From Acidimicrobiaceae bacterium (lineage in GTDB: Bacteria > Actinomycetota > Acidimicrobiia > Acidimicrobiales > RAAP-2): a stretch of DNA of 64,000 nucleotides. Under the pieces are notes generated by a model. It saw nothing but the letters and a program-made list of their open reading frames with translations. It was not told the DNA's origin and did not search any database. Numbering within the stretch: the stretch's first letter is position 1; every line of letters starts with the position of its first letter. Location of the stretch: positions 1 through 64,000 of the forward strand of contig DAHUYG010000050.1 of assembly GCA_027315315.1 (NCBI GenBank), given 5' to 3'. Of this stretch, positions 1-64,000 are shown in pieces. The translations under genes were made by a program, and so were the position numbers.

Positions 1-402
1 GCGAGCCCCTTGCCCGGATCGGGTTGGGCGAAGACGACGCCAAGCGCCGGTCGACGGTGGCGGCCAGCTCCTTTGATAGATGCCCATCCACATTCCGACG
101 CTTGTGGATGGTGCGGCGCTGCACCTGGGCCTCGGCACCGAAGACGTGCTTGACGCCGGCGGCCAAGGCCTTGCCCCCGTCGAGGACACAGCACACCAGC
201 CTCGACGGACAGCCCCGGGCAACGAGGTCGGCCAACAGCGTGGCGACGACCGTCTTGTTCTCGGTATCGCGAACGCCAGCAGGCCGTCCTTCAGAGCACC
301 GGCCACCTCGGCCAAGGCCACGGTCGCCTCGACCGGCAGATCGGCCACGCGGGCCGCCTCCTCCGCCTCGGCGGCACGCACAACAGCTACCTTCTTCTTC
401 AC
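1..402 (-). pseudogene. IS256-type (mutator) transposase remnant, cut by window edge
   Basis: A GTG at 402 follows an AGGAAGGGG ribosome site and opens an N-terminal stretch (KKKVAVVRAAE..., ...GALKDGLLAFA) that looks like the start of actinobacterial IS256-family transposases. At about 265 this frame ends in meaningless sequence, and the homology resumes in another frame with TENKTVVATLLADLV, VLDGGKALAAGVKHVFG and RRTIHKRRNV, which belong to the middle of the catalytic domain. The roughly 100 residues normally lying between these blocks are absent. I therefore read an internal deletion with a frameshift, so the copy is dead. The rest lies beyond position 1. The family identification rests on recognised motifs. 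Confidence 0.8.
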
Positions 403-781
403 GGTGGTCCCCTTCCTGTCTGGGTTGTCTTGGTGGACGCCCGATCCCTACCAGCTGGCAGGTCTCAGGCGGGGGACCACCGCCTCACTTCAACAACTTC
501 AGGGACATCGCCCACCGGCACGGCGGTCCTGCGAGCACAATTCGGATGTGGTGATGCGCTGCAATTTCGCCTGCTGCGTCAAGGGTTGCGAAACACGAAG
601 TCACGGCGTATGCCAGTCACGCCTTGCGCTGAGGGGCAAAGGCTTTCCCCTGTGATCGATCCCACAACCGGCATTCGGGTGGAGGGTGGACGACAACCCA
701 GCATGGTGCTGGCAGGTACTCAGATATACGCACGTAGCTTGCCGCAGTCGTGGATCCGTCCAGGTCAGCGCTTCAGTCGAG
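403..781. other. Gene-poor stretch between transposase remnant and tRNA
   Basis: I see no credible gene here. The open frames crossing it have no family features and are probably accidental. Composition is visibly less GC-rich than the housekeeping regions. It contains the upstream end of the transposase remnant and the DNA immediately 3' of the tRNA, a common place for inserted elements. I found no clear terminal inverted repeat of an IS256 element. Confidence 0.5.
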
Positions 782-856
782 TCGGGCTGGCCGGATTTGA
801 ACCGGCGACCTCTTGACCCCCAGTCAAGCGCGCTAACCAAGCTGCGCCACAGCCCG
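782..856 (-). tRNA. tRNA-Pro (anticodon GGG)
   Basis: Read on the minus strand, the acceptor stem CGGGCTG pairs with CAGCCCG, with discriminator A at 782. The anticodon arm is CTTGA-CTGGGGG-TCAAG, which places GGG at positions 34-36. The T arm carries the GGTTCAAATCC loop typical of tRNAs. Length is 75 nt and no CCA is encoded. Its 3' end faces the transposase remnant. Confidence 0.95.
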
Positions 857-1319
857 TCGTGATCCAGGGAGTCTACCGCTCCTCGATCACAATCCCGAGT
901 GCCCTGGCGGATGCGCCCACCGTTCTTTGTGATGCACCATCACCAACCGCGATTTGTCACGCGGTTCATCCGGGCCGAAATCGGGTCACCGATTGACAAT
1001 GTCGTAAAGGTTTGCGTCTGAACACGATCCTCCAGATGCTGCGTTGACGCTCGTACAAACGCCCACCTCAAGGAGCCGACGCCCGCAGCGTCACGTTGCA
1101 ATGGCGTGAACTCAATGCAGAGGGGGTCCAACCGCGGGACACGGTCACTTATCATGAAGCTCGGTCGAACCTTGTGCGGCTCTTCCGCACGGCGTCGGCT
1201 TGTCGTCGTTGTGCTGTACGCGATTCAGCAACGAGCGCCCACCCAATCCTGTCTTTTGATGGCACTTGCGCGGGACGAAGTCGTGCACCGAGCGCCCGGG
1301 CGCTGAGCGGGCGAGGGGC
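857..1319. other. Gene-poor stretch, no gene recognised
   Basis: About 460 bases with no gene I can support. Base composition is lower in GC than the neighbouring genes, like the region on the other side of the tRNA. A small perfect hairpin (GTGCGG-CTCTT-CCGCAC, 1174-1190) is present but has no T run, so I do not call it a terminator. Together with the transposase remnant this looks like the edge of an accessory insertion beside the tRNA. Confidence 0.45.
870..875 (-). promoter_or_regulatory. Possible -10 box (TAGACT) for tRNA-Pro
   Basis: TAGACT on the minus strand ends 13 nt before the mature tRNA 5' end, leaving room for a short leader. It fits the TANNNT pattern seen before many genes in this window. 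No good -35 hexamer is visible. Confidence 0.35.
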
Positions 1320-2090
1320 TCAGCGGCTGCCGCCCCCGTCCAGGCGGATCGTGGTGCCGGTGCAGTACGCGGAGGCGTCCGACGCCAGGTAGAGCGCGCT
1401 GCCAACGATGTCCTCGGGCTCGCCGATGCGCCCGAGCGGCATGCGCTGCCGCGCGCTCTCCTCGATCGCCGCGATGTCACCCCAGGCCTTCGAGATGTCA
1501 GTCCGGAAGGGGCCGCAGCGGATCGTGTTGACCCGCACCTTGGGCCCGAAGGCCCGCATGCAGCCGAGGGTGAGCGCCTCGAGCCCCGCCTTCGCCGCGC
1601 CGTAGGGCAGGGCGTTGGGGGTGGGCGTCGCCGCCTCCACCGAGGACACGTTGATGATCGAGCCGCCGCTCCCGGCCGCCATCCTGGTTCCGAAGAGCGC
1701 GCTCAGCCGGAACGGGCCCCGCAGGTTGGTCGCGAGCACCTTGTCCCACAGCTCCTCGGTGACCGCCTCGAGGGAGGGGTAGAGCGGCGACATCCCGGCG
1801 TTGTTAACGAGCACGTGCACCTCGCCGAAGCGCTCGTAGGCGGCGGCGGCCAGCGCGTCGCAGTCCTCCCAGCGGCTGACGTTGGCCGCGACCGCCAGGG
1901 CCTCGGTCCCGTGGCGCTCGCGCAGCTCGCGGGCGAGCTCCTCGCAGGCGCCGAGCTTGCGGCTGGCGATCACCACTGCGGCGCCCTCGGCGGCGAACCC
2001 GGCCACCATGGCCCGCCCGAGCCCCCGGCTCCCGCCGGTCACGACGGCCACCCTTCCTGCGAGCACCCCGTCGCGCCCGGGCGCGCTCAC
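1320..2090 (-). CDS. SDR-family NAD(P)-dependent oxidoreductase
   Basis: A 256-aa classical short-chain dehydrogenase/reductase. The N-terminal Rossmann fold shows [11 protein letters not shown] (TGxxxGxG), then NNAG, the catalytic Ser in NVSSVEA, and the YGAAK (YxxxK) catalytic pair. The C-terminal LDGGGSR resembles the 3-oxoacyl-ACP reductase/glucose dehydrogenase-like branch. The substrate cannot be told from sequence. I place the start at GTG 2090, whose GTGA overlaps the stop of the upstream amidase gene. A start ten codons further up is possible in frame but would run deeper into the amidase gene. The two genes probably form a translationally coupled pair. Confidence 0.85.
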
Positions 2091-3511
2091 GCGGCGACCC
2101 TCGGCCGGCGCCCGGCCCACGGCCGGGCCTCTTCAAGCTCGGCGGCCAGGGCGATGAGGGTCTCCTCGTCGCCGTAGCGACCGACAGCCTGGACCCCGAT
2201 CGGCAGCCCATCCTCGTTCCAGTGCAACGGGAGCGAGACGGCCGACTGTCCGGTCACGTTGAACGCCGGGGTGAAGGGCACGAAGGCGGCGGCTCGCAGC
2301 AGCCCGGCGAGGGGGTCCCCGGGGGGCGAGTCGAAGGTCCCGAGGGGCACCGGCGGCTCGGCCAGGGTCGGGGTGAGGACGACGTCAAGGTCCTCGAACA
2401 CCGCGGCGATCGTGCGCGTGGCCCGCTGGAGCTCCTGGAGCGCCTTCAGGTACTGCCCGGCGTCGATCGTGCGTCCGAGCTCGCAGATCGCCCAGGTGAG
2501 CGGCTCGACGTCCGCCTCGGTGGCCCGCCGCCCGACCCGCGTCTCCCAGTCGGCGAGCGTGAAGGCATTGCCCCCCGCCCACAGCGTGGTGAAGTGCCCG
2601 ATGAAGGCGTCCCCGTCCACGCTGAGCACGGCCTGCTCGACGCGATGCCCGAGGGCCTCGCAGAGCTCGGCCGCGCCCCGCACGGCCTGCACGCAGTCGT
2701 CGTGGACCGGCGCGTCGATGGGGGCCTCGGTGACGAGCCCGATGCGCAGCCGACGCCGGTCAGTGGTCGCTGCGAGGAACGACGGCCCCCGGGGCGCCGG
2801 CGCGTAGTAGGGCTCGCCCGGGACGCGGGCCGACACCGCGTCGAGCATCGCCGCGCTGTCGCGCACCGAGCGGCTCACCACGTGCTCACAGACGAGGCCG
2901 CTGAAGACGTCCCCGTAGGCGGGGGCGAGCGACACCCGGCCGCGGGTCGGCTTCAGGCCGACCAGCCCGCAACACGAGGCGGGGATGCGAATGGACCCCC
3001 CGCCGTCGTTGGCGTGCGCGACCGGGACGATCCCGGCGGCCACTGCCGCGGCCGATCCCCCAGAGGACCCTCCGGTCGTGCGGGTCGGGTCCCAGGGGTT
3101 CTTCGTGGCCCCGAACCGCCGGGGCTCGGTGGTCGGCAGGATCCCGAACTCGGGCGTGTTGGTCTTGCCGCAGATGATGAGGCCCGCCTCCTTGAAGCGG
3201 GTGGTGAGGAGCTGGTCGCTCCTCGACACGTAGTCGCCGGCGAGGTCGGACCCCTCGCAGAACGGCGTGCCCTCGAGCTCGGCCGCGAAGTCCTTCAAGA
3301 GGAACGGGACCCCCCGGAACGGGCCATCGGGGAGCGCCTTGGCCGCCGTCGCCCTCGCCAGGTCGTAGAGCGGATGGATCACCGCGTTGAGCTCGGGGTT
3401 CAACCGCTCGATCCGCTCGATCGCTCCCTCGACCAGCTCGAGCGGCCGCACCTCGCCCCTGGCCACGAGGGCAGCCTGGTCGGTGGCGTCCAGCCACCAG
3501 ATGTCGGTCAT
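2087..3511 (-). CDS. Amidase-signature family hydrolase
   Basis: A 474-aa amidase-signature enzyme hydrolysing a C-N amide bond by a Ser-cisSer-Lys triad. The catalytic Lys is in [13 protein letters not shown]. The Gly/Ser-rich signature [16 protein letters not shown] carries the cis-Ser, and the nucleophile region is [20 protein letters not shown]. Length and motifs are complete. The substrate is unknown; GatA is unlikely because no gatB or gatC lies nearby. The ATG at 3511 precedes [19 protein letters not shown] box lies only 5 nt upstream, consistent with a leaderless mRNA. The downstream SDR overlaps by four bases, suggesting a shared catabolic step. Confidence 0.88.
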
Positions 3512-3516
3512 GTCGC

Positions 3517-3522
3517 ACCGTA
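3517..3522 (-). promoter_or_regulatory. Candidate leaderless -10 (TACGGT) of amidase gene
   Basis: TACGGT is separated from the ATG by 5 nt. There is no Shine-Dalgarno sequence between them. Confidence 0.35.
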
Positions 3523-3549
3523 CCGTGGCCGGCGACCTCGGGCGGGCCC

Positions 3550-3753
3550 TCAGGCGTGGTGGATGATCCAGGTGATCCCCTGGTACCCGCGGTAGCCGAG
3601 GTAGACGACGAAGGCGACGAGCATCGCCTTGAACGACCACGGCACGTGGCGGTGCTCGGCCTCGGTCAACACGGTCCCGCACCTCGGGCACCCGCCCTGC
3701 TCGTTGAGCTCCTCGTCCTCGACGAGGCGGTCGCACTGCTCGCACCAGGCCAC
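3550..3753 (-). CDS. Small zinc-ribbon membrane protein
   Basis: A 67-aa protein. Two Cys pairs, CEQC near residue 4 and CPRC near residue 22, form a probable zinc ribbon. One hydrophobic segment follows (about residues 40-60, [22 protein letters not shown]) and the protein ends in HHA. It would be a single-pass membrane protein with a cytoplasmic or surface Zn finger. The GTG start at 3753 directly abuts the stop of der, so it is very likely co-transcribed with der. Function unknown. Confidence 0.65.
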
Positions 3754-5106
3754 TCAGCGGCCCCCGATGCGCACCCGGAGCTTGAGCGGGGTTGGGCCGA
3801 GCTCGAAGCGCTCGCGCAGTTGGTGTTCCACATAGCGCAGGTAGTCGGCGGGCATGCGAGCGGTCGCGAAGAGCGTGACGGTGGGCGGGTCGATCGCCCC
3901 CTGCACTCCGTAGCGGATGCGAGCGCCTGGGGCCGGATGCTTCGCCTGCAGGTCGCGCAGGGCGCGGTTGAGCGCGCCGGTGGGGATCCTCGTGTGGTAG
4001 GCCTCGACGGCCTCCCGCACCGCCGGGAGCACCTTGTGCACGTTGCGGCCGGTCTTGGCCGAGATCCGGATGACCGGGGCCGACCCCAAGAAGGCCAACC
4101 GGTCGCCGACGCCGGCGAGCACGTCCTCGCGCTCCTCGGGGGCGACGAGGTCCCACTTGTTCAGCACGACGACCGAGGGGCACCCCGCAACCCCGATGCG
4201 CTCGGCCAGCCGCTGGTCCTGGTGGGTCGCCCCCACCGTGGCGTCGATCACGAGCAGCGCGATGTCGGCACCGTCGAGCGCGTCGAGCGCCCGGAGCACC
4301 GCGTGGTGTTCGGTCCCAAAGTCGGTGCGCGAGGGCCGGCGCATCCCGGCCGTGTCGACGAAGCAGAATGCCCCCTCCTCGGTCTCGATGACCGTGTCGA
4401 CGGCGTCCCGGGTCGTACCGGGCATGTCGTGGACGATGGAACGCTCCTCGCCGACCAGGCGGTTGAAGAGGGTCGACTTGCCGGCGTTCGGACGTCCGAC
4501 GAGCGCGACCCGGGGCACGTCGGGGTCGCGCCCGACGCGCTCGTCGTCGGGGTCGGCGACGTCACCCTCGGGGAGCAGCGCCACGACGGCGTCGAGCAGG
4601 TCGCCGGTCCCCCGACCGTGGAGCGCGCTCACCATCCACGGATCGCCCAGCCCGAGTGAGACGAGCTCCCACGCCGCGCCCTCGCGGTTGGTGTCGTCGA
4701 CCTTGTTGGCGACGAGGAGGATCGGGACCCCGACCCGCTTCATCAGCCGGGCGGTCTCCACGTCCTCCTCGGTCGGCCCGACGGTCGCGTCGGTGACCAT
4801 GAGGACGACGTCGGCCGCCCCGAGGGCGCGCTCGGACTGGCGGGAGACCTTGGTCGTGAGCTCGTCTCCGCGGCCGAGCCATCCCCCCGTGTCGACGAGG
4901 TCGAAGCGGCGCCCGTTCCACTCGGCCTCGAGGGCCTTGTAGTCCCGGGTGACCCCCGGTTCGCTCTCTACGACCGCGGCGCGGCGGCCCACGATCCGGT
5001 TGACGAGGGTGGACTTGCCGACGTTGGGCCGCCCCGCCACGACGACCACCGGGCGGGCGCTCGGGCGCTCGGGCGGCACCCGGCTCGGCGCGCTCGTCTC
5101 GGTCAC
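3754..5106 (-). CDS. der: Ribosome-biogenesis GTPase Der (EngA)
   Basis: A 450-aa double Era-like GTPase needed for 50S subunit maturation. The first G domain has GRPNVGKST (P-loop), DTGG and NKVD. The second has [13 protein letters not shown] and NKWD. A KH-like C-terminal domain ends in [10 protein letters not shown]. Length is normal. An open frame continues far upstream on this strand, but family start position and the GTGA overlap with the stop of the DUF512 gene place the start at GTG 5106. It follows the DUF512 gene in the same operon. Confidence 0.96.
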
Positions 5107-6461
5107 GACGTCCCCTCGATGGCCCGGCGCAGGGAGCGGCCGTCGGTCGCGACGACCTCGACCGGGCGAGGGAGGTCGCTCTGGGTCCCCCCGTCGAGGA
5201 AGGTCCCCTTGGACAGGCACGCGTCGGGCAGCAGGTAGCGGTGGCCCTCGGGCTCCCCGGCCAGCACCCGGGCGACGTCGCTCGCCGTGAGCAGGCCGGC
5301 CACGCCGATGGTGCCCCCGAAGTAGTGGTTCTCGACTGGCACCACGCGCACCGCGTCGCCCAGCTCGCCGAGCAGCGGCCCGAGCACCTCGGCTCCGAAG
5401 GTCCCGGTCAGCACGGCGACCGGCGCGCCGGGGGTTCGAGGCGCCGTGGGCTCGGCCCGGGGCGAGCGGTAGCCGGCCGGGGGGGCGCCGTCGACCCAGG
5501 CGAAGAACCCCGGCCGGACCCCGTGGGCGGCCCCGGCGTCCCCGCCGAACGCCGCCTCGAAGGCCCGGACCATGCCGATCCCGTTCTCGTGCTGGGGGTA
5601 GCCCTCGTATGCCTCGGCCTCGGGGAAGGGCCGCCCGGCCATCAGGTAGTACTCGTCGGAGGCGAAGACGAGGCGCCGCCCGAGGAGCGAGGCGCACAGG
5701 TCCTGGTGTCGGTGGATCGTGTCGAGCACCCGGGCCGCCTCGGCCGAGCTGTGGGGCCGCATGTCGGGTTCCTTGGAGAACCGGCTGAGCCCGAGCGGGA
5801 CCACGCCGACCGAGGCGAGCTCGGGGTACTCGTCGACGATGCCGACCATGGTGTCCTCGAGGACCGCCCCGTCGTTCACCCCCGGGCACACGACGACCTG
5901 CCCGTGGACCTCGATGCCGGCATCGAGTAGCACCCGCAGCCACCGCAGGCTGGTCGCGCCGCGCGGGTTGCGCAGCATGGCGGCGCGCACGTCGGGGTCG
6001 GTGGCGTGGATCGACACGAACAGGGGTCCGAGACGCTCGGTGATGACCCGCTCGGCGTCGAGCTCGGTGAAGCGGGTGAGGGTGGTGAAGTTCCCGTAGA
6101 GGAACGAGAGACGGTAGTCGTCGTCCTTCAGGTACAGGCTCCTGCGCATCCCCTTGGGGAGCTGGTAGATGAAGCAGAAGGCGCAGTGGTTGTCGCAGGT
6201 CCGGACCCGGTCGAAGACCGCCGCCGACACCTCGATGCCGAGGGGCTGGCCGGCGTCCTTGACCACGCGCAGCCGCCGGTCGACGGCGCTCCCGGGGCGC
6301 CGGACGACCACCTCGACGCGTGCCGCGTCGACCAGCTGCCGGTACTCGATCACGTCGCGGGGCTGCGCACCGTTCAAGGAGAGGAGCTCGTCGCCCACCT
6401 CGAGGCCGGCCGCAGCCGCCGGTGAGCCCTCCAGGAGGGCCGTGACCTTGGGGGCCGACAT
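5103..6461 (-). CDS. DUF512 / PDZ radical SAM protein
   Basis: A 452-aa protein with an N-terminal PDZ-like segment (about 1-75). A radical SAM site follows with CxxxCxxC at Cys89, Cys93 and Cys96 (CDNHCAFC), and the rest is the DUF512 region, including the SIHATDP and VVCPGVND motifs. The family is widespread beside der in Gram-positive bacteria, but its reaction is unknown; it should bind a 4Fe-4S cluster and cleave SAM. The ATG at 6461 sits 4 nt from a perfect inverted repeat shared with divergent ispH. It overlaps der by four bases. Confidence 0.92.
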   Translation of the reverse strand: MSAPKVTALLEGSPAAAAGLEVGDELLSLNGAQPRDVIEYRQLVDAARVEVVVRRPGSAVDRRLRVVKDAGQPLGIEVSAAVFDRVRTCDNHCAFCFIYQLPKGMRRSLYLKDDDYRLSFLYGNFTTLTRFTELDAERVITERLGPLFVSIHATDPDVRAAMLRNPRGATSLRWLRVLLDAGIEVHGQVVVCPGVNDGAVLEDTMVGIVDEYPELASVGVVPLGLSRFSKEPDMRPHSSAEAARVLDTIHRHQDLCASLLGRRLVFASDEYYLMAGRPFPEAEAYEGYPQHENGIGMVRAFEAAFGGDAGAAHGVRPGFFAWVDGAPPAGYRSPRAEPTAPRTPGAPVAVLTGTFGAEVLGPLLGELGDAVRVVPVENHYFGGTIGVAGLLTASDVARVLAGEPEGHRYLLPDACLSKGTFLDGGTQSDLPRPVEVVATDGRSLRRAIEGTS

Positions 6462-6467
6462 AAGCCC

Positions 6468-6473
6468 AGGCTA
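6468..6473 (-). promoter_or_regulatory. Leaderless -10 (TAGCCT) of DUF512-der operon
   Basis: TAGCCT, then six bases, then the ATG at 6461. No Shine-Dalgarno sequence can fit. It lies inside the inverted repeat shared with ispH. Confidence 0.6.
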
Positions 6474-6537
6474 CCGGGGTGGGGCACCTGGCCCATCGAC
6501 GCCCCGGGCCACTTGTCGGGCCAAGAGGGGGCCCCGG

Positions 6538-6543
6538 TAGCCT
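6538..6543 (+). promoter_or_regulatory. Leaderless -10 (TAGCCT) of ispH
   Basis: TAGCCT, then GGATCC, then the GTG start at 6550. It is a mirror image of the DUF512 promoter. A weak TTGTCG at 6513-6518 could serve as -35, with a long 19-nt spacer. Confidence 0.6.
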
Positions 6544-6549
6544 GGATCC

Positions 6550-7596
6550 GTGGGTGTGGACAAGGTGCTGCTCGCCGAGCCCCGGGGGTTCTGCGCCGGG
6601 GTGGAGAAGGCGATCAAGGCGCTGGCCTGGATGGTCCGCGTCTTTGACCCGCCCGTGTACTGCTACCACGAGATCGTCCACAACCAGCTGGTGGTCGAGG
6701 AATTCCGCAATCTGGGCGTCGTCTTCGTCGACGACGTGGCCGAGGTGCCGGCCGGCGCCCCGCTCATGCTGAGCGCGCACGGCACCGCCCCCTCGGTCGT
6801 CGAGGAGGCCCGGGGCAGGGCCCGGGTCGTGGTCGACGCGGTGTGCCCGCTCGTGACCAAGGTCCACCACGAGCTGAAGATGCGCTCGAAGAAGGGCTAC
6901 CAAGTCCTCTACGTGGGCCACGCCGGCCACGAGGAGGCGGTCGGGACGATGGCGGTCGCCCCCGAGGCCGTGCACCTGATCGAGCACGAGTCGGACCTCG
7001 AGGCGCTCGGCGGGATCGACCCCGACACCCCGGTCGCCCTGCTCGCCCAGACCACGCTCAGCCACGACGAGTGGCGCGACCTCATGACCGCCGCCCTCGA
7101 GCGCTTCCCGGGCCTCTGGCTGCCGGGGCGAAGCGACCTGTGCTTCGCCACCACCAACCGGCAGGCCGCCCTGCGCGAGATCGCCGCCCGGGTCGACGCG
7201 GTGGTGGTCATCGGCTCGCCCAACTCCTCCAACACGGTCGCGCTGGAGAAGGTGGCCACCGCCTCGGGCTGCCCGAGGGTGATCCGGGTGGACGGGCCGG
7301 ACGAGGTCCCCCCCGACCTGAGCGGCACCGTCGGGGTCACCGCCGGCGCGTCGGCCCCCGAGCAGCTGGTCGAGGCGGTCATCGAGGCGCTCGCCCCGAG
7401 CGGGGGCGTGGAGGTCGTGCACGTCACCACCGAGGACGAGTACTTCCCGCCGCCGCCCGAGCTGCGCGAGCTGCTCCGGGCGCTCGCCACGACGGTCGGC
7501 CTGCTGACGGGCCGGCCCGCCCCCGGGGAGGCCGACCCCTCGGCGGGTGATCGGAGCGTATCGGCCGCCGACGTGCTCGAGGCCCTGGTCCCCTGA
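6550..7596 (+). CDS. ispH: 4-hydroxy-3-methylbut-2-enyl diphosphate reductase
   Basis: A 348-aa last enzyme of the MEP isoprenoid pathway, reducing HMBPP to IPP and DMAPP with a 4Fe-4S cluster. The cluster ligands are Cys15 (GFCAGV), Cys99 (VCPLVTK) and Cys198 (DLCFATTNRQ). The active-site histidines are in HEIVHN and SAHGTAP. The SPNSSNT motif contacts the diphosphate. Length is usual apart from a slightly long tail. The GTG start at 6550 is chosen because it aligns with the family and follows a TAGCCT box. The gene stands alone, divergent from the DUF512-der operon. Confidence 0.96.
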   Translation: MGVDKVLLAEPRGFCAGVEKAIKALAWMVRVFDPPVYCYHEIVHNQLVVEEFRNLGVVFVDDVAEVPAGAPLMLSAHGTAPSVVEEARGRARVVVDAVCPLVTKVHHELKMRSKKGYQVLYVGHAGHEEAVGTMAVAPEAVHLIEHESDLEALGGIDPDTPVALLAQTTLSHDEWRDLMTAALERFPGLWLPGRSDLCFATTNRQAALREIAARVDAVVVIGSPNSSNTVALEKVATASGCPRVIRVDGPDEVPPDLSGTVGVTAGASAPEQLVEAVIEALAPSGGVEVVHVTTEDEYFPPPPELRELLRALATTVGLLTGRPAPGEADPSAGDRSVSAADVLEALVP

Positions 7597-7651
7597 GGGA
7601 GTCGACCGCCGCTGGGCGGGGTGGGAGAATGACCAACCGGGAGGCACAACC

Positions 7652-8224
7652 ATGACCAGCATCGACGCCATCACCGACGAGCGGACCTTCACCCGCATGG
7701 ACGAGTCGACGGCCGAGCAGTGGCAGACGATCGCGACCGAGACGGCGGCCAACCAGCCGAGGGTGGCCGAGCGGGTCCTCGCCCTCTTGCGCTCGCTCGG
7801 CGAGATCACCGTCGGGTTCGCGGTCGACCAGCTGACCCACTCGCTCCAGACCGCCACGCGCGCCGAGGAGGCCGGCGCCGACACCGAAATGGTCGTCGCG
7901 AGCCTCTGCCACGACATCGGCAAGGCGGTCTCGGTGGCCAACCACCCGAAGATCGCGGCCGAGATGCTGCGGCCCTACGTGTCCGAGCCCGTCTACCGCG
8001 TGATCCAGGTGCACCAGGACTTCCAGGGGCGCCACTACTACGAGTACTTCAAGCTCGACCCCGAGGCGCGCGCCCAGTACCGGGGGGAGCCCTGGTACGA
8101 GCTGGCCGAGCGATTCGCGGACGACTGGGACCAGACGAGCTTCGACCCCGACTACCCGACCCAGCCGCTCGAGCACTTCGAGCCGATGGTCCGGGAGGTC
8201 TTCTCCCGGGCCCGCTCGATCTAG
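7652..8224 (+). CDS. PhnZ-like HD-domain protein
   Basis: A 190-aa HD-superfamily protein. Metal-ligand candidates are His63 (DQLTHSLQTA), His87-Asp88 (CHDIG), His98 (NHPK) and His121 (VHQDF), the pattern of the PhnZ/TmpB mixed-valent di-iron oxygenases and related HD phosphohydrolases. The tyrosine and glutamate that, as I recall, precede the first His in PhnZ and touch the phosphonate substrate are here Thr and Phe (TVGFAVDQL), so a phosphonate role is doubtful. No phn genes are nearby. The ATG at 7652 has a GGGAGG ribosome site, and the GT2 gene follows 15 bases downstream. The reaction is unknown. Confidence 0.75.
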   Translation: MTSIDAITDERTFTRMDESTAEQWQTIATETAANQPRVAERVLALLRSLGEITVGFAVDQLTHSLQTATRAEEAGADTEMVVASLCHDIGKAVSVANHPKIAAEMLRPYVSEPVYRVIQVHQDFQGRHYYEYFKLDPEARAQYRGEPWYELAERFADDWDQTSFDPDYPTQPLEHFEPMVREVFSRARSI

Positions 8225-8239
8225 GCGGTCCGCGGCGCC

Positions 8240-9073
8240 GTGGCCCGCATGCTCGACCGCGAGCAACGACGCGTCGCTGCGCTCGAGCGCTTCGCGATCG
8301 AAGAGGCGCGGCGCGACTATCACGACCGCTACCCGGCGGCCAAGCTGTCGCCCGTCGTCGCCCTCATCTGCGCGTACGAGGAGGCCGACAACATCGGCGA
8401 CGTGCTGAAGGCCGTCCCCGACGTGGCGTGCGGCCTCCCGGTGAGCCCCCTCGTGGTGGTCGACGGCGGCACGGACGCCACTGCGGACGTCTCGCTCCGG
8501 GCCGGCGCGATGACCTGCATCTTGCCCACCAACCTGGGCCACGGGGTCGCCCTCCAGGTCGGCTACCGGCTCTGCGTCGAGGGCGGCGCCCGCTACGTGG
8601 TCACCCTCGACGCCGACGGCCAGAACGACCCGGCCGAGCTCGAGACGATGCTCGAGCCGCTTGTCAACGACCAGACCGACTTCGTCGTGGCCTCGCGCCG
8701 GCTGGGCGTGGACGAGACGAGCGACGAGGTGCGCCGGGCCGGCGTGGTGGTGTTCGCGTGGCTGATGAACCGGCTGACCGGTTCGAGGCTCACCGACACC
8801 TCCAACGGCTACCGCGCCCTCAAGGCCGAGCTGCTGGCCGACGTCGTCGACCGGCTCCAGCAGCGCCAGTACCAGACGGCCGAGCTTCTCATCACGGCCA
8901 TCTCGAGGGGGTGGCGGGTGAGCGAGCGCCCGACGGTGTGGCGGCCGCGCGCCTCGGGCAGCTCCAAGAAGGGCTCGAACCTGTTCTTCGGCTTGCGCTA
9001 CGCGGGGGTGGTGCTTCGCACCTGGCTGCGCGAGCGCGGCGAGCGGGTCCCTCAGCGGGCCGCTTCGTCGTAG
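8240..9073 (+). CDS. Family 2 glycosyltransferase, polyprenyl-phosphate sugar synthase-like
   Basis: A 277-aa GT-A fold enzyme. VVALICAYEEADNIGDVL opens the nucleotide-binding fold, and TLDADGQNDP is the DxD-type metal site with the DGQ signature of DPM1/GtrB/UDP-glucose dolichyl-phosphate synthase relatives. No C-terminal TM pair is visible, so it resembles soluble dolichyl-phosphate mannose synthase type enzymes. It likely moves a sugar from a nucleotide onto polyprenyl phosphate. The GTG at 8240 is used; ATG 8249 is an alternative. Its 3' end overlaps that of convergent plsC by 22 bases. Confidence 0.82.
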   Translation: MARMLDREQRRVAALERFAIEEARRDYHDRYPAAKLSPVVALICAYEEADNIGDVLKAVPDVACGLPVSPLVVVDGGTDATADVSLRAGAMTCILPTNLGHGVALQVGYRLCVEGGARYVVTLDADGQNDPAELETMLEPLVNDQTDFVVASRRLGVDETSDEVRRAGVVVFAWLMNRLTGSRLTDTSNGYRALKAELLADVVDRLQQRQYQTAELLITAISRGWRVSERPTVWRPRASGSSKKGSNLFFGLRYAGVVLRTWLRERGERVPQRAASS

Positions 9074-9768
9074 GCGGCCTGCAGCGCCTCTCGGAGCTCG
9101 GCGGTCAGCCGGCGCACCTGGCTGCGGGCAACCCGACCCCCGTCGGTGCGTGACTCGGGCTCGACCGGCGTGCCGACCGACACCGAGATCCTGAGCGGCT
9201 TGGGGAACTTCGCGCCCTTGGACATCGAGCGCTCGCTGCCCGAGATCCCGACCGGCACGACCGGGGCGCCCGTGCGCGCCGCGAGGAAGGCCACCCCCTC
9301 GAGGAGCTCGCCGACGTGTTCGCCGAAGCGGCGCGAGCCCTCGGGGAACATGACGAGCAACTGGCCGCGGCGCAGGACCTCCTCGGCGCGGTGCACCGAC
9401 TCGCGGTCGGCCCCGCTGCGGTGCACAGGGAAGACGCCCCAGATCTCGAGCAGGCGCCCGAAGCGCGGCGAGCTCCACAGCTCCTCCTTGGCCATGAAGA
9501 AGAGCTTCCGGCGGGTGAGGAAGGGCGTGAAGGCGAAGTCGAGGTTGGAGCGGTGCACCGGGGCGATGATGGCGGGGCCCTCGAGCGGGACGAGGTGGCG
9601 ACCCTTCACCCTCGGACGGAACCAGACCACGAGGATGCCGACGAGGAGCGACCGGCACGCCCGGTAGAAGAGCGAGAGGTGCGGGTCGATCCGGAAGGTG
9701 GCCCCCCGCTTGATGCCGGGCCCGTCCTGGGTCTCCTCTGGGGCCCCCCGGTCGGGGATCGGGGTCAC
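9052..9768 (-). CDS. plsC: 1-acyl-sn-glycerol-3-phosphate acyltransferase (PlsC family)
   Basis: A 238-aa acyltransferase with the catalytic HX4D box as HRSNLD and the substrate-binding block MFPEGSRR. A hydrophobic segment (LLVGILVVWF) lies near residue 35. It probably makes phosphatidic acid at the membrane. The GTG start at 9768 overlaps the cmk stop (GTGA). A cmk-plsC pair is common in actinobacteria, and some fuse the two; here they are separate but coupled. The 3' end overlaps the convergent GT2 gene. Confidence 0.88.
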   Translation of the reverse strand: MTPIPDRGAPEETQDGPGIKRGATFRIDPHLSLFYRACRSLLVGILVVWFRPRVKGRHLVPLEGPAIIAPVHRSNLDFAFTPFLTRRKLFFMAKEELWSSPRFGRLLEIWGVFPVHRSGADRESVHRAEEVLRRGQLLVMFPEGSRRFGEHVGELLEGVAFLAARTGAPVVPVGISGSERSMSKGAKFPKPLRISVSVGTPVEPESRTDGGRVARSQVRRLTAELREALQAAYDEAAR

Positions 9769-10379
9769 AGCCACGACAGCACCTCCTCGACCACATCCTC
9801 GACGCTGCGCCCGGTCGTGTCGAGGACGTGCGCGTCGGGTGCGGTGACGAGCGGCGACACCGGTCTGGTCGAGTCGAGCCGGTCGCGCCGGGCGACCCCG
9901 TCGGCGGACTCGTCGTGTCCGCGACGGCGGGCCCGCTCGTCGGGGGCGGCGGTCAAGAAGACCTTCAGGGTCGCGTCCGGGAAGACCACCGAGCCGATGT
10001 CCCGGCCCTCGACCACGCCGCCCGGGCGCCCGGCGGCCCAGGCGCGCTGGCGCTTCACGAGCTCGCGGCGCACCTCGGGGTTCGCCGCCACGTTCGAGAC
10101 GGCCCGGCTCACCTCTGGGGTGCGGATGGCGTCGGTGATGTCGTGGCCGTTCATGACCACGCGACGGCCGACCTCGAGCTCGGCCGTCGCCGCGATCTTG
10201 GCCACGGCGGCCCCGTCGCCCGGGTCCACCCCGTCGCGGAGGGCCTGCCAGGCGACGGAGCGGTACATGGCCCCGGTGTCGAGGCGTTCGAGGCCGAGCC
10301 GCTCGGCGACCGCCCGCGAGACGGTCGACTTGCCGGCCCCGGCCGGGCCGTCGATCGCGATCAGGGGACCGGGCGTCAC
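9765..10379 (-). CDS. cmk: (d)CMP kinase
   Basis: A 204-aa cytidylate kinase phosphorylating CMP and dCMP. It has the P-loop IDGPAGAGKST, the family LDTGAMYRSVAW, and VVEGRDIGSVVFPDA. It is slightly short at the lid (ERARRR...). GTG 10379 overlaps the aroA stop. It is the fourth gene of aroH-tyrA-aroA-cmk-plsC, an arrangement linking aromatic biosynthesis with nucleotide and lipid genes in many bacteria. Confidence 0.95.
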   Translation of the reverse strand: MTPGPLIAIDGPAGAGKSTVSRAVAERLGLERLDTGAMYRSVAWQALRDGVDPGDGAAVAKIAATAELEVGRRVVMNGHDITDAIRTPEVSRAVSNVAANPEVRRELVKRQRAWAAGRPGGVVEGRDIGSVVFPDATLKVFLTAAPDERARRRGHDESADGVARRDRLDSTRPVSPLVTAPDAHVLDTTGRSVEDVVEEVLSWL

Positions 10380-11707
10380 GTCGCTTCGGCCTCGGGCCCC
10401 CAGGCGCCGGACCCCGCCGCCCGCTCCAGGTCGGCCAGGAAGGCCGGGTAGCTGGTGTCGATCGCACCGACGCCCGCGATCGAGCCGCCGGCCGGGCTGG
10501 CGAGCGCTGCGACGACGCCCGCCATGGCCAGCCGGTGGTCACCCCGCCCGTCGAAGCGCACCGGGGCGGGACCGATCCCGCCCGTCCCCTCGACGACGAG
10601 CCGGTCCCCCTCGGCCCTGGCCCGCCCGCCGCAGGCCTCGACGAGGGCGACCGTCGCCGCCAGGCGGTCGGTCTCCTTCACCGTGAGCTCGGCGACGTCT
10701 CGGAAGGTCGTGGTGCCCGTCGCCGCTGCGGCGGCCACCGCGAGGATCGGCACCTCGTCGAGCGAGGGGATCTCGGCGGCATCCACCAGCGTGCCCGAGA
10801 GCTGCGAGTGGGCGGCCGCGACGTCCGCGGCGCCCTCGAGGAGCGGGCCGATCGAGACCCTGGCCCCCATGCGCTCGAGGACCCCCACGAACCCGATCCG
10901 CTCGGGCCCGGCGTAGAGGTTCGTCACGACCACCTCGCTCCCCGGGACCACGCACGCGCCCACGATCCAGAACGCCGCCTGGGACGGGTCGCCCGGGATG
11001 TCGAGGTCGAGGGGCCGGAGCGCCGAGCGACGCACGGTGATGACGCGCCCTTTCCCTCGGGGCTCGACCTCGAGATCGGCGCCGGCCGCCGCGAGCATCT
11101 CCTCGGTGTGGGCGCGCGTGGCGACGGGCTCCCGGACGATCGTCTCCCCCTCGGCGTCGAGGCCGGCGAAGAGGATCGCCGACTTCACCTGTGCGCTCGC
11201 CATGGGCGGGGTCCAGTCGATGCCCCGCAGCCTCCCGCCGCGCACGACGAGGGGCGGGGTCACACGCTGGCCGCGGCCCTCGAGGGCCGCGCCCATGGCG
11301 CCGAGCGGCGCCGCCACCCGGTCCATCGGCCGCCTCGAGAGCGAGGCGTCCCCGAAGAGCGTCGTCGTCCAGGGGAAGCCGGCCACCACCCCGGCGAGGA
11401 GCCGCATGGAGGTACCCGAGTTGCCGCAGTCGATGGGGGCGGGTTGCCCGAGGGCCCGACGGCCCCCCGTGACCCTGAGCGACGCCCCGCCGCCGTCCAC
11501 CTCGGCCCCCATGGCCGCCACCGCGGCGGCGGTCCGGACGACGTCGTCGCCGTCGGAGAGCCCGCGCAGCGCGCTCGTGCCCTCGGCCAGCGCGCCGATG
11601 AGGAGCGCCCGGTGCGAGATGGACTTGTCGCCCGGGGTGCGCAGGGTGCCCGCCAGTCGCCGGCCGCCCTCGATCGAGACGCGGTCGCTTCGGCCGGCGA
11701 CCCTCAC
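10376..11707 (-). CDS. aroA: 3-phosphoshikimate 1-carboxyvinyltransferase (EPSP synthase)
   Basis: A 443-aa shikimate-pathway enzyme joining PEP and shikimate-3-phosphate. Signatures are PGDKSISHRALL at the N-terminus, CGNSGTSMRL, the catalytic TDRL region (KETDRLAAT), and DGRGDHRLAM near the C-terminus. Length is normal. GTG 11707 overlaps the tyrA stop. A GNSGT motif stands where many EPSP synthases have GNAGT; glyphosate response cannot be judged from this alone. Confidence 0.96.
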   Translation of the reverse strand: MRVAGRSDRVSIEGGRRLAGTLRTPGDKSISHRALLIGALAEGTSALRGLSDGDDVVRTAAAVAAMGAEVDGGGASLRVTGGRRALGQPAPIDCGNSGTSMRLLAGVVAGFPWTTTLFGDASLSRRPMDRVAAPLGAMGAALEGRGQRVTPPLVVRGGRLRGIDWTPPMASAQVKSAILFAGLDAEGETIVREPVATRAHTEEMLAAAGADLEVEPRGKGRVITVRRSALRPLDLDIPGDPSQAAFWIVGACVVPGSEVVVTNLYAGPERIGFVGVLERMGARVSIGPLLEGAADVAAAHSQLSGTLVDAAEIPSLDEVPILAVAAAAATGTTTFRDVAELTVKETDRLAATVALVEACGGRARAEGDRLVVEGTGGIGPAPVRFDGRGDHRLAMAGVVAALASPAGGSIAGVGAIDTSYPAFLADLERAAGSGAWGPEAEAT

Positions 11708-12783
11708 GTCAGCCCGACCACGGTGCAGGACTGCCCCCGCGCCTCGACCGCCTTGCGCAGGGTGTCGGCCTCCTCGGCGTCGACGAGGAGCGTGAGCACC
11801 CCACGGGGACCCTCGGCCGAGTGGGCGATCGTGAGGTCGTAGATGTTGATCCCGAGGTCGCTCGCCAGCCCGGTGAACTCGGCCAGCACGCCGTAGCGGT
11901 CCGGCACCGGGACCCGGAGCTCGGCCAGCCGCTCGGGGCGGGCCGCCCCCGTCGGCAGCTCGCGGCGTGCCGTGCTCGCCCGCTGGAGGAGCTCGAGCAG
12001 GCCGCCCCGGTCCCCCGCCGCCACTCTCGCCCGGAGGCCCTGGAGGTCCTCGACGATCCGGTCCAACCCCTGGAGGATGGCCTCGGCGTTGTCGGCGCAG
12101 ATGTCGGGCCAGATGGAGGGCTGGCCGGCCGCCACCCGGGTCATGTCCCGGAACCCGCCGGCGGCCAGGCGCAGGAGCGCCCCGTCGGCCTTCGCCCCCT
12201 CGGCGGCGGCGTTCATGAGGGTGGCCGCCACGAGATGGGGCACGTGGGACACGACCGCCACCAGGCGGTCGTGATCCGAGGGCGAGAGCGTGAGGACGTC
12301 GGCGCCGAGCTCGCCCACGATCTCGGTCAAGAGCGAGTAGGTACCGGGGTCGGTCTCCACCGTCGGCGTGAGCACCCAGGTCGCCCCGACGAAGAGCTCG
12401 GGGTCGGCCCCGTCGATCCCCGCCTGTTCGGAGCCGGCCATCGGGTGCCCGCCGATGAACCGGGGGTCCTCCAGCGCGTCGACGACTGGCGCCTTCACCC
12501 CGCTCACGTCGCTCACCGCCACGAGCCGCGTGCGCCGGGGGTCGGCCAGGATCGCCCCTGCGACCGGTGCGGCGGACGACACCGGCGTCGCGACGAAGAC
12601 CACCTCGGCCTCGAGGCCCTCACCGACCTCGTCGATCAGCCCCCGCTCGAGCGCTCGCTCGGTCGCCTCGGGGTCGGCGTCCTTGCCGATCACGTGCCAG
12701 CCCCGGCGCCGGAGCGCCCATGCGAGCGATCCCCCGATGAGGCCGGTCCCGACCACGAGCGCCGTGCGTCGTTGCTCGCTCAT
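11704..12783 (-). CDS. tyrA: Prephenate dehydrogenase with C-terminal ACT-like domain
   Basis: A 359-aa TyrA for tyrosine synthesis: NAD-dependent oxidative decarboxylation of prephenate. The N-terminal Rossmann motif is VVGTGLIGGSLAWAL. The catalytic region has GGHPMAGSEQAG and VVSHVPHLVAATL. From about residue 285 on, LRVPVPDRYGVLAEFTGLASDLGINIYDL is an ACT-type regulatory domain, suggesting feedback by an amino acid. The ATG at 12783 lies 27 bases after the aroH stop. It overlaps aroA by four bases. Confidence 0.93.
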   Translation of the reverse strand: MSEQRRTALVVGTGLIGGSLAWALRRRGWHVIGKDADPEATERALERGLIDEVGEGLEAEVVFVATPVSSAAPVAGAILADPRRTRLVAVSDVSGVKAPVVDALEDPRFIGGHPMAGSEQAGIDGADPELFVGATWVLTPTVETDPGTYSLLTEIVGELGADVLTLSPSDHDRLVAVVSHVPHLVAATLMNAAAEGAKADGALLRLAAGGFRDMTRVAAGQPSIWPDICADNAEAILQGLDRIVEDLQGLRARVAAGDRGGLLELLQRASTARRELPTGAARPERLAELRVPVPDRYGVLAEFTGLASDLGINIYDLTIAHSAEGPRGVLTLLVDAEEADTLRKAVEARGQSCTVVGLT

Positions 12784-12810
12784 CGGCGGCTGGGCGTCCG
12801 GGGCGCCCCC

Positions 12811-13185
12811 TCAGACCGGGAGGTCATCGCGGAGCCCTTGGGCGCCGTGCAGATAGACGTGGCGGAGCTCCTCGCGCGAGCGCATGGTCGTGATGTGGAG
12901 GAGCACGCGCAGGCACCTCGGGGTGCTGTCGGCCACGGCGATCTCGGCCGCGCACAGCAGGGGGACGGCGCCGAAGCCGATGTCCCGGGCGCCGGCCGCC
13001 GGGAAGGCCGAGGTCACGTCGGGGGTGGTCGTGAAGAGGATGCTGATGATGTCGTCCTCGATCAGCCCGTTGCGCTCCATGATCGCGACGAGCAGCTCCT
13101 GGATCCGCGCCGCGATCTGCTCGGGGGTGTCCTCGTCGACCGTCGTCGCGCCGCGCAGCGCTCTCGTGGCTGGGGTGCCGGGCAT
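12811..13185 (-). CDS. aroH: Chorismate mutase, AroH type
   Basis: A 124-aa monofunctional chorismate mutase of the trimeric AroH fold known from Bacillus. Signatures are RALRGATTVDEDT at the start, DIISILFTTTPDVTSAFPA, and CLRVLLH with the key Arg. It supplies prephenate to the next gene, tyrA. The ATG at 13185 lies 9 nt after a TAGCAT box, so the mRNA would have almost no leader. Confidence 0.93.
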   Translation of the reverse strand: MPGTPATRALRGATTVDEDTPEQIAARIQELLVAIMERNGLIEDDIISILFTTTPDVTSAFPAAGARDIGFGAVPLLCAAEIAVADSTPRCLRVLLHITTMRSREELRHVYLHGAQGLRDDLPV

Positions 13186-13194
13186 CGAGGTCGC

Positions 13195-13200
13195 ATGCTA
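13195..13200 (-). promoter_or_regulatory. Candidate -10 (TAGCAT) of aroH-tyrA-aroA-cmk-plsC
   Basis: TAGCAT with 9 nt to the aroH ATG. It lies in the short gap after rluB and would drive the five-gene operon separately from scpA-scpB-rluB. Confidence 0.4.
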
Positions 13201-13244
13201 TCGGGCCCGCCGAAGCGGTCCCGTCCCACGCCCACCGCCGCCGG

Positions 13245-13976
13245 TCACCGGTGGGCGGCGATGGCGAGCGCCCGCACCTCGGCCGAGGTGAGCTCGCGCC
13301 AGTGGCCCGGCGGAAGCGAGCTGTCGCTCAGCGGGCCGATGCGGGTCCGCACCAGCCGACGGACCCGGTGGCCCACCGCCTCGCACATGCGACGGACCTG
13401 GCGGTTGCGCCCCTCGAGGAGCACGATCCGCAGCACGCCCGGGGCGACCACCCCGACGCGGGCCGGCGCGGTCACGCCGTCGCCGAGCTCGACGCCCTGG
13501 CGCAGGCGCCGCAGCGCGCCGGGGTTTGGGGTGGCGTCGAGCTCGACCAGGTACTCCTTGTCGACCCCGTGGGAGGGGTGGGCGACCGCCTGGGCGAGCT
13601 CCCCGTCGTTGGTGAGGATGAGCAGGCCCTCGGTCGCGAGGTCGAGCCGGCCGATCGGGAAGACCCTCGGCTCGTCCGGCACGAGATCCACCACGGTGCG
13701 GCGGCCCCGGGCGTCGGAGGCCGCCGAGAGCACGCCGGCCGGCTTGTTGAGGAGGTAGTAGACGAGGCCGGCGGCGGTGGCCACCGGGACCCCGTCGACG
13801 GCGACCCGGTGCTCGCCCGGGCGCACCCGCTGGCCGAGGACCGCCGGCCGGCCCTCCACGCTCACGCGACCGGACTCGATCAGCTCGTCGCAGGCGCGGC
13901 GGCTGCCGAAGCCGGCGCGGGCGAGGACCTTCTGGAGCCGCTCGCCCTCTCGGTCGGGTGTGGCCGGCTCGAACAA
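13245..13976 (-). CDS. rluB: 23S rRNA pseudouridine synthase, RluB/RsuA family
   Basis: A 243-aa RluB-type enzyme. The N-terminal S4 RNA-binding domain (ERLQKVLARAGFGSRRACDEL) is followed by the catalytic domain with FPIGRLDLATEGLLIL, which contains the catalytic Asp in GRLD, and LLEGRNRQVRRM. It isomerises a uridine in rRNA. The only reasonable start I see is TTG at 13976, seven bases after the scpB stop. It is the third gene of scpA-scpB-rluB, a classical arrangement. Confidence 0.92.
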   Translation of the reverse strand: MFEPATPDREGERLQKVLARAGFGSRRACDELIESGRVSVEGRPAVLGQRVRPGEHRVAVDGVPVATAAGLVYYLLNKPAGVLSAASDARGRRTVVDLVPDEPRVFPIGRLDLATEGLLILTNDGELAQAVAHPSHGVDKEYLVELDATPNPGALRRLRQGVELGDGVTAPARVGVVAPGVLRIVLLEGRNRQVRRMCEAVGHRVRRLVRTRIGPLSDSSLPPGHWRELTSAEVRALAIAAHR

Positions 13977-13982
13977 GCGGGG

Positions 13983-14555
13983 TCAGTCGCCGAGGGCGGG
14001 CCGGAGCCGGTCCTCGAGCTCGACCACCGCCTCGGGCCCCGGCAGGTACTCCTCGATCGGCGGCAGCTCGGCGAGCGAGTCGATGCCGAGGCGCTCCAAG
14101 AAGAGATCGGTCGTGCCGAAGAGCACCGCCTGGCCCGGTCCCTCGGCCCGGCCCACCGGCCCGATATAGCCGCGCTGCTCGAGCAGCCGAACGACCCCGT
14201 CGACGTTCACGCCGCGCAGCGCTGAGATCTGGGTGCGGGAGACCGGCTGGCGGTAGGCGACGATCGCGAGGGTCTCGAGCGCGGCGGTGGACAGGCGGTG
14301 CGAGACGTCGCGGTTCGCGAACCGCTCGACGAAGAGGGCCTGGTCGGGGTGGGTCTGGAACCGGTAGCCGCCGGCGATCTTGGCCAGCACGAAGCCGTGT
14401 CCGGCACGCTCGTAGGACTCGGTGAGCTCCCTCGCCGCCGCCTCCACGCGCTCGGCCCGCTCCTCGAAGAGCTCGGCCATGAGGCTCGGGGTGACCGGCT
14501 CGATGGCGACCATGACCACCGCCTCGATGGCCCGGCGAAGCTCGTCGTCGGTCAC
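13983..14555 (-). CDS. scpB: Segregation and condensation protein B
   Basis: A 190-aa winged-helix kleisin partner that assembles with SMC and ScpA to condense and segregate the chromosome. The tandem winged-helix pattern is visible (ELRRAIEAVVMVAIEPVT..., STAALETLAIVAYRQPVSRTQI, VDGVVRLLEQRGYI, LFGTTDLFLERLG). The GTG start is at 14555, nine bases after scpA. Confidence 0.95.
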   Translation of the reverse strand: MTDDELRRAIEAVVMVAIEPVTPSLMAELFEERAERVEAAARELTESYERAGHGFVLAKIAGGYRFQTHPDQALFVERFANRDVSHRLSTAALETLAIVAYRQPVSRTQISALRGVNVDGVVRLLEQRGYIGPVGRAEGPGQAVLFGTTDLFLERLGIDSLAELPPIEEYLPGPEAVVELEDRLRPALGD

Positions 14556-14564
14556 GGCGCCGGC

Positions 14565-15353
14565 TCAGCCGTTGTACTCGTCGAGCACGATCGCCCCGAC
14601 GCCAACGCCGACCAGCTCGGCGCCCGGGACCCACTCGATGGAGAGCTCGCCGAAGGTCCGGCCCTGCCCGAGCTGGACCCGCCCCAGCTTGCAGAGCTCC
14701 AAGATGGCGAGGAAGCGCACGATTACCTCGATGCGGGTGCCCAGGTGCCCGGTCAGCTCGGTGAAGGTGGTCGAGCGTCGGGCGGGCAGCTCGACGGCGA
14801 GCTCCTCGACCGCCTCGGCCACCGTCAGGGTGTCGACGGTGACGTGGCTGAGGTCGACCCGGGGCACCGGTCGCTCGGCGGTCGCCCGCAGGAAGGCCTC
14901 GGCCAGGTCTCGGGCGTCCACCCCCTCGAGGAGGTCCGGCGCGTGCACCGAAAACCCCTCGTCGAGGCCGCTCACGCGGGGCGCCGAACGGGCGGCGTCC
15001 TCGGCCAACTGGACCAGGCGGTCGGCCACCGCGGCGTAGGCCCGGCACTCGAGCAGGCGGGACAGAAGCAGGTCGCGCTCGTCCCAGCCGAGCAGTTCGT
15101 CCTCGGGGTCGACCTCGTCGGGGCCGGGCAGGAGCTTCTGGGACTTGAGCTCGAGGAGGATCGCCGCGACGAGGAGGAACTCGGAGAGGACCTCCATGCC
15201 GTACGCGTCCTTGGTGGCCTGCATCGTCGCCACGAAGGCGTCGACGACCGGCGCGAGCGGCACGTCCAAGATGTCGAGCTCGTGGGAGGTCACGAGGTGC
15301 AAGAGCAGATCGATCGGGCCCTCGAAGACCGGCGTAGAGACGTCGACGCCCAC
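14565..15353 (-). CDS. scpA: Segregation and condensation protein A (kleisin)
   Basis: A 262-aa kleisin. VFEGPIDLLLHLV is the conserved N-terminus, EFLLVAAILLELKSQKLLP the next helix, and the C-terminal winged helix ends in GELSIEW. It bridges SMC heads with ScpB. I choose GTG 15353 because a TATGGT box lies exactly 6 nt upstream and the family begins close to FEGPIDLLL. An ATG at 15383 is the alternative. It is divergent from trpS. Confidence 0.92.
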   Translation of the reverse strand: MGVDVSTPVFEGPIDLLLHLVTSHELDILDVPLAPVVDAFVATMQATKDAYGMEVLSEFLLVAAILLELKSQKLLPGPDEVDPEDELLGWDERDLLLSRLLECRAYAAVADRLVQLAEDAARSAPRVSGLDEGFSVHAPDLLEGVDARDLAEAFLRATAERPVPRVDLSHVTVDTLTVAEAVEELAVELPARRSTTFTELTGHLGTRIEVIVRFLAILELCKLGRVQLGQGRTFGELSIEWVPGAELVGVGVGAIVLDEYNG

Positions 15354-15359
15354 GGCCCG

Positions 15360-15365
15360 ACCATA
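15360..15365 (-). promoter_or_regulatory. Leaderless -10 (TATGGT) of scpA operon
   Basis: TATGGT, six bases, then the scpA GTG. If real, the ATG at 15383 cannot be the start, because it would lie upstream of transcription. Confidence 0.5.
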
Positions 15366-15418
15366 CCGAACCGGAGGCCTCATCTCGCGCACCTCGCGAG
15401 GAGGCATTCTTCGACCCC

Positions 15419-15424
15419 TACGAT
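15419..15424 (+). promoter_or_regulatory. Leaderless -10 (TACGAT) of trpS
   Basis: TACGAT with 8 nt to the ATG at 15433. It is divergent from the scpA box. Confidence 0.5.
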
Positions 15425-15432
15425 GGCCGCCC

Positions 15433-16413
15433 ATGGCCACGGTCTTCTCGGGCGTCCAGCCCTCGGGCGACTTCCACCTCGGCAACTACCTGGGCGCGTT
15501 CAGGAACTGGGTGGCCGCCCAGGGCGACAACGAGGCCTACTTCTGTGTGGTCGACCTCCACGCCTTGACCCTCGACATCGACCCCGAGGAGCTGCGCCGC
15601 CGGACCATCGACTCCGCCGTGATCCTCCTGGCCGTCGGGCTCGACCCCGAGGTGGTCACCCTCTTCGTCCAGAGCCACGTGGCAGAGCACACCCGCCTGG
15701 CCTGGCTCCTCGAGTGCACCGCCACCATGGGCGAGCTCAGCCGGATGACCCAGTACAAGGAGAAGGCGGCCCGGGGCGAGATGGTCCGGGTCGGCCTGTT
15801 CACCTACCCCGCCCTCATGGCAGCCGACATCCTCCTCTACCAGGTGGACGAGGTGCCGGTCGGCGACGACCAGCGCCAGCACCTCGAGCTCACCCGTGAC
15901 GTCGCCATCCGCTTCAACAACCGCTACGGCCCCACCTTTACGGTGCCGAGGGCCACGGTGCCCAAGCTCGGGGCGAGGGTGATGGACCTCCAGCACCCCG
16001 AGCGCAAGATGTCCAAGTCGGTCGATTCGCCCATGGGCACCGTCGGGATCCTGGACGATCCGGGCGAGGTCCAGCGCAAGGTCATGCGGGCGGTCACCGA
16101 CGCCGAAACCACCGTCGCGTACGACCCCGAGCGCAAGCCCGGCGTGTCCAACCTGCTCGAGCTGCTCGCCGTGGCGACCGGGGTCGGCGTGGAGCAGGCG
16201 GCCGGGACCTACCGCGGCTACGGCCAGCTGAAGCGCGACGTCGCCGACGCCGTCGTGGCGCTCCTCTCCCCCATCCGCGAGCGGGCCCTTGAGCTCGGCT
16301 CGGATCTGGGCGAGGTCGAGCGGATCCTGTCGGTCGGCGCGGCGAGGGCCCGTGAGGCGGCGGCACCGACCTACGCCGCAGCGGCGCGGGCGATCGGGCT
16401 CACCTCTCCCTAG
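15433..16413 (+). CDS. trpS: Tryptophanyl-tRNA synthetase
   Basis: A 326-aa class I aaRS charging tRNA-Trp. The HIGH-like motif is in SGDFHLGNY and the KMSKS loop is RKMSKS. The TrpRS signature GDDQRQHLELTRD recognises the substrate. Length is normal. It is a single gene, divergent from scpA and convergent with the M50 protease gene, with only six bases between the stops. Confidence 0.97.
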   Translation: MATVFSGVQPSGDFHLGNYLGAFRNWVAAQGDNEAYFCVVDLHALTLDIDPEELRRRTIDSAVILLAVGLDPEVVTLFVQSHVAEHTRLAWLLECTATMGELSRMTQYKEKAARGEMVRVGLFTYPALMAADILLYQVDEVPVGDDQRQHLELTRDVAIRFNNRYGPTFTVPRATVPKLGARVMDLQHPERKMSKSVDSPMGTVGILDDPGEVQRKVMRAVTDAETTVAYDPERKPGVSNLLELLAVATGVGVEQAAGTYRGYGQLKRDVADAVVALLSPIRERALELGSDLGEVERILSVGAARAREAAAPTYAAAARAIGLTSP

Positions 16414-16419
16414 GGGCCC

Positions 16420-17349
16420 TCAACGGGGGATCCCGAGGATGGTCGCCCACCAGTTGAAGGTCGAGTCCGACAGGTGCCCGATGAGCGTGGTGTTGCCGTC
16501 GGGAATGATCCAGGCGAGGATCACGACGCCGAGCACGAGTGGCATCGTGTACTGGCGGATGCGGAGGTATCCCGGCCACCACGAGGCCGGGAGCATGCGC
16601 TCGATGACGACCGAGCCGTCGAGGGGCGGGATCGGCAACAGGTTGAACACCGTCAGCCAGAGGTTGATCACCCCGACGTAGAAGAGCACCTCGGCGAGCA
16701 GCTGGGGCCGGGGGTACTCGCCGAGCCCCTGCACCCCGTTGAAGGCGTGGAAGAGCAGCGCGGACGTCGCGCACAGCGCGATGTTCACCGCCGGGCCGGC
16801 GAGGGACACGAACACCCCGTGATTGCGCGGGCTCCGGAGCTTGGACACGTTCACCGGCACCGGCTTCGCCCAGCCGAACGCGCCGAAGCCGCCCAGGATC
16901 ATGAGGAGCGGGAAGATGATCGTTCCGAGGAGGTCCACGTGCGCCATCGGATTCAAGGTGAGGCGGCCGGCCCGCTTGGCCGTGTCGTCGCCGAAGGCGA
17001 GCGCGACCCAGCCGTGCGCGACCTCGTGGAGGATGATCGAGGGGACGATGACGCAGAAGAGGATGATCTCCTCGCGGGTGATCCGGTGCGTCGTCGTGAG
17101 GACGACCGCCACCGCCACCGCGAGCGCGAGCCACGTCCAGGTCCGCGACGAGTTGGCGGGCCGCCGTCGGGTGGGCGCCGGACCCTGCGGGGCGCCCCGG
17201 GGGCCCGGACCGGGGGTCGTGCCGGGGGGGTAGTAGTAGCCGCCCGAGCCATAGGGGCCGGCGCCCGGGGGCACCGAGCCCCCGCTCCCCGCGCCCGGGT
17301 CGTGGGGCGCGCCATGGTCCCCCGGCCACCGGCCGGGCGGGTCGCTCAT
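16420..17349 (-). CDS. Site-2 protease family (M50) membrane metalloprotease
   Basis: A 309-aa intramembrane zinc protease. After a Pro/Gly/Tyr-rich cytoplasmic tail (1-65), TM segments begin at about 70. HEVAHG is the HExxH zinc motif, and NLLPIPPLDGS provides the NPxPxxDG-like third ligand. About five TM helices are visible. It is of the small rhomboid-like S2P group without a PDZ domain. The substrate is unknown; such proteases usually cut anti-sigma factors or membrane peptides. It is the second gene after the DksA-like gene, four bases away. Confidence 0.88.
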   Translation of the reverse strand: MSDPPGRWPGDHGAPHDPGAGSGGSVPPGAGPYGSGGYYYPPGTTPGPGPRGAPQGPAPTRRRPANSSRTWTWLALAVAVAVVLTTTHRITREEIILFCVIVPSIILHEVAHGWVALAFGDDTAKRAGRLTLNPMAHVDLLGTIIFPLLMILGGFGAFGWAKPVPVNVSKLRSPRNHGVFVSLAGPAVNIALCATSALLFHAFNGVQGLGEYPRPQLLAEVLFYVGVINLWLTVFNLLPIPPLDGSVVIERMLPASWWPGYLRIRQYTMPLVLGVVILAWIIPDGNTTLIGHLSDSTFNWWATILGIPR

Positions 17350-17353
17350 GGGA

Positions 17354-17704
17354 TCAGGCTCGCGAGGCGCAGGTGATGCAGAGCCGGGCCGCCGGCTTGG
17401 CTTCGAGCCGGGCGGCCGAAATCTGCTGCCCGCAGCGCTCGCAGTGGCCGTAGGTCCCCCGCTCCACCCGCTCGAGCGCCGCCTCGACCTCGGCCAGGGC
17501 GTCCTTCAGCTCCCCGGCCAGCGCCTCGACCTCACCGCGCTCGGCGGTCACCTGGCTCGTGTCGGCGAAGTTCGAGTCGTAGTTGAGGCCCCCGGTCTCC
17601 CCGTGGCCGAGCTCGGCGAGCTGGCCCGCCAGGCTGGCGCGCTCCTCTTCGAGCAGCCCGCGGTAGTCGACCGCCGGTTCGGACGCTGGGGCGTCGTTCG
17701 CCAT
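17354..17704 (-). CDS. DksA/TraR-type C4 zinc-finger protein
   Basis: A 116-aa protein with an N-terminal coiled coil (LLEEERASLAGQLAEL, VEALAGELKDALAEVEAALERV) and a C-terminal Zn finger GHCERCGQQISAARLEAKPAARLCITC (Cys-x2-Cys...Cys-x2-Cys). This is the DksA/TraR family, which enters the RNA polymerase secondary channel. Actinobacterial members are often called general stress or RNAP-binding proteins. The ATG at 17704 lies 6 nt after TAGGCT. It is co-transcribed with the M50 protease. Confidence 0.87.
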   Translation of the reverse strand: MANDAPASEPAVDYRGLLEEERASLAGQLAELGHGETGGLNYDSNFADTSQVTAERGEVEALAGELKDALAEVEAALERVERGTYGHCERCGQQISAARLEAKPAARLCITCASRA

Positions 17705-17710
17705 GGGGTC

Positions 17711-17716
17711 AGCCTA
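17711..17716 (-). promoter_or_regulatory. Leaderless -10 (TAGGCT) of DksA-like gene
   Basis: TAGGCT, GACCCC, ATG. No Shine-Dalgarno sequence is possible. Confidence 0.55.
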
Positions 17717-17885
17717 GAGGTTCCCCCTCCCCGGGCGGCGCCCGGTGCACAATTCCCCCGCTTGCGCCCTGTCGCTCCGGGATCCGGGGCCCTGGTCCCA
17801 TGCGTGGGGACCTTCGGCCCTGGAAGAGGCCCCGCCCGGGCTTCATGGTGAAGATCGTTGCGATCGTGCGACGAGGGGAGGCACC

Positions 17886-18374
17886 GTGACTGAGACCGCC
17901 GAACGCCTGAGGGGAGCGAGCGGGTGGGAGCAGGAGCTCTACTCGGCGCTCCGGGCCCACGAACGCGAAGAGGCGGGCGTGATCGCCGCCTACAGCGAGT
18001 ACGCGGCGCAGAGCCCCTCGGCGACGGTCCGCTACCTGATCTCCATGATCCTGGAAGACGAGCACCGTCACCACAAGGTCCTCGACGAGCTCGCCAACGC
18101 GGTGCGCGCCGACGCGACCATGGAGGAGACCGGGCCGCGGGTCCCGCTCTTCGACGTCCATTCCGGCGACGGTCCGCTCCTCGAGGCGACGCGGCGGTTC
18201 ATCGCGCTCGAGCGTCAGGACCGCGAGGAGCTCAAGCACCTGTCCGGGCGCATGCACAAGCTCGGCGGGGAGCTCGACGCGTTCGTGCTGCAGCTGCTCC
18301 TCGCGGACACCGACCGGCACCTGGGCATCCTCCGCTTCATCGAGCGGCTCGTCCGTCGCTCCCCGCTGCGTTGA
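17886..18374 (+). CDS. Ferritin-like / rubrerythrin-like helical bundle protein
   Basis: A 162-aa protein, all helical by pattern. It has two related helix-pair halves: EREEAGVIAAYSEYA...EDEHRHHKVLDEL and LERQDREELKHL...DTDRHLGILRFIE. The Glu/His spacing (E, then ExxH-type) resembles di-iron carboxylate ferritin-like bundles. No rubredoxin domain is present. The GTG at 17886 follows GAGGGGAGG. It lies 73 bases before the cytochrome b gene and may be co-transcribed with it. Iron binding is inferred, not shown. Confidence 0.65.
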   Translation: MTETAERLRGASGWEQELYSALRAHEREEAGVIAAYSEYAAQSPSATVRYLISMILEDEHRHHKVLDELANAVRADATMEETGPRVPLFDVHSGDGPLLEATRRFIALERQDREELKHLSGRMHKLGGELDAFVLQLLLADTDRHLGILRFIERLVRRSPLR

Positions 18375-18447
18375 GTCCAGCCCTCGCCCCCAGCGCACAG
18401 CAGCCGAACCCGAGACCATCACCACCCATCAGCACTGAGGAGACGAA

Positions 18448-20295
18448 GTGAGCACACTGTCGCCGGCCTTCGGAGCCGTCGTGAACCTGAACGGCCCGGG
18501 CCGCTACCTCCACTGGTCGGTCTTCACCGTGTCGGAGGCGAACCTCGTCTTGATCGGGGTGATGGTCGTGATCTTCGGGGTGGCCCTCGTCGCCCCGTTC
18601 CCCCACCGCCACCGGGTCGATCCCGAGACCCCGCCCGAGGCCGAGTTCACACCGGCGACCAAGGTGGTCGTGGCCGACACCGGCGACCCGGCCGACGCCC
18701 GCATGTGGACCGCCCGCCTGCGCCGGTTGGCCCTCGGGCTGCTCCCGCCGGGCAAGCTCCTCCCGGACCGCCAACCCGCCTACGTCTCGTCGTGGGTCTA
18801 CGTGTTCGGCGTGGCCAGCCTGGTGACGCTCGGCGTGGTGATCGTCTCGGGCTTCGCGATCGCGCTGGGCGGCGTCGACTGGTGGCACACCAACCCGGTC
18901 GGGCACTTCTTCAACAGCCTGCACCTGTGGAGCGTCGAGCTGTTCATGGCGTTCTTGGTGATCCACCTGTGGGGCAAGTTCTGGATGGCCGCCTGGCGCG
19001 GCCGGCGCGCCCTCACCTGGATCACCGGCGTCGTGGCGTTCATGGCCTCGATCGTCGAGTGCTTCACCGGATACCTCTCCCAGCAGAACTTCGACTCGCA
19101 GTGGATCTCCACCAACGGCAAGGACGCCATCAACGCGACCGGCCTGGGCTCGCTGTTCAACCTCTTGAACTTCGGCCAGATGCTTCTCTGGCACGTCGTC
19201 TTGATCCCGATCGTGCTGCTCGCGATCGTCGGGGCGCACGTCTTGCTCGTGCGGGTGCGAGGGGTCTCGCATCCCCTTCCGCCCAAGCCCATCAGGGGCC
19301 GGGCGGCCCGGAAGGCCGCCTCGCGTGCGGATGCCGCCGAGTGGCGGGGCCCCATGCGCCGCTACGACCTCGCGAAAGAGGCCTCGGTCGCCGGCGCGGT
19401 GGCGCTGTGTCTCGTGGTCCTGCTCGCCGCGCTCCTCTCGTCGCCCGACGACCCGCCGGTCACGATCGCGAGCTGGGCCAAGGTCGCCCCGGCCGACTTC
19501 GTGGCCACCACCGCCACCGAGCTCGCCGGGACGAGCGAGACGGCCACCTACGGCCCGCCGTACAACAACGGCACCCACAACCGCCAGTCGCTGTGGTTCT
19601 CCTGGCAGACGCTCTGGGGTGTCCGGAACCCGATCGACGCCGCCCAGAGCTTCGTGCTCTCCCCCCTGTCGACCCAGGCGGCCACCGATCCGGTGCTGGC
19701 CGGGGAGCTGCACCGATACACGTCGGCACCCTCGAGCGTGCAGAAGGCCTGGGACCAGGCCTACCTGAAGGCCGTGACCCACCTGCAATTCGTGCACGAC
19801 CAACCGGTGGTGCCGCGCGCCGCCGACGGCCCAGTGCCCGGCATGGTCGACATCGAACTGCGCCTGGCCCGCTCGGGCGCCCTCGACGCCGACCTCCTCG
19901 CCCAGCACCCCTTCTATGGGACCGACTTCACCAAGCCCCTCTTGTTCTTGGAGGACGGCAGCTATTTCGCCCAGAAGGCCAAGGCCGACCACCTGACCGG
20001 CTCCCAGTGGGGGGTCATGAACGAGACCGGGAGCTACCCGGGCCAGCCCTGGCTGTGGCTCTACACGCTCTGGTACCAGATCCCGGCGTTCTCGAGCTCG
20101 GCCAACGTCGACCTGATCGCCATCTACCTGACCGGGTTGGCCACGCTGATGCTGCTGGCGGTGCCCTTCTTGCCCGGGCTGCGCGACATCCCACGGCTCA
20201 TCCCCGTCCACCGCCTGGTGTGGCGGGAGTGGAACCGCCCGCCGGCGGCCGCCGGGGAGGGCGCCGGCGGCGGCGAGGCGCCTAGCCCGAGCTGA
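18448..20295 (+). CDS. Membrane cytochrome b, bis-heme, large C-terminal domain
   Basis: A 615-aa protein. The heme ligands are His159/His173 in one helix (SLHLWSVELFMAFLVIHLW) and His249/His264 in another (LWHVVLIPIVLLAIVGAHVLL). The 14 and 15 residue spacing matches, as I recall, cytochrome b6/menaquinol-type subunits. About residues 355-550 form a long non-membrane domain between TM segments, and a TM helix near 560 follows. No Rieske or c-type cytochrome gene is adjacent. The GTG at 18448 has TGAGGAGACG upstream. Its 3' end overlaps the convergent gene by 14 bases. It is probably part of a quinol-oxidising or novel electron-transfer complex. Confidence 0.8.
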   Translation: MSTLSPAFGAVVNLNGPGRYLHWSVFTVSEANLVLIGVMVVIFGVALVAPFPHRHRVDPETPPEAEFTPATKVVVADTGDPADARMWTARLRRLALGLLPPGKLLPDRQPAYVSSWVYVFGVASLVTLGVVIVSGFAIALGGVDWWHTNPVGHFFNSLHLWSVELFMAFLVIHLWGKFWMAAWRGRRALTWITGVVAFMASIVECFTGYLSQQNFDSQWISTNGKDAINATGLGSLFNLLNFGQMLLWHVVLIPIVLLAIVGAHVLLVRVRGVSHPLPPKPIRGRAARKAASRADAAEWRGPMRRYDLAKEASVAGAVALCLVVLLAALLSSPDDPPVTIASWAKVAPADFVATTATELAGTSETATYGPPYNNGTHNRQSLWFSWQTLWGVRNPIDAAQSFVLSPLSTQAATDPVLAGELHRYTSAPSSVQKAWDQAYLKAVTHLQFVHDQPVVPRAADGPVPGMVDIELRLARSGALDADLLAQHPFYGTDFTKPLLFLEDGSYFAQKAKADHLTGSQWGVMNETGSYPGQPWLWLYTLWYQIPAFSSSANVDLIAIYLTGLATLMLLAVPFLPGLRDIPRLIPVHRLVWREWNRPPAAAGEGAGGGEAPSPS

Positions 20296-21586
20296 CCTTG
20301 GCCCGGCGGGGCCGGGTGGTCGTGGTGGTGGCCGAGCTCGCCTGGGGCGCAGCCGACATGGTGATGAAGTCGCGGGCCCACCACGACTCGAAGTAGCGGA
20401 TCGGTCCCCCGGCCATCGACGAGATGAGCTCGCTGCCGTTGCTCGGCGTCGCTGCGGCGGTGGGCACGCTCGGGGTGTAGGTGGTGAAGTTGACCCAGTC
20501 GGTGTTGATGTCGAGCTCCATCGCACGCACGGCCCCCGCCCGGGCCAGGATGTCGGCGAGGTCGGTGATGTTGAGGCCGGGCCCGCCCACATAGACGAGC
20601 GCCCCGTCGGCGGTGATGCCGAGGCCCGATCGCCAGACGTAGACCTGGTTGCCGAGCGTCGCGCCCCACTGGGTCGTGTCGGACGCGTTCAGGCCTGGCA
20701 CCGGCTGGCCGTTGTCGACCACGAGCTGCAGGTTCTGGCGGACCGAGACCACGTCGGGGGTCATCGTTACCTCGGTCCCCCAGGTGCCGATGTTCGAGGT
20801 CCCGTTCTTGTACACGACAAAGGAGGCGGCCCCGGTGCGCAGCGGGAGGATCAACTTGCCATCGGTGTAGTAGCCGCCGTTGGCCGCCGACATCAAGAAC
20901 CCGGCGTTGAACGCCGCCACGAGGCTCTGCGCGGCCGAGGGCGAGATCGGGGCGGTGTAGGGGTAGGGCCCGCCGCCCGGGATCTGGCTCCCCGAGTACA
21001 AGGTGGCCCGCAGCAGCTTGGTGTCCATCCAGGCTACGCCGACCACGTAGCTCGTGTGCACCGCGTCGGGCCGGAGCGTGGTCTCATAGACCGCCGGGAT
21101 GCCCCCGACGGTCCGCCCGACCGGTGACCACTGCCCCTCGCCGGGGATGGCCGGCGAGGCGAACGGGACGATCGGGGCCGGCGGGTCGAGGTGCGGCGGG
21201 CCGCTCGGCGCGACGTGGGGCTTGGACGTCGGCTTCTTGATGGCACCGGCCGGCGGCGTGCCCCCGACCGGCGGCGGATGGTGGCTGTACCAGACGTTCT
21301 CGATCCAGTTGACGATGCTCGCCCCGCCGTTCTCCCGAGCCCACTCGGCGAAGCGGCCCGGGATCGAGCTGCCGAGGGTCGGATTGGTGAGGGCGAAGCC
21401 CACCGAGATCGCGAACCACGCGAGGAAGGCGGCCAGCGCGACCAGCACCCCGGCCCGGATCCTGCGGTGGCGCAGTGTGCGGACCTTGCGCTGGCGGTGC
21501 CGGCCCCGGCCCCGCCTCGCGGGGCGCACGGTGGCGCGCGGGCGGCGGTCGGGCGCCGAGGGCGGTGTCCGGACGGGCAGGGCCAT
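20282..21586 (-). CDS. Membrane-anchored phosphodiester-glycosidase (NAGPA-like) protein
   Basis: A 434-aa protein. A basic cytoplasmic tail (to about 45) is followed by one TM (VLVALAAFLAWFAISVGFAL), a Pro-rich linker, then a domain with FNAGFLM, GGYYTDGK, ...VDNGQPVP, VYVGGPGLNITDLADIL and AMELDINTDWVNF. These match the NAGPA/DUF2233 phosphodiester glycosidase fold, which acts on sugar phosphodiesters outside the cell. Last gene of the minus-strand redox operon; its ATG overlaps the upstream stop by one base. The reason for its presence there is unclear. Confidence 0.72.
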   Translation of the reverse strand: MALPVRTPPSAPDRRPRATVRPARRGRGRHRQRKVRTLRHRRIRAGVLVALAAFLAWFAISVGFALTNPTLGSSIPGRFAEWARENGGASIVNWIENVWYSHHPPPVGGTPPAGAIKKPTSKPHVAPSGPPHLDPPAPIVPFASPAIPGEGQWSPVGRTVGGIPAVYETTLRPDAVHTSYVVGVAWMDTKLLRATLYSGSQIPGGGPYPYTAPISPSAAQSLVAAFNAGFLMSAANGGYYTDGKLILPLRTGAASFVVYKNGTSNIGTWGTEVTMTPDVVSVRQNLQLVVDNGQPVPGLNASDTTQWGATLGNQVYVWRSGLGITADGALVYVGGPGLNITDLADILARAGAVRAMELDINTDWVNFTTYTPSVPTAAATPSNGSELISSMAGGPIRYFESWWARDFITMSAAPQASSATTTTTRPRRAKVSSG

Positions 21587-22341
21587 CAGCCGATCTTCCC
21601 CACGAAGACCCAGGATCCCACGTGGGGAACGACCACGATTCCGAGCAGGACGCCGAGCACCAGGCTGGTGGCGATCGTCCACTGGCGGACCCCGGCCCCG
21701 CGCACCTGGCGCCGGGTGCGGTAGTAGAGGTCTCGGGGCGCCAGGCGGGCCGTGTCGACGATGTGACCGAGCACGTGGACGGCCAACGCGCCCAACCACA
21801 GCACGAAGCTCGCCTTGTGCAAGAAGAGCAGCTGGGAGCGCATCGAGACCGGACCGAGCAGGAGCAGGATCCCCGAAGCGAAGACGACGACGGTCAGGAC
21901 CACGACGACCGGACCGAGCAGGCGAAGGAGCGCCGGGGGCGGGCCCTTGCGGCGGTACTCGGGGGCGCCCCGGTAGTAGCGGGCGAAGCGCCACATCGTG
22001 CTCCCCATCTTCAAGAGCACCGGGGGCACGAGGAGCATGCCGATGAAGACGTGTGCGCTCAGCATCGGGCGGATCTGGAGGATCGTGACGCCCTCGGCGG
22101 CCAGAAGGACGACCAAGAGCGCGGCGGTGCTCCCCGTCAGCCGGGCGTTGCCCTCGACACCCTCGCGCTCGCGCCGGGAACGACGCTCCGAGGCGAGGTC
22201 CCGGGGCTGCTCCGCCGGAGCGTTGCCGAGGTCGTAGTAGCGGAACCCCACGGGGGGCGGAGCCGGCCGGGTCCTCGGGGCCAGCCCGGGGTGCGAGGAC
22301 GACGCAACGAGCCGGGGGCGGGGATCGGGTGGGCGTTTCAT
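21586..22341 (-). CDS. Small four-helix membrane protein, cytochrome b561-like
   Basis: A 251-aa protein with a long basic cytoplasmic head (1-65) and four to five TM segments. Histidines lie within or near helices (LSAHVFIGMLL, FLHKASFVLWLGALAVHVLGHIVDT), spaced suitably for one or two b hemes. I read a b-type cytochrome related to DUF4405/cytochrome b561-like proteins. It may accept electrons from the ferredoxin encoded just upstream. ATG 22341 overlaps the ferredoxin stop. Heme content is inferred. Confidence 0.65.
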   Translation of the reverse strand: MKRPPDPRPRLVASSSHPGLAPRTRPAPPPVGFRYYDLGNAPAEQPRDLASERRSRREREGVEGNARLTGSTAALLVVLLAAEGVTILQIRPMLSAHVFIGMLLVPPVLLKMGSTMWRFARYYRGAPEYRRKGPPPALLRLLGPVVVVLTVVVFASGILLLLGPVSMRSQLLFLHKASFVLWLGALAVHVLGHIVDTARLAPRDLYYRTRRQVRGAGVRQWTIATSLVLGVLLGIVVVPHVGSWVFVGKIG

Positions 22342-22655
22342 CGTCTCGGACCCCCGCCTCGCAGCTGGGCCACGATCCTCGCCTCCGCGCGCGTGGGCTC
22401 GGGCCCGGGCCCGTCGCCTCCGCGCCGGGTGGGCGTTGGGACGCGCACCGGGGCGTCCATGACGTGGATGGCGAGATGCGGGCACATGTCGACGGCCCTC
22501 CGGGCGTGCTCCATCAGCTGGGGCGTGAGTGGTTCGTCCGACACGATGGGATACCCCCAGGGGTCGAGCGTGATGCGCTCGGGGAACAGCTCGGCGCAGA
22601 GCCCCTCCCCGGCACACGAGACCGGGTCGACGACCATCTTGAGGGCCCGCCTCAT
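22338..22655 (-). CDS. 3-Cys ferredoxin, probably 3Fe-4S
   Basis: A 105-aa protein. CAGEGLC and a later MCPHLAI give Cys-x5-Cys...Cys-Pro, the arrangement of single-cluster 3Fe-4S ferredoxins that serve P450s and similar partners in actinobacteria. The C-terminal 40 residues are a Pro/Arg-rich tail. ATG 22655 overlaps the NuoF-like stop. It would carry electrons between the NuoF-like flavoprotein and the membrane cytochrome. Confidence 0.82.
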   Translation of the reverse strand: MRRALKMVVDPVSCAGEGLCAELFPERITLDPWGYPIVSDEPLTPQLMEHARRAVDMCPHLAIHVMDAPVRVPTPTRRGGDGPGPEPTRAEARIVAQLRGGGPRR

Positions 22656-23983
22656 CGCGGCCTCGCGGCGACGCCGCCTTGGCGCCTCAGGACTCGACCC
22701 CGGAACGGGAGCTCGCTCGGCGCTCCCACCCGCCTGCAGGGACCGCTGCGCAGGTGCGCCGCGACCTCCGAAGCGAAGACGGCGCACGCGCTCGTGACGA
22801 AGCGGGCCACCCCGTCGGGGTGTCGGCAGGCGCCCCGGCCCTCGACGAGCGCGCACAGCTCGCCGATCGCCTCGACGTTCGCGCGCGATTGTCGGGCGAA
22901 CGCGAGCCCCTGGAGCACCTCATCGAGCGCGGCCAGGCCGTGCACACACGGACCGCACTGGCCGGCCGACTCGCCCTCCATGTATCGGACCACCCTGGCG
23001 ACCTCGGCGAGCGGGCAGGCGTCGTGGCCGAGGAGGACCACGATGCCCGCTCCAAGGGTCGCCGAGCTCGACCTCGCCGAGTCCTCGCTCAGATCGAGCC
23101 CGAGCAGCGTGTCGATCGTGACCCAGGTCCCCCCGTAGCCCCCGAGCAGTGCGCCCTGGTAGCTGCGGGTCGCGTCGGGCCCGAGCCCGAGCACCTCGCG
23201 CAGCGGCGTCCCGAACGCGGCCTCCTGGACCACCGGCCCGCCGGGCCGTCCGCTCACCGTGAGGAGGGTGGTGCCCGGGTTCCGCTCGGTCCCGAGCGCC
23301 CTGAACCAGCGGGCGCCGTAGCGGGCCACGAGCGCCACGTGCGCGAGCGTCTCGGCGTTGTGCACGAGGGTCGGCCGGCCGTCGACCCCGCGCTCTCGGA
23401 TCGGCCGGATCTCGATGAACGAGGGCACGGCGGGGCGGCCCTGCACGCCGTTCACCGCCGCTGACTCCTGCCCGGAGATGAAGCCCGGGGGCGCCTCGAG
23501 CACCTCGACTGGGACCGGGTCGAGGCCGTGGCGCTGCCGGGCGCCGACCGCCGCGAGGAGGGCGTCGCTCAGATGCCGCGGCACGTAGGCGACCCCCCGT
23601 CCGGCCCCGAGGGCCGCCGCCGCTGCGGCGGCCCCGTCGAGGACCAGGTGTGGGGTCCGGGCGAGCAGGAGCGCGTCCTTCGCGCTCGCCGGCTCACCCT
23701 CGGCGCCGTTCAAGATGACCGTCGGGCGCCGGCCGGCGGCCGCCACCGAGCGCCACTTGGCGGCGACCGGGAAGGCCGCGCCGCCGTGGCCGCGCAAGCC
23801 GCTGTCCTCGAGCTCGGGTTGCAGGTGATGGCGCACCCAGCGCAGGTCCAGGGCGCCCCAGCGCTCGAGGTGCTCGCCCAGCCCGACTGCGCCCCCCTCG
23901 GGCCGTAGGCCGCGCAGGAGGCGAGGCAGTGCCGCCGGATGGGGCGCGCCGGAGGTCACTTCCCGGTGCATCGTCGTCGTCAT
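22652..23983 (-). CDS. NuoF-like NADH dehydrogenase flavoprotein (SLBB + Fe-S)
   Basis: A 443-aa protein. The N-terminal FMN/NADH domain has LRGHGGAAFPVAAKW and LNGAEGEPASAKDALLL in place of NuoF's GGAGFPTGLKW and NADEGEPGTFKD. A SLBB-like stretch follows, then a C-terminal Fe-S region with ESAGQCGPC and GRGACRHPDG. The first Cys of the NuoF quartet is Ala, so cluster ligation differs from complex I. No nuoE or other complex I genes are nearby. Actinobacteria have such stand-alone NuoF-like proteins of unknown role. ATG 23983 overlaps the upstream stop. Confidence 0.82.
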   Translation of the reverse strand: MTTTMHREVTSGAPHPAALPRLLRGLRPEGGAVGLGEHLERWGALDLRWVRHHLQPELEDSGLRGHGGAAFPVAAKWRSVAAAGRRPTVILNGAEGEPASAKDALLLARTPHLVLDGAAAAAAALGAGRGVAYVPRHLSDALLAAVGARQRHGLDPVPVEVLEAPPGFISGQESAAVNGVQGRPAVPSFIEIRPIRERGVDGRPTLVHNAETLAHVALVARYGARWFRALGTERNPGTTLLTVSGRPGGPVVQEAAFGTPLREVLGLGPDATRSYQGALLGGYGGTWVTIDTLLGLDLSEDSARSSSATLGAGIVVLLGHDACPLAEVARVVRYMEGESAGQCGPCVHGLAALDEVLQGLAFARQSRANVEAIGELCALVEGRGACRHPDGVARFVTSACAVFASEVAAHLRSGPCRRVGAPSELPFRGRVLRRQGGVAARPR

Positions 23984-25128
23984 GGGGACTCCCCCCCGTT
24001 GTTGGCGGCCGAGGTGCCCGAGACGGAGCCCGAGACCGTGTGCTGTCCCTGGTCGATGTTGAGCTGCATGGCGAGCGCGTCGGCGGCACCTTGGCCCGAC
24101 ACCGTCGCGCCGATGGAGGTGCCCTCGAGCGAGGTCACCTGGCCGCGCAGCGAACCGAGGGTGACGTTGCTCGAGGTCAACGCGACGCCACCGTCGACTG
24201 CGTTGCCGAGCAGCGTCACGACGAGCGGCACCCCGTCGGAGGACAGGCGCATCGAGAGCACGACCTTCTCCCGGCCGCTCACGTCGGGGCCGGTGACCGA
24301 GACGGTCCCGTCCAGCGCGCTCGTGAAGGGGATCGCCGGCGCTCCGGGCGACGCCGATCCGCCCGACCCACCGCTTGTCGAGGCGGGCGAGCCCGTCGTG
24401 GCGCCGCCGCTCGTCGAGGCGGACGAGCCCGTCGTGGCCGCTGCGATCTGCGCCAGCACCGCGCTCGAGGTGCCCGCTCGCCTCGACCAGCCCGGGGCGA
24501 GCGGGCCGACGAAGGCAAAGACGGCCGCCGCCAGGAGCACGAGGGTGGCGGCCACGCCCGCGCCGAGCCGCCAGGTCGGGCTGGCGGACTGCGCCTCGAC
24601 CAGCCGCCAGCCGAGGGCCCCGATCACCGCCACGGCGCAGAGGAGGTAGACGAACTGCGCGCCGAAGAGGTGCGTGTCGCTCCCCGACCCGAGCCCGTGG
24701 AAGAGGGCGACGGGCCAACAGGCGTAGGCCGCCCAGTGCACCGTCCGCCAGGCTCGCCGGCCGATCCGGTGGCGAAGCGCGCTCGTGACGGCGACCGCCA
24801 GGAGAAGGTCGAACGCGCACGCGCCGAGGCCGATCCAGAGCGGCCGGTACGGGGAGGCGAAGGGGATGACGGCGTCGAGGAGGGTGATCGGGACGAACCC
24901 GTCGGCCACGGTCGTCACCACGTGGATCACGATCACGACGAGGGAGAGCACCGACAGGTTGCGGTGCACCCCCTGGGAGACGAAGCGGGGCCAGCGCTCG
25001 GTCGCCCAGCCGACCGAGCAGGCGATGCCCACCACGACGGTCGCCGTGAGGACGATCAGCGCGACCAGGCCGCTCGCCCGGGTGAAGTACCAAAACGTCG
25101 TCCCGCTGTGACTGACGGTCGCGAGCAC
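23980..25128 (-). CDS. Ferric-reductase-like transmembrane protein with exported tail
   Basis: A 382-aa protein. The first 220 residues contain about six TM helices with paired histidines (VHRNLSVLSLVVIVIHVV; VHWAAYACWPVALFHGLG), as in YedZ/ferric reductase-like cytochromes. After a last TM (about 235-255) comes a low-complexity Ser/Thr/Gly linker with a 12-residue repeat, and then a 120-residue beta-rich domain (FTSALDGTVSVTGPDVSG...). No FMN-attachment motif (DGA[ST]) is visible in it. GTG 25128. Lies between ApbE and the NuoF-like gene. Confidence 0.75.
   Translation of the reverse strand: MLATVSHSGTTFWYFTRASGLVALIVLTATVVVGIACSVGWATERWPRFVSQGVHRNLSVLSLVVIVIHVVTTVADGFVPITLLDAVIPFASPYRPLWIGLGACAFDLLLAVAVTSALRHRIGRRAWRTVHWAAYACWPVALFHGLGSGSDTHLFGAQFVYLLCAVAVIGALGWRLVEAQSASPTWRLGAGVAATLVLLAAAVFAFVGPLAPGWSRRAGTSSAVLAQIAAATTGSSASTSGGATTGSPASTSGGSGGSASPGAPAIPFTSALDGTVSVTGPDVSGREKVVLSMRLSSDGVPLVVTLLGNAVDGGVALTSSNVTLGSLRGQVTSLEGTSIGATVSGQGAADALAMQLNIDQGQHTVSGSVSGTSAANNGGESP
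24374..24438. repeat. Two copies of a 29-nt direct repeat, 36-nt period
   Basis: 24374-24402 and 24410-24438 differ at two positions. They encode the tandem 12-residue linker unit TTGS(S/P)ASTSGG of the ferric-reductase-like protein. The period is a multiple of three, so copy number can change without a frameshift. Confidence 0.8.
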
Positions 25129-25130
25129 GC

Positions 25131-26078
25131 TCAGGCCTCCACCAGCGGCCGCGGCTGGCCGGTCCCCCAACCGCCGGTCGTGGCGAGCCGGCCCCGCTCG
25201 GTGACGAGGCGGGCCGGGAGCCCCCGCGACACGAGCCAGCTGGTCGCCCCCTCGCCGAGCACGAGGGCGGCGGTCGACGCCGCGTTGGCCTCGAGGCAGC
25301 TGGCGGCGGCGACCGAGACCGTGCGCCACGGCGTCCTCGCCGGCAGGCCGGTCTCGGGATCGATGATGTGGTGCACGAACTGCCCGCCCCGGCTCCAGCG
25401 CCGGCGCCACAGGCCCGAGGTGGCGAGCCCACCGGAGCGCAGCGTCACGGTCTCGGTGCTCTCGCCCGACGCGAGGTCGCTCAGGCCGACCGCGAACCCC
25501 TCCTCGGGCACCGGGCCCCCGAGGGCCACGTCGCCGCCGAGGGAGACGAGCGCGCCGACGCCAAGCCTGGTCGAGACCGCGGCGGCGATGACGTCGGCCG
25601 CCCAAGCTTTGGCGGTGGCGCCGAGGTCGACGACCGTGCCCGGCGCGATCCGCACGGTGCCCCGCTCGTGGTCGATCTCGATGCTGCGCCAACCCGGCAC
25701 GGCGCAGCGCCTCGGGAGCGGAGACGCGTCGCCCCCGGCGATCTGCGCGAAGTCACGGTCATATCCGAGGCGGCAGAGTGCGGCGCCCACGGTCGGGTCG
25801 ACGAGGCCGCCGGTCGCCTCGGCCATCGCGAGGGCGACGTCGAGCAGCTCGATGAGGTCGGCACTCGCCTCGAAGGGCCGACCGGCGGCGCGCCCGAGGG
25901 CCGAGATCTCCGAGTCGGGCCGGAACCTGCTCGCGACCTCGTCGAGGTGCGCCAGGCGTTGCTCCAAGACGGCGGCGGCCGCTACGAGGGCCCCGGGGTC
26001 GGTCACGACGATCTCGGCGGTCGTCCCGAGCGCCCGGGTCCGGTAGCGGAGTGGGGCGCCGAGGTGTCCGGGGCCCAT
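25131..26078 (-). CDS. apbE: FAD:protein FMN transferase (ApbE family)
   Basis: A 315-aa flavinyltransferase. Recognisable parts are MGTTAEI-like ALGTTAEIVV, SRFRPDSEIS, VDPTVGAAL, DLGATAKAWAAD (the conserved DLGGIAKGYA-type block), VSLGGDVA, and HHIIDPETGLPA. It would attach FMN covalently to a Ser/Thr of an extracytoplasmic redox protein. The partner is not obvious in this operon. ATG 26078 overlaps the upstream stop by one base. No lipobox or clear signal is seen, so it is probably cytoplasmic or atypically exported. Confidence 0.88.
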   Translation of the reverse strand: MGPGHLGAPLRYRTRALGTTAEIVVTDPGALVAAAAVLEQRLAHLDEVASRFRPDSEISALGRAAGRPFEASADLIELLDVALAMAEATGGLVDPTVGAALCRLGYDRDFAQIAGGDASPLPRRCAVPGWRSIEIDHERGTVRIAPGTVVDLGATAKAWAADVIAAAVSTRLGVGALVSLGGDVALGGPVPEEGFAVGLSDLASGESTETVTLRSGGLATSGLWRRRWSRGGQFVHHIIDPETGLPARTPWRTVSVAAASCLEANAASTAALVLGEGATSWLVSRGLPARLVTERGRLATTGGWGTGQPRPLVEA

Positions 26079-26422
26079 CAGCTCGCACCGCTCGAGACGA
26101 CCGGCGGGGCCTGGGTCTGCACCGGGACGGTGCTCGGAGGCGAGAGGGTGGTGGGCGAGGTGGCCGAGGACGAGGAGGACCCCGACGCCGCCCCCGGGGC
26201 GGTGGTGGGCGCCGTGGTCGTCACCGACGACGAGGAGGAATTCGAGCCGTGCTGGTGGCCCGGGAACGCCTTGGCCACATAGAGCCCGAGCGCGGCCATG
26301 GCCGCGACCGAGCCGATGACGGCGGTGCGGGTCACGCTCCCGATGCGGGCAAGCGAGGCGTCGCGGCGGTGTCGAGCCAGGCGCTCGAACCTCGCGTGCC
26401 CGTGCTGGTGGCGCCCGGCCAT
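26078..26422 (-). CDS. Small single-pass Ser/Thr-rich membrane protein
   Basis: A 114-aa protein. It has a His/Arg-rich head (AGRHQHGHARFERLARHRRD), one TM segment (TAVIGSVAAMAALGLYVA), and an extracytoplasmic tail of Ser, Thr, Pro and Ala. I choose ATG 26422 because a TAGCGT box ends 7 nt before it. A GTG at 26431 lies on top of that box. First gene of the redox operon. Function unknown; the tail could be a spacer or a modification site. Confidence 0.55.
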   Translation of the reverse strand: MAGRHQHGHARFERLARHRRDASLARIGSVTRTAVIGSVAAMAALGLYVAKAFPGHQHGSNSSSSSVTTTAPTTAPGAASGSSSSSATSPTTLSPPSTVPVQTQAPPVVSSGAS

Positions 26423-26429
26423 GCATCCC

Positions 26430-26435
26430 ACGCTA
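26430..26435 (-). promoter_or_regulatory. Candidate leaderless -10 (TAGCGT) of redox operon
   Basis: TAGCGT, 7 nt, ATG 26422. It suggests the seven-gene redox operon has its own promoter downstream of the histidine kinase. Confidence 0.45.
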
Positions 26436-26500
26436 TGGAGGCTTCCTGAAGGCCGGATTACAGGGGTGCAATTTGGCGCTAAGAAGGCCCTAAGGAACGC

Positions 26501-27865
26501 CTAATGGGGCGGGGGGCGCTGGTGTCGGGTCGACCCGCCGCCCTCGGGGACCCGCTCCAAGCGCACCGGGATGGGTTCGGCGCCGGCGTCGTCGCCTGGC
26601 GGGCGCTGGCCGGGCACCGGCGCGTGGCGGAGCGGGGCCCGCCGCCACGACACCTCCATGTGGGCGCCGCCCAGCTCGGAGCGCCGGACCACCCAGGCTC
26701 CCCTGGTGCCCTGCACCACGGCGTCGGCGATGGCGAGGCCGAGGCCGGTGCCCTGGTCCCCGTCGGCCAGGCGGTGGAAGCGGTCGAAGATGCGCGGCAC
26801 GTCCTCGGCGGGGATCCCCGACCCGCTGTCGTCGACCTCGAGCGACACCCGGCTCCCGACGCCCCGGACCCGCACCTCGACGCGCCCACCGCTCCCGGCG
26901 TGCTTGAGCGCGTTGTCCACCAGCACCCCGGTCAGTCGGTCGATCCCCTCCACCGACCCCTGGACGACGAGGGGGGTCCGTCGGTCGCAGAGGAACTCCA
27001 AGGAGACCCCGAGCCGCTCGCTCACCGCTGCGAACCGCTCGGTGCACGCGCCGGCCACCTCGGCGACGTCGAGGGTGCTCCGTTCGGCCCGCTCGGCCTC
27101 GGCATCGGTGCGGGCCAGCCAGAGCAGGTCGTCGACGATCCGGCGCAGCCGACGGCCCTCGCCGCCGATCCTTCCCAGCGCCGCCTCGTAGTCCGGCCGG
27201 TCGCGTTTGCGGCTCAGTGCGAGCTCGACCTCGGCCTCGATGACGCTGAGCGGCGTGCGCAGCTCGTGGGAGGCGTCGGCGGTGAACTCGCCCTGGCGTC
27301 GGCGGATCAGTTCGAGTGGTGCCGACGCGCGCAGCCCGATCAGGAGCGACCCGATGAAGACCGCCGCCACCAGCACGCAGCCGAAGATGAGCTCGGGCCC
27401 AAGGACGGCCGAGCGCACCCGGGGGATCTCGATCGCGCTCGCGCCCGCCACCACCCACCCGGTGCCGTGCGCATCGGCCACGAAGCGGAACGGCGTGCCC
27501 GCAATCGAGAGCGTCACCGGTGCATCCCCCCACCGTCGCCTCGGGAGCGTCGGGGCGCCGAGGGTGCTCGCGCTCGTGGCCCCGGTCGCGGAGACGGCCC
27601 AGGTGAAGATCGGCACTTCGTCGACGTCGGCACCCCGCGACAACAGGTCGCTGCGGCCGGTCGCATCGTGGATCGGGGCGGGGAGCTGCGAGGGGACGAT
27701 CGAGGCCAGGCGGCCCTTCAGCCGGTTGTCCACCTCGTGGGTCAGCCGGGACGTGACCACCAGGTTCAAGACGAGGATCCCGATCACATAGCAGGCGATG
27801 ACGATGGCGGTGGCCAATCCGGCCACCCGCGCCGCGTTGGAGCGGTGGGTCGGGTCCCTCCTCAT
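26501..27865 (-). CDS. Sensor histidine kinase
   Basis: A 454-aa membrane kinase. TM1 is at about 15-37, followed by an extracytoplasmic sensor loop to about 150 and TM2 at about 155-175. The dimerisation box ASHELRTPLSV holds the phospho-His, followed by the N box (LVDNALKHAG), G1 (DSGSGIP), F box (IFDRFHRL) and G2 (GTGLGLAIA). There is no clear HAMP domain. The C-terminal 50 residues are Pro/Arg-rich. ATG 27865 overlaps the response-regulator stop. Being just upstream of the redox operon on the same strand, it may control it (inference). Confidence 0.93.
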   Translation of the reverse strand: MRRDPTHRSNAARVAGLATAIVIACYVIGILVLNLVVTSRLTHEVDNRLKGRLASIVPSQLPAPIHDATGRSDLLSRGADVDEVPIFTWAVSATGATSASTLGAPTLPRRRWGDAPVTLSIAGTPFRFVADAHGTGWVVAGASAIEIPRVRSAVLGPELIFGCVLVAAVFIGSLLIGLRASAPLELIRRRQGEFTADASHELRTPLSVIEAEVELALSRKRDRPDYEAALGRIGGEGRRLRRIVDDLLWLARTDAEAERAERSTLDVAEVAGACTERFAAVSERLGVSLEFLCDRRTPLVVQGSVEGIDRLTGVLVDNALKHAGSGGRVEVRVRGVGSRVSLEVDDSGSGIPAEDVPRIFDRFHRLADGDQGTGLGLAIADAVVQGTRGAWVVRRSELGGAHMEVSWRRAPLRHAPVPGQRPPGDDAGAEPIPVRLERVPEGGGSTRHQRPPPH

Positions 27866-28530
27866 GGACCCACCAACCGGTAGCCGGTGCCCCGCACGGT
27901 CTCGATCCGCGCCGTGCTCCCCTCGAGCTTGGAGCGCAACCGTGCCATGTGCACCTCGATGGTGTTGGAGCCGAGGGCGTCGGCCTCCTCTTCCCACACC
28001 GAGGTCGCGATGGCCCGGCGGGTGACGACCGAGGGGAATCGGCGCAACAAGAGCTCGATGATCCCGAACTCCGTCGCGGTGAGCGAGATGGGCTCCCTCG
28101 CCTTGGTGAGGACCCTCGACGCCGGCTCGAGGCGGAGGTCGCCGCATTCGATGGGGGCGGCGAAGCGGAGCGGCGGGCGGCGCTGGAGTGCCTGGAGGCG
28201 CGCCAGGAGCTCGCCGAAGTCGAAGGGCTTCACGAGGTAGTCGTCGGACCCCGCGTTGAGCCCGCTGATGCGGTCGGCCGGCGTGTCACGGGCGGTCAGC
28301 ATCAAGACCGGCGTCCGCACGCCCGCCGTCCGGGCCTCGCGCAGCGCCTCGATGCCGCTGCGCACCGGCATCCGCCAGTCGAGCACCGCCACCTCGTACT
28401 CGTAGATCTGGAGGTGGCGCAGGGCCTTCTCCCCGTCGTCGACCGCGTCGACGACATAGCCGTTCTCCCGCAGGCCCCGCGCCAGCACCTCGCGCAGCCC
28501 CGCGTCGTCCTCGGCGACGAGCACCCTCAC
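27862..28530 (-). CDS. OmpR-family response regulator
   Basis: A 222-aa protein. The receiver domain has acidic VAEDDAG, phospho-acceptor Asp in AVLDWRMP, Thr in MLTARD and Lys in LVKPFDFGEL. The C-terminal winged helix has TATEFGIIELLLRRFP, NTIEVHMARLRSKL and VRGTGYRLV. GTG 28530 overlaps the end of a 13-codon mini-ORF. It pairs with the kinase directly downstream. Confidence 0.94.
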   Translation of the reverse strand: MRVLVAEDDAGLREVLARGLRENGYVVDAVDDGEKALRHLQIYEYEVAVLDWRMPVRSGIEALREARTAGVRTPVLMLTARDTPADRISGLNAGSDDYLVKPFDFGELLARLQALQRRPPLRFAAPIECGDLRLEPASRVLTKAREPISLTATEFGIIELLLRRFPSVVTRRAIATSVWEEEADALGSNTIEVHMARLRSKLEGSTARIETVRGTGYRLVGP

Positions 28531-28568
28531 GGCGGGTCCCGCTCGGTCATGGCAGAAGTCTTCTCCAT
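28527..28568 (-). other. 13-codon mini-ORF overlapping the response-regulator start
   Basis: ATG 28568 starts MEKTSAMTERDPP, and its TGA overlaps the regulator's GTG (GTGA). A GTGA/ATGA junction is the usual coupling device in this window, so the peptide could deliver ribosomes to the regulator start. It is short enough to be chance. Confidence 0.25.
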
Positions 28569-28591
28569 GGACCGGCCGGCGGCGGCGCGAC

Positions 28592-29533
28592 TCAGGCGCT
28601 GCGTGCCGGGCGGCGCCCGGCACGGGGATGGGCCGCCTCGTAGGCGGCCCGGAGGTGCTCGGCCGACACCTTGGTGTAGAGCTGGGTGGTCGCGATCGAC
28701 ACGTGGCCGAGCAGTTCCTGGACGACCCGGATGTCGGCGCCGTGGGCGAGCATGTGGGTGGCGCACGAGTGGCGGAGCGCATGGGGGCTCACCGGTCGGG
28801 CGATGCCCGCCTGGCGCGCTCGCCCGGCCACGACGGCGAAGGCCCCCTGGCGAGAGAGCCGCCCGCCGCGCTGGTTCAAGAAGACGGCCTCCGAGTCGTC
28901 GCGGCGCCGCCAGCGTGCCGGGGCCATGGCGCCGCGCCCGAGCTCGGCGAGCCAGGCGTCGAGCGCGCGGGCGCACATGGTGCCGACCGGCACGATCCGC
29001 TCCTTGGAGCCCTTGCCGTAGAGACGGATGAGGCCCTCGCCGCCCGCGAGGTCGGCCAGATCGAGGCCGACCGCCTCGCTGATCCGGGCGCCGGTGCCGT
29101 AGAGGAGCTCGAGGAGCGCCCGGTCCCGGCGCGAGCGGGCGTCGCCCGCCTGCACCGTCGCCAAGAGGCGCGACACCTCCTCCTCGCTCAGGGCCTTGGG
29201 CAGCCGGCTCGGAAGGCGGGTGCCGTCGACCTCGGCCGTCGGATCCGAGCGGGCGCGGTCCTCCTCGACCAGGAACTGGTGGAGGCCCCGCAACACCGAC
29301 TGGGCCCGGGCGATCGACGCCGGGCCGTGGCCCGAGCTGCGCAGCGACGCCAGGTGGTCCTCGACGTCGGTGCTCGACGCTCGCTCGAGGGTCGTCCCCT
29401 TGGCGGCGAGGGTCGCCTCGTAGGCGGCGAGGTCGCGTCGATAGGCGCGCACCGTGAGCTCGGCCCGGCCGCGCTCGACGGTCAGCCAGGAGAGGTACTC
29501 CTCGGCGTCATCGGAGAGGACCGCCCCAGCCAC
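28592..29533 (-). CDS. xerD: Site-specific tyrosine recombinase XerD
   Basis: A 313-aa chromosome-dimer resolvase. The SAM-like N-terminal domain (EYLSWLTVERGRAELTVRAYRRDL) is followed by the catalytic domain with Arg in GTGARISEA, Lys in GKGSKERIVP, HALRH, the LLGH His and the Tyr nucleophile in TTQLYTKV. All catalytic residues are present. GTG 29533 follows the Nudix gene by three bases. Its place after pyrG-Nudix matches actinobacterial xerD. Confidence 0.94.
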   Translation of the reverse strand: MAGAVLSDDAEEYLSWLTVERGRAELTVRAYRRDLAAYEATLAAKGTTLERASSTDVEDHLASLRSSGHGPASIARAQSVLRGLHQFLVEEDRARSDPTAEVDGTRLPSRLPKALSEEEVSRLLATVQAGDARSRRDRALLELLYGTGARISEAVGLDLADLAGGEGLIRLYGKGSKERIVPVGTMCARALDAWLAELGRGAMAPARWRRRDDSEAVFLNQRGGRLSRQGAFAVVAGRARQAGIARPVSPHALRHSCATHMLAHGADIRVVQELLGHVSIATTQLYTKVSAEHLRAAYEAAHPRAGRRPARSA

Positions 29534-29536
29534 GGC

Positions 29537-31815
<2,279 letters not shown>

Positions 31816-31862
31816 TCACACACTAATGGACGGTCGCGACGGCGATGGTGGAGGTCGCATCC

Positions 31863-33467
31863 TCAGCGACGCGCCGCTTCGCCTCCCCCGCCCAGCGCGA
31901 GCAACTCCTCGGCGTGGGCATGGGCGCGTGCCGAGTCCGGGTGGCCCGAGAGCATCCGGGCCAGCTCGACCAGGCGCTCCTCGCCCGAGACCACGCTGGC
32001 GTCGGTCACGACCCGGCCGTCACGCTCGGCCTTGGCCACCGAGACCTGCCGGCCCGCGAAGGCCGCCACCTGCGCGAGGTGGGTGACCACGAGCACCTGA
32101 CGGTACCTGGCGACCTCCGAGAGCGCCCTCGCCAGTGCGAGCGCGGCCGTCCCCCCGACCCCGGCGTCGACCTCGTCGAAGACCATCGTCGGCGGACCGC
32201 CGGGGGCCACGAGGCGGAGCGCCAACATGCTCCGGGCGAGCTCGCCCCCGGACGCGGCGCGGGCGAGCGGCCGCGGGGGCTCGCCCGCGTTGGCGGCGAG
32301 CAGGAACTGCACGCCGTCGCCTGCGCCCGAGCGGGCCACGGCGACCTCGAAGCGCGCGCCGGTCATCGCGAGATCGCCCAGGCGAGCCCCGGTCGCCTTC
32401 GCCAGGCGGGGCGCTGCTGCGAGGCGGGCCTCCAACAGGGCCGCCTCGGCCCCGGCCAGCTCGGCGAGCGCTCGGTCGCGTTCGATCTCCAGGCCCGCGG
32501 CCTCCTCCTCGAGTGCTCGCAGGCGCGCGAGGCGAGCCCGAGCCTCCTCGGCGAAGCAGATCGCGCCCTCGCGATCTCCCCCGTACTTGCGATAGAGGTC
32601 GGCCAGCTGGCGCCGGCGCTCCTGGACCTCGGCCAGTCGTGCGGGGTCGTCCTCGGTCTCGACCACGGCCCGCAGCTCGCTCGCCACGTCGGCCACCTCG
32701 GCCTGCACGGCACGCAGCCGGGCGTCGAGGGCCCCGAGCGCGCTCCGGGCGTCGAGGGAGGCGGCTGCCGTGCCAAGCAGGTCGAGCGCGCCGCTCGCCG
32801 CACCGTCGGCGTCGAGGGCGTCGAGGGCCCTGGCGGCGTGCTCGCGCAGCGCGCTCAGGTCGGCCAACCGCTCCTCCTCGTCGAGGAGTCGCCCGTCCTC
32901 GTCGCGCTCGTCGAGGCCGGCCCGCTCGATCTCGCCGATCTGGTGCTCGAGGACGTCCTGTTCGCGCGCCCGCTCGTGGCGGTCGCCGCCGAGGTCGGCC
33001 AGGCGGCGCTCCAGGGCGGAGAGCCGGCTGCGCAGCTCGTCGACCGGACCCGGATCGAGCAGTGCGAACGCGTCGAGCGCAGCACGTTGGGCCGCCGGGT
33101 GCAGGAGCGCCTGGTGCTCGCCCTGCCCGTGGATGTCGGCCAGCTCCCGGGCCAGCTCGGCCAGCGCGCTGAGCGGCACCATCCGGCCGTTGACCCAGCA
33201 CCGCGAGCGCCCGCTCGCCGGGACGGCCCGGGCGACGACGGTCTCCTCGCCGTCGCCGGCGAAAAAGCGCGCCTCGACCAGCGCCTCCTCGGCCCCGGCC
33301 CGCACCAGCCCGCCGTCGGCCCGGTGGCCCAAGATGAGCTGCAGCGCCTCGACGAGGAGGGTCTTGCCTGCGCCGGTCTCCCCCGTGAGCGCGGTCATCC
33401 CCTCCCCGAACTCGATGCTCAGGTCCTCGATGACCCCGAGTTCCCGGACGCGGAGCTCGGCTAGCAC
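31863..33467 (-). CDS. recN: DNA repair protein RecN
   Basis: A 534-aa SMC-like ATPase for double-strand break repair. Walker A is TGETGAGKT near residue 30. Two long coiled-coil arms fill about 150-350. The ABC signature is ASGGELARSML, Walker B is FDEVDAGVGG, and THLAQVAAFA is the His switch. GTG 33467 lies four bases after the nadK stop. Confidence 0.95.
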   Translation of the reverse strand: MLAELRVRELGVIEDLSIEFGEGMTALTGETGAGKTLLVEALQLILGHRADGGLVRAGAEEALVEARFFAGDGEETVVARAVPASGRSRCWVNGRMVPLSALAELARELADIHGQGEHQALLHPAAQRAALDAFALLDPGPVDELRSRLSALERRLADLGGDRHERAREQDVLEHQIGEIERAGLDERDEDGRLLDEEERLADLSALREHAARALDALDADGAASGALDLLGTAAASLDARSALGALDARLRAVQAEVADVASELRAVVETEDDPARLAEVQERRRQLADLYRKYGGDREGAICFAEEARARLARLRALEEEAAGLEIERDRALAELAGAEAALLEARLAAAPRLAKATGARLGDLAMTGARFEVAVARSGAGDGVQFLLAANAGEPPRPLARAASGGELARSMLALRLVAPGGPPTMVFDEVDAGVGGTAALALARALSEVARYRQVLVVTHLAQVAAFAGRQVSVAKAERDGRVVTDASVVSGEERLVELARMLSGHPDSARAHAHAEELLALGGGGEAARR

Positions 33468-33471
33468 CGGC

Positions 33472-34386
33472 TCAGCGGTCGCGCTCGCCGGCGAGCGTGC
33501 TTCGCAGGAGGGCCCCGAATCCCTGATGGGCGAGGCTCACGAACCGGACGGGCTCGGCGTCGGTGCGACAGTTGATCGACGCCCCCGGCGGGACCCGGGC
33601 GACGGTGCGGCCGTCGATGACGACCACCGCCGGCCGGACACCGTCGATCGAGACCGTCACCGACTGATCGGCGTCAAGCACGACGCTGCGGTCGAAGCCG
33701 AGATGCGGGGCGATCGGGGTGACCACGAGGGAGCGCAGCTTGGGCGCCAAGACCGGCCCGCCGGCCGACAGGTTGTAGGCGGTCGACCCGGTGGGCGTGG
33801 CGACGAGGACGCCGTCGGCCACGTAGCGGAGGAACGGTTGGCCGTCGATGTCGGTGCTGAAGCGCACGGTGTGGCCGGGATAGGTGCGCTCGATGACCAC
33901 CTCGTTCAGCGCCAACCACTCCCGTCCCCGGCCCTCGGGTTCCTCGCTCAACAGCCGCCCCGGATCGAACGGGTCGACGGCGATGTGGGCGCCGTCGCTC
34001 GTCACCTTCAGCACCGATCGCTCCTCGAGCTCGACGTCGCCCAAGAGCGCCCTCGCCAATGCGGTCTCGACGTCGGGCGGCTGCACCTGGAGGAGGTAGC
34101 CCAGGTGGCCGAAGTTGACGCCGAGGATCGGCACCGAGTGGGAGTGAGCGAGGGGCATCATCCGCAGGAACGTCCCGTCTCCCCCGAGGCTGACCGCGAG
34201 GTCAACGCCCGACAGGGAGACATGGCCAATCGGGCGCTCCGTGCCGTCCTCGTCGATCACATCGGAGAGCCCGAGGAGGAGGGTGCGCACCACGTGACCC
34301 TCGGCGTGCAACCAGCTCGCTGCGTCTCTCGCCAGTTGGGCAGCGGCGTCGTTGACCGGGTTGGCGAAGATCGCGACCGTGGCCAT
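33472..34386 (-). CDS. nadK: NAD kinase
   Basis: A 304-aa enzyme phosphorylating NAD to NADP. It has the GGDGTFLRMMPL catalytic motif, NFGHLGYLLQV, and PTGSTAYNLSAGGP. Length is normal. ATG 34386 follows tlyA with a one-base gap. The order tlyA-nadK-recN is conserved in many Gram-positive bacteria. Confidence 0.96.
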   Translation of the reverse strand: MATVAIFANPVNDAAAQLARDAASWLHAEGHVVRTLLLGLSDVIDEDGTERPIGHVSLSGVDLAVSLGGDGTFLRMMPLAHSHSVPILGVNFGHLGYLLQVQPPDVETALARALLGDVELEERSVLKVTSDGAHIAVDPFDPGRLLSEEPEGRGREWLALNEVVIERTYPGHTVRFSTDIDGQPFLRYVADGVLVATPTGSTAYNLSAGGPVLAPKLRSLVVTPIAPHLGFDRSVVLDADQSVTVSIDGVRPAVVVIDGRTVARVPPGASINCRTDAEPVRFVSLAHQGFGALLRSTLAGERDR

Positions 34387-34387
34387 C

Positions 34388-35209
34388 TCAGGCCTCTCCC
34401 GTCGCGCCCGACACGGCCTCTTCGATCATTGCGCCGACCGCGTCCGGCGCGGGGGGTTCGGCCCCCCTCCGGGCGTGCACGAAGTACTCGACATTTCCTG
34501 CGGCTCCCCGCAGCGGCGACGCCATCATCCCAATGATGCCGGTTCCCGCGTCGCTGAGCGCCATGACGGCCGATTCGATGGCGGCTCGCCACACGAGGGG
34601 GTCCCTGATGACTCCCTTGGCCCGTGAGGCCTCGACGCGACCGGCCTCGAACTGTGGCTTGACGAGCACGACAAGTTCGCCCTCGGGCACGAGGAACCCC
34701 ACGAGCGCCCCGGCCACGGCCCGGAGCGAGATGAACGACAGATCCGCGGTCACAAGGTCGACGGGCCCGCCCGGCGCGAGGACCTCGGGCCCGACGCGCC
34801 CCACGTGCGCCCCCTCGTGCAACCGCACCCGGGGGTCCGCTCGGAGCGTTGCCGCCAGCTGTCCGCGCCCAACGTCGATCGCGATCACCTCGGCGGCCCC
34901 CCATTGGAGGAGGCAGTCGACGAAGCCGCCCGTCGAGGACCCGGCGTCGAGGGCCCGTCGGCCCGCCACATCGACCCCGAAGCCCGAGAGCGCCGCCTCG
35001 AGCTTGTCGCCGCCACGCGAGACGAAGCGCGGACCCGGGCCGAGAACCACGAGGGGGTCGGCCGCCGAGACGAGCCGCGAGGCTTTCTCGGCCGGGGCTC
35101 CGCCAACCAGCACGCGACCACTGGACACGGCGAACACCGCCTGCTCCCGGGAACCGACGAGGCCACGGCGAACGAGCTCGGCGTCGAGACGCCGTCGCTG
35201 CGGGCTCAG
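34388..35209 (-). CDS. tlyA: TlyA-type rRNA 2'-O-methyltransferase, probable CTG start
   Basis: A 273-aa enzyme. The N-terminal S4 domain is RRRLDAELVRRGLV..., and the FtsJ-type SAM domain has RFVSRGGDKLEAAL, LDAGSSTGGFVDCLL and VKPQFEAGR. It methylates rRNA, the target of capreomycin-type drugs in mycobacteria. No ATG, GTG or TTG precedes RRRLDAEL in frame near the expected start, but a CTG at 35209 gives SPQRRRLDAEL and overlaps the upstream stop as CTGA, just as in the Nudix gene. Confidence 0.9.
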   Translation of the reverse strand: MSPQRRRLDAELVRRGLVGSREQAVFAVSSGRVLVGGAPAEKASRLVSAADPLVVLGPGPRFVSRGGDKLEAALSGFGVDVAGRRALDAGSSTGGFVDCLLQWGAAEVIAIDVGRGQLAATLRADPRVRLHEGAHVGRVGPEVLAPGGPVDLVTADLSFISLRAVAGALVGFLVPEGELVVLVKPQFEAGRVEASRAKGVIRDPLVWRAAIESAVMALSDAGTGIIGMMASPLRGAAGNVEYFVHARRGAEPPAPDAVGAMIEEAVSGATGEA

Positions 35210-35808
35210 GATCCGCCGGCTGGGTCGGGAGGGGGGACGACCAAGCGCACCGAGCCCGGACCGGCCATCGCCCCGTCCTTCGCCGCGGACGTGCGGGTCG
35301 CCTCGCCCTTGGCCCTCTCTTTTCTTTTCTCCTTCTTGTTCCTTTTGTTCTTCTTGTCCTTCTTGTTCTTCTTCGGGCCCTTGTTCCGTGACGCCTCGGC
35401 CAACTTGTTCTTCTGCGCCTGGCCCTCGGGCGGCCCGGTCGTCTCGGGGCCCCCGGCCACGACGACGACCCCCGCCTCGAGCAGGGGCTCCTCGGTCTCG
35501 GGGCGCACCGCCTCGGGCGTCTCGGGCGCCCCGAAGAGGTCGGCGATCCGGTCGAAGAGCTGGTCGAGAGAGCGGCCGCCGGCGGATCGGAGCTGGCGGG
35601 AGAGCTCGGTCCTCGCCATCTCGGCCAGCTGTTCGCCCATCAAGCGGCCGAAGCGGGTGAGCTGCTCGAGGTCCCGCCACGCGTCGTCGCGCTCCTCGTC
35701 GTCGCCCTCGAACAGGCGACGAGCGATGTCCTCGGCGCGAGCTGCGGTTGCCTGGCCCACCGCAGCGCCGGCCTCGAGGTACTTTCGCCAGCTCTCGTTG
35801 GACGTCAC
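35206..35808 (-). CDS. Helical protein with Lys-rich tail, phasin-like
   Basis: A 200-aa protein. Residues 1-95 are helical (SNESWRKYLEAGAAVGQATAARAEDIARRL..., TELSRQLRSAGG), resembling phasin-type or poly(R)-binding coiled coils. From about 130 there is a very basic tail of repeated Lys, Asn and Arg (KNKKDKKNKRNKKEKRKE), followed by a Pro/Gly end. The tail would bind nucleic acid or acidic surfaces. GTG 35808 lies 6 nt after TACCCT. Such small helical genes often lie beside tlyA in actinobacteria. Function unknown. Confidence 0.75.
   Translation of the reverse strand: MTSNESWRKYLEAGAAVGQATAARAEDIARRLFEGDDEERDDAWRDLEQLTRFGRLMGEQLAEMARTELSRQLRSAGGRSLDQLFDRIADLFGAPETPEAVRPETEEPLLEAGVVVVAGGPETTGPPEGQAQKNKLAEASRNKGPKKNKKDKKNKRNKKEKRKERAKGEATRTSAAKDGAMAGPGSVRLVVPPPDPAGGS
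35318..35378. repeat. Polypyrimidine/polypurine tract, AT-rich
   Basis: The Lys-codon run of the basic tail gives about 60 bases of mostly C and T on the + strand (mostly A and G on the other), with strikingly low GC for this genome. Units such as TTCTTGTTC and TTCTTCTTG recur. Confidence 0.75.
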
Positions 35809-35814
35809 GTGACC

Positions 35815-35820
35815 AGGGTA
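35815..35820 (-). promoter_or_regulatory. Leaderless -10 (TACCCT) of basic-tail gene
   Basis: TACCCT, six bases, GTG 35808. It would drive the basic-tail gene and the tlyA-nadK-recN genes behind it. Confidence 0.5.
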
Positions 35821-35870
35821 CTTCCGCGACCCCGGCGACCGGGCCAGCTGCCGCGGGTTGCCCGAGGGGG

Positions 35871-36650
35871 TCAACCGAGCGAACGCACCAGCTCGAGGAG
35901 GTCTCCCGTGACCTTGTCGGCGGGCGGGTCGACCGGGTCCTCGGGCCCGGTAACCCCGGAGAGCACCAGGGCAAATGGGAGCCCGAGGGCCCGCGCCAGC
36001 AGGCCGTCGGTCGACGGGCGATCGCCCACCACCAGGCTGGCCTCTGGATGGCGCCGCCGGATGAGCTCGATCATCGCCTCGTGCGGTTTGCCGGCGACCT
36101 GGGCCTCTCTCCCCGCCGCGGTGACGACGGCGGCCAGGAGGGCGCCCGCGCCGGGCAGGAGGCCCTCGGGCGTCGGGTGGGTCGGATCCTCGTTGGTGCC
36201 GATCAGCCGGGCCCCCGCCCGCACCGCCCCGGCAGCGACGGCGAGCCGCTCGAAGGTGAAGTCGTGGGTCCAGCCCACGAGGACCACATCGGCCGGCGGG
36301 ACCTCGACCAGGGCGGCGCCCCGCTCGGTGAGCGCCTCGCGCGCGCCGCCATCGGCCAAGGCCAGCACTCGTTCGCCCGGCGCGACCATCGAGGCCGCCG
36401 CCTGCGCCGAGGTGATGAGGTCCTCGGCCGAGGCCGGGATCTCGGCCCGCTCCATGCGCGCCAGGAGCTCGGAGAGGGTCGGCGCCGAGTTGTTGGTGGC
36501 GAAGACGACCCGCACGCCCCGGGCGCGGAGCTCGCCGATCGCGGCGCGCACGCCGTCGATCGCCTCGCCGGCCAGCCACACGACTCCGTCGAGGTCGATC
36601 ACCCAGGTTCCCTCCAGGGCGACCCGACCCCGGGATGGCGCGTTGTGCAT
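35871..36650 (-). CDS. HAD-superfamily (IIA) sugar-phosphatase-like hydrolase
   Basis: A 259-aa NagD-like phosphatase. Motif I is WVIDLDGVVWL (DxDG), motif II ATNNSAPT, the IIA-type cap follows (VVLVGWTHDFTFERL, LIGTNEDPTHPTPEG), then Lys in VAGKPH and motif III VVGDRPSTD. The substrate is unknown. The ATG at 36650 is used because AAGG lies upstream; an in-frame start 20 codons further up lacks family support. HAD before tlyA is the usual actinobacterial order. Confidence 0.9.
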   Translation of the reverse strand: MHNAPSRGRVALEGTWVIDLDGVVWLAGEAIDGVRAAIGELRARGVRVVFATNNSAPTLSELLARMERAEIPASAEDLITSAQAAASMVAPGERVLALADGGAREALTERGAALVEVPPADVVLVGWTHDFTFERLAVAAGAVRAGARLIGTNEDPTHPTPEGLLPGAGALLAAVVTAAGREAQVAGKPHEAMIELIRRRHPEASLVVGDRPSTDGLLARALGLPFALVLSGVTGPEDPVDPPADKVTGDLLELVRSLG

Positions 36651-36682
36651 CTCGACACCTTCGCTCCGCCGTGGCGAGCCGT

Positions 36683-36698
36683 CCAACCGGTGGGTTGG
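36683..36698. repeat. Short perfect hairpin in the HAD/ABC divergent region
   Basis: CCAACC-GGTG-GGTTGG, a six-base stem with a four-base loop, between two divergent genes. It could be an operator half or chance. Confidence 0.3.
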
Positions 36699-36711
36699 CC
36701 GGAGGAACAAC

Positions 36712-36717
36712 TACGAT
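36712..36717 (+). promoter_or_regulatory. Candidate -10 (TACGAT) with leaderless uORF
   Basis: TACGAT, 7 nt, then GTG 36725, which opens a 27-codon ORF ending at 36808, in the same frame as the ABC gene that starts at 36833. The mRNA would therefore begin with a translated short peptide. Confidence 0.35.
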
Positions 36718-36724
36718 CCCAGCG

Positions 36725-36808
36725 GTGGCGCCACCGGCACTCGCGTCAAGGACGCCGAGATTCGGACCGGGCGCGTCGCACGGCCCAGGCGCACGCCGGG
36801 CGCCCTGA
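36725..36808 (+). other. Possible 27-codon leader ORF upstream of ABC-methyltransferase gene
   Basis: A GTG at 36725 right after a TACGAT box reads a Pro/Arg/Gly-rich 27-residue peptide to TGA 36806-36808. It is in frame with the downstream gene. No homology is recognised. It may be a regulatory upstream ORF or chance. Confidence 0.25.
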
Positions 36809-36832
36809 GCGGATCCCGAAGCGACGGACGAG

Positions 36833-38761
36833 ATGGCGGGACTGGCCTTCGAGAAGGTGACCAAGCGCTTCGACGGCGCCCTCGCCGTTGACGGGCTCGA
36901 TCTCGAGGTGCACGACGCTGAGCTCCTGGTGCTGCTCGGTCCCTCGGGGTGCGGCAAGACCACCGCGCTGCGGATGGTCGCCGGCCTGGAGGACGTCTCT
37001 GAGGGGACCATCCGCATCGGCGATCGGGTCGTCAACGACATGGAGCCGAAGGACCGGGACGTCGCGATGGTGTTCCAGTCCTATGCCCTGTACCCGCATC
37101 TCAGCGTGGCCAAGAACATCGAGTTCCCCCTCCGCCAGCGCGGCGTGGAGAAGCTCGAGCGTGAACGCCAGGTACGCGAGGCGGCGTCGACCCTTGGCCT
37201 GAGCGCGCTGCTCGACCGGCGGCCCGGGCAGCTCTCGGGCGGCCAGCGCCAGCGGGTCGCCCTCGCCCGGGCGATCGTTCGCTCCCCCCAGGCCTTCCTC
37301 ATGGACGAGCCGCTCTCCAACCTGGACGCCACGCTGCGCACCCAGACGAGGGCCGACATCGTGACGCTGCAGCAGCGCCTCGGGACCACCACCTTGTACG
37401 TGACTCACGACCAGGTGGAGGCGATGACCATGGGTGACCGGATCGCGGTGATGAGCGCCGGCGTCCTCCAACAGGTGGGTGCGCCCCAGGAGATCTACGC
37501 GTCGCCGGTCAACCTCTTCGTCGCAGGGTTCCTCGGCAACCCCGGGATGAACCTGCTGAAGGGCACGGTCGAACGAGAGCCGGCCGGCACGACCGTCCGG
37601 GTGGAGTCGGGCTCGGTGCCCTTCCCGCCCGAGATCGAACTGCCGGCCAACGCCGAGGTGGTCGTGGGGTTCCGACCCGAGGCGATCGCGATCGATCCCC
37701 GGGGCTCGCTCGGCGCGATCGTCAACATCGTCGAGTTGCTCGGCGCCGACGTGCACGTCGTGTGCCGCGTCGGTGACGCCAGGCTGATCGTGCGCCAGGA
37801 CGTCCTTCGGCCACGGCCCGAGATCGGCGAGCGCATCACGCTGGCCGTCGACCCCCAAGCCATCCACGTGTTCGACGCGGCGAACGGCCGACGGCTGGCC
37901 AGGGCGCAGGCACCGGGGCCGCGGCGGGCCGGCCCGGCCGCCGTTGTGAGCGTCGGGGCCAACGCGTTCGAGCGCAAGCGCTGGAACGACGAGGCCTGGA
38001 CCACCGCCTGGTTGAAGCGGGAGGCGGTCACCGCGTCGGTGATGCCGCTCTTCATCGAGCACCTGTTGGTGGCCCCCGATGACCGCGTGCTCGAGATCGG
38101 CTCGGGCACGGGCAACCTCGCGATCGAGCTCGCGCCTCGGGTGTCACCGGGCGGTTCGGTCCTCGGCACCGATCTCTCCGAGCGCCTCGTGGCGATCGCC
38201 CGCGAGAAGGCCGAGCGGGCCGGCGCGGACGCGGCGCACTTCGCCGTCCTCGACGCGCAGATCGCCTCCTTCGAGGATGCTCCCTTCGATGCCGCGGTCA
38301 GTCAGTTCGGCGTCATGTTCTTCGACGACCCGGTGGCGGCGTTCGCCAACGTCGCCCGCCAGCTGTCGCCCGGGGCGCGGCTCACCTTCGTCTGCTGGCA
38401 GGACGTCGAGGCCAACCCGTGGTGCGTCAGCCCCCTCCTCCTGCGTTACCTCGGGAACGCCGCCCCCCCACCGGCGCCCGACGGCGTGGCCCCCGGACCC
38501 TTCGCGTTCGGCAACCCCGACCGGGTGCGCTCGATCCTGCGCCTGGCCGGGTTCTCAGACATCGAGCGGACCCCCTACGAGCGCAGCACGACGGTCGAAC
38601 GCGAGGTGCTTTTCGACCCGGGCCAGCTCGAACAGATCGATCCGACGGAGCGACCGGCGGTGAGCGTCGCCGTCGAGGAGCGGCTCGCCCCCTTCAAGGG
38701 GGCCGACGAGCGCTTCGAGGTCCCGCTCGCGTTCCACGTCTTCTCGGCCCGCCGCGTCTGA
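36833..38761 (+). CDS. ABC sugar-importer ATPase fused to SAM methyltransferase
   Basis: A 642-aa fusion. Residues 1-365 are a complete MalK/UgpC/MsmK-type ATPase: Walker A GPSGCGKTT, Q loop FQSYALYPH, signature LSGGQRQRVALARA, Walker B FLMDEP, H loop VTHDQ, and a TOBE-like C-terminus. Residues about 375-642 are a class I methyltransferase with motif I VLEIGSGTGNLAIEL (near 418), resembling UbiE-type enzymes. The frame is open throughout. A GTG at 37946 (codon 372) could also start the methyltransferase alone. No ABC permease genes are adjacent. The fusion may be real or a recent loss of a stop. Confidence 0.85.
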   Translation: MAGLAFEKVTKRFDGALAVDGLDLEVHDAELLVLLGPSGCGKTTALRMVAGLEDVSEGTIRIGDRVVNDMEPKDRDVAMVFQSYALYPHLSVAKNIEFPLRQRGVEKLERERQVREAASTLGLSALLDRRPGQLSGGQRQRVALARAIVRSPQAFLMDEPLSNLDATLRTQTRADIVTLQQRLGTTTLYVTHDQVEAMTMGDRIAVMSAGVLQQVGAPQEIYASPVNLFVAGFLGNPGMNLLKGTVEREPAGTTVRVESGSVPFPPEIELPANAEVVVGFRPEAIAIDPRGSLGAIVNIVELLGADVHVVCRVGDARLIVRQDVLRPRPEIGERITLAVDPQAIHVFDAANGRRLARAQAPGPRRAGPAAVVSVGANAFERKRWNDEAWTTAWLKREAVTASVMPLFIEHLLVAPDDRVLEIGSGTGNLAIELAPRVSPGGSVLGTDLSERLVAIAREKAERAGADAAHFAVLDAQIASFEDAPFDAAVSQFGVMFFDDPVAAFANVARQLSPGARLTFVCWQDVEANPWCVSPLLLRYLGNAAPPPAPDGVAPGPFAFGNPDRVRSILRLAGFSDIERTPYERSTTVEREVLFDPGQLEQIDPTERPAVSVAVEERLAPFKGADERFEVPLAFHVFSARRV

Positions 38762-38950
38762 CGCTCCGACCGCCATGCGGCGCGAGCTGGGTCGATGCGA
38801 CACTAAATGACCAAGAATCGCCGCAGCTGAGCGTTAGGCTCCCCCCACCAGGGAGAACCGGACCCCGAGGGTCGAAGCGGTCGGCTCTCGGGGTCCGCAG
38901 GTGGCGCGCGGCCCTGCGTCCTCGCGACTCATCCCTGCGACCGAAGGATC
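38762..38950. other. Intergenic region before the regulator gene
   Basis: A 189-base gap without a gene. A TAGGCT at about 38834 could be a -10 box giving a leader of roughly 105 bases to the ATG at 38951. No convincing -35 or operator is seen. Confidence 0.3.
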
Positions 38951-41900
38951 ATGAGGCGGGCCGTGGGACAAAGAGATCTGCCGACCGGCGCAGAACGGCC
39001 GACCGATCCCCCGCTCGGGGTCGAGCCGGTCCCGCTCGATCGTCCCGACCACTTCGAACCGGTGCCGGTCCTCTCCCCCGGTCCCGGTCGGGGCGTCGGG
39101 CCCCGCCCGGAGCCCGCGAGCGGTCTCGTGGCACGCAACCGGGAGCTGGCCCATCTCGACCACATCTTGTGGAAGGCGAGGGCCGGATCGGCCAGCGCTG
39201 TGGCGCTGCGCGGCGAGCCCGGGGTCGGCAAGAGCGCGTTGATCGAGGCCACGGTCGCCCGGGCCAGCGACTTCTCGATCGTCCGCCTGCGCGGCACGGC
39301 GCACGCGCAGCGCGACCCGACGGCCGCCGAATGGCCCCAGCCGGTCGTCGAGCTCCTACGCGGTGCCCCGCCGTCGTCGAGCTCCGACGGCGGCGGTTCG
39401 ATCGAGCTCTCCCCCCAGCAGCTCCAGGCGGGCGTCGAGGCCGCCGCCCGGGCGGTGCGCAAGCTCCACGACGAGGCCCACTCGCCGCTCCTGCTCGCCA
39501 TCGACGATGTCCATCTCCTGCCCGACTGGTTCCCCGATGTCATCGGACAGGCCGTCACGCGGGAGCTGGCCGACCTGCCCGTGGCGCTGGTGCTCGCCTG
39601 GCGTGACACCCCCCACGTTGCTTCGCCCGAGCTCGACGTCCCGATTCCCGAGCACCGCCTGGAGGGGCTGAGCCTCGCCCAGGCGAGCGCGCTCGTGCTC
39701 CAGCAGTTCGGCGAGCTCCCGGCCGAGCCGGTCCTCCACGCGCTGGTCGCGGCGACCGGCGGGAACCCGAGCGCGCTGATCGACGCCTGCAACCGGCTGA
39801 GCGAGGAGCAGCTCCAGGGCTGGCGCCCGCTTCCCGAGCCGATCCCGATCGGGCAGGGCCTCGTCGCCGCGTTCTCCGAGCGCCTCGCCCACATGGGTGA
39901 GGACATCCGCTATGCGATGGCGGCCGCGGCCGCCGGCCGGCTGCCGGTGAGCATCCTCGAGTCGGCCCTCGAGGACCTCGGTCTCAGCCTCGAGGTGCTC
40001 CGTCCCGCCCAGAAGGCGGGGATCGTGCTCCTGCGGGGCGAGCGCCTCGACTTCGCCCATCCCCTCGTGCGGTCCGCCGCCTTCTGGTCGGTGCCCAAGG
40101 AGCTGCGCTACCGGGCCCATGCCGCCATCTCCCGGGCCTTTTCGACGCGGGGTCAGCTCGAGCGGGGGGCCTTCCACGCGTCCCAGCACACGGTCCGCCG
40201 CGACGAGGCCGTGGCCCGGCTCTTCACCCAGAGCGCCCGGATCGCCCTCGACCGGGGCGACGCCACACGCGCCGCCCTGCACGAGGAGATGGCCGCCGAC
40301 TACGGGCCGACCGACGATGCGAGCGCCCGCCACCTGGCCCGCGCCGCCTCGCTGTGGATGAGCGTCGGCGAGGTCGCCCGGGCGCGGGTGTGCGTCGAGC
40401 GCGCCGAGGACTTCTCGGTGTCCGAGCGCGTCGAGTGCGAGATCGCCTACCAGCGGGCCCGCTGCCGCATGGCTGGCGACCTGGCCCCGGCCGTCGCCGA
40501 CGAGATGCGCGACGCCGCCGAACGCTGCGCGGCCGACGCCCCCTATCGGGCGGTGCTCATGCTGGTCGACGCGGTGGCGTGCCAGCTCTTGGGGGGAGCA
40601 TCGGACGACTCGGCCGAGGTGGCCAAGCAGGCCGTGCGCCTGGCCCGCACGGTGAGCAGCCACGCCGAGGCGCTCGCCACCTCCACCCTGGGAGCGGCCA
40701 ACGTCTTTGAGGGCAGCCCGAGCACCCGGGTGGACGTCGACCTCATGGCGGTCAGCTCGCTGCTCATCGGCCAGACCCAGGAGTTCGCGGCGTCCCCCCA
40801 GCTCGCCCTCGTCATCGGCGACAGCCTCGTGCACCAGGGGCACCTCGACCAGGGCGTGCGCTGGGCCCAGTGGATCGAAGACTGTGCCGACACCGTCGGC
40901 GACCGCGCGCTCATGGCGGTGCCCTCGCTCATCAGGGCCACGGTCTCGCTCGGCCAGGGCGACCTGGCAGAGGCGACGCGCGACGCGGGTGCGGCGGTCG
41001 AGCTGGCCGAGCGCTGCGGGCAGCAGACGCTCGCGGCGCGGGCCTTCGGCGTCCTGGCCGAGGCCGACGCCGGGCACGGCTCCTACGACGCCGCCTTCGA
41101 GGTGGCAGCCCGCCTCTTCGGGCTGAGCGGGGAGGTCGGTCGGACGGCCCGGGTCCAGACGCTCACCATGCTGGCCAACCTCGAGCTCCAACGCGGCCGG
41201 GTCTCGTCGGCGTTCGCCTGGCTCGGCGCGGCCGAGGACGACGCGGTGCCCAAGGTCGGCCAGCGCGCCGCCAACCCCCATCACGACACCGTCCGGGCTT
41301 CGTTCGCCCCGGCCGAGATCGAGATCATGGTCCTCGGCCGGCGTCGGCACATGGTCGCTCCCCTGGTCGACGTGGTCTCGCGCGCCCGCAAGGCCGGGGC
41401 GGTGCGCCCGGGCTGGTCCGAGTGGGTGAGCGGGGTCGCGACCGACGACATCGCCGACGCCTCCGAGATGCTCGGCAACGCACGCGACGCCCTCTCGGGC
41501 CAGCCGCTGCTCGCGGCCCGCGTCGAGCTGTGCTGGGGGGTCCGGCTGGCCGAGGCCGGCCGGGTGGAGGAGGCCCTGGGCCACCTCCAGGAGGCGGCCA
41601 GGGCCTTCGAGCGCCTCGCTGCGCCGGGCTGGCTCGCCCTCGTCCAGCGCGAGTTCACCCTCTTGCCCTCGGCCGAGGAGTTCGGCGAGGCGGCGCTCGC
41701 CGCCATGGCCGCCGAGACCCAGCCGCCCCCCGTCGTCGGTGGGGCCGACGCCGAGCATGCGCCCTGGGAGATCACGCTCCTCGGGTCCTTCTCGGTGCGC
41801 CGGTTCGGCGAGCCGGTCTCGCTCCCGCTCTCGCTCGCCGCCCAGGGGCTGAAGATCGTGGCACTGCACGAGAAGATCCCCGTCGAGGAGCTCGTCGAGC

Positions 41901-42487
41901 TGCTCTGGCCCGACGCCGCGCCAGGCGTCGGGACCCGGCGCCTGCGCAACGTGCTGTGGCGGGTACGGGCGGCGAGCGGCGAGCTCTTGGAGCGCGACGA
42001 CAACTTCATCCGCCTCGCCCCCGACGCGCTCACCGATGTCGGTCGGTTCCGCCAGCTGGCCGAGGAGGCGATCCGGCGCGACACGCCGCCCGAGGAGGCC
42101 GGCCGGATCGCCCGGGAGGCCCTCCTCCTCTATCGCGGCGAGCTGCTGCCCGGTGACCGCTACGCGGACTGGGCGGCCGGCCCTCGCGAGTCCTTCGCCC
42201 GCCTCTATATCCAGCTCCTCGAGCTGCTCTTGGACGAGGCGATCGGTCACGAGCACCTCCAAGAGGCCCTCGCGCTCTTGGACCGCCTGATCGACGCCGA
42301 CCCCTACGAGGAGCACAACTACCTCCGGGCAGCCGAGCTGCTGGCCCGCTCGGGCAACCGACGGCGCGCTCTGTCCACACTCGAGCGGGCCGAACGGATG
42401 CTGGCCGACCTCGGCGTGCCGCCGTCGCGCGCCCTCGTGCGGACGCGCGACGAGCTGCGGGGGGACGACGCGCCCGAGGCGCCCTGA
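38951..42487 (+). CDS. Large ATPase-type transcriptional regulator with C-terminal SARP/BTAD domain
   Basis: A 1178-aa protein. A Pro-rich head (1-55) precedes a STAND/AAA ATPase with Walker A GEPGVGKSA near 88 and LLLAIDDVH near 181. TPR-like helical repeats run from about 400 to 920. The end (937-1175) is a winged helix (ITLLGSFSVRRFGEPV...LVELLWPDA...LRNVLWRVR) plus a bacterial transcriptional activation domain (BTAD). In classical AfsR/SARP proteins the DNA-binding part is N-terminal; here it is last, as in MalT/LuxR-type architecture. It lies just before the exopolysaccharide genes and is a good candidate for their activator (inference). ATG 38951 has GAAGG before it. Confidence 0.87.
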   Translation: MRRAVGQRDLPTGAERPTDPPLGVEPVPLDRPDHFEPVPVLSPGPGRGVGPRPEPASGLVARNRELAHLDHILWKARAGSASAVALRGEPGVGKSALIEATVARASDFSIVRLRGTAHAQRDPTAAEWPQPVVELLRGAPPSSSSDGGGSIELSPQQLQAGVEAAARAVRKLHDEAHSPLLLAIDDVHLLPDWFPDVIGQAVTRELADLPVALVLAWRDTPHVASPELDVPIPEHRLEGLSLAQASALVLQQFGELPAEPVLHALVAATGGNPSALIDACNRLSEEQLQGWRPLPEPIPIGQGLVAAFSERLAHMGEDIRYAMAAAAAGRLPVSILESALEDLGLSLEVLRPAQKAGIVLLRGERLDFAHPLVRSAAFWSVPKELRYRAHAAISRAFSTRGQLERGAFHASQHTVRRDEAVARLFTQSARIALDRGDATRAALHEEMAADYGPTDDASARHLARAASLWMSVGEVARARVCVERAEDFSVSERVECEIAYQRARCRMAGDLAPAVADEMRDAAERCAADAPYRAVLMLVDAVACQLLGGASDDSAEVAKQAVRLARTVSSHAEALATSTLGAANVFEGSPSTRVDVDLMAVSSLLIGQTQEFAASPQLALVIGDSLVHQGHLDQGVRWAQWIEDCADTVGDRALMAVPSLIRATVSLGQGDLAEATRDAGAAVELAERCGQQTLAARAFGVLAEADAGHGSYDAAFEVAARLFGLSGEVGRTARVQTLTMLANLELQRGRVSSAFAWLGAAEDDAVPKVGQRAANPHHDTVRASFAPAEIEIMVLGRRRHMVAPLVDVVSRARKAGAVRPGWSEWVSGVATDDIADASEMLGNARDALSGQPLLAARVELCWGVRLAEAGRVEEALGHLQEAARAFERLAAPGWLALVQREFTLLPSAEEFGEAALAAMAAETQPPPVVGGADAEHAPWEITLLGSFSVRRFGEPVSLPLSLAAQGLKIVALHEKIPVEELVELLWPDAAPGVGTRRLRNVLWRVRAASGELLERDDNFIRLAPDALTDVGRFRQLAEEAIRRDTPPEEAGRIAREALLLYRGELLPGDRYADWAAGPRESFARLYIQLLELLLDEAIGHEHLQEALALLDRLIDADPYEEHNYLRAAELLARSGNRRRALSTLERAERMLADLGVPPSRALVRTRDELRGDDAPEAP

Positions 42488-42517
42488 GCAGCGACCGAGT
42501 TCGCGACCCGCTCGGAC

Positions 42518-43543
42518 TCAGCCCGTTGCGGCGGTGGCGGCCCGACCCGGGACCGGGTTGCGCCCCGGACCACTCGCCGGCGTCCCGTAGAAGGCCCCCT
42601 CGCCGGCCACGCTCCCCCAGACGAGGACGAAGCGCCGCGCGAGCTTGGCCAACGCGACCCGGCCGCCGTCCCAGCCGAGGGCGCCCACCAGCCTCGAGGA
42701 GGCGAGCACCCAGCGCGCCGCCACCGGCGCCCGGCTCGACCCGCCCACCGAGCGCACGAGCGACCCGAGCGGGGACGGCAGGTCCTCGGTGAAGCACGAG
42801 GGGTCGAAGGGCCCGAGGTCGGGGTGCAGCCGGTGGAGCAGCTCCACCCCGGCCCCGCGTCGCCGGGCGTCGCGCAGGAACATTGCGTCGTCGCGACGAT
42901 GGCGGTGCTCGGCCACGAGCGTGGGATCGAAGACCCCCACCAGGCCGGCCGCAGCCAACCGGAGGCCGAGGTCCTGGTCAGCGTGGTAGGAGCAAGTGAA
43001 GGCGTCCGAGTGGAGCCCGACGGCGAGCGCGTCGGCCCTTCGAAGCGAGACGTTGCCGAGCCAGAGGTGCTCGAGCACCCCGAGCGCCCCGGCCTCCATC
43101 GCGGCGACGAGCGCCCGGTAGTCGCGAGCGTAGAGCCGGCTCCCGACGTCGGCCCGGCCCGCCTCGAGGGCGACCGGCATCGGCCCGACCACGACCCTTC
43201 CCGAGCGCCCGATGTGCGCAGCGGCGTGCGCCGCGGCGAGCCCGGGGCCGGGGAAGACGTCGTCGTCGAGCAAGAGCACGACCTCGGCGTCGGTCAACGA
43301 GAGCCCGGTCTCGAGCGCCCTCAGTTGGCCGCCCCTCGGCACCTGGGTGAACACGAGGCGTTCGTGGCGCCGGGAGAGCCCGGCGAGGGTGACCATCGAT
43401 GCATCGTCGTCGCCGTCGACGACGACGACGAAGTGGCGGACCGCGGCGTCGGCGAGCACCCGCTCGGCGAGCTCGTCGAGATGCTCGGGGCGCCCCATGG
43501 TCGCCATCACGACCGAGACGCTCGGTGCGCACGGGAGGCTCAC
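42518..43543 (-). CDS. Family 2 glycosyltransferase
   Basis: A 341-aa GT-A enzyme. SVSVVMATMGRPEHLDELAE opens the fold, and VVLLLDDDVFPGPGL holds the DxD metal site. HADQDLGLRLAAAG is a typical acceptor-domain motif. A Cys/Pro-rich end follows. It would add a sugar to the lipid-linked exopolysaccharide repeat made by the next gene's product. GTG 43543 overlaps the stop of the sugar transferase. Confidence 0.85.
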   Translation of the reverse strand: MSLPCAPSVSVVMATMGRPEHLDELAERVLADAAVRHFVVVVDGDDDASMVTLAGLSRRHERLVFTQVPRGGQLRALETGLSLTDAEVVLLLDDDVFPGPGLAAAHAAAHIGRSGRVVVGPMPVALEAGRADVGSRLYARDYRALVAAMEAGALGVLEHLWLGNVSLRRADALAVGLHSDAFTCSYHADQDLGLRLAAAGLVGVFDPTLVAEHRHRRDDAMFLRDARRRGAGVELLHRLHPDLGPFDPSCFTEDLPSPLGSLVRSVGGSSRAPVAARWVLASSRLVGALGWDGGRVALAKLARRFVLVWGSVAGEGAFYGTPASGPGRNPVPGRAATAATG

Positions 43544-45036
43544 CGGTCGGTTCCCACGCCCCCGCCGCGCAAGAGCCGGCCCGGGGTCCGCGACAAGATC
43601 CGGATGTCGGCCGTGAACGACCAGCTGGCCACGTACTGGCAGTCGAGGCGGCACAGCTCCTCGAAGCGAAGGTCGTGCTGGCCGCACACCTGCCAGAGCC
43701 CGGTCAGGCCCGGGCGGATCTCGAAGCGTCGCTCCACCCACTCGGGCAGGACCGAGCACTCCTCGGGGACAAAGGGGCGCGGGCCGACGAGGGACATCTC
43801 GCCGCGCAGCACGTTCCAGAGTTGGGGCAGCTCGTCGACGCCGAGCCGGCGCAGGACCCGCCCGACCGGGGTGACCCTGCTCTCGACGTCGGGCAGCTTG
43901 GCGAGCGGGACCGGCACGAGCCGCTCGCCAAGCGTCGTCTCGGTCGGACGCGGCTCGCGCATCGTGCGGAGCTTCAGGATCTCGAATGGTCGCCGGTCCT
44001 GCCCGAGGCGGGCCTGACGGAACAGGACCGGTCCCGGGGAGGTCGCCTTGATGGCGAGGATGGACGCCACGAGCACTGGCGAGGCCACAAGGAGCCCGAG
44101 CGCGGACCCCGCGAGGTCAAAGGCGCGCTTCACGAACCTCCAGAAACGAGAGGGACTGCCGCCGTCGAGGCTGATGACCGAGAGGCCGTCCAGATCCTCG
44201 AAGGTGGCCTCCCAACCGGTGAGCTCGAAGTAGCGGGGCACGACATCGACGGCGACCGCTCCGACGAGCGACCGGAGGATGTCGGTCGTCCGGGCCGGGT
44301 GCGAGCGGCTGAAGGCGACGACCACGCGGTCGATCGCCCCCACCCGGCAGATGGTCGGCAGGGAGGCCAGGTCGCCCAGGACCGGCTGGTCCGCGACCGG
44401 GTCGTCGTCGACGTAGCCGACGAGATCCACGTGTCGCGACCGTCCGAGTCGCGCCCCCACGTCGGCCGCGATGGTGCCGGTGCCCACGACGACCACGCGC
44501 GCCGGGCGCACGTCGCTGCGCCCCCGGGCACCGATCACGGCCGCCCGGGCGATCGGCAGGGCCACCGCACACCCCCCGAAGGCTGTGGCGATGGCCGCCG
44601 GGTGCAGCGGGCCGTGGAGAAGGGAGGGGAACAGGGCGCCGACCGCGAGGGTGAGGAGCGCGCCGATGACGATGGCGGACTCGAGGTTCCCGAGGTCGTC
44701 GGCCGGGGCCGGCGCGATGTGGCGGCGGGCCTTCGGGTAGACGCGCTTGGCGACGGCCGCCAGCGCGAGGGCGGTCCACGAGATGCCGACGAACTCGAGG
44801 GTGGCGAGGACCGAGGACACGCCCCCGGTGAGGGTTCCGAGAAGGTTCCCGGCGACCAGAAGGACGAGGAGCCCGACCAGGCCGTCGCTCAGCGCGAGCC
44901 AGGTCCACCCCAGCCTGCGGCGGTCGCGCTCGAGGGGGATCGAAAGGAGAGCGCGGCGCGCTCGGCTGCCACCGAGGACCGAGAGCGTGCCGGTCGGCGT
45001 CTCGATCGTGCCGCGCGGAAGGGTCCGGCTGCTCAT
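43540..45036 (-). CDS. Undecaprenyl-phosphate sugar-phosphate transferase (polyprenyl glycosylphosphotransferase)
   Basis: A 498-aa initiating enzyme of exopolysaccharide synthesis. There are four to five TM helices in the first half, a Rossmann-like central domain (VVVVGTGTIAADVGARLG), another TM (FDLAGSALGLLVASPVLVASILAI), and the catalytic C-terminus with KATSPGPVLFRQ, KLRTM, LRRLGVDELPQLWNVLRGEMSLVGPRP and PGLTGLWQV. It transfers a hexose-1-phosphate to undecaprenyl phosphate. ATG 45036 overlaps the 66-aa gene. Confidence 0.94.
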   Translation of the reverse strand: MSSRTLPRGTIETPTGTLSVLGGSRARRALLSIPLERDRRRLGWTWLALSDGLVGLLVLLVAGNLLGTLTGGVSSVLATLEFVGISWTALALAAVAKRVYPKARRHIAPAPADDLGNLESAIVIGALLTLAVGALFPSLLHGPLHPAAIATAFGGCAVALPIARAAVIGARGRSDVRPARVVVVGTGTIAADVGARLGRSRHVDLVGYVDDDPVADQPVLGDLASLPTICRVGAIDRVVVAFSRSHPARTTDILRSLVGAVAVDVVPRYFELTGWEATFEDLDGLSVISLDGGSPSRFWRFVKRAFDLAGSALGLLVASPVLVASILAIKATSPGPVLFRQARLGQDRRPFEILKLRTMREPRPTETTLGERLVPVPLAKLPDVESRVTPVGRVLRRLGVDELPQLWNVLRGEMSLVGPRPFVPEECSVLPEWVERRFEIRPGLTGLWQVCGQHDLRFEELCRLDCQYVASWSFTADIRILSRTPGRLLRGGGVGTDR

Positions 45037-45233
45037 CGCCGGACCTCGGGTTCGGCCCGGGGCCCTTGACCCCGACCCGCCGCGTCACCGGCCGTCTCGA
45101 GCACGAAGGCGAGGAGCTCGTCCACCGAGCGCACGGCGTGGCGCCGGCCCGTGGCCACCGCCTCCACGACGCCGGCGAACTGCCCCTCAGGCAGGCCGTC
45201 GGGGCGGACTCGCAGCACGTAGGAAACGAACAT
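45033..45233 (-). CDS. 66-aa conserved-looking protein of the EPS operon
   Basis: Reads MFVSYVLRVRPDGLPEGQF... with a strand-turn-strand-helix pattern (VSYVLRV, GQFAGVVEAV, RRHAVRSVDELLAFVLE) and a charged, disordered end. Its stop overlaps the ATG of the sugar transferase, and a TACCGT box lies 6 nt before its own ATG (45233). It heads the minus-strand EPS operon. No domain is recognised; it could be a small regulator of the transferase. Confidence 0.65.
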   Translation of the reverse strand: MFVSYVLRVRPDGLPEGQFAGVVEAVATGRRHAVRSVDELLAFVLETAGDAAGRGQGPRAEPEVRR

Positions 45234-45239
45234 GCCACG

Positions 45240-45245
45240 ACGGTA
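45240..45245 (-). promoter_or_regulatory. Leaderless -10 (TACCGT) of minus-strand EPS operon
   Basis: TACCGT, six bases, ATG 45233. Confidence 0.5.
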
Positions 45246-45338
45246 CGGAACGGCCGTCCGCCGACCGTCCCCGCCGAGAAGTGCCCGAGAGGGGCGAAGT
45301 GGGGACACCCGAAAGACGTTCGTGGGACCGGCCGCTCG

Positions 45339-45344
45339 TAGTCT
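45339..45344 (+). promoter_or_regulatory. Leaderless -10 (TAGTCT) of the diguanylate cyclase operon
   Basis: TAGTCT, seven bases, ATG 45352. It forms a divergent pair with the box at 45240-45245, so one intergenic region drives both EPS operons. Confidence 0.5.
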
Positions 45345-45351
45345 GCTCGCC

Positions 45352-47187
45352 ATGGAGAACGCACCGGACCAGACCCTCGAGGCTGTCCGCCTGGCCCGCG
45401 ACCTGTGCATGGGCATGGGCGCCTTCGTGGTCTCGACCAGGGGAGATGTCCGCTTCGAACTGGCTGCGCCCGGTCCCGCCGGGGTCGGCGAGCGCGTCGC
45501 GATGCTCGCCCGGTCCTGTCTCGAGCGCCCCGGCGCCCAGGGCAACGAGCCGTTCTGGAACGCCGAGATCCTGGGCGACGACGAATCGGCCGACGACTCC
45601 CTCGCCTGCGTCGCGGTGCCGATCCGCTCTGGCGCCGTGTGGTCGGGCCTCCTCGGGGTCGTGGACACCTGGCTCCCCGAGCTCGACGAAGAGCAGCGCC
45701 TCGGCCTCCTTCGCCTCAGCCAGGGCCTGGGCGAACTGGTGGCCCGGGGCGCAGTGACCCTCGGTGGCCCCGGCTTCTACGGCGCCGGGGACACCGTCAG
45801 CACCGACCACCCGACAGAGGCCCCCGGCGTCCCGGTCGTCGACGAGACCGAGGCCCCTCAGAGTGCGCCCACCGCTGTGCCGGCCAACCTCGAGGCCGAG
45901 ACCGCTCCCCTCCCCGAGGAGGGCCTCGACACCGAGATTCCCTCCGACATGGGCCTCCTCGACGAGGTAGTCGAGAACCTCCCCGAGGGCCTCGTGGTCA
46001 CCCGCGACGACGGCACCATCGTGTTCGCGAACGCGGCGTTCTCGGACCTCTCGGGCCTCCTCCCCGAGGAGACCCTCGGCCAGGACATCACCGAGCTCCT
46101 CCATCGCAACGGAACCGAGGAGACCGACACCCCGGCCGCTCTGCTCGACTCGCCGTTCCCCGGCCGGCACTTCGACCTCGCCCACGTCGATGGGGAACCC
46201 CTCCCCGTCCAGGTGAGCGGCACGCGCTTCGCCTCCCGGCTGGTCGGCGAGTGCCACATCGCCATGCTCCGCGAGGCGACGAGCGCTTCGACGGGGATCG
46301 GGACGGGGACCACCCTCCAGGTGCTCCTCGACGCGCTCGACGAGGGGATCGTCGTGTGCGACGAGCGGGGAACCGTGCTGATCGCCAACCGCGAGGCCAA
46401 GACCCTCCAGGGCCTCCCACTCGACGAGGAGCTCGTCGGGCAGCCCTTCCCCTTCTCCCCCGCACTGTGCAGCTCGGACGGCTCGCCGCTCCCAGAGACG
46501 CACCACCCGATGAGCCGGGCGCTGCACGGCACCGTCGTGCGCAGCGAGCAGCTGCAGCTGAACGGGGAGGACCGGCGCCACCTCGTCGCCTCCGCCAAGC
46601 CCTTCGAGCTCGAGAACGGGACCCTCGGCGCGCTCCTCGTGCTGCGCGACGTGACCTCGCAGCTCGAAGAGGAGGCGTGGCTCATGCACCTCGCCCTCCA
46701 CGACCCGCTCACCGGGCTCGCCAACCGCTACCTGCTGCTCGACTACCTGCGGCGGGTGCTCCTCCAGTTCCGGACCCGGGGCGGCTCGATCGCGCTCGTG
46801 TTCTTGGACCTCGACGACTTCAAGATGATCAACGACCGCTTCGGCCACGACGTGGGCGACGAGGTCCTCGTCGCGGTCGGACGCCGGATCCAGGGCGCGG
46901 TGCGCTCGAGCGACATCGTGGCCAGGCTCGGAGGGGACGAATTCGTCGTCGCCCACGCCGCCACCGAAGACCCCGGCGAGATCGAGATGGTCATCTCTCG
47001 CATCCGCAAGACGCTGACCGCTCCCTACCAGGTGCGCGGCCAGACGCTCGCCGTCACCGCCTCCATCGGCTGGGTGGCCGCCGATCCTCGCCACGAGGAC
47101 CCGACCACCCTGCTCGTCCGGGCCGACCGCGAGATGTACCGGCGCAAGAGCGCCCGACACCGGGCGGCGGAGGCCGCAGAACAATGA
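45352..47187 (+). CDS. GAF-PAS-PAS-GGDEF diguanylate cyclase
   Basis: A 611-aa soluble protein. The GAF-like head (1-125) shares the LACVAVPIRSGAVWSGLLGV block with two proteins downstream. An acidic Pro-rich linker, PAS domains at about 200-310 and 320-440, and a GGDEF domain follow. The active-site motif GGDEF is intact at 527-531, and RSSD lies five residues upstream as an I-site for c-di-GMP feedback. It should make c-di-GMP from GTP. ATG 45352; its stop overlaps the next ATG (ATGA). It probably sets the signal for the polysaccharide genes behind it. Confidence 0.92.
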   Translation: MENAPDQTLEAVRLARDLCMGMGAFVVSTRGDVRFELAAPGPAGVGERVAMLARSCLERPGAQGNEPFWNAEILGDDESADDSLACVAVPIRSGAVWSGLLGVVDTWLPELDEEQRLGLLRLSQGLGELVARGAVTLGGPGFYGAGDTVSTDHPTEAPGVPVVDETEAPQSAPTAVPANLEAETAPLPEEGLDTEIPSDMGLLDEVVENLPEGLVVTRDDGTIVFANAAFSDLSGLLPEETLGQDITELLHRNGTEETDTPAALLDSPFPGRHFDLAHVDGEPLPVQVSGTRFASRLVGECHIAMLREATSASTGIGTGTTLQVLLDALDEGIVVCDERGTVLIANREAKTLQGLPLDEELVGQPFPFSPALCSSDGSPLPETHHPMSRALHGTVVRSEQLQLNGEDRRHLVASAKPFELENGTLGALLVLRDVTSQLEEEAWLMHLALHDPLTGLANRYLLLDYLRRVLLQFRTRGGSIALVFLDLDDFKMINDRFGHDVGDEVLVAVGRRIQGAVRSSDIVARLGGDEFVVAHAATEDPGEIEMVISRIRKTLTAPYQVRGQTLAVTASIGWVAADPRHEDPTTLLVRADREMYRRKSARHRAAEAAEQ

Positions 47188-48902
47188 GCACGCCCAACCC
47201 CACCAACGGACAGGAACCGACCGCCGACCAGGCGCGCGCCGCCGGACGCCAGCTCGCCGAGCACCCGCTGCTCGCGGCGCGCAACGAGGAGGAGCGCCCG
47301 GGGCTCGTCGAGGTGTTGGCCGACGCCCGCCCGTTGCTCAGCACCCACGGCGTCGGCTTCGAGCTCCTGCGGACCCGGCCCGGTCTCGTCGTCGTCCGCG
47401 CCCGCTCCGAATCCAGCCTCTCGGCCCTCGCGGCATGCGAAATGGTGAAGGGCCTCCTCGGCGCGGTCGCCGAGCAGGTCTGCGACGTGCGCTCCTCCCT
47501 CGTCGAGAACACCTGTGCCACCCGGGGCGCCCCGGCCTGCCTGTACTCGCTGGTATGGGAGGACCAGCCGGCCACCCGCCCCAGCGTTCCGTTCGAGCCC
47601 AGCGCCCCCGCGAAAGGCCCGAGCGAGGGCTCGGGCGCGACCGACGACCTTCCGATCTGGGACACCCCGGTGACGCCGGCGGCGCCCCCACAAGGAGGGG
47701 TCGAGCCGGCGGCCAGACGGAGCACCGCGCTGCGCCCCGACGCCGTGGCGACCCCGACGGCGACGTCGTCAACCTCGTACCAGTTCCAGGTGAGCGCCCC
47801 GAGTGCCATCGTCGTGCCCGCCGCCAACGCGCCGGTCCCGGCCCCTCCCGAGCCCGTCGTCGAAGCTCCCGGGCCCACGACGCCTGCGCTCGAGGACGCG
47901 GTCCCGGCCGCCACCATCGGCCGCCGCACGTTCCCGAGGGGCCTGGTCCGGCGCAGCTGGCTGGTCGCCCTGGCGTTGGTCGCCGGCTCGGCCGGCGGCT
48001 GGTACGCGGGTCGCCACGCCGCGACCTCCTACGGCGCCGAGTCGGTGGTCGTCGTCCAGTCGGGCGCCGGCAAGACCGGCCCCGGCAGCGCCAACGACGC
48101 GATGGCCCTCGCCACGACGTACGCAGCGCTGATCCCCAAGGACGCGTCGGTCCTCTCGGCGCCGGCCGGGGTGCTCAACATGTCGAGCTCGGCCGTCGCG
48201 AGCGCGCTCAGCGTCACTGTCGAGCAGGGCACGTCGCTGCTCCAGATCAACTTCACCGCCTCGAGCGCATCCAAGGCGATCGACGGGGCGCAGGCGGTCG
48301 CCCGGGCGGTGGCCAGCTCCAAGCCGCTCACCGCGGCGATCGCCGCCGGCTCGGTCGCCATCGTGAGCGTGCCGACCAGCGCGCATCTGCAGGGCACCCT
48401 GCACAAGTACGGCATTGTGATCGGGGCCTTCCTCGGGCTCGTGATCGGGCTCATTCTCCTACTGGCGGCCGAGCGGGCCGACCCCCGCATCGACGACGCG
48501 CCGGCCATGGCCACCGCCACCCGGTGCCGGGCCGCCGTCGTGCCCGCGGACCTCTCCTTCGAAGAGCTCGCCCGGGTGCTGGCCGACGCGGGGCGTGAGC
48601 AGGGCCTGACGATCGTCCCGGTCGCCGCGGCGGACGGCGCACCGACGATGGAGCTCGCCCGGGGACTCCGCTCGTGCTGGCCGGCCGACGGCCCGGCCGT
48701 CACGATCAGCCCCTCGTTCGTCTCGGGGATCGCCGAGCTCTCTCGGGGCGCCGGGCCGACGGTGCTCGTGTCGCATCCAGGTACCCGCCAGCGCGACGTG
48801 CTGGCCGCAGCCGAGAGGCTGCGCATGATCGGGCGGTCTCCGGTGTGGGCGGTGCTCACCAACCGGCGGCTGCGCAGCCGAGTGTCGGGTCATGTGGGCT
48901 GA
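47184..48902 (+). CDS. V4R-like sensor fused to Wzz/BY-kinase-like polysaccharide co-polymerase
   Basis: A 572-aa protein. The N-terminal 130 residues (LLSTHGVGFELLRTRPGLVVVR..., CDVRSSLVENTCATRGAPACLYSLVWE) look like a V4R/heme-NO-type ligand domain. A long acidic-Pro linker leads to TM1 at about 252-278, an extracytoplasmic loop, and TM2 at about 408-432 (GIVIGAFLGLVIGLILLLAAERADP), the Wzz-like frame. The C-terminus keeps a Rossmann-like outline of bacterial tyrosine autokinases but has no Walker A lysine. Probably controls chain length or export in answer to a ligand. Coupled by ATGA to the cyclase. Confidence 0.75.
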   Translation: MSTPNPTNGQEPTADQARAAGRQLAEHPLLAARNEEERPGLVEVLADARPLLSTHGVGFELLRTRPGLVVVRARSESSLSALAACEMVKGLLGAVAEQVCDVRSSLVENTCATRGAPACLYSLVWEDQPATRPSVPFEPSAPAKGPSEGSGATDDLPIWDTPVTPAAPPQGGVEPAARRSTALRPDAVATPTATSSTSYQFQVSAPSAIVVPAANAPVPAPPEPVVEAPGPTTPALEDAVPAATIGRRTFPRGLVRRSWLVALALVAGSAGGWYAGRHAATSYGAESVVVVQSGAGKTGPGSANDAMALATTYAALIPKDASVLSAPAGVLNMSSSAVASALSVTVEQGTSLLQINFTASSASKAIDGAQAVARAVASSKPLTAAIAAGSVAIVSVPTSAHLQGTLHKYGIVIGAFLGLVIGLILLLAAERADPRIDDAPAMATATRCRAAVVPADLSFEELARVLADAGREQGLTIVPVAAADGAPTMELARGLRSCWPADGPAVTISPSFVSGIAELSRGAGPTVLVSHPGTRQRDVLAAAERLRMIGRSPVWAVLTNRRLRSRVSGHVG

Positions 48903-50397
48903 GCCGGGCGACGTCGGGCTTCTCACACCATCGCGCCGGTTGCGGGTTGGGGCGCCGGGGTACGGCTGGTTCACCGACCGGCCCCGCCCCCTCCTGCTCG
49001 GCGGAGCGGCCGTCGCGGCGGCGTTCGTCGTCGCCTATCTCGCCGTGCACAAGCTCGACCTCGGGATCGCGGCCCTCGGGGCGCTCGCGCTCGCCGCCGC
49101 GGTCCTCGTGCGCCCGGTCATTGGCGGCCTCGTGTTGGTCGGGCTGGTCCCGATCCTCTCGGGCATGCAGCCCGGCGTCCCGGTCTCCCACGTCCGGGTC
49201 TCCGAGCTGCTGATCGGCGTGGTCGGCCTCACCGTGCTCGTCTCGGCCCGACGGGTCGACGCCGTGGCCTGGGCCACCTTGGACTGGCTGCTGCTCGCCT
49301 ACGGGCTCGGATGGGCGGCCTTCGCCATCATCGACGCCGTCACCCTCGGCCAGCACTTGAGCATCACCGACTGGGGCACGGTCTTCGGCCAGCTCCAGTT
49401 CTTCCTCATCTACCGGGCGGTCCGCACGTCCCTGCGCACGAGGGCCGAGCGCAGGACCGCGGTCGCGGTCCTGCTCGTCGCGACGATCCCCGTCGCGCTG
49501 TTGGCCGCGCTCCAGACCTTCCACGTCGGCGCGGTCGAGCGGTTCATCAACCGGATCACCGGCGGCGTCGCCGGTGCCGTGCTGAGCTCGGGGTCCATCT
49601 CCCGGGCCACCGGCCCCTTCGACAACTGGGCCGTGCTCGCCGGCTACCTGCTGCCGCTGCTTCTCGTCCTCCTCGCCCTCACCTTCGCCGGCGAGACGTC
49701 CCGGTACCGCCGGACCAGCTGGGCCGTCGGGCTCGTCGCCCTCGTCGGGCTCCTGCTCTCCGAGGAGCTCTCGGCCATCGTTGTCCTCGTGATCGGGGCG
49801 GTGGTGCTCGCCAACCAGTACGGGTTCGGGCGCCGGGCCATGCGGTTCCTCGGGGTGGCGGTCGTGGTCGGCGGCATCGTCGCCGCTCCGTTCCTTGCAG
49901 CCCGCATCAATCAGGAGTTCTCCTCGTCGGCCGGCTCGGGCCGACACGCCGGGGTGCCCCAGACCCTGGACTTCCGTTGGCACATCTGGAGCAGCCAGTA
50001 CATCCCGGCCATTGAGGCCCGACCGCTCTCGGGCTACGGCGAGAAGACGCCCAGCTCGATCGAGTGGCAGTACCCCGAGTCCCAGTACATCGCGTACCTC
50101 ATGGAGGGAGGGCTCCCCCTCGTCGCGCTCTTCGGCGCCCTGTCCTGGTCGATGCTGCGCGGCACCCGGCGCGCCGCGAGGAGCGACGATCCCTTCGAAC
50201 AGGCTCTCGGGCGGGCCACGACGGTGATGGTCGTGGCCCTGCTGATCGTCAATCTCATCTGGCCGTTCATGAGCAACGCAGGCCTTCCCCAGGTGCTCTG
50301 GTGCCTGTTGGCCATCACCGTGCCCCGAGTGGCGCGACCGGTGACGAGCCCGGTGCGCGCACCCGCGCCGCTCGCCGTCCTAGGAGGTGTCCCATGA
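48892..50397 (+). CDS. O-antigen ligase/polymerase-like membrane protein (Wzy/WaaL type)
   Basis: A 501-aa protein with about eleven TM helices. The long extracytoplasmic loop (RINQEFSSSAGSGRHAGVPQTLDFRWHIWSSQYIP...RPLSGYGEKTP) carries the RxxxW and GYG features of O-antigen ligase-like domains. It likely polymerises or ligates lipid-linked repeats. ATG 48892 lies inside the end of the upstream gene (11-base overlap). Confidence 0.85.
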   Translation: MWAEPGDVGLLTPSRRLRVGAPGYGWFTDRPRPLLLGGAAVAAAFVVAYLAVHKLDLGIAALGALALAAAVLVRPVIGGLVLVGLVPILSGMQPGVPVSHVRVSELLIGVVGLTVLVSARRVDAVAWATLDWLLLAYGLGWAAFAIIDAVTLGQHLSITDWGTVFGQLQFFLIYRAVRTSLRTRAERRTAVAVLLVATIPVALLAALQTFHVGAVERFINRITGGVAGAVLSSGSISRATGPFDNWAVLAGYLLPLLLVLLALTFAGETSRYRRTSWAVGLVALVGLLLSEELSAIVVLVIGAVVLANQYGFGRRAMRFLGVAVVVGGIVAAPFLAARINQEFSSSAGSGRHAGVPQTLDFRWHIWSSQYIPAIEARPLSGYGEKTPSSIEWQYPESQYIAYLMEGGLPLVALFGALSWSMLRGTRRAARSDDPFEQALGRATTVMVVALLIVNLIWPFMSNAGLPQVLWCLLAITVPRVARPVTSPVRAPAPLAVLGGVP

Positions 50398-51545
50398 ACA
50401 TCGGCAGACGGTGGCGCGCGATTAGGCGCAGGGCGGTCCGCCCGTTTGGACCCACGCGGTTACTCGGCTCGCTCTCGCTGCTCGCCGCCCTGGGCGTGGC
50501 CGTGTGGCTGCTCACGCTCGTGGTCTCGGAGAACGCGCTCACCCCGGCGGCCGCCGGCCCCCCGTCGACCGCCACCCCGCCGGCGACGAGGACCACACCC
50601 GCCCCCCGGGCCTCGACTGCGCCGAGCACCGCGCCCCGGACCCCGACCACAAAGCCCAAGGTCGTCGCGCCGACCGTGCCCCTCGGCGTCTACGCCGGCC
50701 CGGGCGCACCCCTCGCCGCCAGCGCGTTCAGCGCAGACGCCGGCGCGCCAGTCCCCTACGCGTTCGACTACATCGACGGGTCGACCTGGGCCGGGATCTC
50801 GAACCCCTCGTGGTTCTTGCAGCGCTGGAACGGCTCGGGCTTCCGGATGATCTGGGGCGTCCCGATGCTCCCCAAGACGGCGGGCGTCTCGCTCGCCACC
50901 GGCGCGACCGGCGCCTACAACGCATACTTCGACGCGCTCGCCCAGACCCTGGTGGCGAACGGGCAGGCCAACTCGGTCATCGTGCTCGCCTGGGACCCCC
51001 AGGACACCTCTTTACCGTGGTACGTGGGCAACTCGGCCGACGCCGTCCAGTACGTCGCCTACTGGCGAGCGATCGTGACCACCATGCGCTCGGTGCCCGG
51101 CGAGCAGTTCCAGTTCGTCTGGGACAGCGCGACGGGTCCGGCCGACGTGCTACCAAGCGCGCTCTACCCGGGCAACAACTACGTGGACGTCGTCGCGACC
51201 GACGCCTTCGACGACGACTCGCTCGTCGGCTCGGGGTGGAACGCCTTCACGACGACCCCCTATGGCCCCGACTGGTACTCGACGTTCGCACTCCGCCACG
51301 CCAAGCCGCTCATGATCGCGAAGTGGGGCGTGGTGCCGAGCAGCGAGCAGGGCGGGGGCGACAACGCCGCCTTCGTCGACCAGTTCCTGCGGTGGGCCGA
51401 CGGTCAGCATCTGTTCGCCGCGATCACCTGGGACTACGGCACCTGGGCGGTGACCGGCGGGACCTTCCCCAAGGCCGAGGCCGCCCTGCACACCGTCGAC
51501 GAGGCCGGTGCCATCGCCCCCGAGGCGAAGGCCATCGAGACCTGA
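50394..51545 (+). CDS. GH26-like membrane-anchored protein lacking catalytic Glu residues
   Basis: A 383-aa protein. An N-terminal TM (LLGSLSLLAALGVAVWLLTLVV) and a Thr/Pro-rich linker precede a TIM-barrel domain like beta-mannanase family GH26. Where GH26 has its acid/base Glu in a W-E-x-N-type motif, the sequence reads AWDPQDTSLPWY (Asp201). The nucleophile region that normally reads MIAEWG is MIAKWG (Lys310). Both catalytic carboxylates seem changed, so it may bind glycan without cutting it. ATG 50394 has AGGAGG and overlaps the upstream stop. Confidence 0.75.
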   Translation: MNIGRRWRAIRRRAVRPFGPTRLLGSLSLLAALGVAVWLLTLVVSENALTPAAAGPPSTATPPATRTTPAPRASTAPSTAPRTPTTKPKVVAPTVPLGVYAGPGAPLAASAFSADAGAPVPYAFDYIDGSTWAGISNPSWFLQRWNGSGFRMIWGVPMLPKTAGVSLATGATGAYNAYFDALAQTLVANGQANSVIVLAWDPQDTSLPWYVGNSADAVQYVAYWRAIVTTMRSVPGEQFQFVWDSATGPADVLPSALYPGNNYVDVVATDAFDDDSLVGSGWNAFTTTPYGPDWYSTFALRHAKPLMIAKWGVVPSSEQGGGDNAAFVDQFLRWADGQHLFAAITWDYGTWAVTGGTFPKAEAALHTVDEAGAIAPEAKAIET

Positions 51546-51810
51546 GGACCCCCGCCCGCCCGCATCCTCACGGCTCATGGGCCGCGTGGCGAGCGGCCCC
51601 GGTGCCCCGTTCATGGTCTTTGAGCTGGGAGGATGACGCGCCGGGGACCCCTCAGAGATTGGGACAGGGCGTAGACGTCCCTGGGACGCAGATTCCCTAC
51701 GCTGTCCCCACGAGTCCAGACCACATGCGTGGACCCGGTGGAGGGGACCCCGCATCGGCGTCGGTGGGCGACCCCAGGGGACCCACGACGAGAGCCGGAG
51801 GCTGCAGAGG
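51546..51810. other. Intergenic region within the EPS cluster
   Basis: 265 bases without a gene, the only sizeable gap among the + strand EPS genes. It holds an inverted repeat (51661-51708) and a TACGCT box inside its right arm, so a second promoter for the flippase-to-hydrolase half is likely. Confidence 0.5.
51661..51708. repeat. Inverted repeat overlapping a TACGCT box
   Basis: GGGACAGGGCGTAG (51661-51674) and CTACGCTGTCCC (51697-51708) pair over 12 bases with a two-base bulge. TACGCT (51698-51703) in the right arm fits the -10 pattern. This could be an operator. It is about 100 bases before the ATG at 51811. Confidence 0.55.
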
Positions 51811-53298
51811 ATGACTGACCAAGGGAGCACGAACGGGACCCATGGCGGGGTCGGCCACCTCCTGCGGATGGCGAAGACCCAGTGCGGGGTGACGATGGCC
51901 TTCGCCGCGTTGCGCAAGGCCGACGGCGGATTCGCGATCGCGACGTTCCCCACCCTCAGCGCGGATCCGACCTGGTCCGTCGAGGCCATCGACGAGCTGG
52001 TCCGCCAGACATGGGACGACCCCCACCTGGCCGGGGGCAGCGTGCTCGTGCGCAGCGGACGGATCTTGAAGGGGATGTGGACTGGGCAGGCCAACCACAT
52101 CAAGCTCGCGGCCGCCGCACTGAGCGACCCCGAGTCGCCCGAGGTGCCGTGGGGGCTCCTGTGCGTCGCCGAACCGCTGGGCGGCCACTTCGAGCAGGAC
52201 CAGCTGAACCTGCTCGGAAACCTGGCCGTCCGGCTCACCGCCTACCTCCGGGCCCGCCAGCAGGTGCTCGAGGGCTCGCCGGCCTTCGAGTCCGCCACGG
52301 CCCCGAGCGCGCCCGAGGCTCCGCCCGAGCCTGCGTACGAGCCGATGGTCGAGACCCCTCCCGTCGCCGAGCCCCGGACCATCTCCGATTCGTCCGCGCC
52401 CTTCTTGGGCTTCGAGGAGCAGCCGGCTCCCGGCCCCTTCGACGACCTGTTCGGCCCCGAGGACGAGGAGCATCCGCTCGATCTCGCGGCCGACGCGTTC
52501 GAGCCCGAGGCCACCCGATGGGGCGCGGTCGGCGAGCCCCGCGAGCCGCGGGCCGACGATTGGGAGTTCCTCGGCCTGGAGGAGATCGAGTGGGTCGAGG
52601 CGGCCACGCCGATCCCGCCGGCGCCCGTGACGCCGACCAGCTTCGAGCCGATGGCGCCCCCGCCCGTCGCCACGCTCGAACCCACGATCTCCTTCGAGAC
52701 CGCCGAGGATGCGGCCAGCGTGGTCACGACCGACCCCGAGACCACCGACGCGGCGGCAACCTGGCACGAGACGGCCGACACCGGGGGCGGCCCGACATTC
52801 GGCACCCGGGCCGACGAACCTGCCCGAGGTCCTGGGGCACCGACCATGCCTAGCGAACTGGACTCGCTGCTCGGGCCCGATCCGGTCACCGGGTTGGCCA
52901 GCCTGACGACCCTCATCGGGCGGCTCAGCACCTCGCTCGCGCACGTGCGCAACAACGAGGGCACCGTGGGCCTGGTCCTGATCGACGTGGGCGCCCCGGA
53001 GCCCGGGCCGCTCAGCACGACCGCGCTCATGACGGTCGCCGGCCGCCTGACCAACCACCTGCGCGACCGCGACATGGTCGCCCGGATCGGTCCGGCGCTC
53101 TTCGCCGTCATGGTCGACCTGCGCCCCGGCGCCGTCGATCTCGAGGTCATCTTGGAGCGGTCCATCACCTCGCTCACCGGGGGCACCGAGCGGGGTGGGC
53201 TCACGACCCGATCGGCCATGGTGTCGGCGACCGCCGGCAGCACCGTCAGCGCCGAGGAGCTGCTCCGCGAGGCTGCTGACCAGCTCCGGCGGCAGTGA
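51811..53298 (+). CDS. GAF plus degenerate GGDEF signalling protein
   Basis: A 495-aa soluble protein. The GAF-like domain (GGVGHLLRMAK..., VPWGLLCVAEPLGG) is followed by an acidic, Pro-rich linker of about 190 residues and a GGDEF-fold domain that keeps GPDPVTGLASLTTLIGRLSTSLAHVR near 353. The signature site reads IGPALF near 424 instead of GGDEF, so it cannot be a normal cyclase. It may bind a nucleotide or act as a partner. It is a paralog of the C-terminal half of the next protein. ATG 51811 has GGAGG upstream. Confidence 0.85.
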   Translation: MTDQGSTNGTHGGVGHLLRMAKTQCGVTMAFAALRKADGGFAIATFPTLSADPTWSVEAIDELVRQTWDDPHLAGGSVLVRSGRILKGMWTGQANHIKLAAAALSDPESPEVPWGLLCVAEPLGGHFEQDQLNLLGNLAVRLTAYLRARQQVLEGSPAFESATAPSAPEAPPEPAYEPMVETPPVAEPRTISDSSAPFLGFEEQPAPGPFDDLFGPEDEEHPLDLAADAFEPEATRWGAVGEPREPRADDWEFLGLEEIEWVEAATPIPPAPVTPTSFEPMAPPPVATLEPTISFETAEDAASVVTTDPETTDAAATWHETADTGGGPTFGTRADEPARGPGAPTMPSELDSLLGPDPVTGLASLTTLIGRLSTSLAHVRNNEGTVGLVLIDVGAPEPGPLSTTALMTVAGRLTNHLRDRDMVARIGPALFAVMVDLRPGAVDLEVILERSITSLTGGTERGGLTTRSAMVSATAGSTVSAEELLREAADQLRRQ

Positions 53299-53332
53299 GC
53301 GGCGCGGGCGAGCCCGCGCCAGCGAAACGACG

Positions 53333-55837
53333 ATGACGGCGACCACCGCGACCGAGACCCCCGCACCCCGCCCGTCGCTCGGCCAGCTCGCGATCCGTGG
53401 CGGCGGCTATCTCGTCGGTCGCGAGGCGCTCGGCATGATCCTGCGACTGGTGGGCGTCGTCCTCGTCGTCCGCGAGATCGGACCGGGGGCCTACGGCCTC
53501 TACAGCGGCGCAGCGGCCTTCGTCATGTTCGCAGTGAGCTTCGCCCAATCGGGCCTCGAGGTCTACCTGGTCCGCCTGCCCGGCGAGGTGGGCCGACGCC
53601 AGTACAACCAGGCCTTCACCCTCCTGCTCGTGGTGTCGATCGTCGTCACCGGCCTGGCCGAGGCGCTCTCGTTCGCGCTCGGCGGCGTGTTGCGGCCTGT
53701 GGGGGTCCTCCCCCCGCTGCGGATCCTCCTCTTGAGCATCCCGGTCAACGTCTTGTGGGCGCCGGCCCAGGCGTCGATCGAACGTGGGTTCCGGTACCGG
53801 GCCATGGGGCTGCTCGAGCTCGGCGGCGACGTCGTCTTGTACGCGACCGCGATCCCGCTCGCCTTCCTGGGTAAGGGGGAGTGGGCGCTCGTGGCGGGGT
53901 TCTTCGCCTGGCAGACCTGGCTCTTCATCGGCAGCTGGGTCGTCTCGGGCCTCCGCTTCCGGCTCGACTGGTCGATCACGGCCGTGCGGGACATGGCGCG
54001 CCACGGGGTTACGTACTCCTCGGCCTACTGGGCCGGCCGCCTCGCAGATCTCGTCAACCCGCTCGTCGTCGGCACCTTCCTCGGTGCAACGGGGGTGGGA
54101 TACGTGGCTTTCGCCCAGCGTCTGGTCGAGACGATCGCGTTCGCGAAGCGCGGCGCCTACCGCCTGGGCATGGTGGCGATGTCACGGCTCGGCGACGACG
54201 AATTGGCGAGACAGCGCTATTCGGTCGAGGAGGGCATGCTCCTCCAGCTGCTCACCGTAGCGGTGCCCTTTGCGTGCTTCGGCGTCGTCGCCCGGTGGGC
54301 GGTGCCGGCCATCTTCGGGCACGAGTGGGCCCGGGCAGTCCCGCTCTACAGCCTCCTCGCGCTCGCGTCGGTGCTGAGCGCCGTCCAGTTCATCCAGACG
54401 ACGTTCCTCTTCAGCCGCGGCAGGAACATCGCGGTGAGCGCGGTGGCGATCGTCCAGAGCCTCTGCATCGCGCTCGGCGCGGTGTTCCTCGTCCGTCGCT
54501 TCGGTCTCGACGGGTTCGGCGAGGCCTGGCTGGTCGGGCTCCTCGCGCTCTTCGTGTGCGACCGCATCGTTCGGCGGATGTTCACCTTCAGCTATCGGCG
54601 CATCGTCCCGTGGGTGCTCGTCCTCGGGCCGCCGGTGCTGTTCCCGCTCCTTGCGCCGCCCTGGGGTCTGCTCTTATTCGTCCCGCTTGGGGGGATCGCC
54701 GCACCGCCGATGCGCGCCGAGGTCGTGCGGATCGTGGGCTTCGTGCGCAGCGCCCTCGCCGGTCGGACCCGGGCCACCGCCACCGACGCCGCACTGGTCG
54801 GAGCGGGCCCGCGCCAACCCGCCCTCGGCCCCGACGACCATGGGCTCGGCGGCGTCGGTCGTCTGCTCTCAATGGTGAAGGCGGAGAGCCGGGCGGCGGT
54901 GGCCTTCGCCGCGGTCCGCCGGGCCGACGGCCACTTCGCGAGCGTCGCCATCCCAGCCACGGTGCCCGGGACCCCGTGGTCCCCCGATGCGCTGGACTCC
55001 CTGGTGCGCCAGGGCTGGGCGCAAGCGGGCGGGGGCGCCGGCGGGTTTCAGTGGCCGGCCTCGGTGCCGGGCCACGGCGGCGAACCGCGGCTTGTCGGTG
55101 CCGGCGCGGCCCCGCTCGCGGACCCCGGCGAACCGGGTGCCCCCTGGGGGCTGCTTGGCGTGGCTGGGGTGTCGAGCGGCCACCTCGTGCAGCGCGAGCT
55201 CGACCTGCTCGGGCACCTGGCCGGCCGGCTCACGGCCTTCCTCCGGGCACGGGACCGGTTGGCGGACCCGGCGGTGCTCGAGGCGCGCCCACCCGAGCCC
55301 GCTGTGGCGGCCAACCCGCTCGCGAGCGAGCTCGACGTCCTGCTCGGTCCCGACCCGCTGACCGGGCTCGCCACGCTGACCGCCCTCGTCGGGCGGCTCA
55401 GCACCTCGCTCGCCCACCTGCGCGACCAACCCGGGAGCGTGGGGCTCATCCTGATCGAGGTCACCGAGCCCGACGGCTGGCGACTCCCGAGCTCGACGGC
55501 GCTCCTCGACGTGGCCTGTCGCCTCACCCGCCATCTGAGGGAGCGGGATTTGATCGCGCGGATCGGGCCGTCGACCTTCGCGCTCCTGGTCGACCTGCTG
55601 CCCGGGCCGATCGACGTCGACGCCATCCGCGATCGCGCCATCGCCTCGCTCGGCGGCGGCATCGCCGCCGGGGGCGGCGAGCTCAAGACCCGCTCGGGGA
55701 TCGCTTGTGCGACGACCGGCACGGCACTCGGCGCCGAGCACCTGCTCCGCGTCGCCGCGGCCCAGATGCGCGCAGCGAGCGCCCAGGTCGTCCCGCCCGC
55801 GGCCCGCTCGGGGTTCGTCCCGGGGACGAGCAGATGA
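53333..55837 (+). CDS. Wzx/MOP-type flippase fused to GAF-degenerate GGDEF module
   Basis: An 834-aa fusion. Residues 1 to about 490 form a polysaccharide transporter of the MOP/PST superfamily with about twelve TM helices (GREALGMILRLVGVVLVVREIGPGAYGLYS, GRLADLVNPLVVGTFLGATGVGYVAFAQRLV). From about 506 the protein repeats the module of the upstream gene: GGVGRLLSMVK, PWGLLGVAG, GPDPLTGLATLTALVGRLSTSLAHLR near 673, and degenerate IGPSTF near 741 instead of GGDEF. The frame is open throughout. I know of no described flippase with an attached GGDEF-fold domain; it suggests gating of export by a nucleotide signal (inference). ATG 53333. Confidence 0.87.
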   Translation: MTATTATETPAPRPSLGQLAIRGGGYLVGREALGMILRLVGVVLVVREIGPGAYGLYSGAAAFVMFAVSFAQSGLEVYLVRLPGEVGRRQYNQAFTLLLVVSIVVTGLAEALSFALGGVLRPVGVLPPLRILLLSIPVNVLWAPAQASIERGFRYRAMGLLELGGDVVLYATAIPLAFLGKGEWALVAGFFAWQTWLFIGSWVVSGLRFRLDWSITAVRDMARHGVTYSSAYWAGRLADLVNPLVVGTFLGATGVGYVAFAQRLVETIAFAKRGAYRLGMVAMSRLGDDELARQRYSVEEGMLLQLLTVAVPFACFGVVARWAVPAIFGHEWARAVPLYSLLALASVLSAVQFIQTTFLFSRGRNIAVSAVAIVQSLCIALGAVFLVRRFGLDGFGEAWLVGLLALFVCDRIVRRMFTFSYRRIVPWVLVLGPPVLFPLLAPPWGLLLFVPLGGIAAPPMRAEVVRIVGFVRSALAGRTRATATDAALVGAGPRQPALGPDDHGLGGVGRLLSMVKAESRAAVAFAAVRRADGHFASVAIPATVPGTPWSPDALDSLVRQGWAQAGGGAGGFQWPASVPGHGGEPRLVGAGAAPLADPGEPGAPWGLLGVAGVSSGHLVQRELDLLGHLAGRLTAFLRARDRLADPAVLEARPPEPAVAANPLASELDVLLGPDPLTGLATLTALVGRLSTSLAHLRDQPGSVGLILIEVTEPDGWRLPSSTALLDVACRLTRHLRERDLIARIGPSTFALLVDLLPGPIDVDAIRDRAIASLGGGIAAGGGELKTRSGIACATTGTALGAEHLLRVAAAQMRAASAQVVPPAARSGFVPGTSR

Positions 55838-56262
55838 GCGACGACCTCTCCGTCGGCGTCGACCTCGTCGACATCGCCGAGGTGGCCCGCTCGGTAAAGC
55901 GCTTCGGCGACCGCTACCTTCGTCGCGTCTTCACCGAGCACGAGATCGCCTGTTGCCAGGGGCCACCCGAGGTCGCAGCGGCCGCCCTCGCGGCGCGCTT
56001 CGCGGCCAAGGAAGCGACCTTGAAGGTCCTGGCCCCCGAGGACGCCCGACCGGACTGGCGCAGCATCGAGGTGGTGCGGCTTCCGACCGGCGCCTGCAAG
56101 CTACGCCTGCGGGGGGCGGCGGCCCGCCTCGCCGTCCAGCGAGGACTCGGGCCCTTCGCCCTATCCATGACCCACGAGGCGGGGCTGGCGGCGGCCGTGG
56201 TCGTGAGCGGGTCCGCGCCTGGCGTGGGCGAGCGGCCGACAATGGAAGCCCCCCGAGGGTGA
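55834..56262 (+). CDS. acpS: Holo-[acyl-carrier-protein] synthase-like phosphopantetheinyl transferase
   Basis: A 142-aa AcpS-type enzyme. GVDLVDIAEV with the Mg-binding Asp and FAAKEATLKVL with the catalytic Glu-Lys are present. It transfers 4'-phosphopantetheine from CoA to a carrier protein. ATG 55834 overlaps the flippase stop (ATGA), and the carrier gene follows 14 bases later, so its partner is probably that small carrier protein. Whether it is also the cell's only AcpS cannot be told. Confidence 0.92.
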   Translation: MSDDLSVGVDLVDIAEVARSVKRFGDRYLRRVFTEHEIACCQGPPEVAAAALAARFAAKEATLKVLAPEDARPDWRSIEVVRLPTGACKLRLRGAAARLAVQRGLGPFALSMTHEAGLAAAVVVSGSAPGVGERPTMEAPRG

Positions 56263-56276
56263 CGGAGGAAGGGTCG

Positions 56277-56519
56277 ATGAGAGAGCAGATCCGCGCGGTG
56301 ATCGCCGAGCACGCCCGCCTGTCGACCCCGATCGACCAGCTGGGCGACGACGGCGACCTTTTCGCGGCCGGCATGACCTCGCACGCGAGCGTCAACGTGA
56401 TGCTCGCCCTTGAGGACGCCTTCGACGTCGAGTTTCCCGAGGCCCTGCTGCGCAAGTCGACCTTCGAGACGGTGTCGAGCATCGAGGCCGCGCTCTTCGA
56501 GCTGACGGTGTCGGTGTGA
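56277..56519 (+). CDS. Acyl/aminoacyl carrier protein
   Basis: An 80-aa carrier protein. GDDGDLFAAGMTSHASVNVMLALEDAFDVEFPE matches the ACP core. The phosphopantetheine Ser is probably Ser35 in GMTSHAS, where common ACPs have DSL, so Asp and Leu are changed to Thr and His. Similar carriers accompany the aaRS-like ligases. ATG 56277 has GGAGGAAGGG upstream. Its stop overlaps the ligase start. Confidence 0.9.
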   Translation: MREQIRAVIAEHARLSTPIDQLGDDGDLFAAGMTSHASVNVMLALEDAFDVEFPEALLRKSTFETVSSIEAALFELTVSV

Positions 56520-57451
56520 TCGTCCCAGTCGGCGAGGACGCCGCGGCGGGCGACCCCCACCAGGAGCTCCACGACCGGCTCGTCGAGGCGGGGCTTTTGT
56601 TCTCGACGCCCGTCCAGGGCCTCTACGGGCGCTCGGAGACCTACCAGGGGGTGGTCCGCGCAATCGACGCGATGGTGCACCGCTGGGCGCTCGAGCTCGC
56701 CGCGACCACGATCCACGTGCCGCCGGTGATCGCCCGGAGCACCTTCGACGCCACCAACTACCTCCAGTCGTTCCCCGACCTCATGGGCTCGGTCCACATC
56801 TTTCGGGGCACCGACCGAGAGCACGCCGAGCTGGTACGCCGGGTCGAGGCCGGCGGGGACTGGCAGGCGCTCCTCGAACCGGGCGAGGTCGTCCTCTCGT
56901 CGGCCGCCTGCCACGCGCTCTACCCGATGATCGGCGGCCGGCTCCCGGCCGGGGGCCGCGTCTTCGAGGTGAGCGGGCTCTGCTTCCGGCACGAGCCGAG
57001 CACCGACCCGGCGCGCATGCAGTCCTTCGGCATGCACGAGGTCGTCTTCGTGGGCGACCCCGACGGCGCCCAGCGCCACCGCGACCGGGGCCTCGAGGTG
57101 GCGCTCGGGCTCCTCGGCGACCTCGGACTGGAGGCCGAGCCGGTGCCGGCCAACGACCCGTTCTTCGGCCGCCTCGGCACGGCACTCGCCACCAGCCAAC
57201 TCGAGGAGGAGCTGAAGCTCGAGGCGGTCACCCCGATCTTCGCCGGGCGCGACCGCACGGCCATCGTCTCGGGCAACTGCCACCGGGACCACTTCGCCCA
57301 GCCCTTCGGCATCGAGAGCGACACCGGCGAACCCGCCCACAGCGCATGCGTCGCCTTCGGGGTCGACCGGATCACGATCGCGCTCTTCGCCCGCCACGGC
57401 CTCGAGCCCGCGAGCTGGCCCGACGAGGTCACAGCGGCCCTCTTTCCGTGA
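56516..57451 (+). CDS. aaRS-like amino acid:[carrier protein] ligase
   Basis: A 311-aa class II aminoacyl-tRNA-synthetase-like enzyme related to atypical archaeal SerRS but without the tRNA-binding domain. Likely zinc ligands are Cys132 (SSAACHALY), a Glu in the 160-175 region (CFRHEPS or MHEVVF) and Cys255 (SGNCHRDHFAQPFG). The motif 3-like VAFGVDRITIALF is at the end. Known homologs (Bradyrhizobium type) load glycine or alanine onto carrier proteins, not tRNA. GTG 56516 overlaps the carrier gene. It should charge the adjacent carrier. Confidence 0.9.
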   Translation: MIVPVGEDAAAGDPHQELHDRLVEAGLLFSTPVQGLYGRSETYQGVVRAIDAMVHRWALELAATTIHVPPVIARSTFDATNYLQSFPDLMGSVHIFRGTDREHAELVRRVEAGGDWQALLEPGEVVLSSAACHALYPMIGGRLPAGGRVFEVSGLCFRHEPSTDPARMQSFGMHEVVFVGDPDGAQRHRDRGLEVALGLLGDLGLEAEPVPANDPFFGRLGTALATSQLEEELKLEAVTPIFAGRDRTAIVSGNCHRDHFAQPFGIESDTGEPAHSACVAFGVDRITIALFARHGLEPASWPDEVTAALFP

Positions 57452-59217
57452 GTGAGGTCGAGGTCACGCACGCCACCGGTCGGGGCGCCACCCCCGCGGC
57501 CGGGGATCCGGGGCGATCCCGGGAGCGGGCCGGCGTCGACCACATGGTGACCGCCACCCCGCTGTGGTTCGGGCCCGAGCACCGTCCCCTCTTCGGGTGG
57601 GTGCACGGGCCGGCCGACCGCCGCAGCGCGGGCGCCGTGGTCCTGTGCCCGCCGCTCGCCCGGGAGCTCGCCTGCGCGCACTACACCTACCGCCTGCTGG
57701 CCGAGGAACTGGCCGAGGCCGGGATGCTCGCGATCCGCTTCGACTACGACGGCACCGGGGACTCGGCCGGCTCCGAGCGCGACCCGGGGCGCGTCGCAGC
57801 CTGGCTCGAGAGCATCGGCGAGGCGATCGCACTTGCCAGGCGGTGCGGGGTGACGAACGTGTCGCTCGTCGGGATGCGCATGGGTGCGCTCCTCGCAGCG
57901 GTGGCCGCAGCGCGCCAGGGCGGGGTCGACGGCCTCGTGCTGTGGGACCCCTTGGCATCGGGCCGGTCCTTCCTCCGGGAGCAGTCGGCCCTCCAGCGGC
58001 TCCGCAGCGACCTAAAGCCGCTCGACGACGGCCGGGTCGAGCTGCCCGGATTCGTCTACAGCGCCGAGACCGTCGCCGAGCTCGGCGCACTGGCCATGCC
58101 CGAGCCGGCCCGGGTCCCGAGGCGGGCGCTCGTCTTGACCCGCCCCGAGCGCACCCCGCTCAACGGGTTGATCGAGCGGTTGGGCGTCGAGCCCGAGCTC
58201 GGCGAGGCGATCGGCCAGGACCAGTTGCTCGAGGTGGAACCGCTCTACCACGAGATCCCCAAGGCGACGAGCGCCCGGATCGTCGAGTGGCTCGGGAAAG
58301 AAGAGGCCGAGCCCCGCGTCGAGCTCAACGTGCCGGTCCGCGACCGGGCGTCCTTCCACCACGACGGGGCCCGCCTGACCGAGCGCTTCGTGTGGCTCGG
58401 GGACGTCTCGATGTTCGGCGTGGTGACCGAGCCCGAGCAACGGCTGGACGCCCCGAGCATCATGTTGCTCAACGCGGGCAACGACTGGCACGTCGGCCCC
58501 AACCGCCTGTGGGTCGACGTCGCCCGGCGCTGGGCCGCCCTCGGGTTCCGCTGCCTGCGCTTCGACGAGAGCGGACTCGGCGACAGTCCCGCCAGGCCCG
58601 GGGTCCGCTCGCACGTGGTGCGGCTCCCCGAGACCTTCGAGGACGTGCACGAGGCCCAGGACTCCCTGGAGCCGGGCGACCCCACGAACGTGATCATGGT
58701 CGGCCTGTGCTCGGGCGGCTACCAGGCGCTCGAGAACGCGCTGGTCCGGCCGGCCCGCGGGGTCTACGCGATCAACCCGATCCTGCACTTCACCCCGCCC
58801 GAGCTCGCCTGGGGCCCGATGGACCCCCGCCGGCGCATCTGCTTCCCCTCGAGCTCGCTCGTGTCGGCCTACCGCAACATCCCGGGGCTGGCCCCCCTGC
58901 GCCGGGGCGTGCGTGGGATCGCCTGGCGCGCGCTGCGCCTGTTGCACCGCGACCGGGACCCCTCCAGCTGGCTGGACGAGCTCCGCGAGAGCGGGGTGCG
59001 TGTCCTTGTCATCGGGGGCGAGAACGAGACCCGGCCCTTCGGGACTCCCGCGGGCACCGGCGATGCGGAGCTCGTCCAGATCGAGGTCGTGCCCGGCCTC
59101 GACCATGCGCTCATGCCGGCCTGGCACCGCGACGCCGTGCTCCAGCGGATGACCGAGCATCTCGTGGAGCACTTCGCGCCGGGGGCCGGCTCCCGGCCCG
59201 GGCGCCCGTCGGCCTGA
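57448..59217 (+). CDS. Tandem alpha/beta hydrolase
   Basis: A 589-aa protein with two alpha/beta-hydrolase domains. Domain 1 (about 35-280) has RFDYDGTGDSAG and a nucleophile elbow SLVGMRMGAL near 142, in which the expected Ser is Arg, so it seems inactive. Domain 2 (about 340-575) has RFDESGLGDSPA, an elbow VGLCSGGYQ near 420 with Cys in the nucleophile place, and a late His in VVPGLDHALM. Similar paired hydrolases occur in polysaccharide and exosortase loci. It may release or transfer the aminoacyl group of the carrier (inference). GTG 57448 overlaps the ligase stop. Confidence 0.82.
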   Translation: MSEVEVTHATGRGATPAAGDPGRSRERAGVDHMVTATPLWFGPEHRPLFGWVHGPADRRSAGAVVLCPPLARELACAHYTYRLLAEELAEAGMLAIRFDYDGTGDSAGSERDPGRVAAWLESIGEAIALARRCGVTNVSLVGMRMGALLAAVAAARQGGVDGLVLWDPLASGRSFLREQSALQRLRSDLKPLDDGRVELPGFVYSAETVAELGALAMPEPARVPRRALVLTRPERTPLNGLIERLGVEPELGEAIGQDQLLEVEPLYHEIPKATSARIVEWLGKEEAEPRVELNVPVRDRASFHHDGARLTERFVWLGDVSMFGVVTEPEQRLDAPSIMLLNAGNDWHVGPNRLWVDVARRWAALGFRCLRFDESGLGDSPARPGVRSHVVRLPETFEDVHEAQDSLEPGDPTNVIMVGLCSGGYQALENALVRPARGVYAINPILHFTPPELAWGPMDPRRRICFPSSSLVSAYRNIPGLAPLRRGVRGIAWRALRLLHRDRDPSSWLDELRESGVRVLVIGGENETRPFGTPAGTGDAELVQIEVVPGLDHALMPAWHRDAVLQRMTEHLVEHFAPGAGSRPGRPSA

Positions 59218-59499
59218 GCCGGCCTTCCCGCCCCGTGCGTCCCCAACGGGCCGCGCCACGCCCCGAGACGGTCGGCCTGGAAACTGTCCGTGCACCCGGC
59301 ACATCTGCCGACACATCTGAGGACGATCGCAGGCAGAACCGTCTGATATCGCCCTCGCAACATTGGACAGTATCGACGACGCCGGTCGGTAGAACTGTCA
59401 CATGTCGCCCGACGGCGGCCCACGGGCCCTCCCCGCCGGGCCCGCACAGCCGTGCGCCCGGGCACCGTCGCCCGGCCCCCCACTCCTAAGCTCAGCGCC
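59218..59499. other. Intergenic region, no gene seen
   Basis: 282 bases of lower GC content. It contains a direct repeat CACATCTG (twice, 12 bases apart, near 59298-59318) and scattered CTGTCC/GGACAG words. No terminator hairpin with a T run is visible. Confidence 0.4.
59487..59492 (+). promoter_or_regulatory. Leaderless -10 (TAAGCT) of DUF2277 gene
   Basis: TAAGCT, seven bases, ATG 59500. Confidence 0.5.
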
Positions 59500-59769
59500 A
59501 TGTGCCGGAGCATTCAGCGTCTCTACAACGTGGAGCCACCCGCGACCGGCGACGAGGTCCGCGCGGCGGCCCGCCAGTTCGTGCGGAAGATCAGCGGCTC
59601 GTCGGGCTCCTCCCGGGCCAACGCCGAGGCGTTCGAGCGCGCCGTGGAGGCCATCACCGTGGCGTCGCGGCGGCTCCTCGGCGAGCTCGTCTCCGGCGCA
59701 CCGCCCCAGGACCGCGAGGCCGAGGCCGCCAGGCGGCGCCGGGCGAGGGAGCTGTCGAGGAACTCCTAG
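59500..59769 (+). CDS. DUF2277 family protein
   Basis: An 89-aa protein. MCRSIQRLYNVEPPATGDEVRAAA is the strongly conserved start of DUF2277, followed by QFVRKISGSSGSSRANAEAFERA and a basic Arg-rich end. Function is unknown; the Cys at position 2 is conserved in the family as I recall. Its stop TAG shares the palindrome CTAG with the stop of the convergent FtsH-like gene. Confidence 0.9.
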   Translation: MCRSIQRLYNVEPPATGDEVRAAARQFVRKISGSSGSSRANAEAFERAVEAITVASRRLLGELVSGAPPQDREAEAARRRRARELSRNS

Positions 59770-62201
59770 GAGACCCTCGGGCCGTCGTCGCGCTCGGCCG
59801 CAGCGGTCCCCACGAGCTCGGCCTCCTGGTCGAGCACCGAGAGCCCCGGGACCTGGGGCAGGGCCACGAGCTCCCGGGAGCGCCCGGCGTGCACGTCGAC
59901 GATCCGGCGGTGGTAGTCCTCGGCCATCTGCGCGAACTCCTCGGTGTGGTAGCGGCTCCCGTCGATGAAGGGCCCGCGGCGGCCCTCGACGATCGCGAGG
60001 ACGTCCTCGCCGGTCACCGTCTTGAACCGCTCGAGGGCGTGGGCGACCGCGAGCACCTGGAGCCGGTTCTCCTCGAGCAGCTGGCGGGTCTTGTCCACCA
60101 GGCGCTCGAGGTTGCCCTCGATTCGGCTGCCGAGGCCCTTCAAGAGCTCGCTCTCCTTGGCGCGGCGCCCCTTGTCGGGATCCCCGCCCGAGACCCCGGC
60201 CGCCCGCGTCACGCCGTGGCTCGCCACCGTCGAGCCCATGCCCCAGTACCCCTCCATGTAGGTGGCGATCCGGGTGGCCTGCTCGAGATCGGCGCTCACG
60301 CCCGAGGAGCTGTCGCCCTCGAAGAACATCCGCTCCCCCGCCAGGCTGGCCAGGAACACCATGACCTCGGACTCGTAGTCGCTCCTCCAGCGGGTGAAGG
60401 TGTCCTCCACCTTGACCGGCTTCACCAGGCCGAGATAGTCGCCGCCCTTCTCGATCGTCGCGACATCGATGGCCCAGTCCCGGTGGATCCGGGCCGCGGT
60501 CACGGCGTGGCAGGCCTCGTGGACGGCGACGGCGTGGCGTTCCCGCTCGATGTACTCGACGTCCTCGGGTGGGCCGAGCTCCTTCAGCTGCTTGGCCTTG
60601 ACGACGTCGCCCCAGGTGATGGTGTCCCGGCCGTCGCGGATGGCGTTGATGAGCGACTCGTTGACCAGGTCCTTGATGGTGGCCCCGGTCGCATACGGGG
60701 TGATCGTGGCCAGTCGGTCGAGGTTCTCGTCGTCGAGCGAGTGCTTCACCTTGGAGAAATAGCCCTGATAGGTGCGGATGCGACCGGCCTTGGTCGGATA
60801 GCCGACCTTGTAGACGCGGTCGATGCGCCCGGGGCGCAGCAGCGCCTCGTCGAGGGACTCGGGCATGTTGGTGGCCATCATCACGAGGATGCGGTACTTG
60901 GGTGGCGGGACCGGCCTGAACCCGAGGGCGCGGCGCACCACGCGGTTCACGAGCCCGCGGGGCTTGTTGAGGCCCGAGAGCTCCGAGAGGAGCGACTGGA
61001 GCGTGCCCGTGCCGCCGCCCCCGGCCATGCCCATCCCCATCATCTTCATGGGGCGGGGCCGCTCCACGGCCTCGCCGTGGTCCTCGAATCGCATGGTCGC
61101 GGCGACGTGGGCCATGGCCGCCTCGTCCGCGTACGCGGCGCCGTGGCAGGCGGTGGGGGTCCAGGGCATCCCCGACGCGTTGGGGCCGAAGACGCGACCG
61201 GGGCTGAGGGCGCCCCTCGACCCGAGGGAGTCCGCCTCGTCGAAGAAGACCACCACCCCGCCGTAGCGGAGGGCGAGCCGCCGGAGCTTTCGGAAGAGCC
61301 CCTTCACCTTCAGGACCCCGACCCCGAAGAACATGTTGTTGAAGGCGCCCGGGTCGACGAAGACGAAGGGGTTGTGGGTCTCCCCCGCCACTGCCTCGGC
61401 GATGAGGGTCTTGCCGGTGCCCGGGGGGCCCCAGAGCAGGATGCCGCCGGGCACGTAGCCGCCCCGGGCCTCGATCGCGTCGGGGTCCTTCAAGAAGATG
61501 ATGTTCTCCTTCACGCGGTCGAGCACCGAGTCCTGGCCCCAAACGTCGGTGAAGCGCGTCTTCACGTCGCCCGGGTAGTAGGTGTCGATGCCCCCCTTGG
61601 AAAGGAACCAGAACAGCCCGACGAACTGCAGGATCACGAAGAAGAAGCCGAAGACGATCTGGACGAGCAGCGGCAGGGCCGAGTAGATCGCTGCGGGCAC
61701 CTGGAAGAGCGAGACGAGCGGCGAGGTGTGGTAGAAGCCGGCGAGGACGATCGCCAGGATCACGAGGATCACGAAGACCTTGATCACGCGGGTGATCCGG
61801 AAGCGGTTCCAGTCGCTCATGCGACGCGTCGTGGAGTGCAAGCCGCCGAAGACCACGTCGGTCCACAGGTGGTGCCAGCGTGCCGAGCGCTCGCTCACCA
61901 CGTAGTGGGCCTGACGGATGACCTCGAGGCCGAAGAGGATCTCGAGCCACCAGAGCGAGGCGATCTGGTTACGGGCGGCGTCGCTGAACGGCTCGATCGG
62001 GTTGTTGGTCATGTTCGACCAGAGCAGGAGCCACCACAGCACCACCAAGAGCAGGAGGATCTTGCTGCGGTCCCAGAAGTTCGATCTCGGCCGTACCGCG
62101 AGGGGCCCGAGGCCCGGGGCGGTCTCGGGGTCGAGGATCGGCAGCTCGGCCGCGAGCTCGGTGCCGTGCCCGTTCACGCTGGGGTTCGTGTCATCGCTCA
62201 C
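59766..62201 (-). CDS. FtsH-like AAA+ membrane zinc protease, divergent
   Basis: An 811-aa protein. About four TM helices lie at 48-200 (typical FtsH has two). The AAA domain has Walker A GPPGTGKT near 257, pore motif FFGVG, Walker B VVFFDEAD near 320, and SRH ATNMPESLDEALLRPGRIDR. The M41 protease has HEACH at 561-565, with Asp in SGVSADLEQAT. Between Walker B and the sensor region lie two insertions (about 55 and 23 residues, including a Met/Gly-rich patch). It is an energy-dependent protease with a modified architecture; the main FtsH is probably elsewhere. GTG 62201 overlaps the lipoprotein stop. Confidence 0.87.
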   Translation of the reverse strand: MSDDTNPSVNGHGTELAAELPILDPETAPGLGPLAVRPRSNFWDRSKILLLLVVLWWLLLWSNMTNNPIEPFSDAARNQIASLWWLEILFGLEVIRQAHYVVSERSARWHHLWTDVVFGGLHSTTRRMSDWNRFRITRVIKVFVILVILAIVLAGFYHTSPLVSLFQVPAAIYSALPLLVQIVFGFFFVILQFVGLFWFLSKGGIDTYYPGDVKTRFTDVWGQDSVLDRVKENIIFLKDPDAIEARGGYVPGGILLWGPPGTGKTLIAEAVAGETHNPFVFVDPGAFNNMFFGVGVLKVKGLFRKLRRLALRYGGVVVFFDEADSLGSRGALSPGRVFGPNASGMPWTPTACHGAAYADEAAMAHVAATMRFEDHGEAVERPRPMKMMGMGMAGGGGTGTLQSLLSELSGLNKPRGLVNRVVRRALGFRPVPPPKYRILVMMATNMPESLDEALLRPGRIDRVYKVGYPTKAGRIRTYQGYFSKVKHSLDDENLDRLATITPYATGATIKDLVNESLINAIRDGRDTITWGDVVKAKQLKELGPPEDVEYIERERHAVAVHEACHAVTAARIHRDWAIDVATIEKGGDYLGLVKPVKVEDTFTRWRSDYESEVMVFLASLAGERMFFEGDSSSGVSADLEQATRIATYMEGYWGMGSTVASHGVTRAAGVSGGDPDKGRRAKESELLKGLGSRIEGNLERLVDKTRQLLEENRLQVLAVAHALERFKTVTGEDVLAIVEGRRGPFIDGSRYHTEEFAQMAEDYHRRIVDVHAGRSRELVALPQVPGLSVLDQEAELVGTAAAERDDGPRVS

Positions 62202-62896
62202 GGCGACTGCTCCTTTAGGGTCCAGGAGTTGAGGATCTGGGTGACCGCGCTGGCGTTCGCACCCCAACAGCTCGCCTGACAGCCGACACCGACCGCGAAG
62301 ATCCAGTTGGTGTTGGCGTCGACCGCCGTGACCTGTCCGAAGGTCAATACCGGCGAGGTGCCTGTGATGTTGACGATCATCTTGATGCCGTGAATCCCCC
62401 CGGGAAGGGCGAACTCGTTGTAGCTCAACACCTGGAATCCCGAGGTGGAGGTCAACGGGTCGGTGCCGAGAAGCTCCGAGCGCATCGAGGCGAAGCTGAG
62501 CGAGTCCCGCTCGCTCGAACCGAGCTGGCGGCTCTCGACCACCGCGGTCGGGTAGCGCTTCCCGATCCCGATCGAGCTGCGCGGCGTGACCCCCGGGCGG
62601 GGCGACATGGTCTCGATCCACTCGCCCCCGGCGATCTGGCGCAGCTGGGTCGGGCCGAGCTTGCCGTTCTGGGCCTCGATGACCTGGTCGGTGTTGAAGA
62701 TCGCCCAGTGCGGGGGGACCTTGAAGTAGAGGTCGACGCCGTCGGGGGCGCGGTGGCTCACGTACTGGAAGCTCGAGCCCACCTGGCAGCCGGAGAGAAC
62801 CAGTCCGAGCGACCCGCAAAAGAGCGCGATCGCGATCAGTCGGCCCACGCGCCAAGCCCCGAACCGCCGTCCGCCCGCGTCAGGCACAAATGCCAT
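62198..62896 (-). CDS. Lipoprotein of unknown function
   Basis: A 232-aa protein with a basic start, hydrophobic segment LIAIALFCGSLGLVL and lipobox LSGC. The mature part (SSFQYVSHRAPDGVDLYFKVPPHW...) is beta-rich, with two late Cys (CQASC) that could form a disulphide. It sits on the outer face of the membrane and, being coupled by GTGA to the FtsH-like protease, may be its substrate adaptor or inhibitor (inference). ATG 62896 has GGTGAGAGGG; a TTG at 62920 lies 7 nt after a TACGCT box and is the alternative start. Confidence 0.75.
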   Translation of the reverse strand: MAFVPDAGGRRFGAWRVGRLIAIALFCGSLGLVLSGCQVGSSFQYVSHRAPDGVDLYFKVPPHWAIFNTDQVIEAQNGKLGPTQLRQIAGGEWIETMSPRPGVTPRSSIGIGKRYPTAVVESRQLGSSERDSLSFASMRSELLGTDPLTSTSGFQVLSYNEFALPGGIHGIKMIVNITGTSPVLTFGQVTAVDANTNWIFAVGVGCQASCWGANASAVTQILNSWTLKEQSP

Positions 62897-62927
62897 GCGC
62901 GCCCTCTCACCGACCTTCAAGAGCGCC

Positions 62928-62933
62928 AGCGTA
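62928..62933 (-). promoter_or_regulatory. Candidate -10 (TACGCT) of lipoprotein-FtsH-like operon
   Basis: TACGCT lies 7 nt before TTG 62920 and 31 nt before ATG 62896. It gives either a leaderless TTG start or a short leader with a ribosome site. Confidence 0.4.
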
Positions 62934-63113
62934 GGCCACCGCGTCCCAGCTCAGCGCAACGCGAGGCTCCGGGAACGCCCTGTTCGGAAGCGGGAACCCC
63001 CATCTGTCGCGGCATCGCAACAGTTCGGATCGGCGACCAACACAATCGGGGCTCCACGCCCGCCAACGACGCGCCGGCACCAGGCGCGACCGGACCGCCC
63101 CGTGCCCTCGACG

Positions 63114-64000
63114 TCACGCCTCGGGCACCGCAGGCTCGGCCCGGGGGTCGGCGATGAACTCGTGGCCGAAGAGCCCGGGGAGCCCGCCGGTGTGCACGAA
63201 GACCGTCGGCTCGTCGGCGCCGATGCGCCCGTCGCGCACCTCGGCGGCCAACCCGCTCAGGGCCTTCGCCGTGTAGACGGGGTCGAGCACGATCCCCTCG
63301 CTGAGCGCCGCTTCGCTGAGTGCCCGGCGGGCCCCCGGGGTGAGGATCCCGTATCCGGGGCCCACCTGGTCACGGCGGAGCCGCAGCGCGCTTGGGCGTG
63401 CCGGGGGCCGCGCTCGCGCGCCGGTGAGCTCGGTCACCATCCGCTCGACGCGCGTCCCGGCATCGGCGGTTGCCCCCACGTCGACCCCGAGCACCCGCTC
63501 GGGCCCGAGCGCCGCGACCAGCCCGGCCATCGTCCCGCCCGTGCCGAGCGCGACGACCGCGTGGCGGAGCCCGGGCACCTGGGTCTCGAGCTCGCGCCCG
63601 CACGCCACGTATCCACGGGCACCGAGGGCATTGGATCCGCCGAGTGGAATCACCGACACCCGCTCCCCCTCGGCTGCGAGGTCGGCCGCCGCGAGCTCGA
63701 CCGCGGCGTCAAGACCGTCGTCGTCGAGATCGCCGACCCACCGCACCGGCGTGTCGAACAGCGCCTCCAGGGCGACATTGCCGGTGGCGGTCGCCGGCGC
63801 GTCGCCGGCGAGGACGAGCAGGCAGCGCAGGCCGAGGCGCCGCGCCGCGGCTGCGGTCAGCCGGGCGTGGTTGCTCTGTGTCCGACCGCTCGTGACGAGT
63901 GCTGTCGCCCCGTCTTCGATGGCCAGCGCGCAGAGGTGCTCGAGCTTGCGCACCTTGTTACCGCCTCCGCCGAGCCCGGTGAGATCGTCCCGCTTGATCC
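63114..64000 (-). CDS. PLP-dependent D-cysteine desulfhydrase / ACC deaminase family enzyme, 5' end beyond window
   Basis: 295 residues are visible, open to the window edge. The start of the visible part reads IKRDDLTGLGGGGNKVRKLE, with the PLP Lys in GGGNKVRKLE. TSGRTQSNHARLTAAAA is the cofactor/substrate loop, VVALGTGGTMAGL binds the phosphate, and PTVFVHTGGLPGLFG ends the protein. This is the D-cysteine desulfhydrase/1-aminocyclopropane-1-carboxylate deaminase group. The exact substrate is not decidable. The true start lies past 64000. Confidence 0.9.
   Translation of the reverse strand, partial: IKRDDLTGLGGGGNKVRKLEHLCALAIEDGATALVTSGRTQSNHARLTAAAARRLGLRCLLVLAGDAPATATGNVALEALFDTPVRWVGDLDDDGLDAAVELAAADLAAEGERVSVIPLGGSNALGARGYVACGRELETQVPGLRHAVVALGTGGTMAGLVAALGPERVLGVDVGATADAGTRVERMVTELTGARARPPARPSALRLRRDQVGPGYGILTPGARRALSEAALSEGIVLDPVYTAKALSGLAAEVRDGRIGADEPTVFVHTGGLPGLFGHEFIADPRAEPAVPEA

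Follow-up and report, generated by a model that had tools for sequence, protein, structure and literature searches.

What does a perfect inverted repeat that reaches almost to the start codons of two divergent genes represent: a site at which one protein controls both genes, or something more ordinary? The question is raised by the gap between ispH and a gene for a DUF512 protein in the window, which is the whole 64,000-nucleotide stretch of Acidimicrobiaceae DNA that was analysed. An inverted-repeat search found two arms of 14 nt that are 100% complementary, CCAGGCTACCGGGG at 6466-6479 and CCCCGGTAGCCTGG at 6532-6545, with 52 nt (6480-6531) between them. The left arm lies 4 nt (6462-6465) from the ATG of the DUF512 gene, which runs from 6461 down to 6459 on the minus strand, and the right arm lies 4 nt (6546-6549) from the ispH GTG at 6550. 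Each arm contains the hexamer TAGCCT, at 6468-6473 on the minus strand and at 6538-6543 on the plus strand, with a spacer of 6 nt to its own start. The first-pass annotation of this DNA had described just such a perfect 14-bp repeat, with arms 4 nt from the starts and TAGCCT 6 nt before each, and the description is exact. Its further statement that the two promoter and start regions are mirror images stands for the 14 bp and fails for the rest, the 52-nt middle and the 4 nt beside each start being asymmetric. The features concerned are the following.

5103 to 6461, minus strand: protein of the radical SAM type that also has a PDZ domain and a DUF512 domain (cobalamin-binding type); matches to Radical_SAM_2, DUF512 and PDZ_6; predicted leaderless ATG at 6461.
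6466 to 6479, no strand assigned: left arm of the 14-bp inverted repeat, from the inverted-repeat search.
6468 to 6473, minus strand: -10 box of the DUF512 gene, TAGCCT, with a 6-nt spacer to the ATG; TANNNT kept in 95 of 102 loci of relatives.
6480 to 6531, no strand assigned: middle between the arms, 52 nt, its length and much of its sequence variable within the genus.
6532 to 6545, no strand assigned: right arm of the 14-bp inverted repeat, from the inverted-repeat search.
6538 to 6543, plus strand: -10 box TAGCCT of ispH, after CGG (the CGN-TANNNT form) and 6 nt before the GTG; TANNNT kept in 101 of 102 loci of relatives.
6550 to 7596, plus strand: ispH (4-hydroxy-3-methylbut-2-enyl diphosphate reductase), with a match to LYTB (IspH); predicted leaderless GTG at 6550.

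The ispH product matches TIGR00216 above the family cut-off, and we take IspH to be an Fe-S enzyme. The DUF512 protein carries a C-x3-C-x2-C motif, read from its translation, which is presumably the radical-SAM motif. Both products look like Fe-S enzymes, in agreement with the first-pass annotation. The predicted start codons of both genes are well placed: the open frames extend only three codons further upstream (351 versus 348 aa for ispH and 455 versus 452 aa for the DUF512 gene), and relatives mostly align from residue 1 or 3. The part of PMC11659888 that deals with DUF512 describes cobalamin as bound by this domain.

The window contains two perfect inverted repeats of at least 14 nt (loops 0-100), against a mean of 0.25 expected from 40 first-order Markov copies of it. 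Length alone is accordingly not decisive, since one repeat of 14 bp in 64 kb is not very unusual; what is rare is that its arms sit symmetrically at the two starts. The other perfect repeat, CTGGACGAGCTCCGC, has arms of 15 nt at 58972-58986 and 59066-59080, 79 nt apart. A mobile repeat was considered as the source of the arms and ruled out, a search with the 141-bp region having returned a single match in its own genome.

We propose that the repeat is very probably two opposed copies of the common housekeeping leaderless promoter of this actinobacterial lineage. Each copy would be a CGN-TANNNT -10 box read by RNA polymerase with the main sigma factor, and transcription would begin on the A or G of the start codon or no more than one or two bases away from it; the actual start sites and the sigma factor are both what we infer. 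Each mRNA would then lack a 5' leader and a Shine-Dalgarno sequence, the arms themselves would not be transcribed, and ribosomes would load on the bare start codon. With 88 bp between the starts and 64 bp between the boxes in the window, two polymerases would stand back to back with their upstream ends nearly touching, so that some mutual interference is possible. The mirror-image look of such back-to-back promoters would arise because the distance from box to start is fixed by leaderless initiation.

The evidence for this proposal begins in the genome itself. In a sample of 626,093 of its 2,473,916 bases, 14,968 ATG or GTG codons begin frames that stay open for 100 codons or more. Before these codons TANNNT was counted 49 times at spacer 6 and 23, 21, 24 and 9 times at spacers 7, 8, 9 and 10, and every remaining spacer in the range 0-25 has 1-9 occurrences. 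Given this peak at spacer 6, leaderless promoters are predicted to be a general feature of the genome. The same arrangement is known from other Actinobacteria: a survey of bacteria (PMC3160421) reports TANNNT about 12 bp upstream of starts in this phylum, and a study of Mycobacterium tuberculosis (PMC3898074) reports TANNNT without a -35 element and in many cases after CGN; 26% of the genes with a primary start site have leaderless transcripts there. The boxes studied here resemble those promoters in that TANNNT begins about 12 nt upstream of the start codon, in the frequent CGN and in the lack of a -35 element and of a Shine-Dalgarno sequence, and CGG-TAGCCT in both arms fits the published CGN-TANNNT form. 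GG precedes the box slightly more often at promoters (20/93) than elsewhere (56/401). Unlike in M. tuberculosis, which belongs to another group of Actinobacteria, the starts here are predicted from sequence.

This promoter form also serves unrelated housekeeping genes. Eighteen places in the genome have the pattern CGGTANCCT at a distance of 5-8 nt upstream of RTG, compared with 7 for a reversed control pattern. Twelve of the 18 were fetched, and the ten besides the ispH/DUF512 pair include thrS, glyS, dapB, purK, an aminotransferase gene and a CocE/NonD hydrolase gene. At one of the sites (L196) the frame is just 8 codons long, and the match there is probably due to chance; of the nine proteins scanned at such sites, two (L197 and L198) gave no family match at 1e-10. 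Aminoacyl-tRNA synthetase genes are likewise among the users of the published actinobacterial leaderless promoters (PMC3898074, PMC3160421). The match of the ispH arm to the promoter of the CocE/NonD hydrolase gene runs over 17 nt, longer than the 14 nt that it has in common with the DUF512 arm. An Fe-S regulon was rejected as an explanation of the pattern, which at the 12 of 18 places fetched marks thrS, glyS, dapB, purK, the aminotransferase, the hydrolase and others and no Fe-S gene set.

The boxes are also conserved across the order. From 138 loci, mostly in records titled Acidimicrobiaceae or Acidimicrobiales, 121 remained after the removal of 17 duplicates, and in 102 of these the DUF512 gene is divergent from ispH within 400 bp; the other 19, of which several are truncated by the end of the contig or locus, lack an adjacent divergent DUF512 gene within that distance and were dropped. 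TANNNT stands at spacer 4-11 before ispH in 101 of the 102 adjacent pairs, before the DUF512 gene in 95 and before both in 94, compared with 2.8% in shuffled sequence, with starts moved to a nearby in-frame ATG or GTG where the aligned codon was not a start, an adjustment that can only raise the box count. Without it, in a smaller set, the boxes are found in 87/90 and 83/90 loci. Of the eight failures, one is on the ispH side (L013) and seven are on the DUF512 side (L154, L160, L161, L098, L106, L074 and L103), where the assigned start is doubtful and most of the loci have TANNNT deeper in the gap. The spacer is 6 or 7 nt in 82/94 and 87/94 loci on the two sides. SD-like sequence is nearly absent (ispH 2/94, DUF512 1/94; none visible in the window), and at least four matches to the -35 consensus TTGACA occur in 6 and 6 of the 94 loci versus 8.6 and 8.7 in shuffles, the window itself having 4 and 3 matches. 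The first-pass reading of the gap as a pair of divergent leaderless promoters is thereby upheld, by the genome-wide peak at spacer 6, the conservation in the order and the near absence of Shine-Dalgarno sequence and -35 consensus. Two of the loci (L075 and L081) come from records titled Candidatus Saccharibacteria and Acidobacteria, which carry ispH loci of actinobacterial type and are probably mislabelled or mixed bins.

Divergent pairs of this sort have counterparts elsewhere. M. tuberculosis has juxtaposed divergent promoters that give two leaderless mRNAs back to back, prpD and its neighbour in the example described in PMC3898074; in that example one of the partners is a regulator, whereas here both genes encode enzyme-like proteins. 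The bidirectional promoters of Escherichia coli also show symmetric -10 sequences and divergent transcription, but the account of them in PMC12825309 places the starts beside or within one shared -10 element, and here there are two boxes 64 bp apart. Divergent starts around or within one shared -10 element, the arrangement of a bidirectional promoter in the sense of Warman et al. 2021 (as cited in PMC12825309), are not found in the window. A literature search combining divergent promoters, ispH and leaderless initiation returned no match.

If two ordinary promoters lie so close together, might the proximity itself couple them? A polymerase at one promoter could exclude a polymerase from the other and so couple the output of ispH and the DUF512 gene with no regulator, since the promoters are back to back and many relatives have them within a single polymerase footprint of each other. 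The gap between the two genes in relatives is 28-340 nt with a median of 58; it is at most 42 nt in 23/94 loci, where occupation of both promoters at once would be unlikely and competition would be expected, and at most 70 nt in 58/94. The inner distance between boxes falls to 4 nt in one relative (L008), and PMC12825309 describes mutual exclusion at E. coli bidirectional promoters. In the window, however, with starts 88 bp and boxes 64 bp apart, exclusion would be partial, and the gap is not conserved, some relatives having more than 100 nt. Helical phasing of the boxes was looked for and rejected: an 8.5-bp peak among 87 loci with an inner distance of at most 90 vanished once related loci were thinned, 0.54 of null runs being as high in the thinned set of 36 loci, with nothing at 10.5. 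Coupling by competition is thus, in our estimate, rather unlikely as the explanation. The gap of 28 nt in L008 holds two TACCCT -10 boxes in a near-palindrome, which might behave nearly like a genuine bidirectional promoter.

The first-pass annotation had suggested another explanation, in which one protein binds the repeat and could control the two Fe-S enzymes together; such a protein would be a dimeric or paired regulator on the two arms. The arms are indeed perfect in the window, and ispH and the DUF512 gene are adjacent across many lineages. An alignment of seven congeners keeps the boxes, flanking bases and starts but has a middle of variable length and sequence, and a symmetry of 13-14 bp persists through these changes in L001, L035, L036 and L136. 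Two congeners share the same altered base on both sides: among the loci with runs of at least 13, two have TAGCCT on both sides and two have TAACCT on both sides, which looks like paired change. The remaining congeners, L037, L039 and L040, lack the symmetry. Absence of the repeat from close relatives had been named in the first-pass annotation as one of the observations that would refute its reading, and it is seen in part, the repeat being kept in 4/7 congeners and lost in 3/7.

Across the 94 loci the two sides show no evident coupling. TATCCT occupies the DUF512 side in 26/94 loci and the ispH side in none. On an ispH tree of 94 rows there are at least 34 hexamer changes per side, and no co-change is seen: among 17 independent pairs, of which few are informative so that power is modest, G at position 3 differs the same way on both sides in 1.9, the opposite way in 3.3 and not at all in 11.8. 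Symmetric arms at a fixed spacing, as expected of a palindromic operator, are not found in the relatives, where the gap ranges over 28-340 nt and runs of at least 13 occur in 4/94 loci. The boxes also survive the loss of the partner: ispH retains TANNNT in 17 of the 19 loci without an adjacent divergent DUF512 gene, and in the seven loci with the DUF512 gene elsewhere on the locus a box precedes both genes in all seven, when candidate starts within 24 nt of the aligned one are allowed. The motif stands in front of thrS, glyS, dapB and purK as well, and the arms sit on the -10 boxes themselves, so that an extra protein is unneeded. We reject a shared operator on the variable spacing, the lack of visible coupling between the sides, the loss within the genus and the persistence of boxes without a partner, and we consider control of both genes by one regulator very unlikely. 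A gap that looks more operator-like than the studied repeat is found at L127:7677-7724, where 46 nt between two other divergent leaderless genes hold repeated TTAGTA/GTTAGTAAC-like words.

The two-promoter proposal has still to account for the length of the run, which is unusual and confined to one genus. When 93 sampled leaderless sites were compared in 4278 pairings, a 14-nt run was seen for the ispH/DUF512 pair and for no other; one pairing reaches 12 and four reach 11. Ten further divergent leaderless pairs in the sample have symmetric runs of only 2-5, and symmetry is therefore not general among such pairs. Runs of at least 13 occur in four of the 94 loci of relatives, all in one genus, compared with 0.53 by permutation (0/2000 permutations as high). 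The same hexamer is found on both sides in 26/94 loci against 12.5 expected, and in 14/82 against 11.4 (p about 0.20) when the 12 loci of one TAGGCT group are left out. Other sampled leaderless genes of that group seldom use TAGGCT (1/23). Counts of TAGGCTN{6,7}RTG against a control in four of its genomes were 40/11 (G294), 27/28 (G291), 43/60 (G292) and 45/70 (G293), an excess in one of the four. A lineage preference for TAGGCT is not proven in that group and does not fully explain the identical hexamers. We read the excess symmetry as shared descent and shared motif preference in two groups, where both promoters may also be under a shared constraint, and we infer that the extra matched bases in the one genus are motif preference plus coincidence.

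Template switching or gene conversion between the inverted repeats could instead have made the arms alike in that genus, which would fit runs of 13-14 in 4/94 loci of a single genus with hexamers that differ between loci and are alike within each. In L036 and L136, though, the sequence upstream of the box is not the same in the two arms (ggcgccgg and gccgccgg versus gaccccgg), the fork joining the two locus pairs is weak (85/22) and neighbouring genera commonly have TAACCT on the ispH side, so this origin appears extremely improbable. We give practically no credence to an RNA hairpin or terminator, which a 14-bp inverted repeat might suggest, as the arms lie upstream of both predicted starts, between divergent genes, 52 nt apart and with no T run.

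If the repeat is two ordinary promoters, a striking palindrome at divergent starts is explicable by lineage-wide promoter geometry, which calls for caution when operators are predicted in high-G+C Actinobacteria. The roughly one hundred loci in which two abutting leaderless promoters are conserved become usable for tests of polymerase competition.

The neighbourhood of ispH and the DUF512 gene is more interesting than the palindrome. Other classes of the phylum contributed 26 DUF512 loci (in the L207-L236 set; 30 of 44 matched genomes gave loci). In 19 of the 26 an IspH-like gene lies beside the DUF512 gene in the same direction, and in seven none was found, the loci being short and two of them cut by contig ends. 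The four loci from the class to which the window belongs, with the window itself counted, have the two genes divergent. Given that the neighbours are co-directional outside the class and divergent inside it, the pairing seems older than the divergent arrangement, and its survival through the rearrangement suggests an old functional link. The neighbourhood speaks for a connection of IspH with a DUF512 enzyme, and this connection merits follow-up. A bolder version, which we regard as distinctly unlikely, would make IspH and the DUF512 radical-SAM protein a functional pair in Actinobacteria whose close leaderless promoters compete and so proportion the two products with no regulator; the near-perfect mirror copies in this genus would then equalise promoter strength. 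A second IspH-like gene with 44% identity is present in the same genome (G000:C63:3628-4545), and several other members of the family also have one.

Follow-up and report, generated by a model that had tools for sequence, protein, structure and literature searches.

A Wzx-type flippase fused to a GAF and degenerate GGDEF module, a possible c-di-GMP receptor, in a polysaccharide locus of a soil actinobacterium

In an uncultured soil actinobacterium, a polysaccharide flippase of the MOP/Wzx type and a module of a GAF and a degenerate GGDEF domain are encoded as one protein, in a single unbroken frame of 834 codons starting with ATG (53333-55837, + strand; coordinates are those of the window, the whole stretch of 64,000 nucleotides that was analysed). 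The window (G000:C30) comes from a genome of 2.47 Mb. An earlier note on this DNA had read the frame as an uninterrupted flippase-receptor fusion, and this is confirmed by an independent genome, G005, which encodes a matching protein of 838 aa, 75% identical, with the same GAF-GGDEF tail. Therefore, the fusion is neither chance nor sequencing error. In the open-access papers that we searched, no flippase carrying a GGDEF tail is described. Our analysis suggests that the tail may be a PelD-like c-di-GMP receptor module that controls the flippase, a proposal to which we give about an even chance. Its fuller form, in which the Wzx flippase would be gated directly by c-di-GMP at the membrane-crossing step through a covalently attached receptor with an inhibitory site (I-site), made at least twice from the neighbouring receptor gene, is put forward more tentatively.

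The features of the protein can be assigned along the + strand by sequence and by fold. The flippase part (residues 1-480, 53333-54772) matches Pfam Polysacc_synt_3 (PF13440, residues 46-337, 9e-32), and the best Foldseek match of the membrane part is WzxE (9g9n/9g9p), with a TM-score of 0.69-0.80 normalised by target length; MurJ, which shares the MOP fold, is also matched. The protein is thus a MOP/Wzx polysaccharide flippase by sequence and fold, as the earlier note had proposed, and is predicted to flip lipid-linked repeat units. In the full-length AlphaFold2 model (mean pLDDT 77), the helical membrane part extends to about residue 476 and is followed by a low-confidence linker (residues 481-502, 54773-54838; pLDDT below 50 at 477-505), beyond which come a GAF-like and then a GGDEF-like domain. 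The GAF domain and its following helix (residues 503-646, 54839-55270) find no match by Pfam in the window protein itself; they are recognised by their similarity to the corresponding domain encoded by the stand-alone gene next to the flippase, by homologues that match GAF or GAF_2 in Pfam, and by the model. The degenerate GGDEF-fold domain (residues 662-817, 55316-55783) matches Pfam GGDEF above the cut-off (residues 674-817, 3e-6). Modelled alone, the tail reaches a pLDDT of 84 and folds as GAF plus GGDEF, in agreement with the domains first read from the letters. Its fold matches by Foldseek and VIA are GAF/PAS-GGDEF cyclases and PleD (Z ~19), and PleD bound to c-di-GMP is among the top matches; PelD is not among the best 50 fold-search matches listed for the tail.

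The tail has lost the catalytic residues of a diguanylate cyclase. Where the GGDEF signature would be expected, it reads GPSTF (residues 745-749, 55565-55579), just as the earlier note had it. We aligned 27 degenerate domains, 10 from flippase tails and 17 from stand-alone proteins, with 30 canonical GGDEFs of these loci. The degenerate domains lack the N-R after DxLTGL, the metal aspartates, and the FK, N-D, GH, and G-D residues; the GGDEF motif itself is lost in 27/27, the other catalytic columns are mostly or wholly lost, and the FK-ND-GH loop is deleted. These losses rule out an active diguanylate cyclase. The arginine and aspartate of the RxxD motif of the c-di-GMP inhibitory site are retained in all 27 domains and read RERD in the window tail (residues 736-739, 55538-55549). 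Only 4 of the 149 well-filled columns are invariant (G, L, R, and D), and the R and D are those of the I-site, kept in 10/10 tails despite a median pairwise identity of 29%. At the third I-site position, normally arginine, 18 of the 27 domains have R and the other nine have H, the g4 and g8 tails being among the latter. All three residues are present in the window tail as R736, D739, and R768 (Arg768 codon, 55634-55636), the last in a column that we take to be that of PleD R390. The same column holds R402 of PelD, which requires the three I-site residues for c-di-GMP binding and for biofilm formation (PMC7112168). RxxD is also carried by 29/30 canonical GGDEFs of these loci and by 26/27 across the phylum, the latter set being biased to best matches, and the whole RxxDxxARxGxxxF stretch is conserved; the retention of the I-site may therefore be partly structural. 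As a diagnostic on its own, RxxD is weakened by its presence in nearly all canonical GGDEFs sampled from the phylum, and its retention in the tails is suggestive of a c-di-GMP receptor rather than proof of one. The window tail combines a GAF and a degenerate GGDEF in one protein, as PelD does, and has the features of a PelD-like I-site receptor, namely the GGDEF fold, RxxD, and the third arginine; it may bind c-di-GMP through these residues.

Directly upstream of the flippase lies a gene for a stand-alone GAF plus degenerate GGDEF protein of 495 aa (51811-53298, +), which the earlier note overlooked as a homologue of the tail. It is the likely source of the tail: the two are 56% identical in the GGDEF part and 42-43% in the GAF part (143 aa, E=1e-33), and the gene adjoins the flippase in those loci of the family that could be read. 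In G203 and G252, which belong to another family, it is also present in the locus, beyond the GH26 gene. The linker between GAF and GGDEF of the stand-alone protein is otherwise variable and proline-rich, and genus g1 conserves in it an acidic stretch, DDWEFLGLxxIEWVEA, which is absent from the tails and is possibly a docking motif.

The surrounding genes form a Wzx/Wzy polysaccharide cluster, with an initiating transferase, Wzy, and Wzz beside the flippase, and the stand-alone GAF-GGDEF gene is a conserved member of it. The initiating polyprenyl glycosylphosphotransferase (43540-45036, - strand; TIGR03025 3e-91, above cut-off) is followed, all on the + strand, by a PAS-GGDEF protein with intact GGDEF, a candidate diguanylate cyclase conserved in the loci of relatives (45232-47187; Pfam GGDEF 7e-44), a Wzz-like co-polymerase (47184-48902; TIGR01006 9e-6, below cut-off), a Wzy-type polymerase/ligase (48892-50397; Pfam Wzy_C 8e-12), a GH26-like protein (50394-51545; Pfam Glyco_hydro_26 3e-5), the stand-alone receptor, the flippase, and an ACPS-like gene (55834-56262) whose ATG shares bases with the stop codon of the fusion (ATGA), a junction comparable to that in unfused relatives. 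The N-terminal part of the Wzz-like protein resembles the small-molecule-binding V4R domain (Pfam E 0.076, also below cut-off); the flippase may thus not be the only export protein here that carries its own sensor. Ten locus proteins scanned against Pfam gave no match to Pel families; Wzy, Wzz, and the initiating transferase are there instead. Downstream of the flippase, ACPS-like, acyl-carrier-like, and alpha/beta-hydrolase genes (55834-59217) are kept in nearly all relatives of the family.

Related loci are found in Acidimicrobiaceae and other actinobacterial MAGs, and in a search of a phylum sample the flippase subfamily turned up only within the order. The ten fused flippase copies that we compared represent each of the three genera in this Acidimicrobiales family. 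The GAF is retained in only two of them, which we count against a receptor role. In the window's genus, G003, G004, and G006 have a GGDEF-type tail without GAF, as do G013 and four g4 copies, one each in G086 and G094 and two in G089. G089 carries its two fused flippases in separate loci (L070, L071), each beside its own stand-alone receptor and polysaccharide genes. Most such tails score below the Pfam GGDEF cut-off and may therefore go unannotated. The tail is absent from G001, G002, G017, G018, G532, G487, G203, and G252. In G203 and G252, long open frames reflect only GC-rich DNA that stays open upstream, not a fusion; the flippases themselves end at 505-519 aa. In G213, from another family, the flippase frame continues without a stop into a GH26-like protein (L084:2717-5266, 850 aa); either this flippase C-terminus has been joined in frame to another partner, or a start has gone unannotated.

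The tails appear to derive from the neighbouring gene more than once. In a tree of the GGDEF part, the tails of g4 and g8 group with the stand-alone proteins of g4 and g8 (100/99), and those of g1 with the stand-alone proteins of g1 (92/90). The tree test rejects a common origin for all the tails (p-AU 2e-5) but is compatible with one for the five g1 tails (p 0.5), and the flippase tree requires three changes in the fused state. Therefore, either the neighbour gave rise to tails on two or more occasions, or tails and neighbour were homogenised repeatedly. That the same two partners were joined more than once argues for a working contact between them. Selection on the tail is weaker than on the flippase. 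In the comparison of G000 with G005, the flippase has a dN/dS of 0.14, the tail GAF one of 0.39, and the tail GGDEF one of 0.29; the tail reaches 0.47 between G003 and G006. Across genus g1 the tail spans 0.29-0.47 against 0.14-0.17 for the flippase, another point that we count against a receptor role. All values lie well below 1, so the tail is under constraint, though of a weaker kind than that on the flippase and on the stand-alone protein.

G000 has 8 strong GGDEF and 8 EAL domain matches and no PilZ domain in the whole genome, so c-di-GMP is probably both made and degraded, and receptors of another type are to be expected. Most likely, c-di-GMP from the PAS-GGDEF cyclase of the locus and from other cyclases would occupy the tail. 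The occupied tail might then pack differently against the cytoplasmic face of the flippase, or pair differently with the stand-alone receptor, and this change would permit or speed the flipping of lipid-linked repeat units. Since relatives have fused flippase and receptor at least twice, polymer export may be switched at membrane crossing. Of the earlier note's proposal that control sits at this step, the fusion and the degenerate GGDEF stand as observed. A regulatory role of the tail has indirect backing from the invariant RxxD, the cyclase of the locus, the turnover of c-di-GMP without PilZ, and the repeated fusion; that the tail binds a ligand, which way the effect runs, and that flipping is the controlled step we infer.

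Other readings have to be weighed against a receptor that controls flipping. The tail could be a docking or dimerisation module that binds no ligand and brings the flippase to the polymerase complex by pairing with the stand-alone protein or the cyclase, leaving any sensing to the stand-alone protein alone. Because the tail is paralogous to the adjacent gene, mixed pairs are plausible, and a standing protein contact would favour repeated fusion; the GAF is missing from the tails of G003, G004, G006, G013, and the g4 copies, and the third I-site arginine is not universal. A pure scaffold, however, would not need the I-site R and D that all ten tails keep at 29% median identity, unless these are structural, and we consider the docking module rather unlikely. 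It is less likely again that the tail is a drifting passenger, a duplicated piece of the neighbour captured in frame and tolerated without a function of its own. Such a passenger would fit a tail that is the fastest evolving part of the protein (dN/dS 0.29-0.47), is absent from close relatives, and varies in length and domain content, but dN/dS stays well below 1 in every comparison, the fold is modelled with confidence, the R and D never vary, and there were two or more fusion events.

Two further readings concern the frame itself. An in-frame ATG at 54872 (residue 514), just past the junction, might serve as an internal start and yield a separate soluble receptor besides the fusion. We regard this as very unlikely, given the unbroken frame, the fusion conserved in other genomes, and the stand-alone copy already adjacent. 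A frame or assembly error that joins two genes is refuted by the same architecture in G005 and by GGDEF-only tails in eight further flippase copies, and we assign it practically no probability. The earlier note would have taken relatives with two separate genes and a stop at this point as grounds to reject the fusion, and such relatives exist in part. A stop at the tail start does occur in G001, G002, G017, and G018, but there the tail is wholly absent and only the upstream receptor gene is kept, which indicates gain or loss of the tail, not a frame error. The tail-less flippases of G001 and G002 are ~68-70% identical to that of the window, and their stop codon adjoins the next gene or overlaps it, much as in the fusion. 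This type of flippase can thus do without the tail, which also counts against a receptor role.

If c-di-GMP does control the flippase through its tail, the Wzx/Wzy pathway would be under messenger control at membrane crossing, and because the receptor is fused to the flippase, one soluble domain and one chain suffice to ask whether the messenger acts at translocation. The fusion also suggests that the PelD-type degenerate-GGDEF receptor recurs in another class of export system. Like the window tail, PelD of Pseudomonas aeruginosa and Bacillus cereus, from the Pel polysaccharide system, has a GAF followed by a degenerate GGDEF with RxxD and a third arginine, is encoded in a polysaccharide locus, and joins its cytosolic domain to a membrane part (PMC7112168, PMC8461298). 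Unlike the window module, which is fused to a Wzx-type flippase in a Wzx/Wzy locus, PelD stands as a membrane protein of its own and belongs to a synthase-dependent system. PelG is a MOP-type transporter. PelD forms complexes with PelG and PelE (PMC8461298). In the cellulose system, BcsE likewise has a degenerate GGDEF that retains the I-site and acts as a c-di-GMP receptor (PMC8461298), but it is a soluble accessory protein of a synthase system. The lipid III flippase WzxE, the best structural match of the membrane part, is without a cytoplasmic receptor tail. The nearest architectural parallel is mycobacterial MurJ (MviN), a MOP flippase whose cytoplasmic C-terminus is fused to a pseudokinase, a regulatory domain without catalytic activity (PMC6180346). 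MurJ handles lipid II and is controlled by phosphorylation and FhaA, whereas the window protein carries a GAF and a dead GGDEF and belongs to an exopolysaccharide locus.
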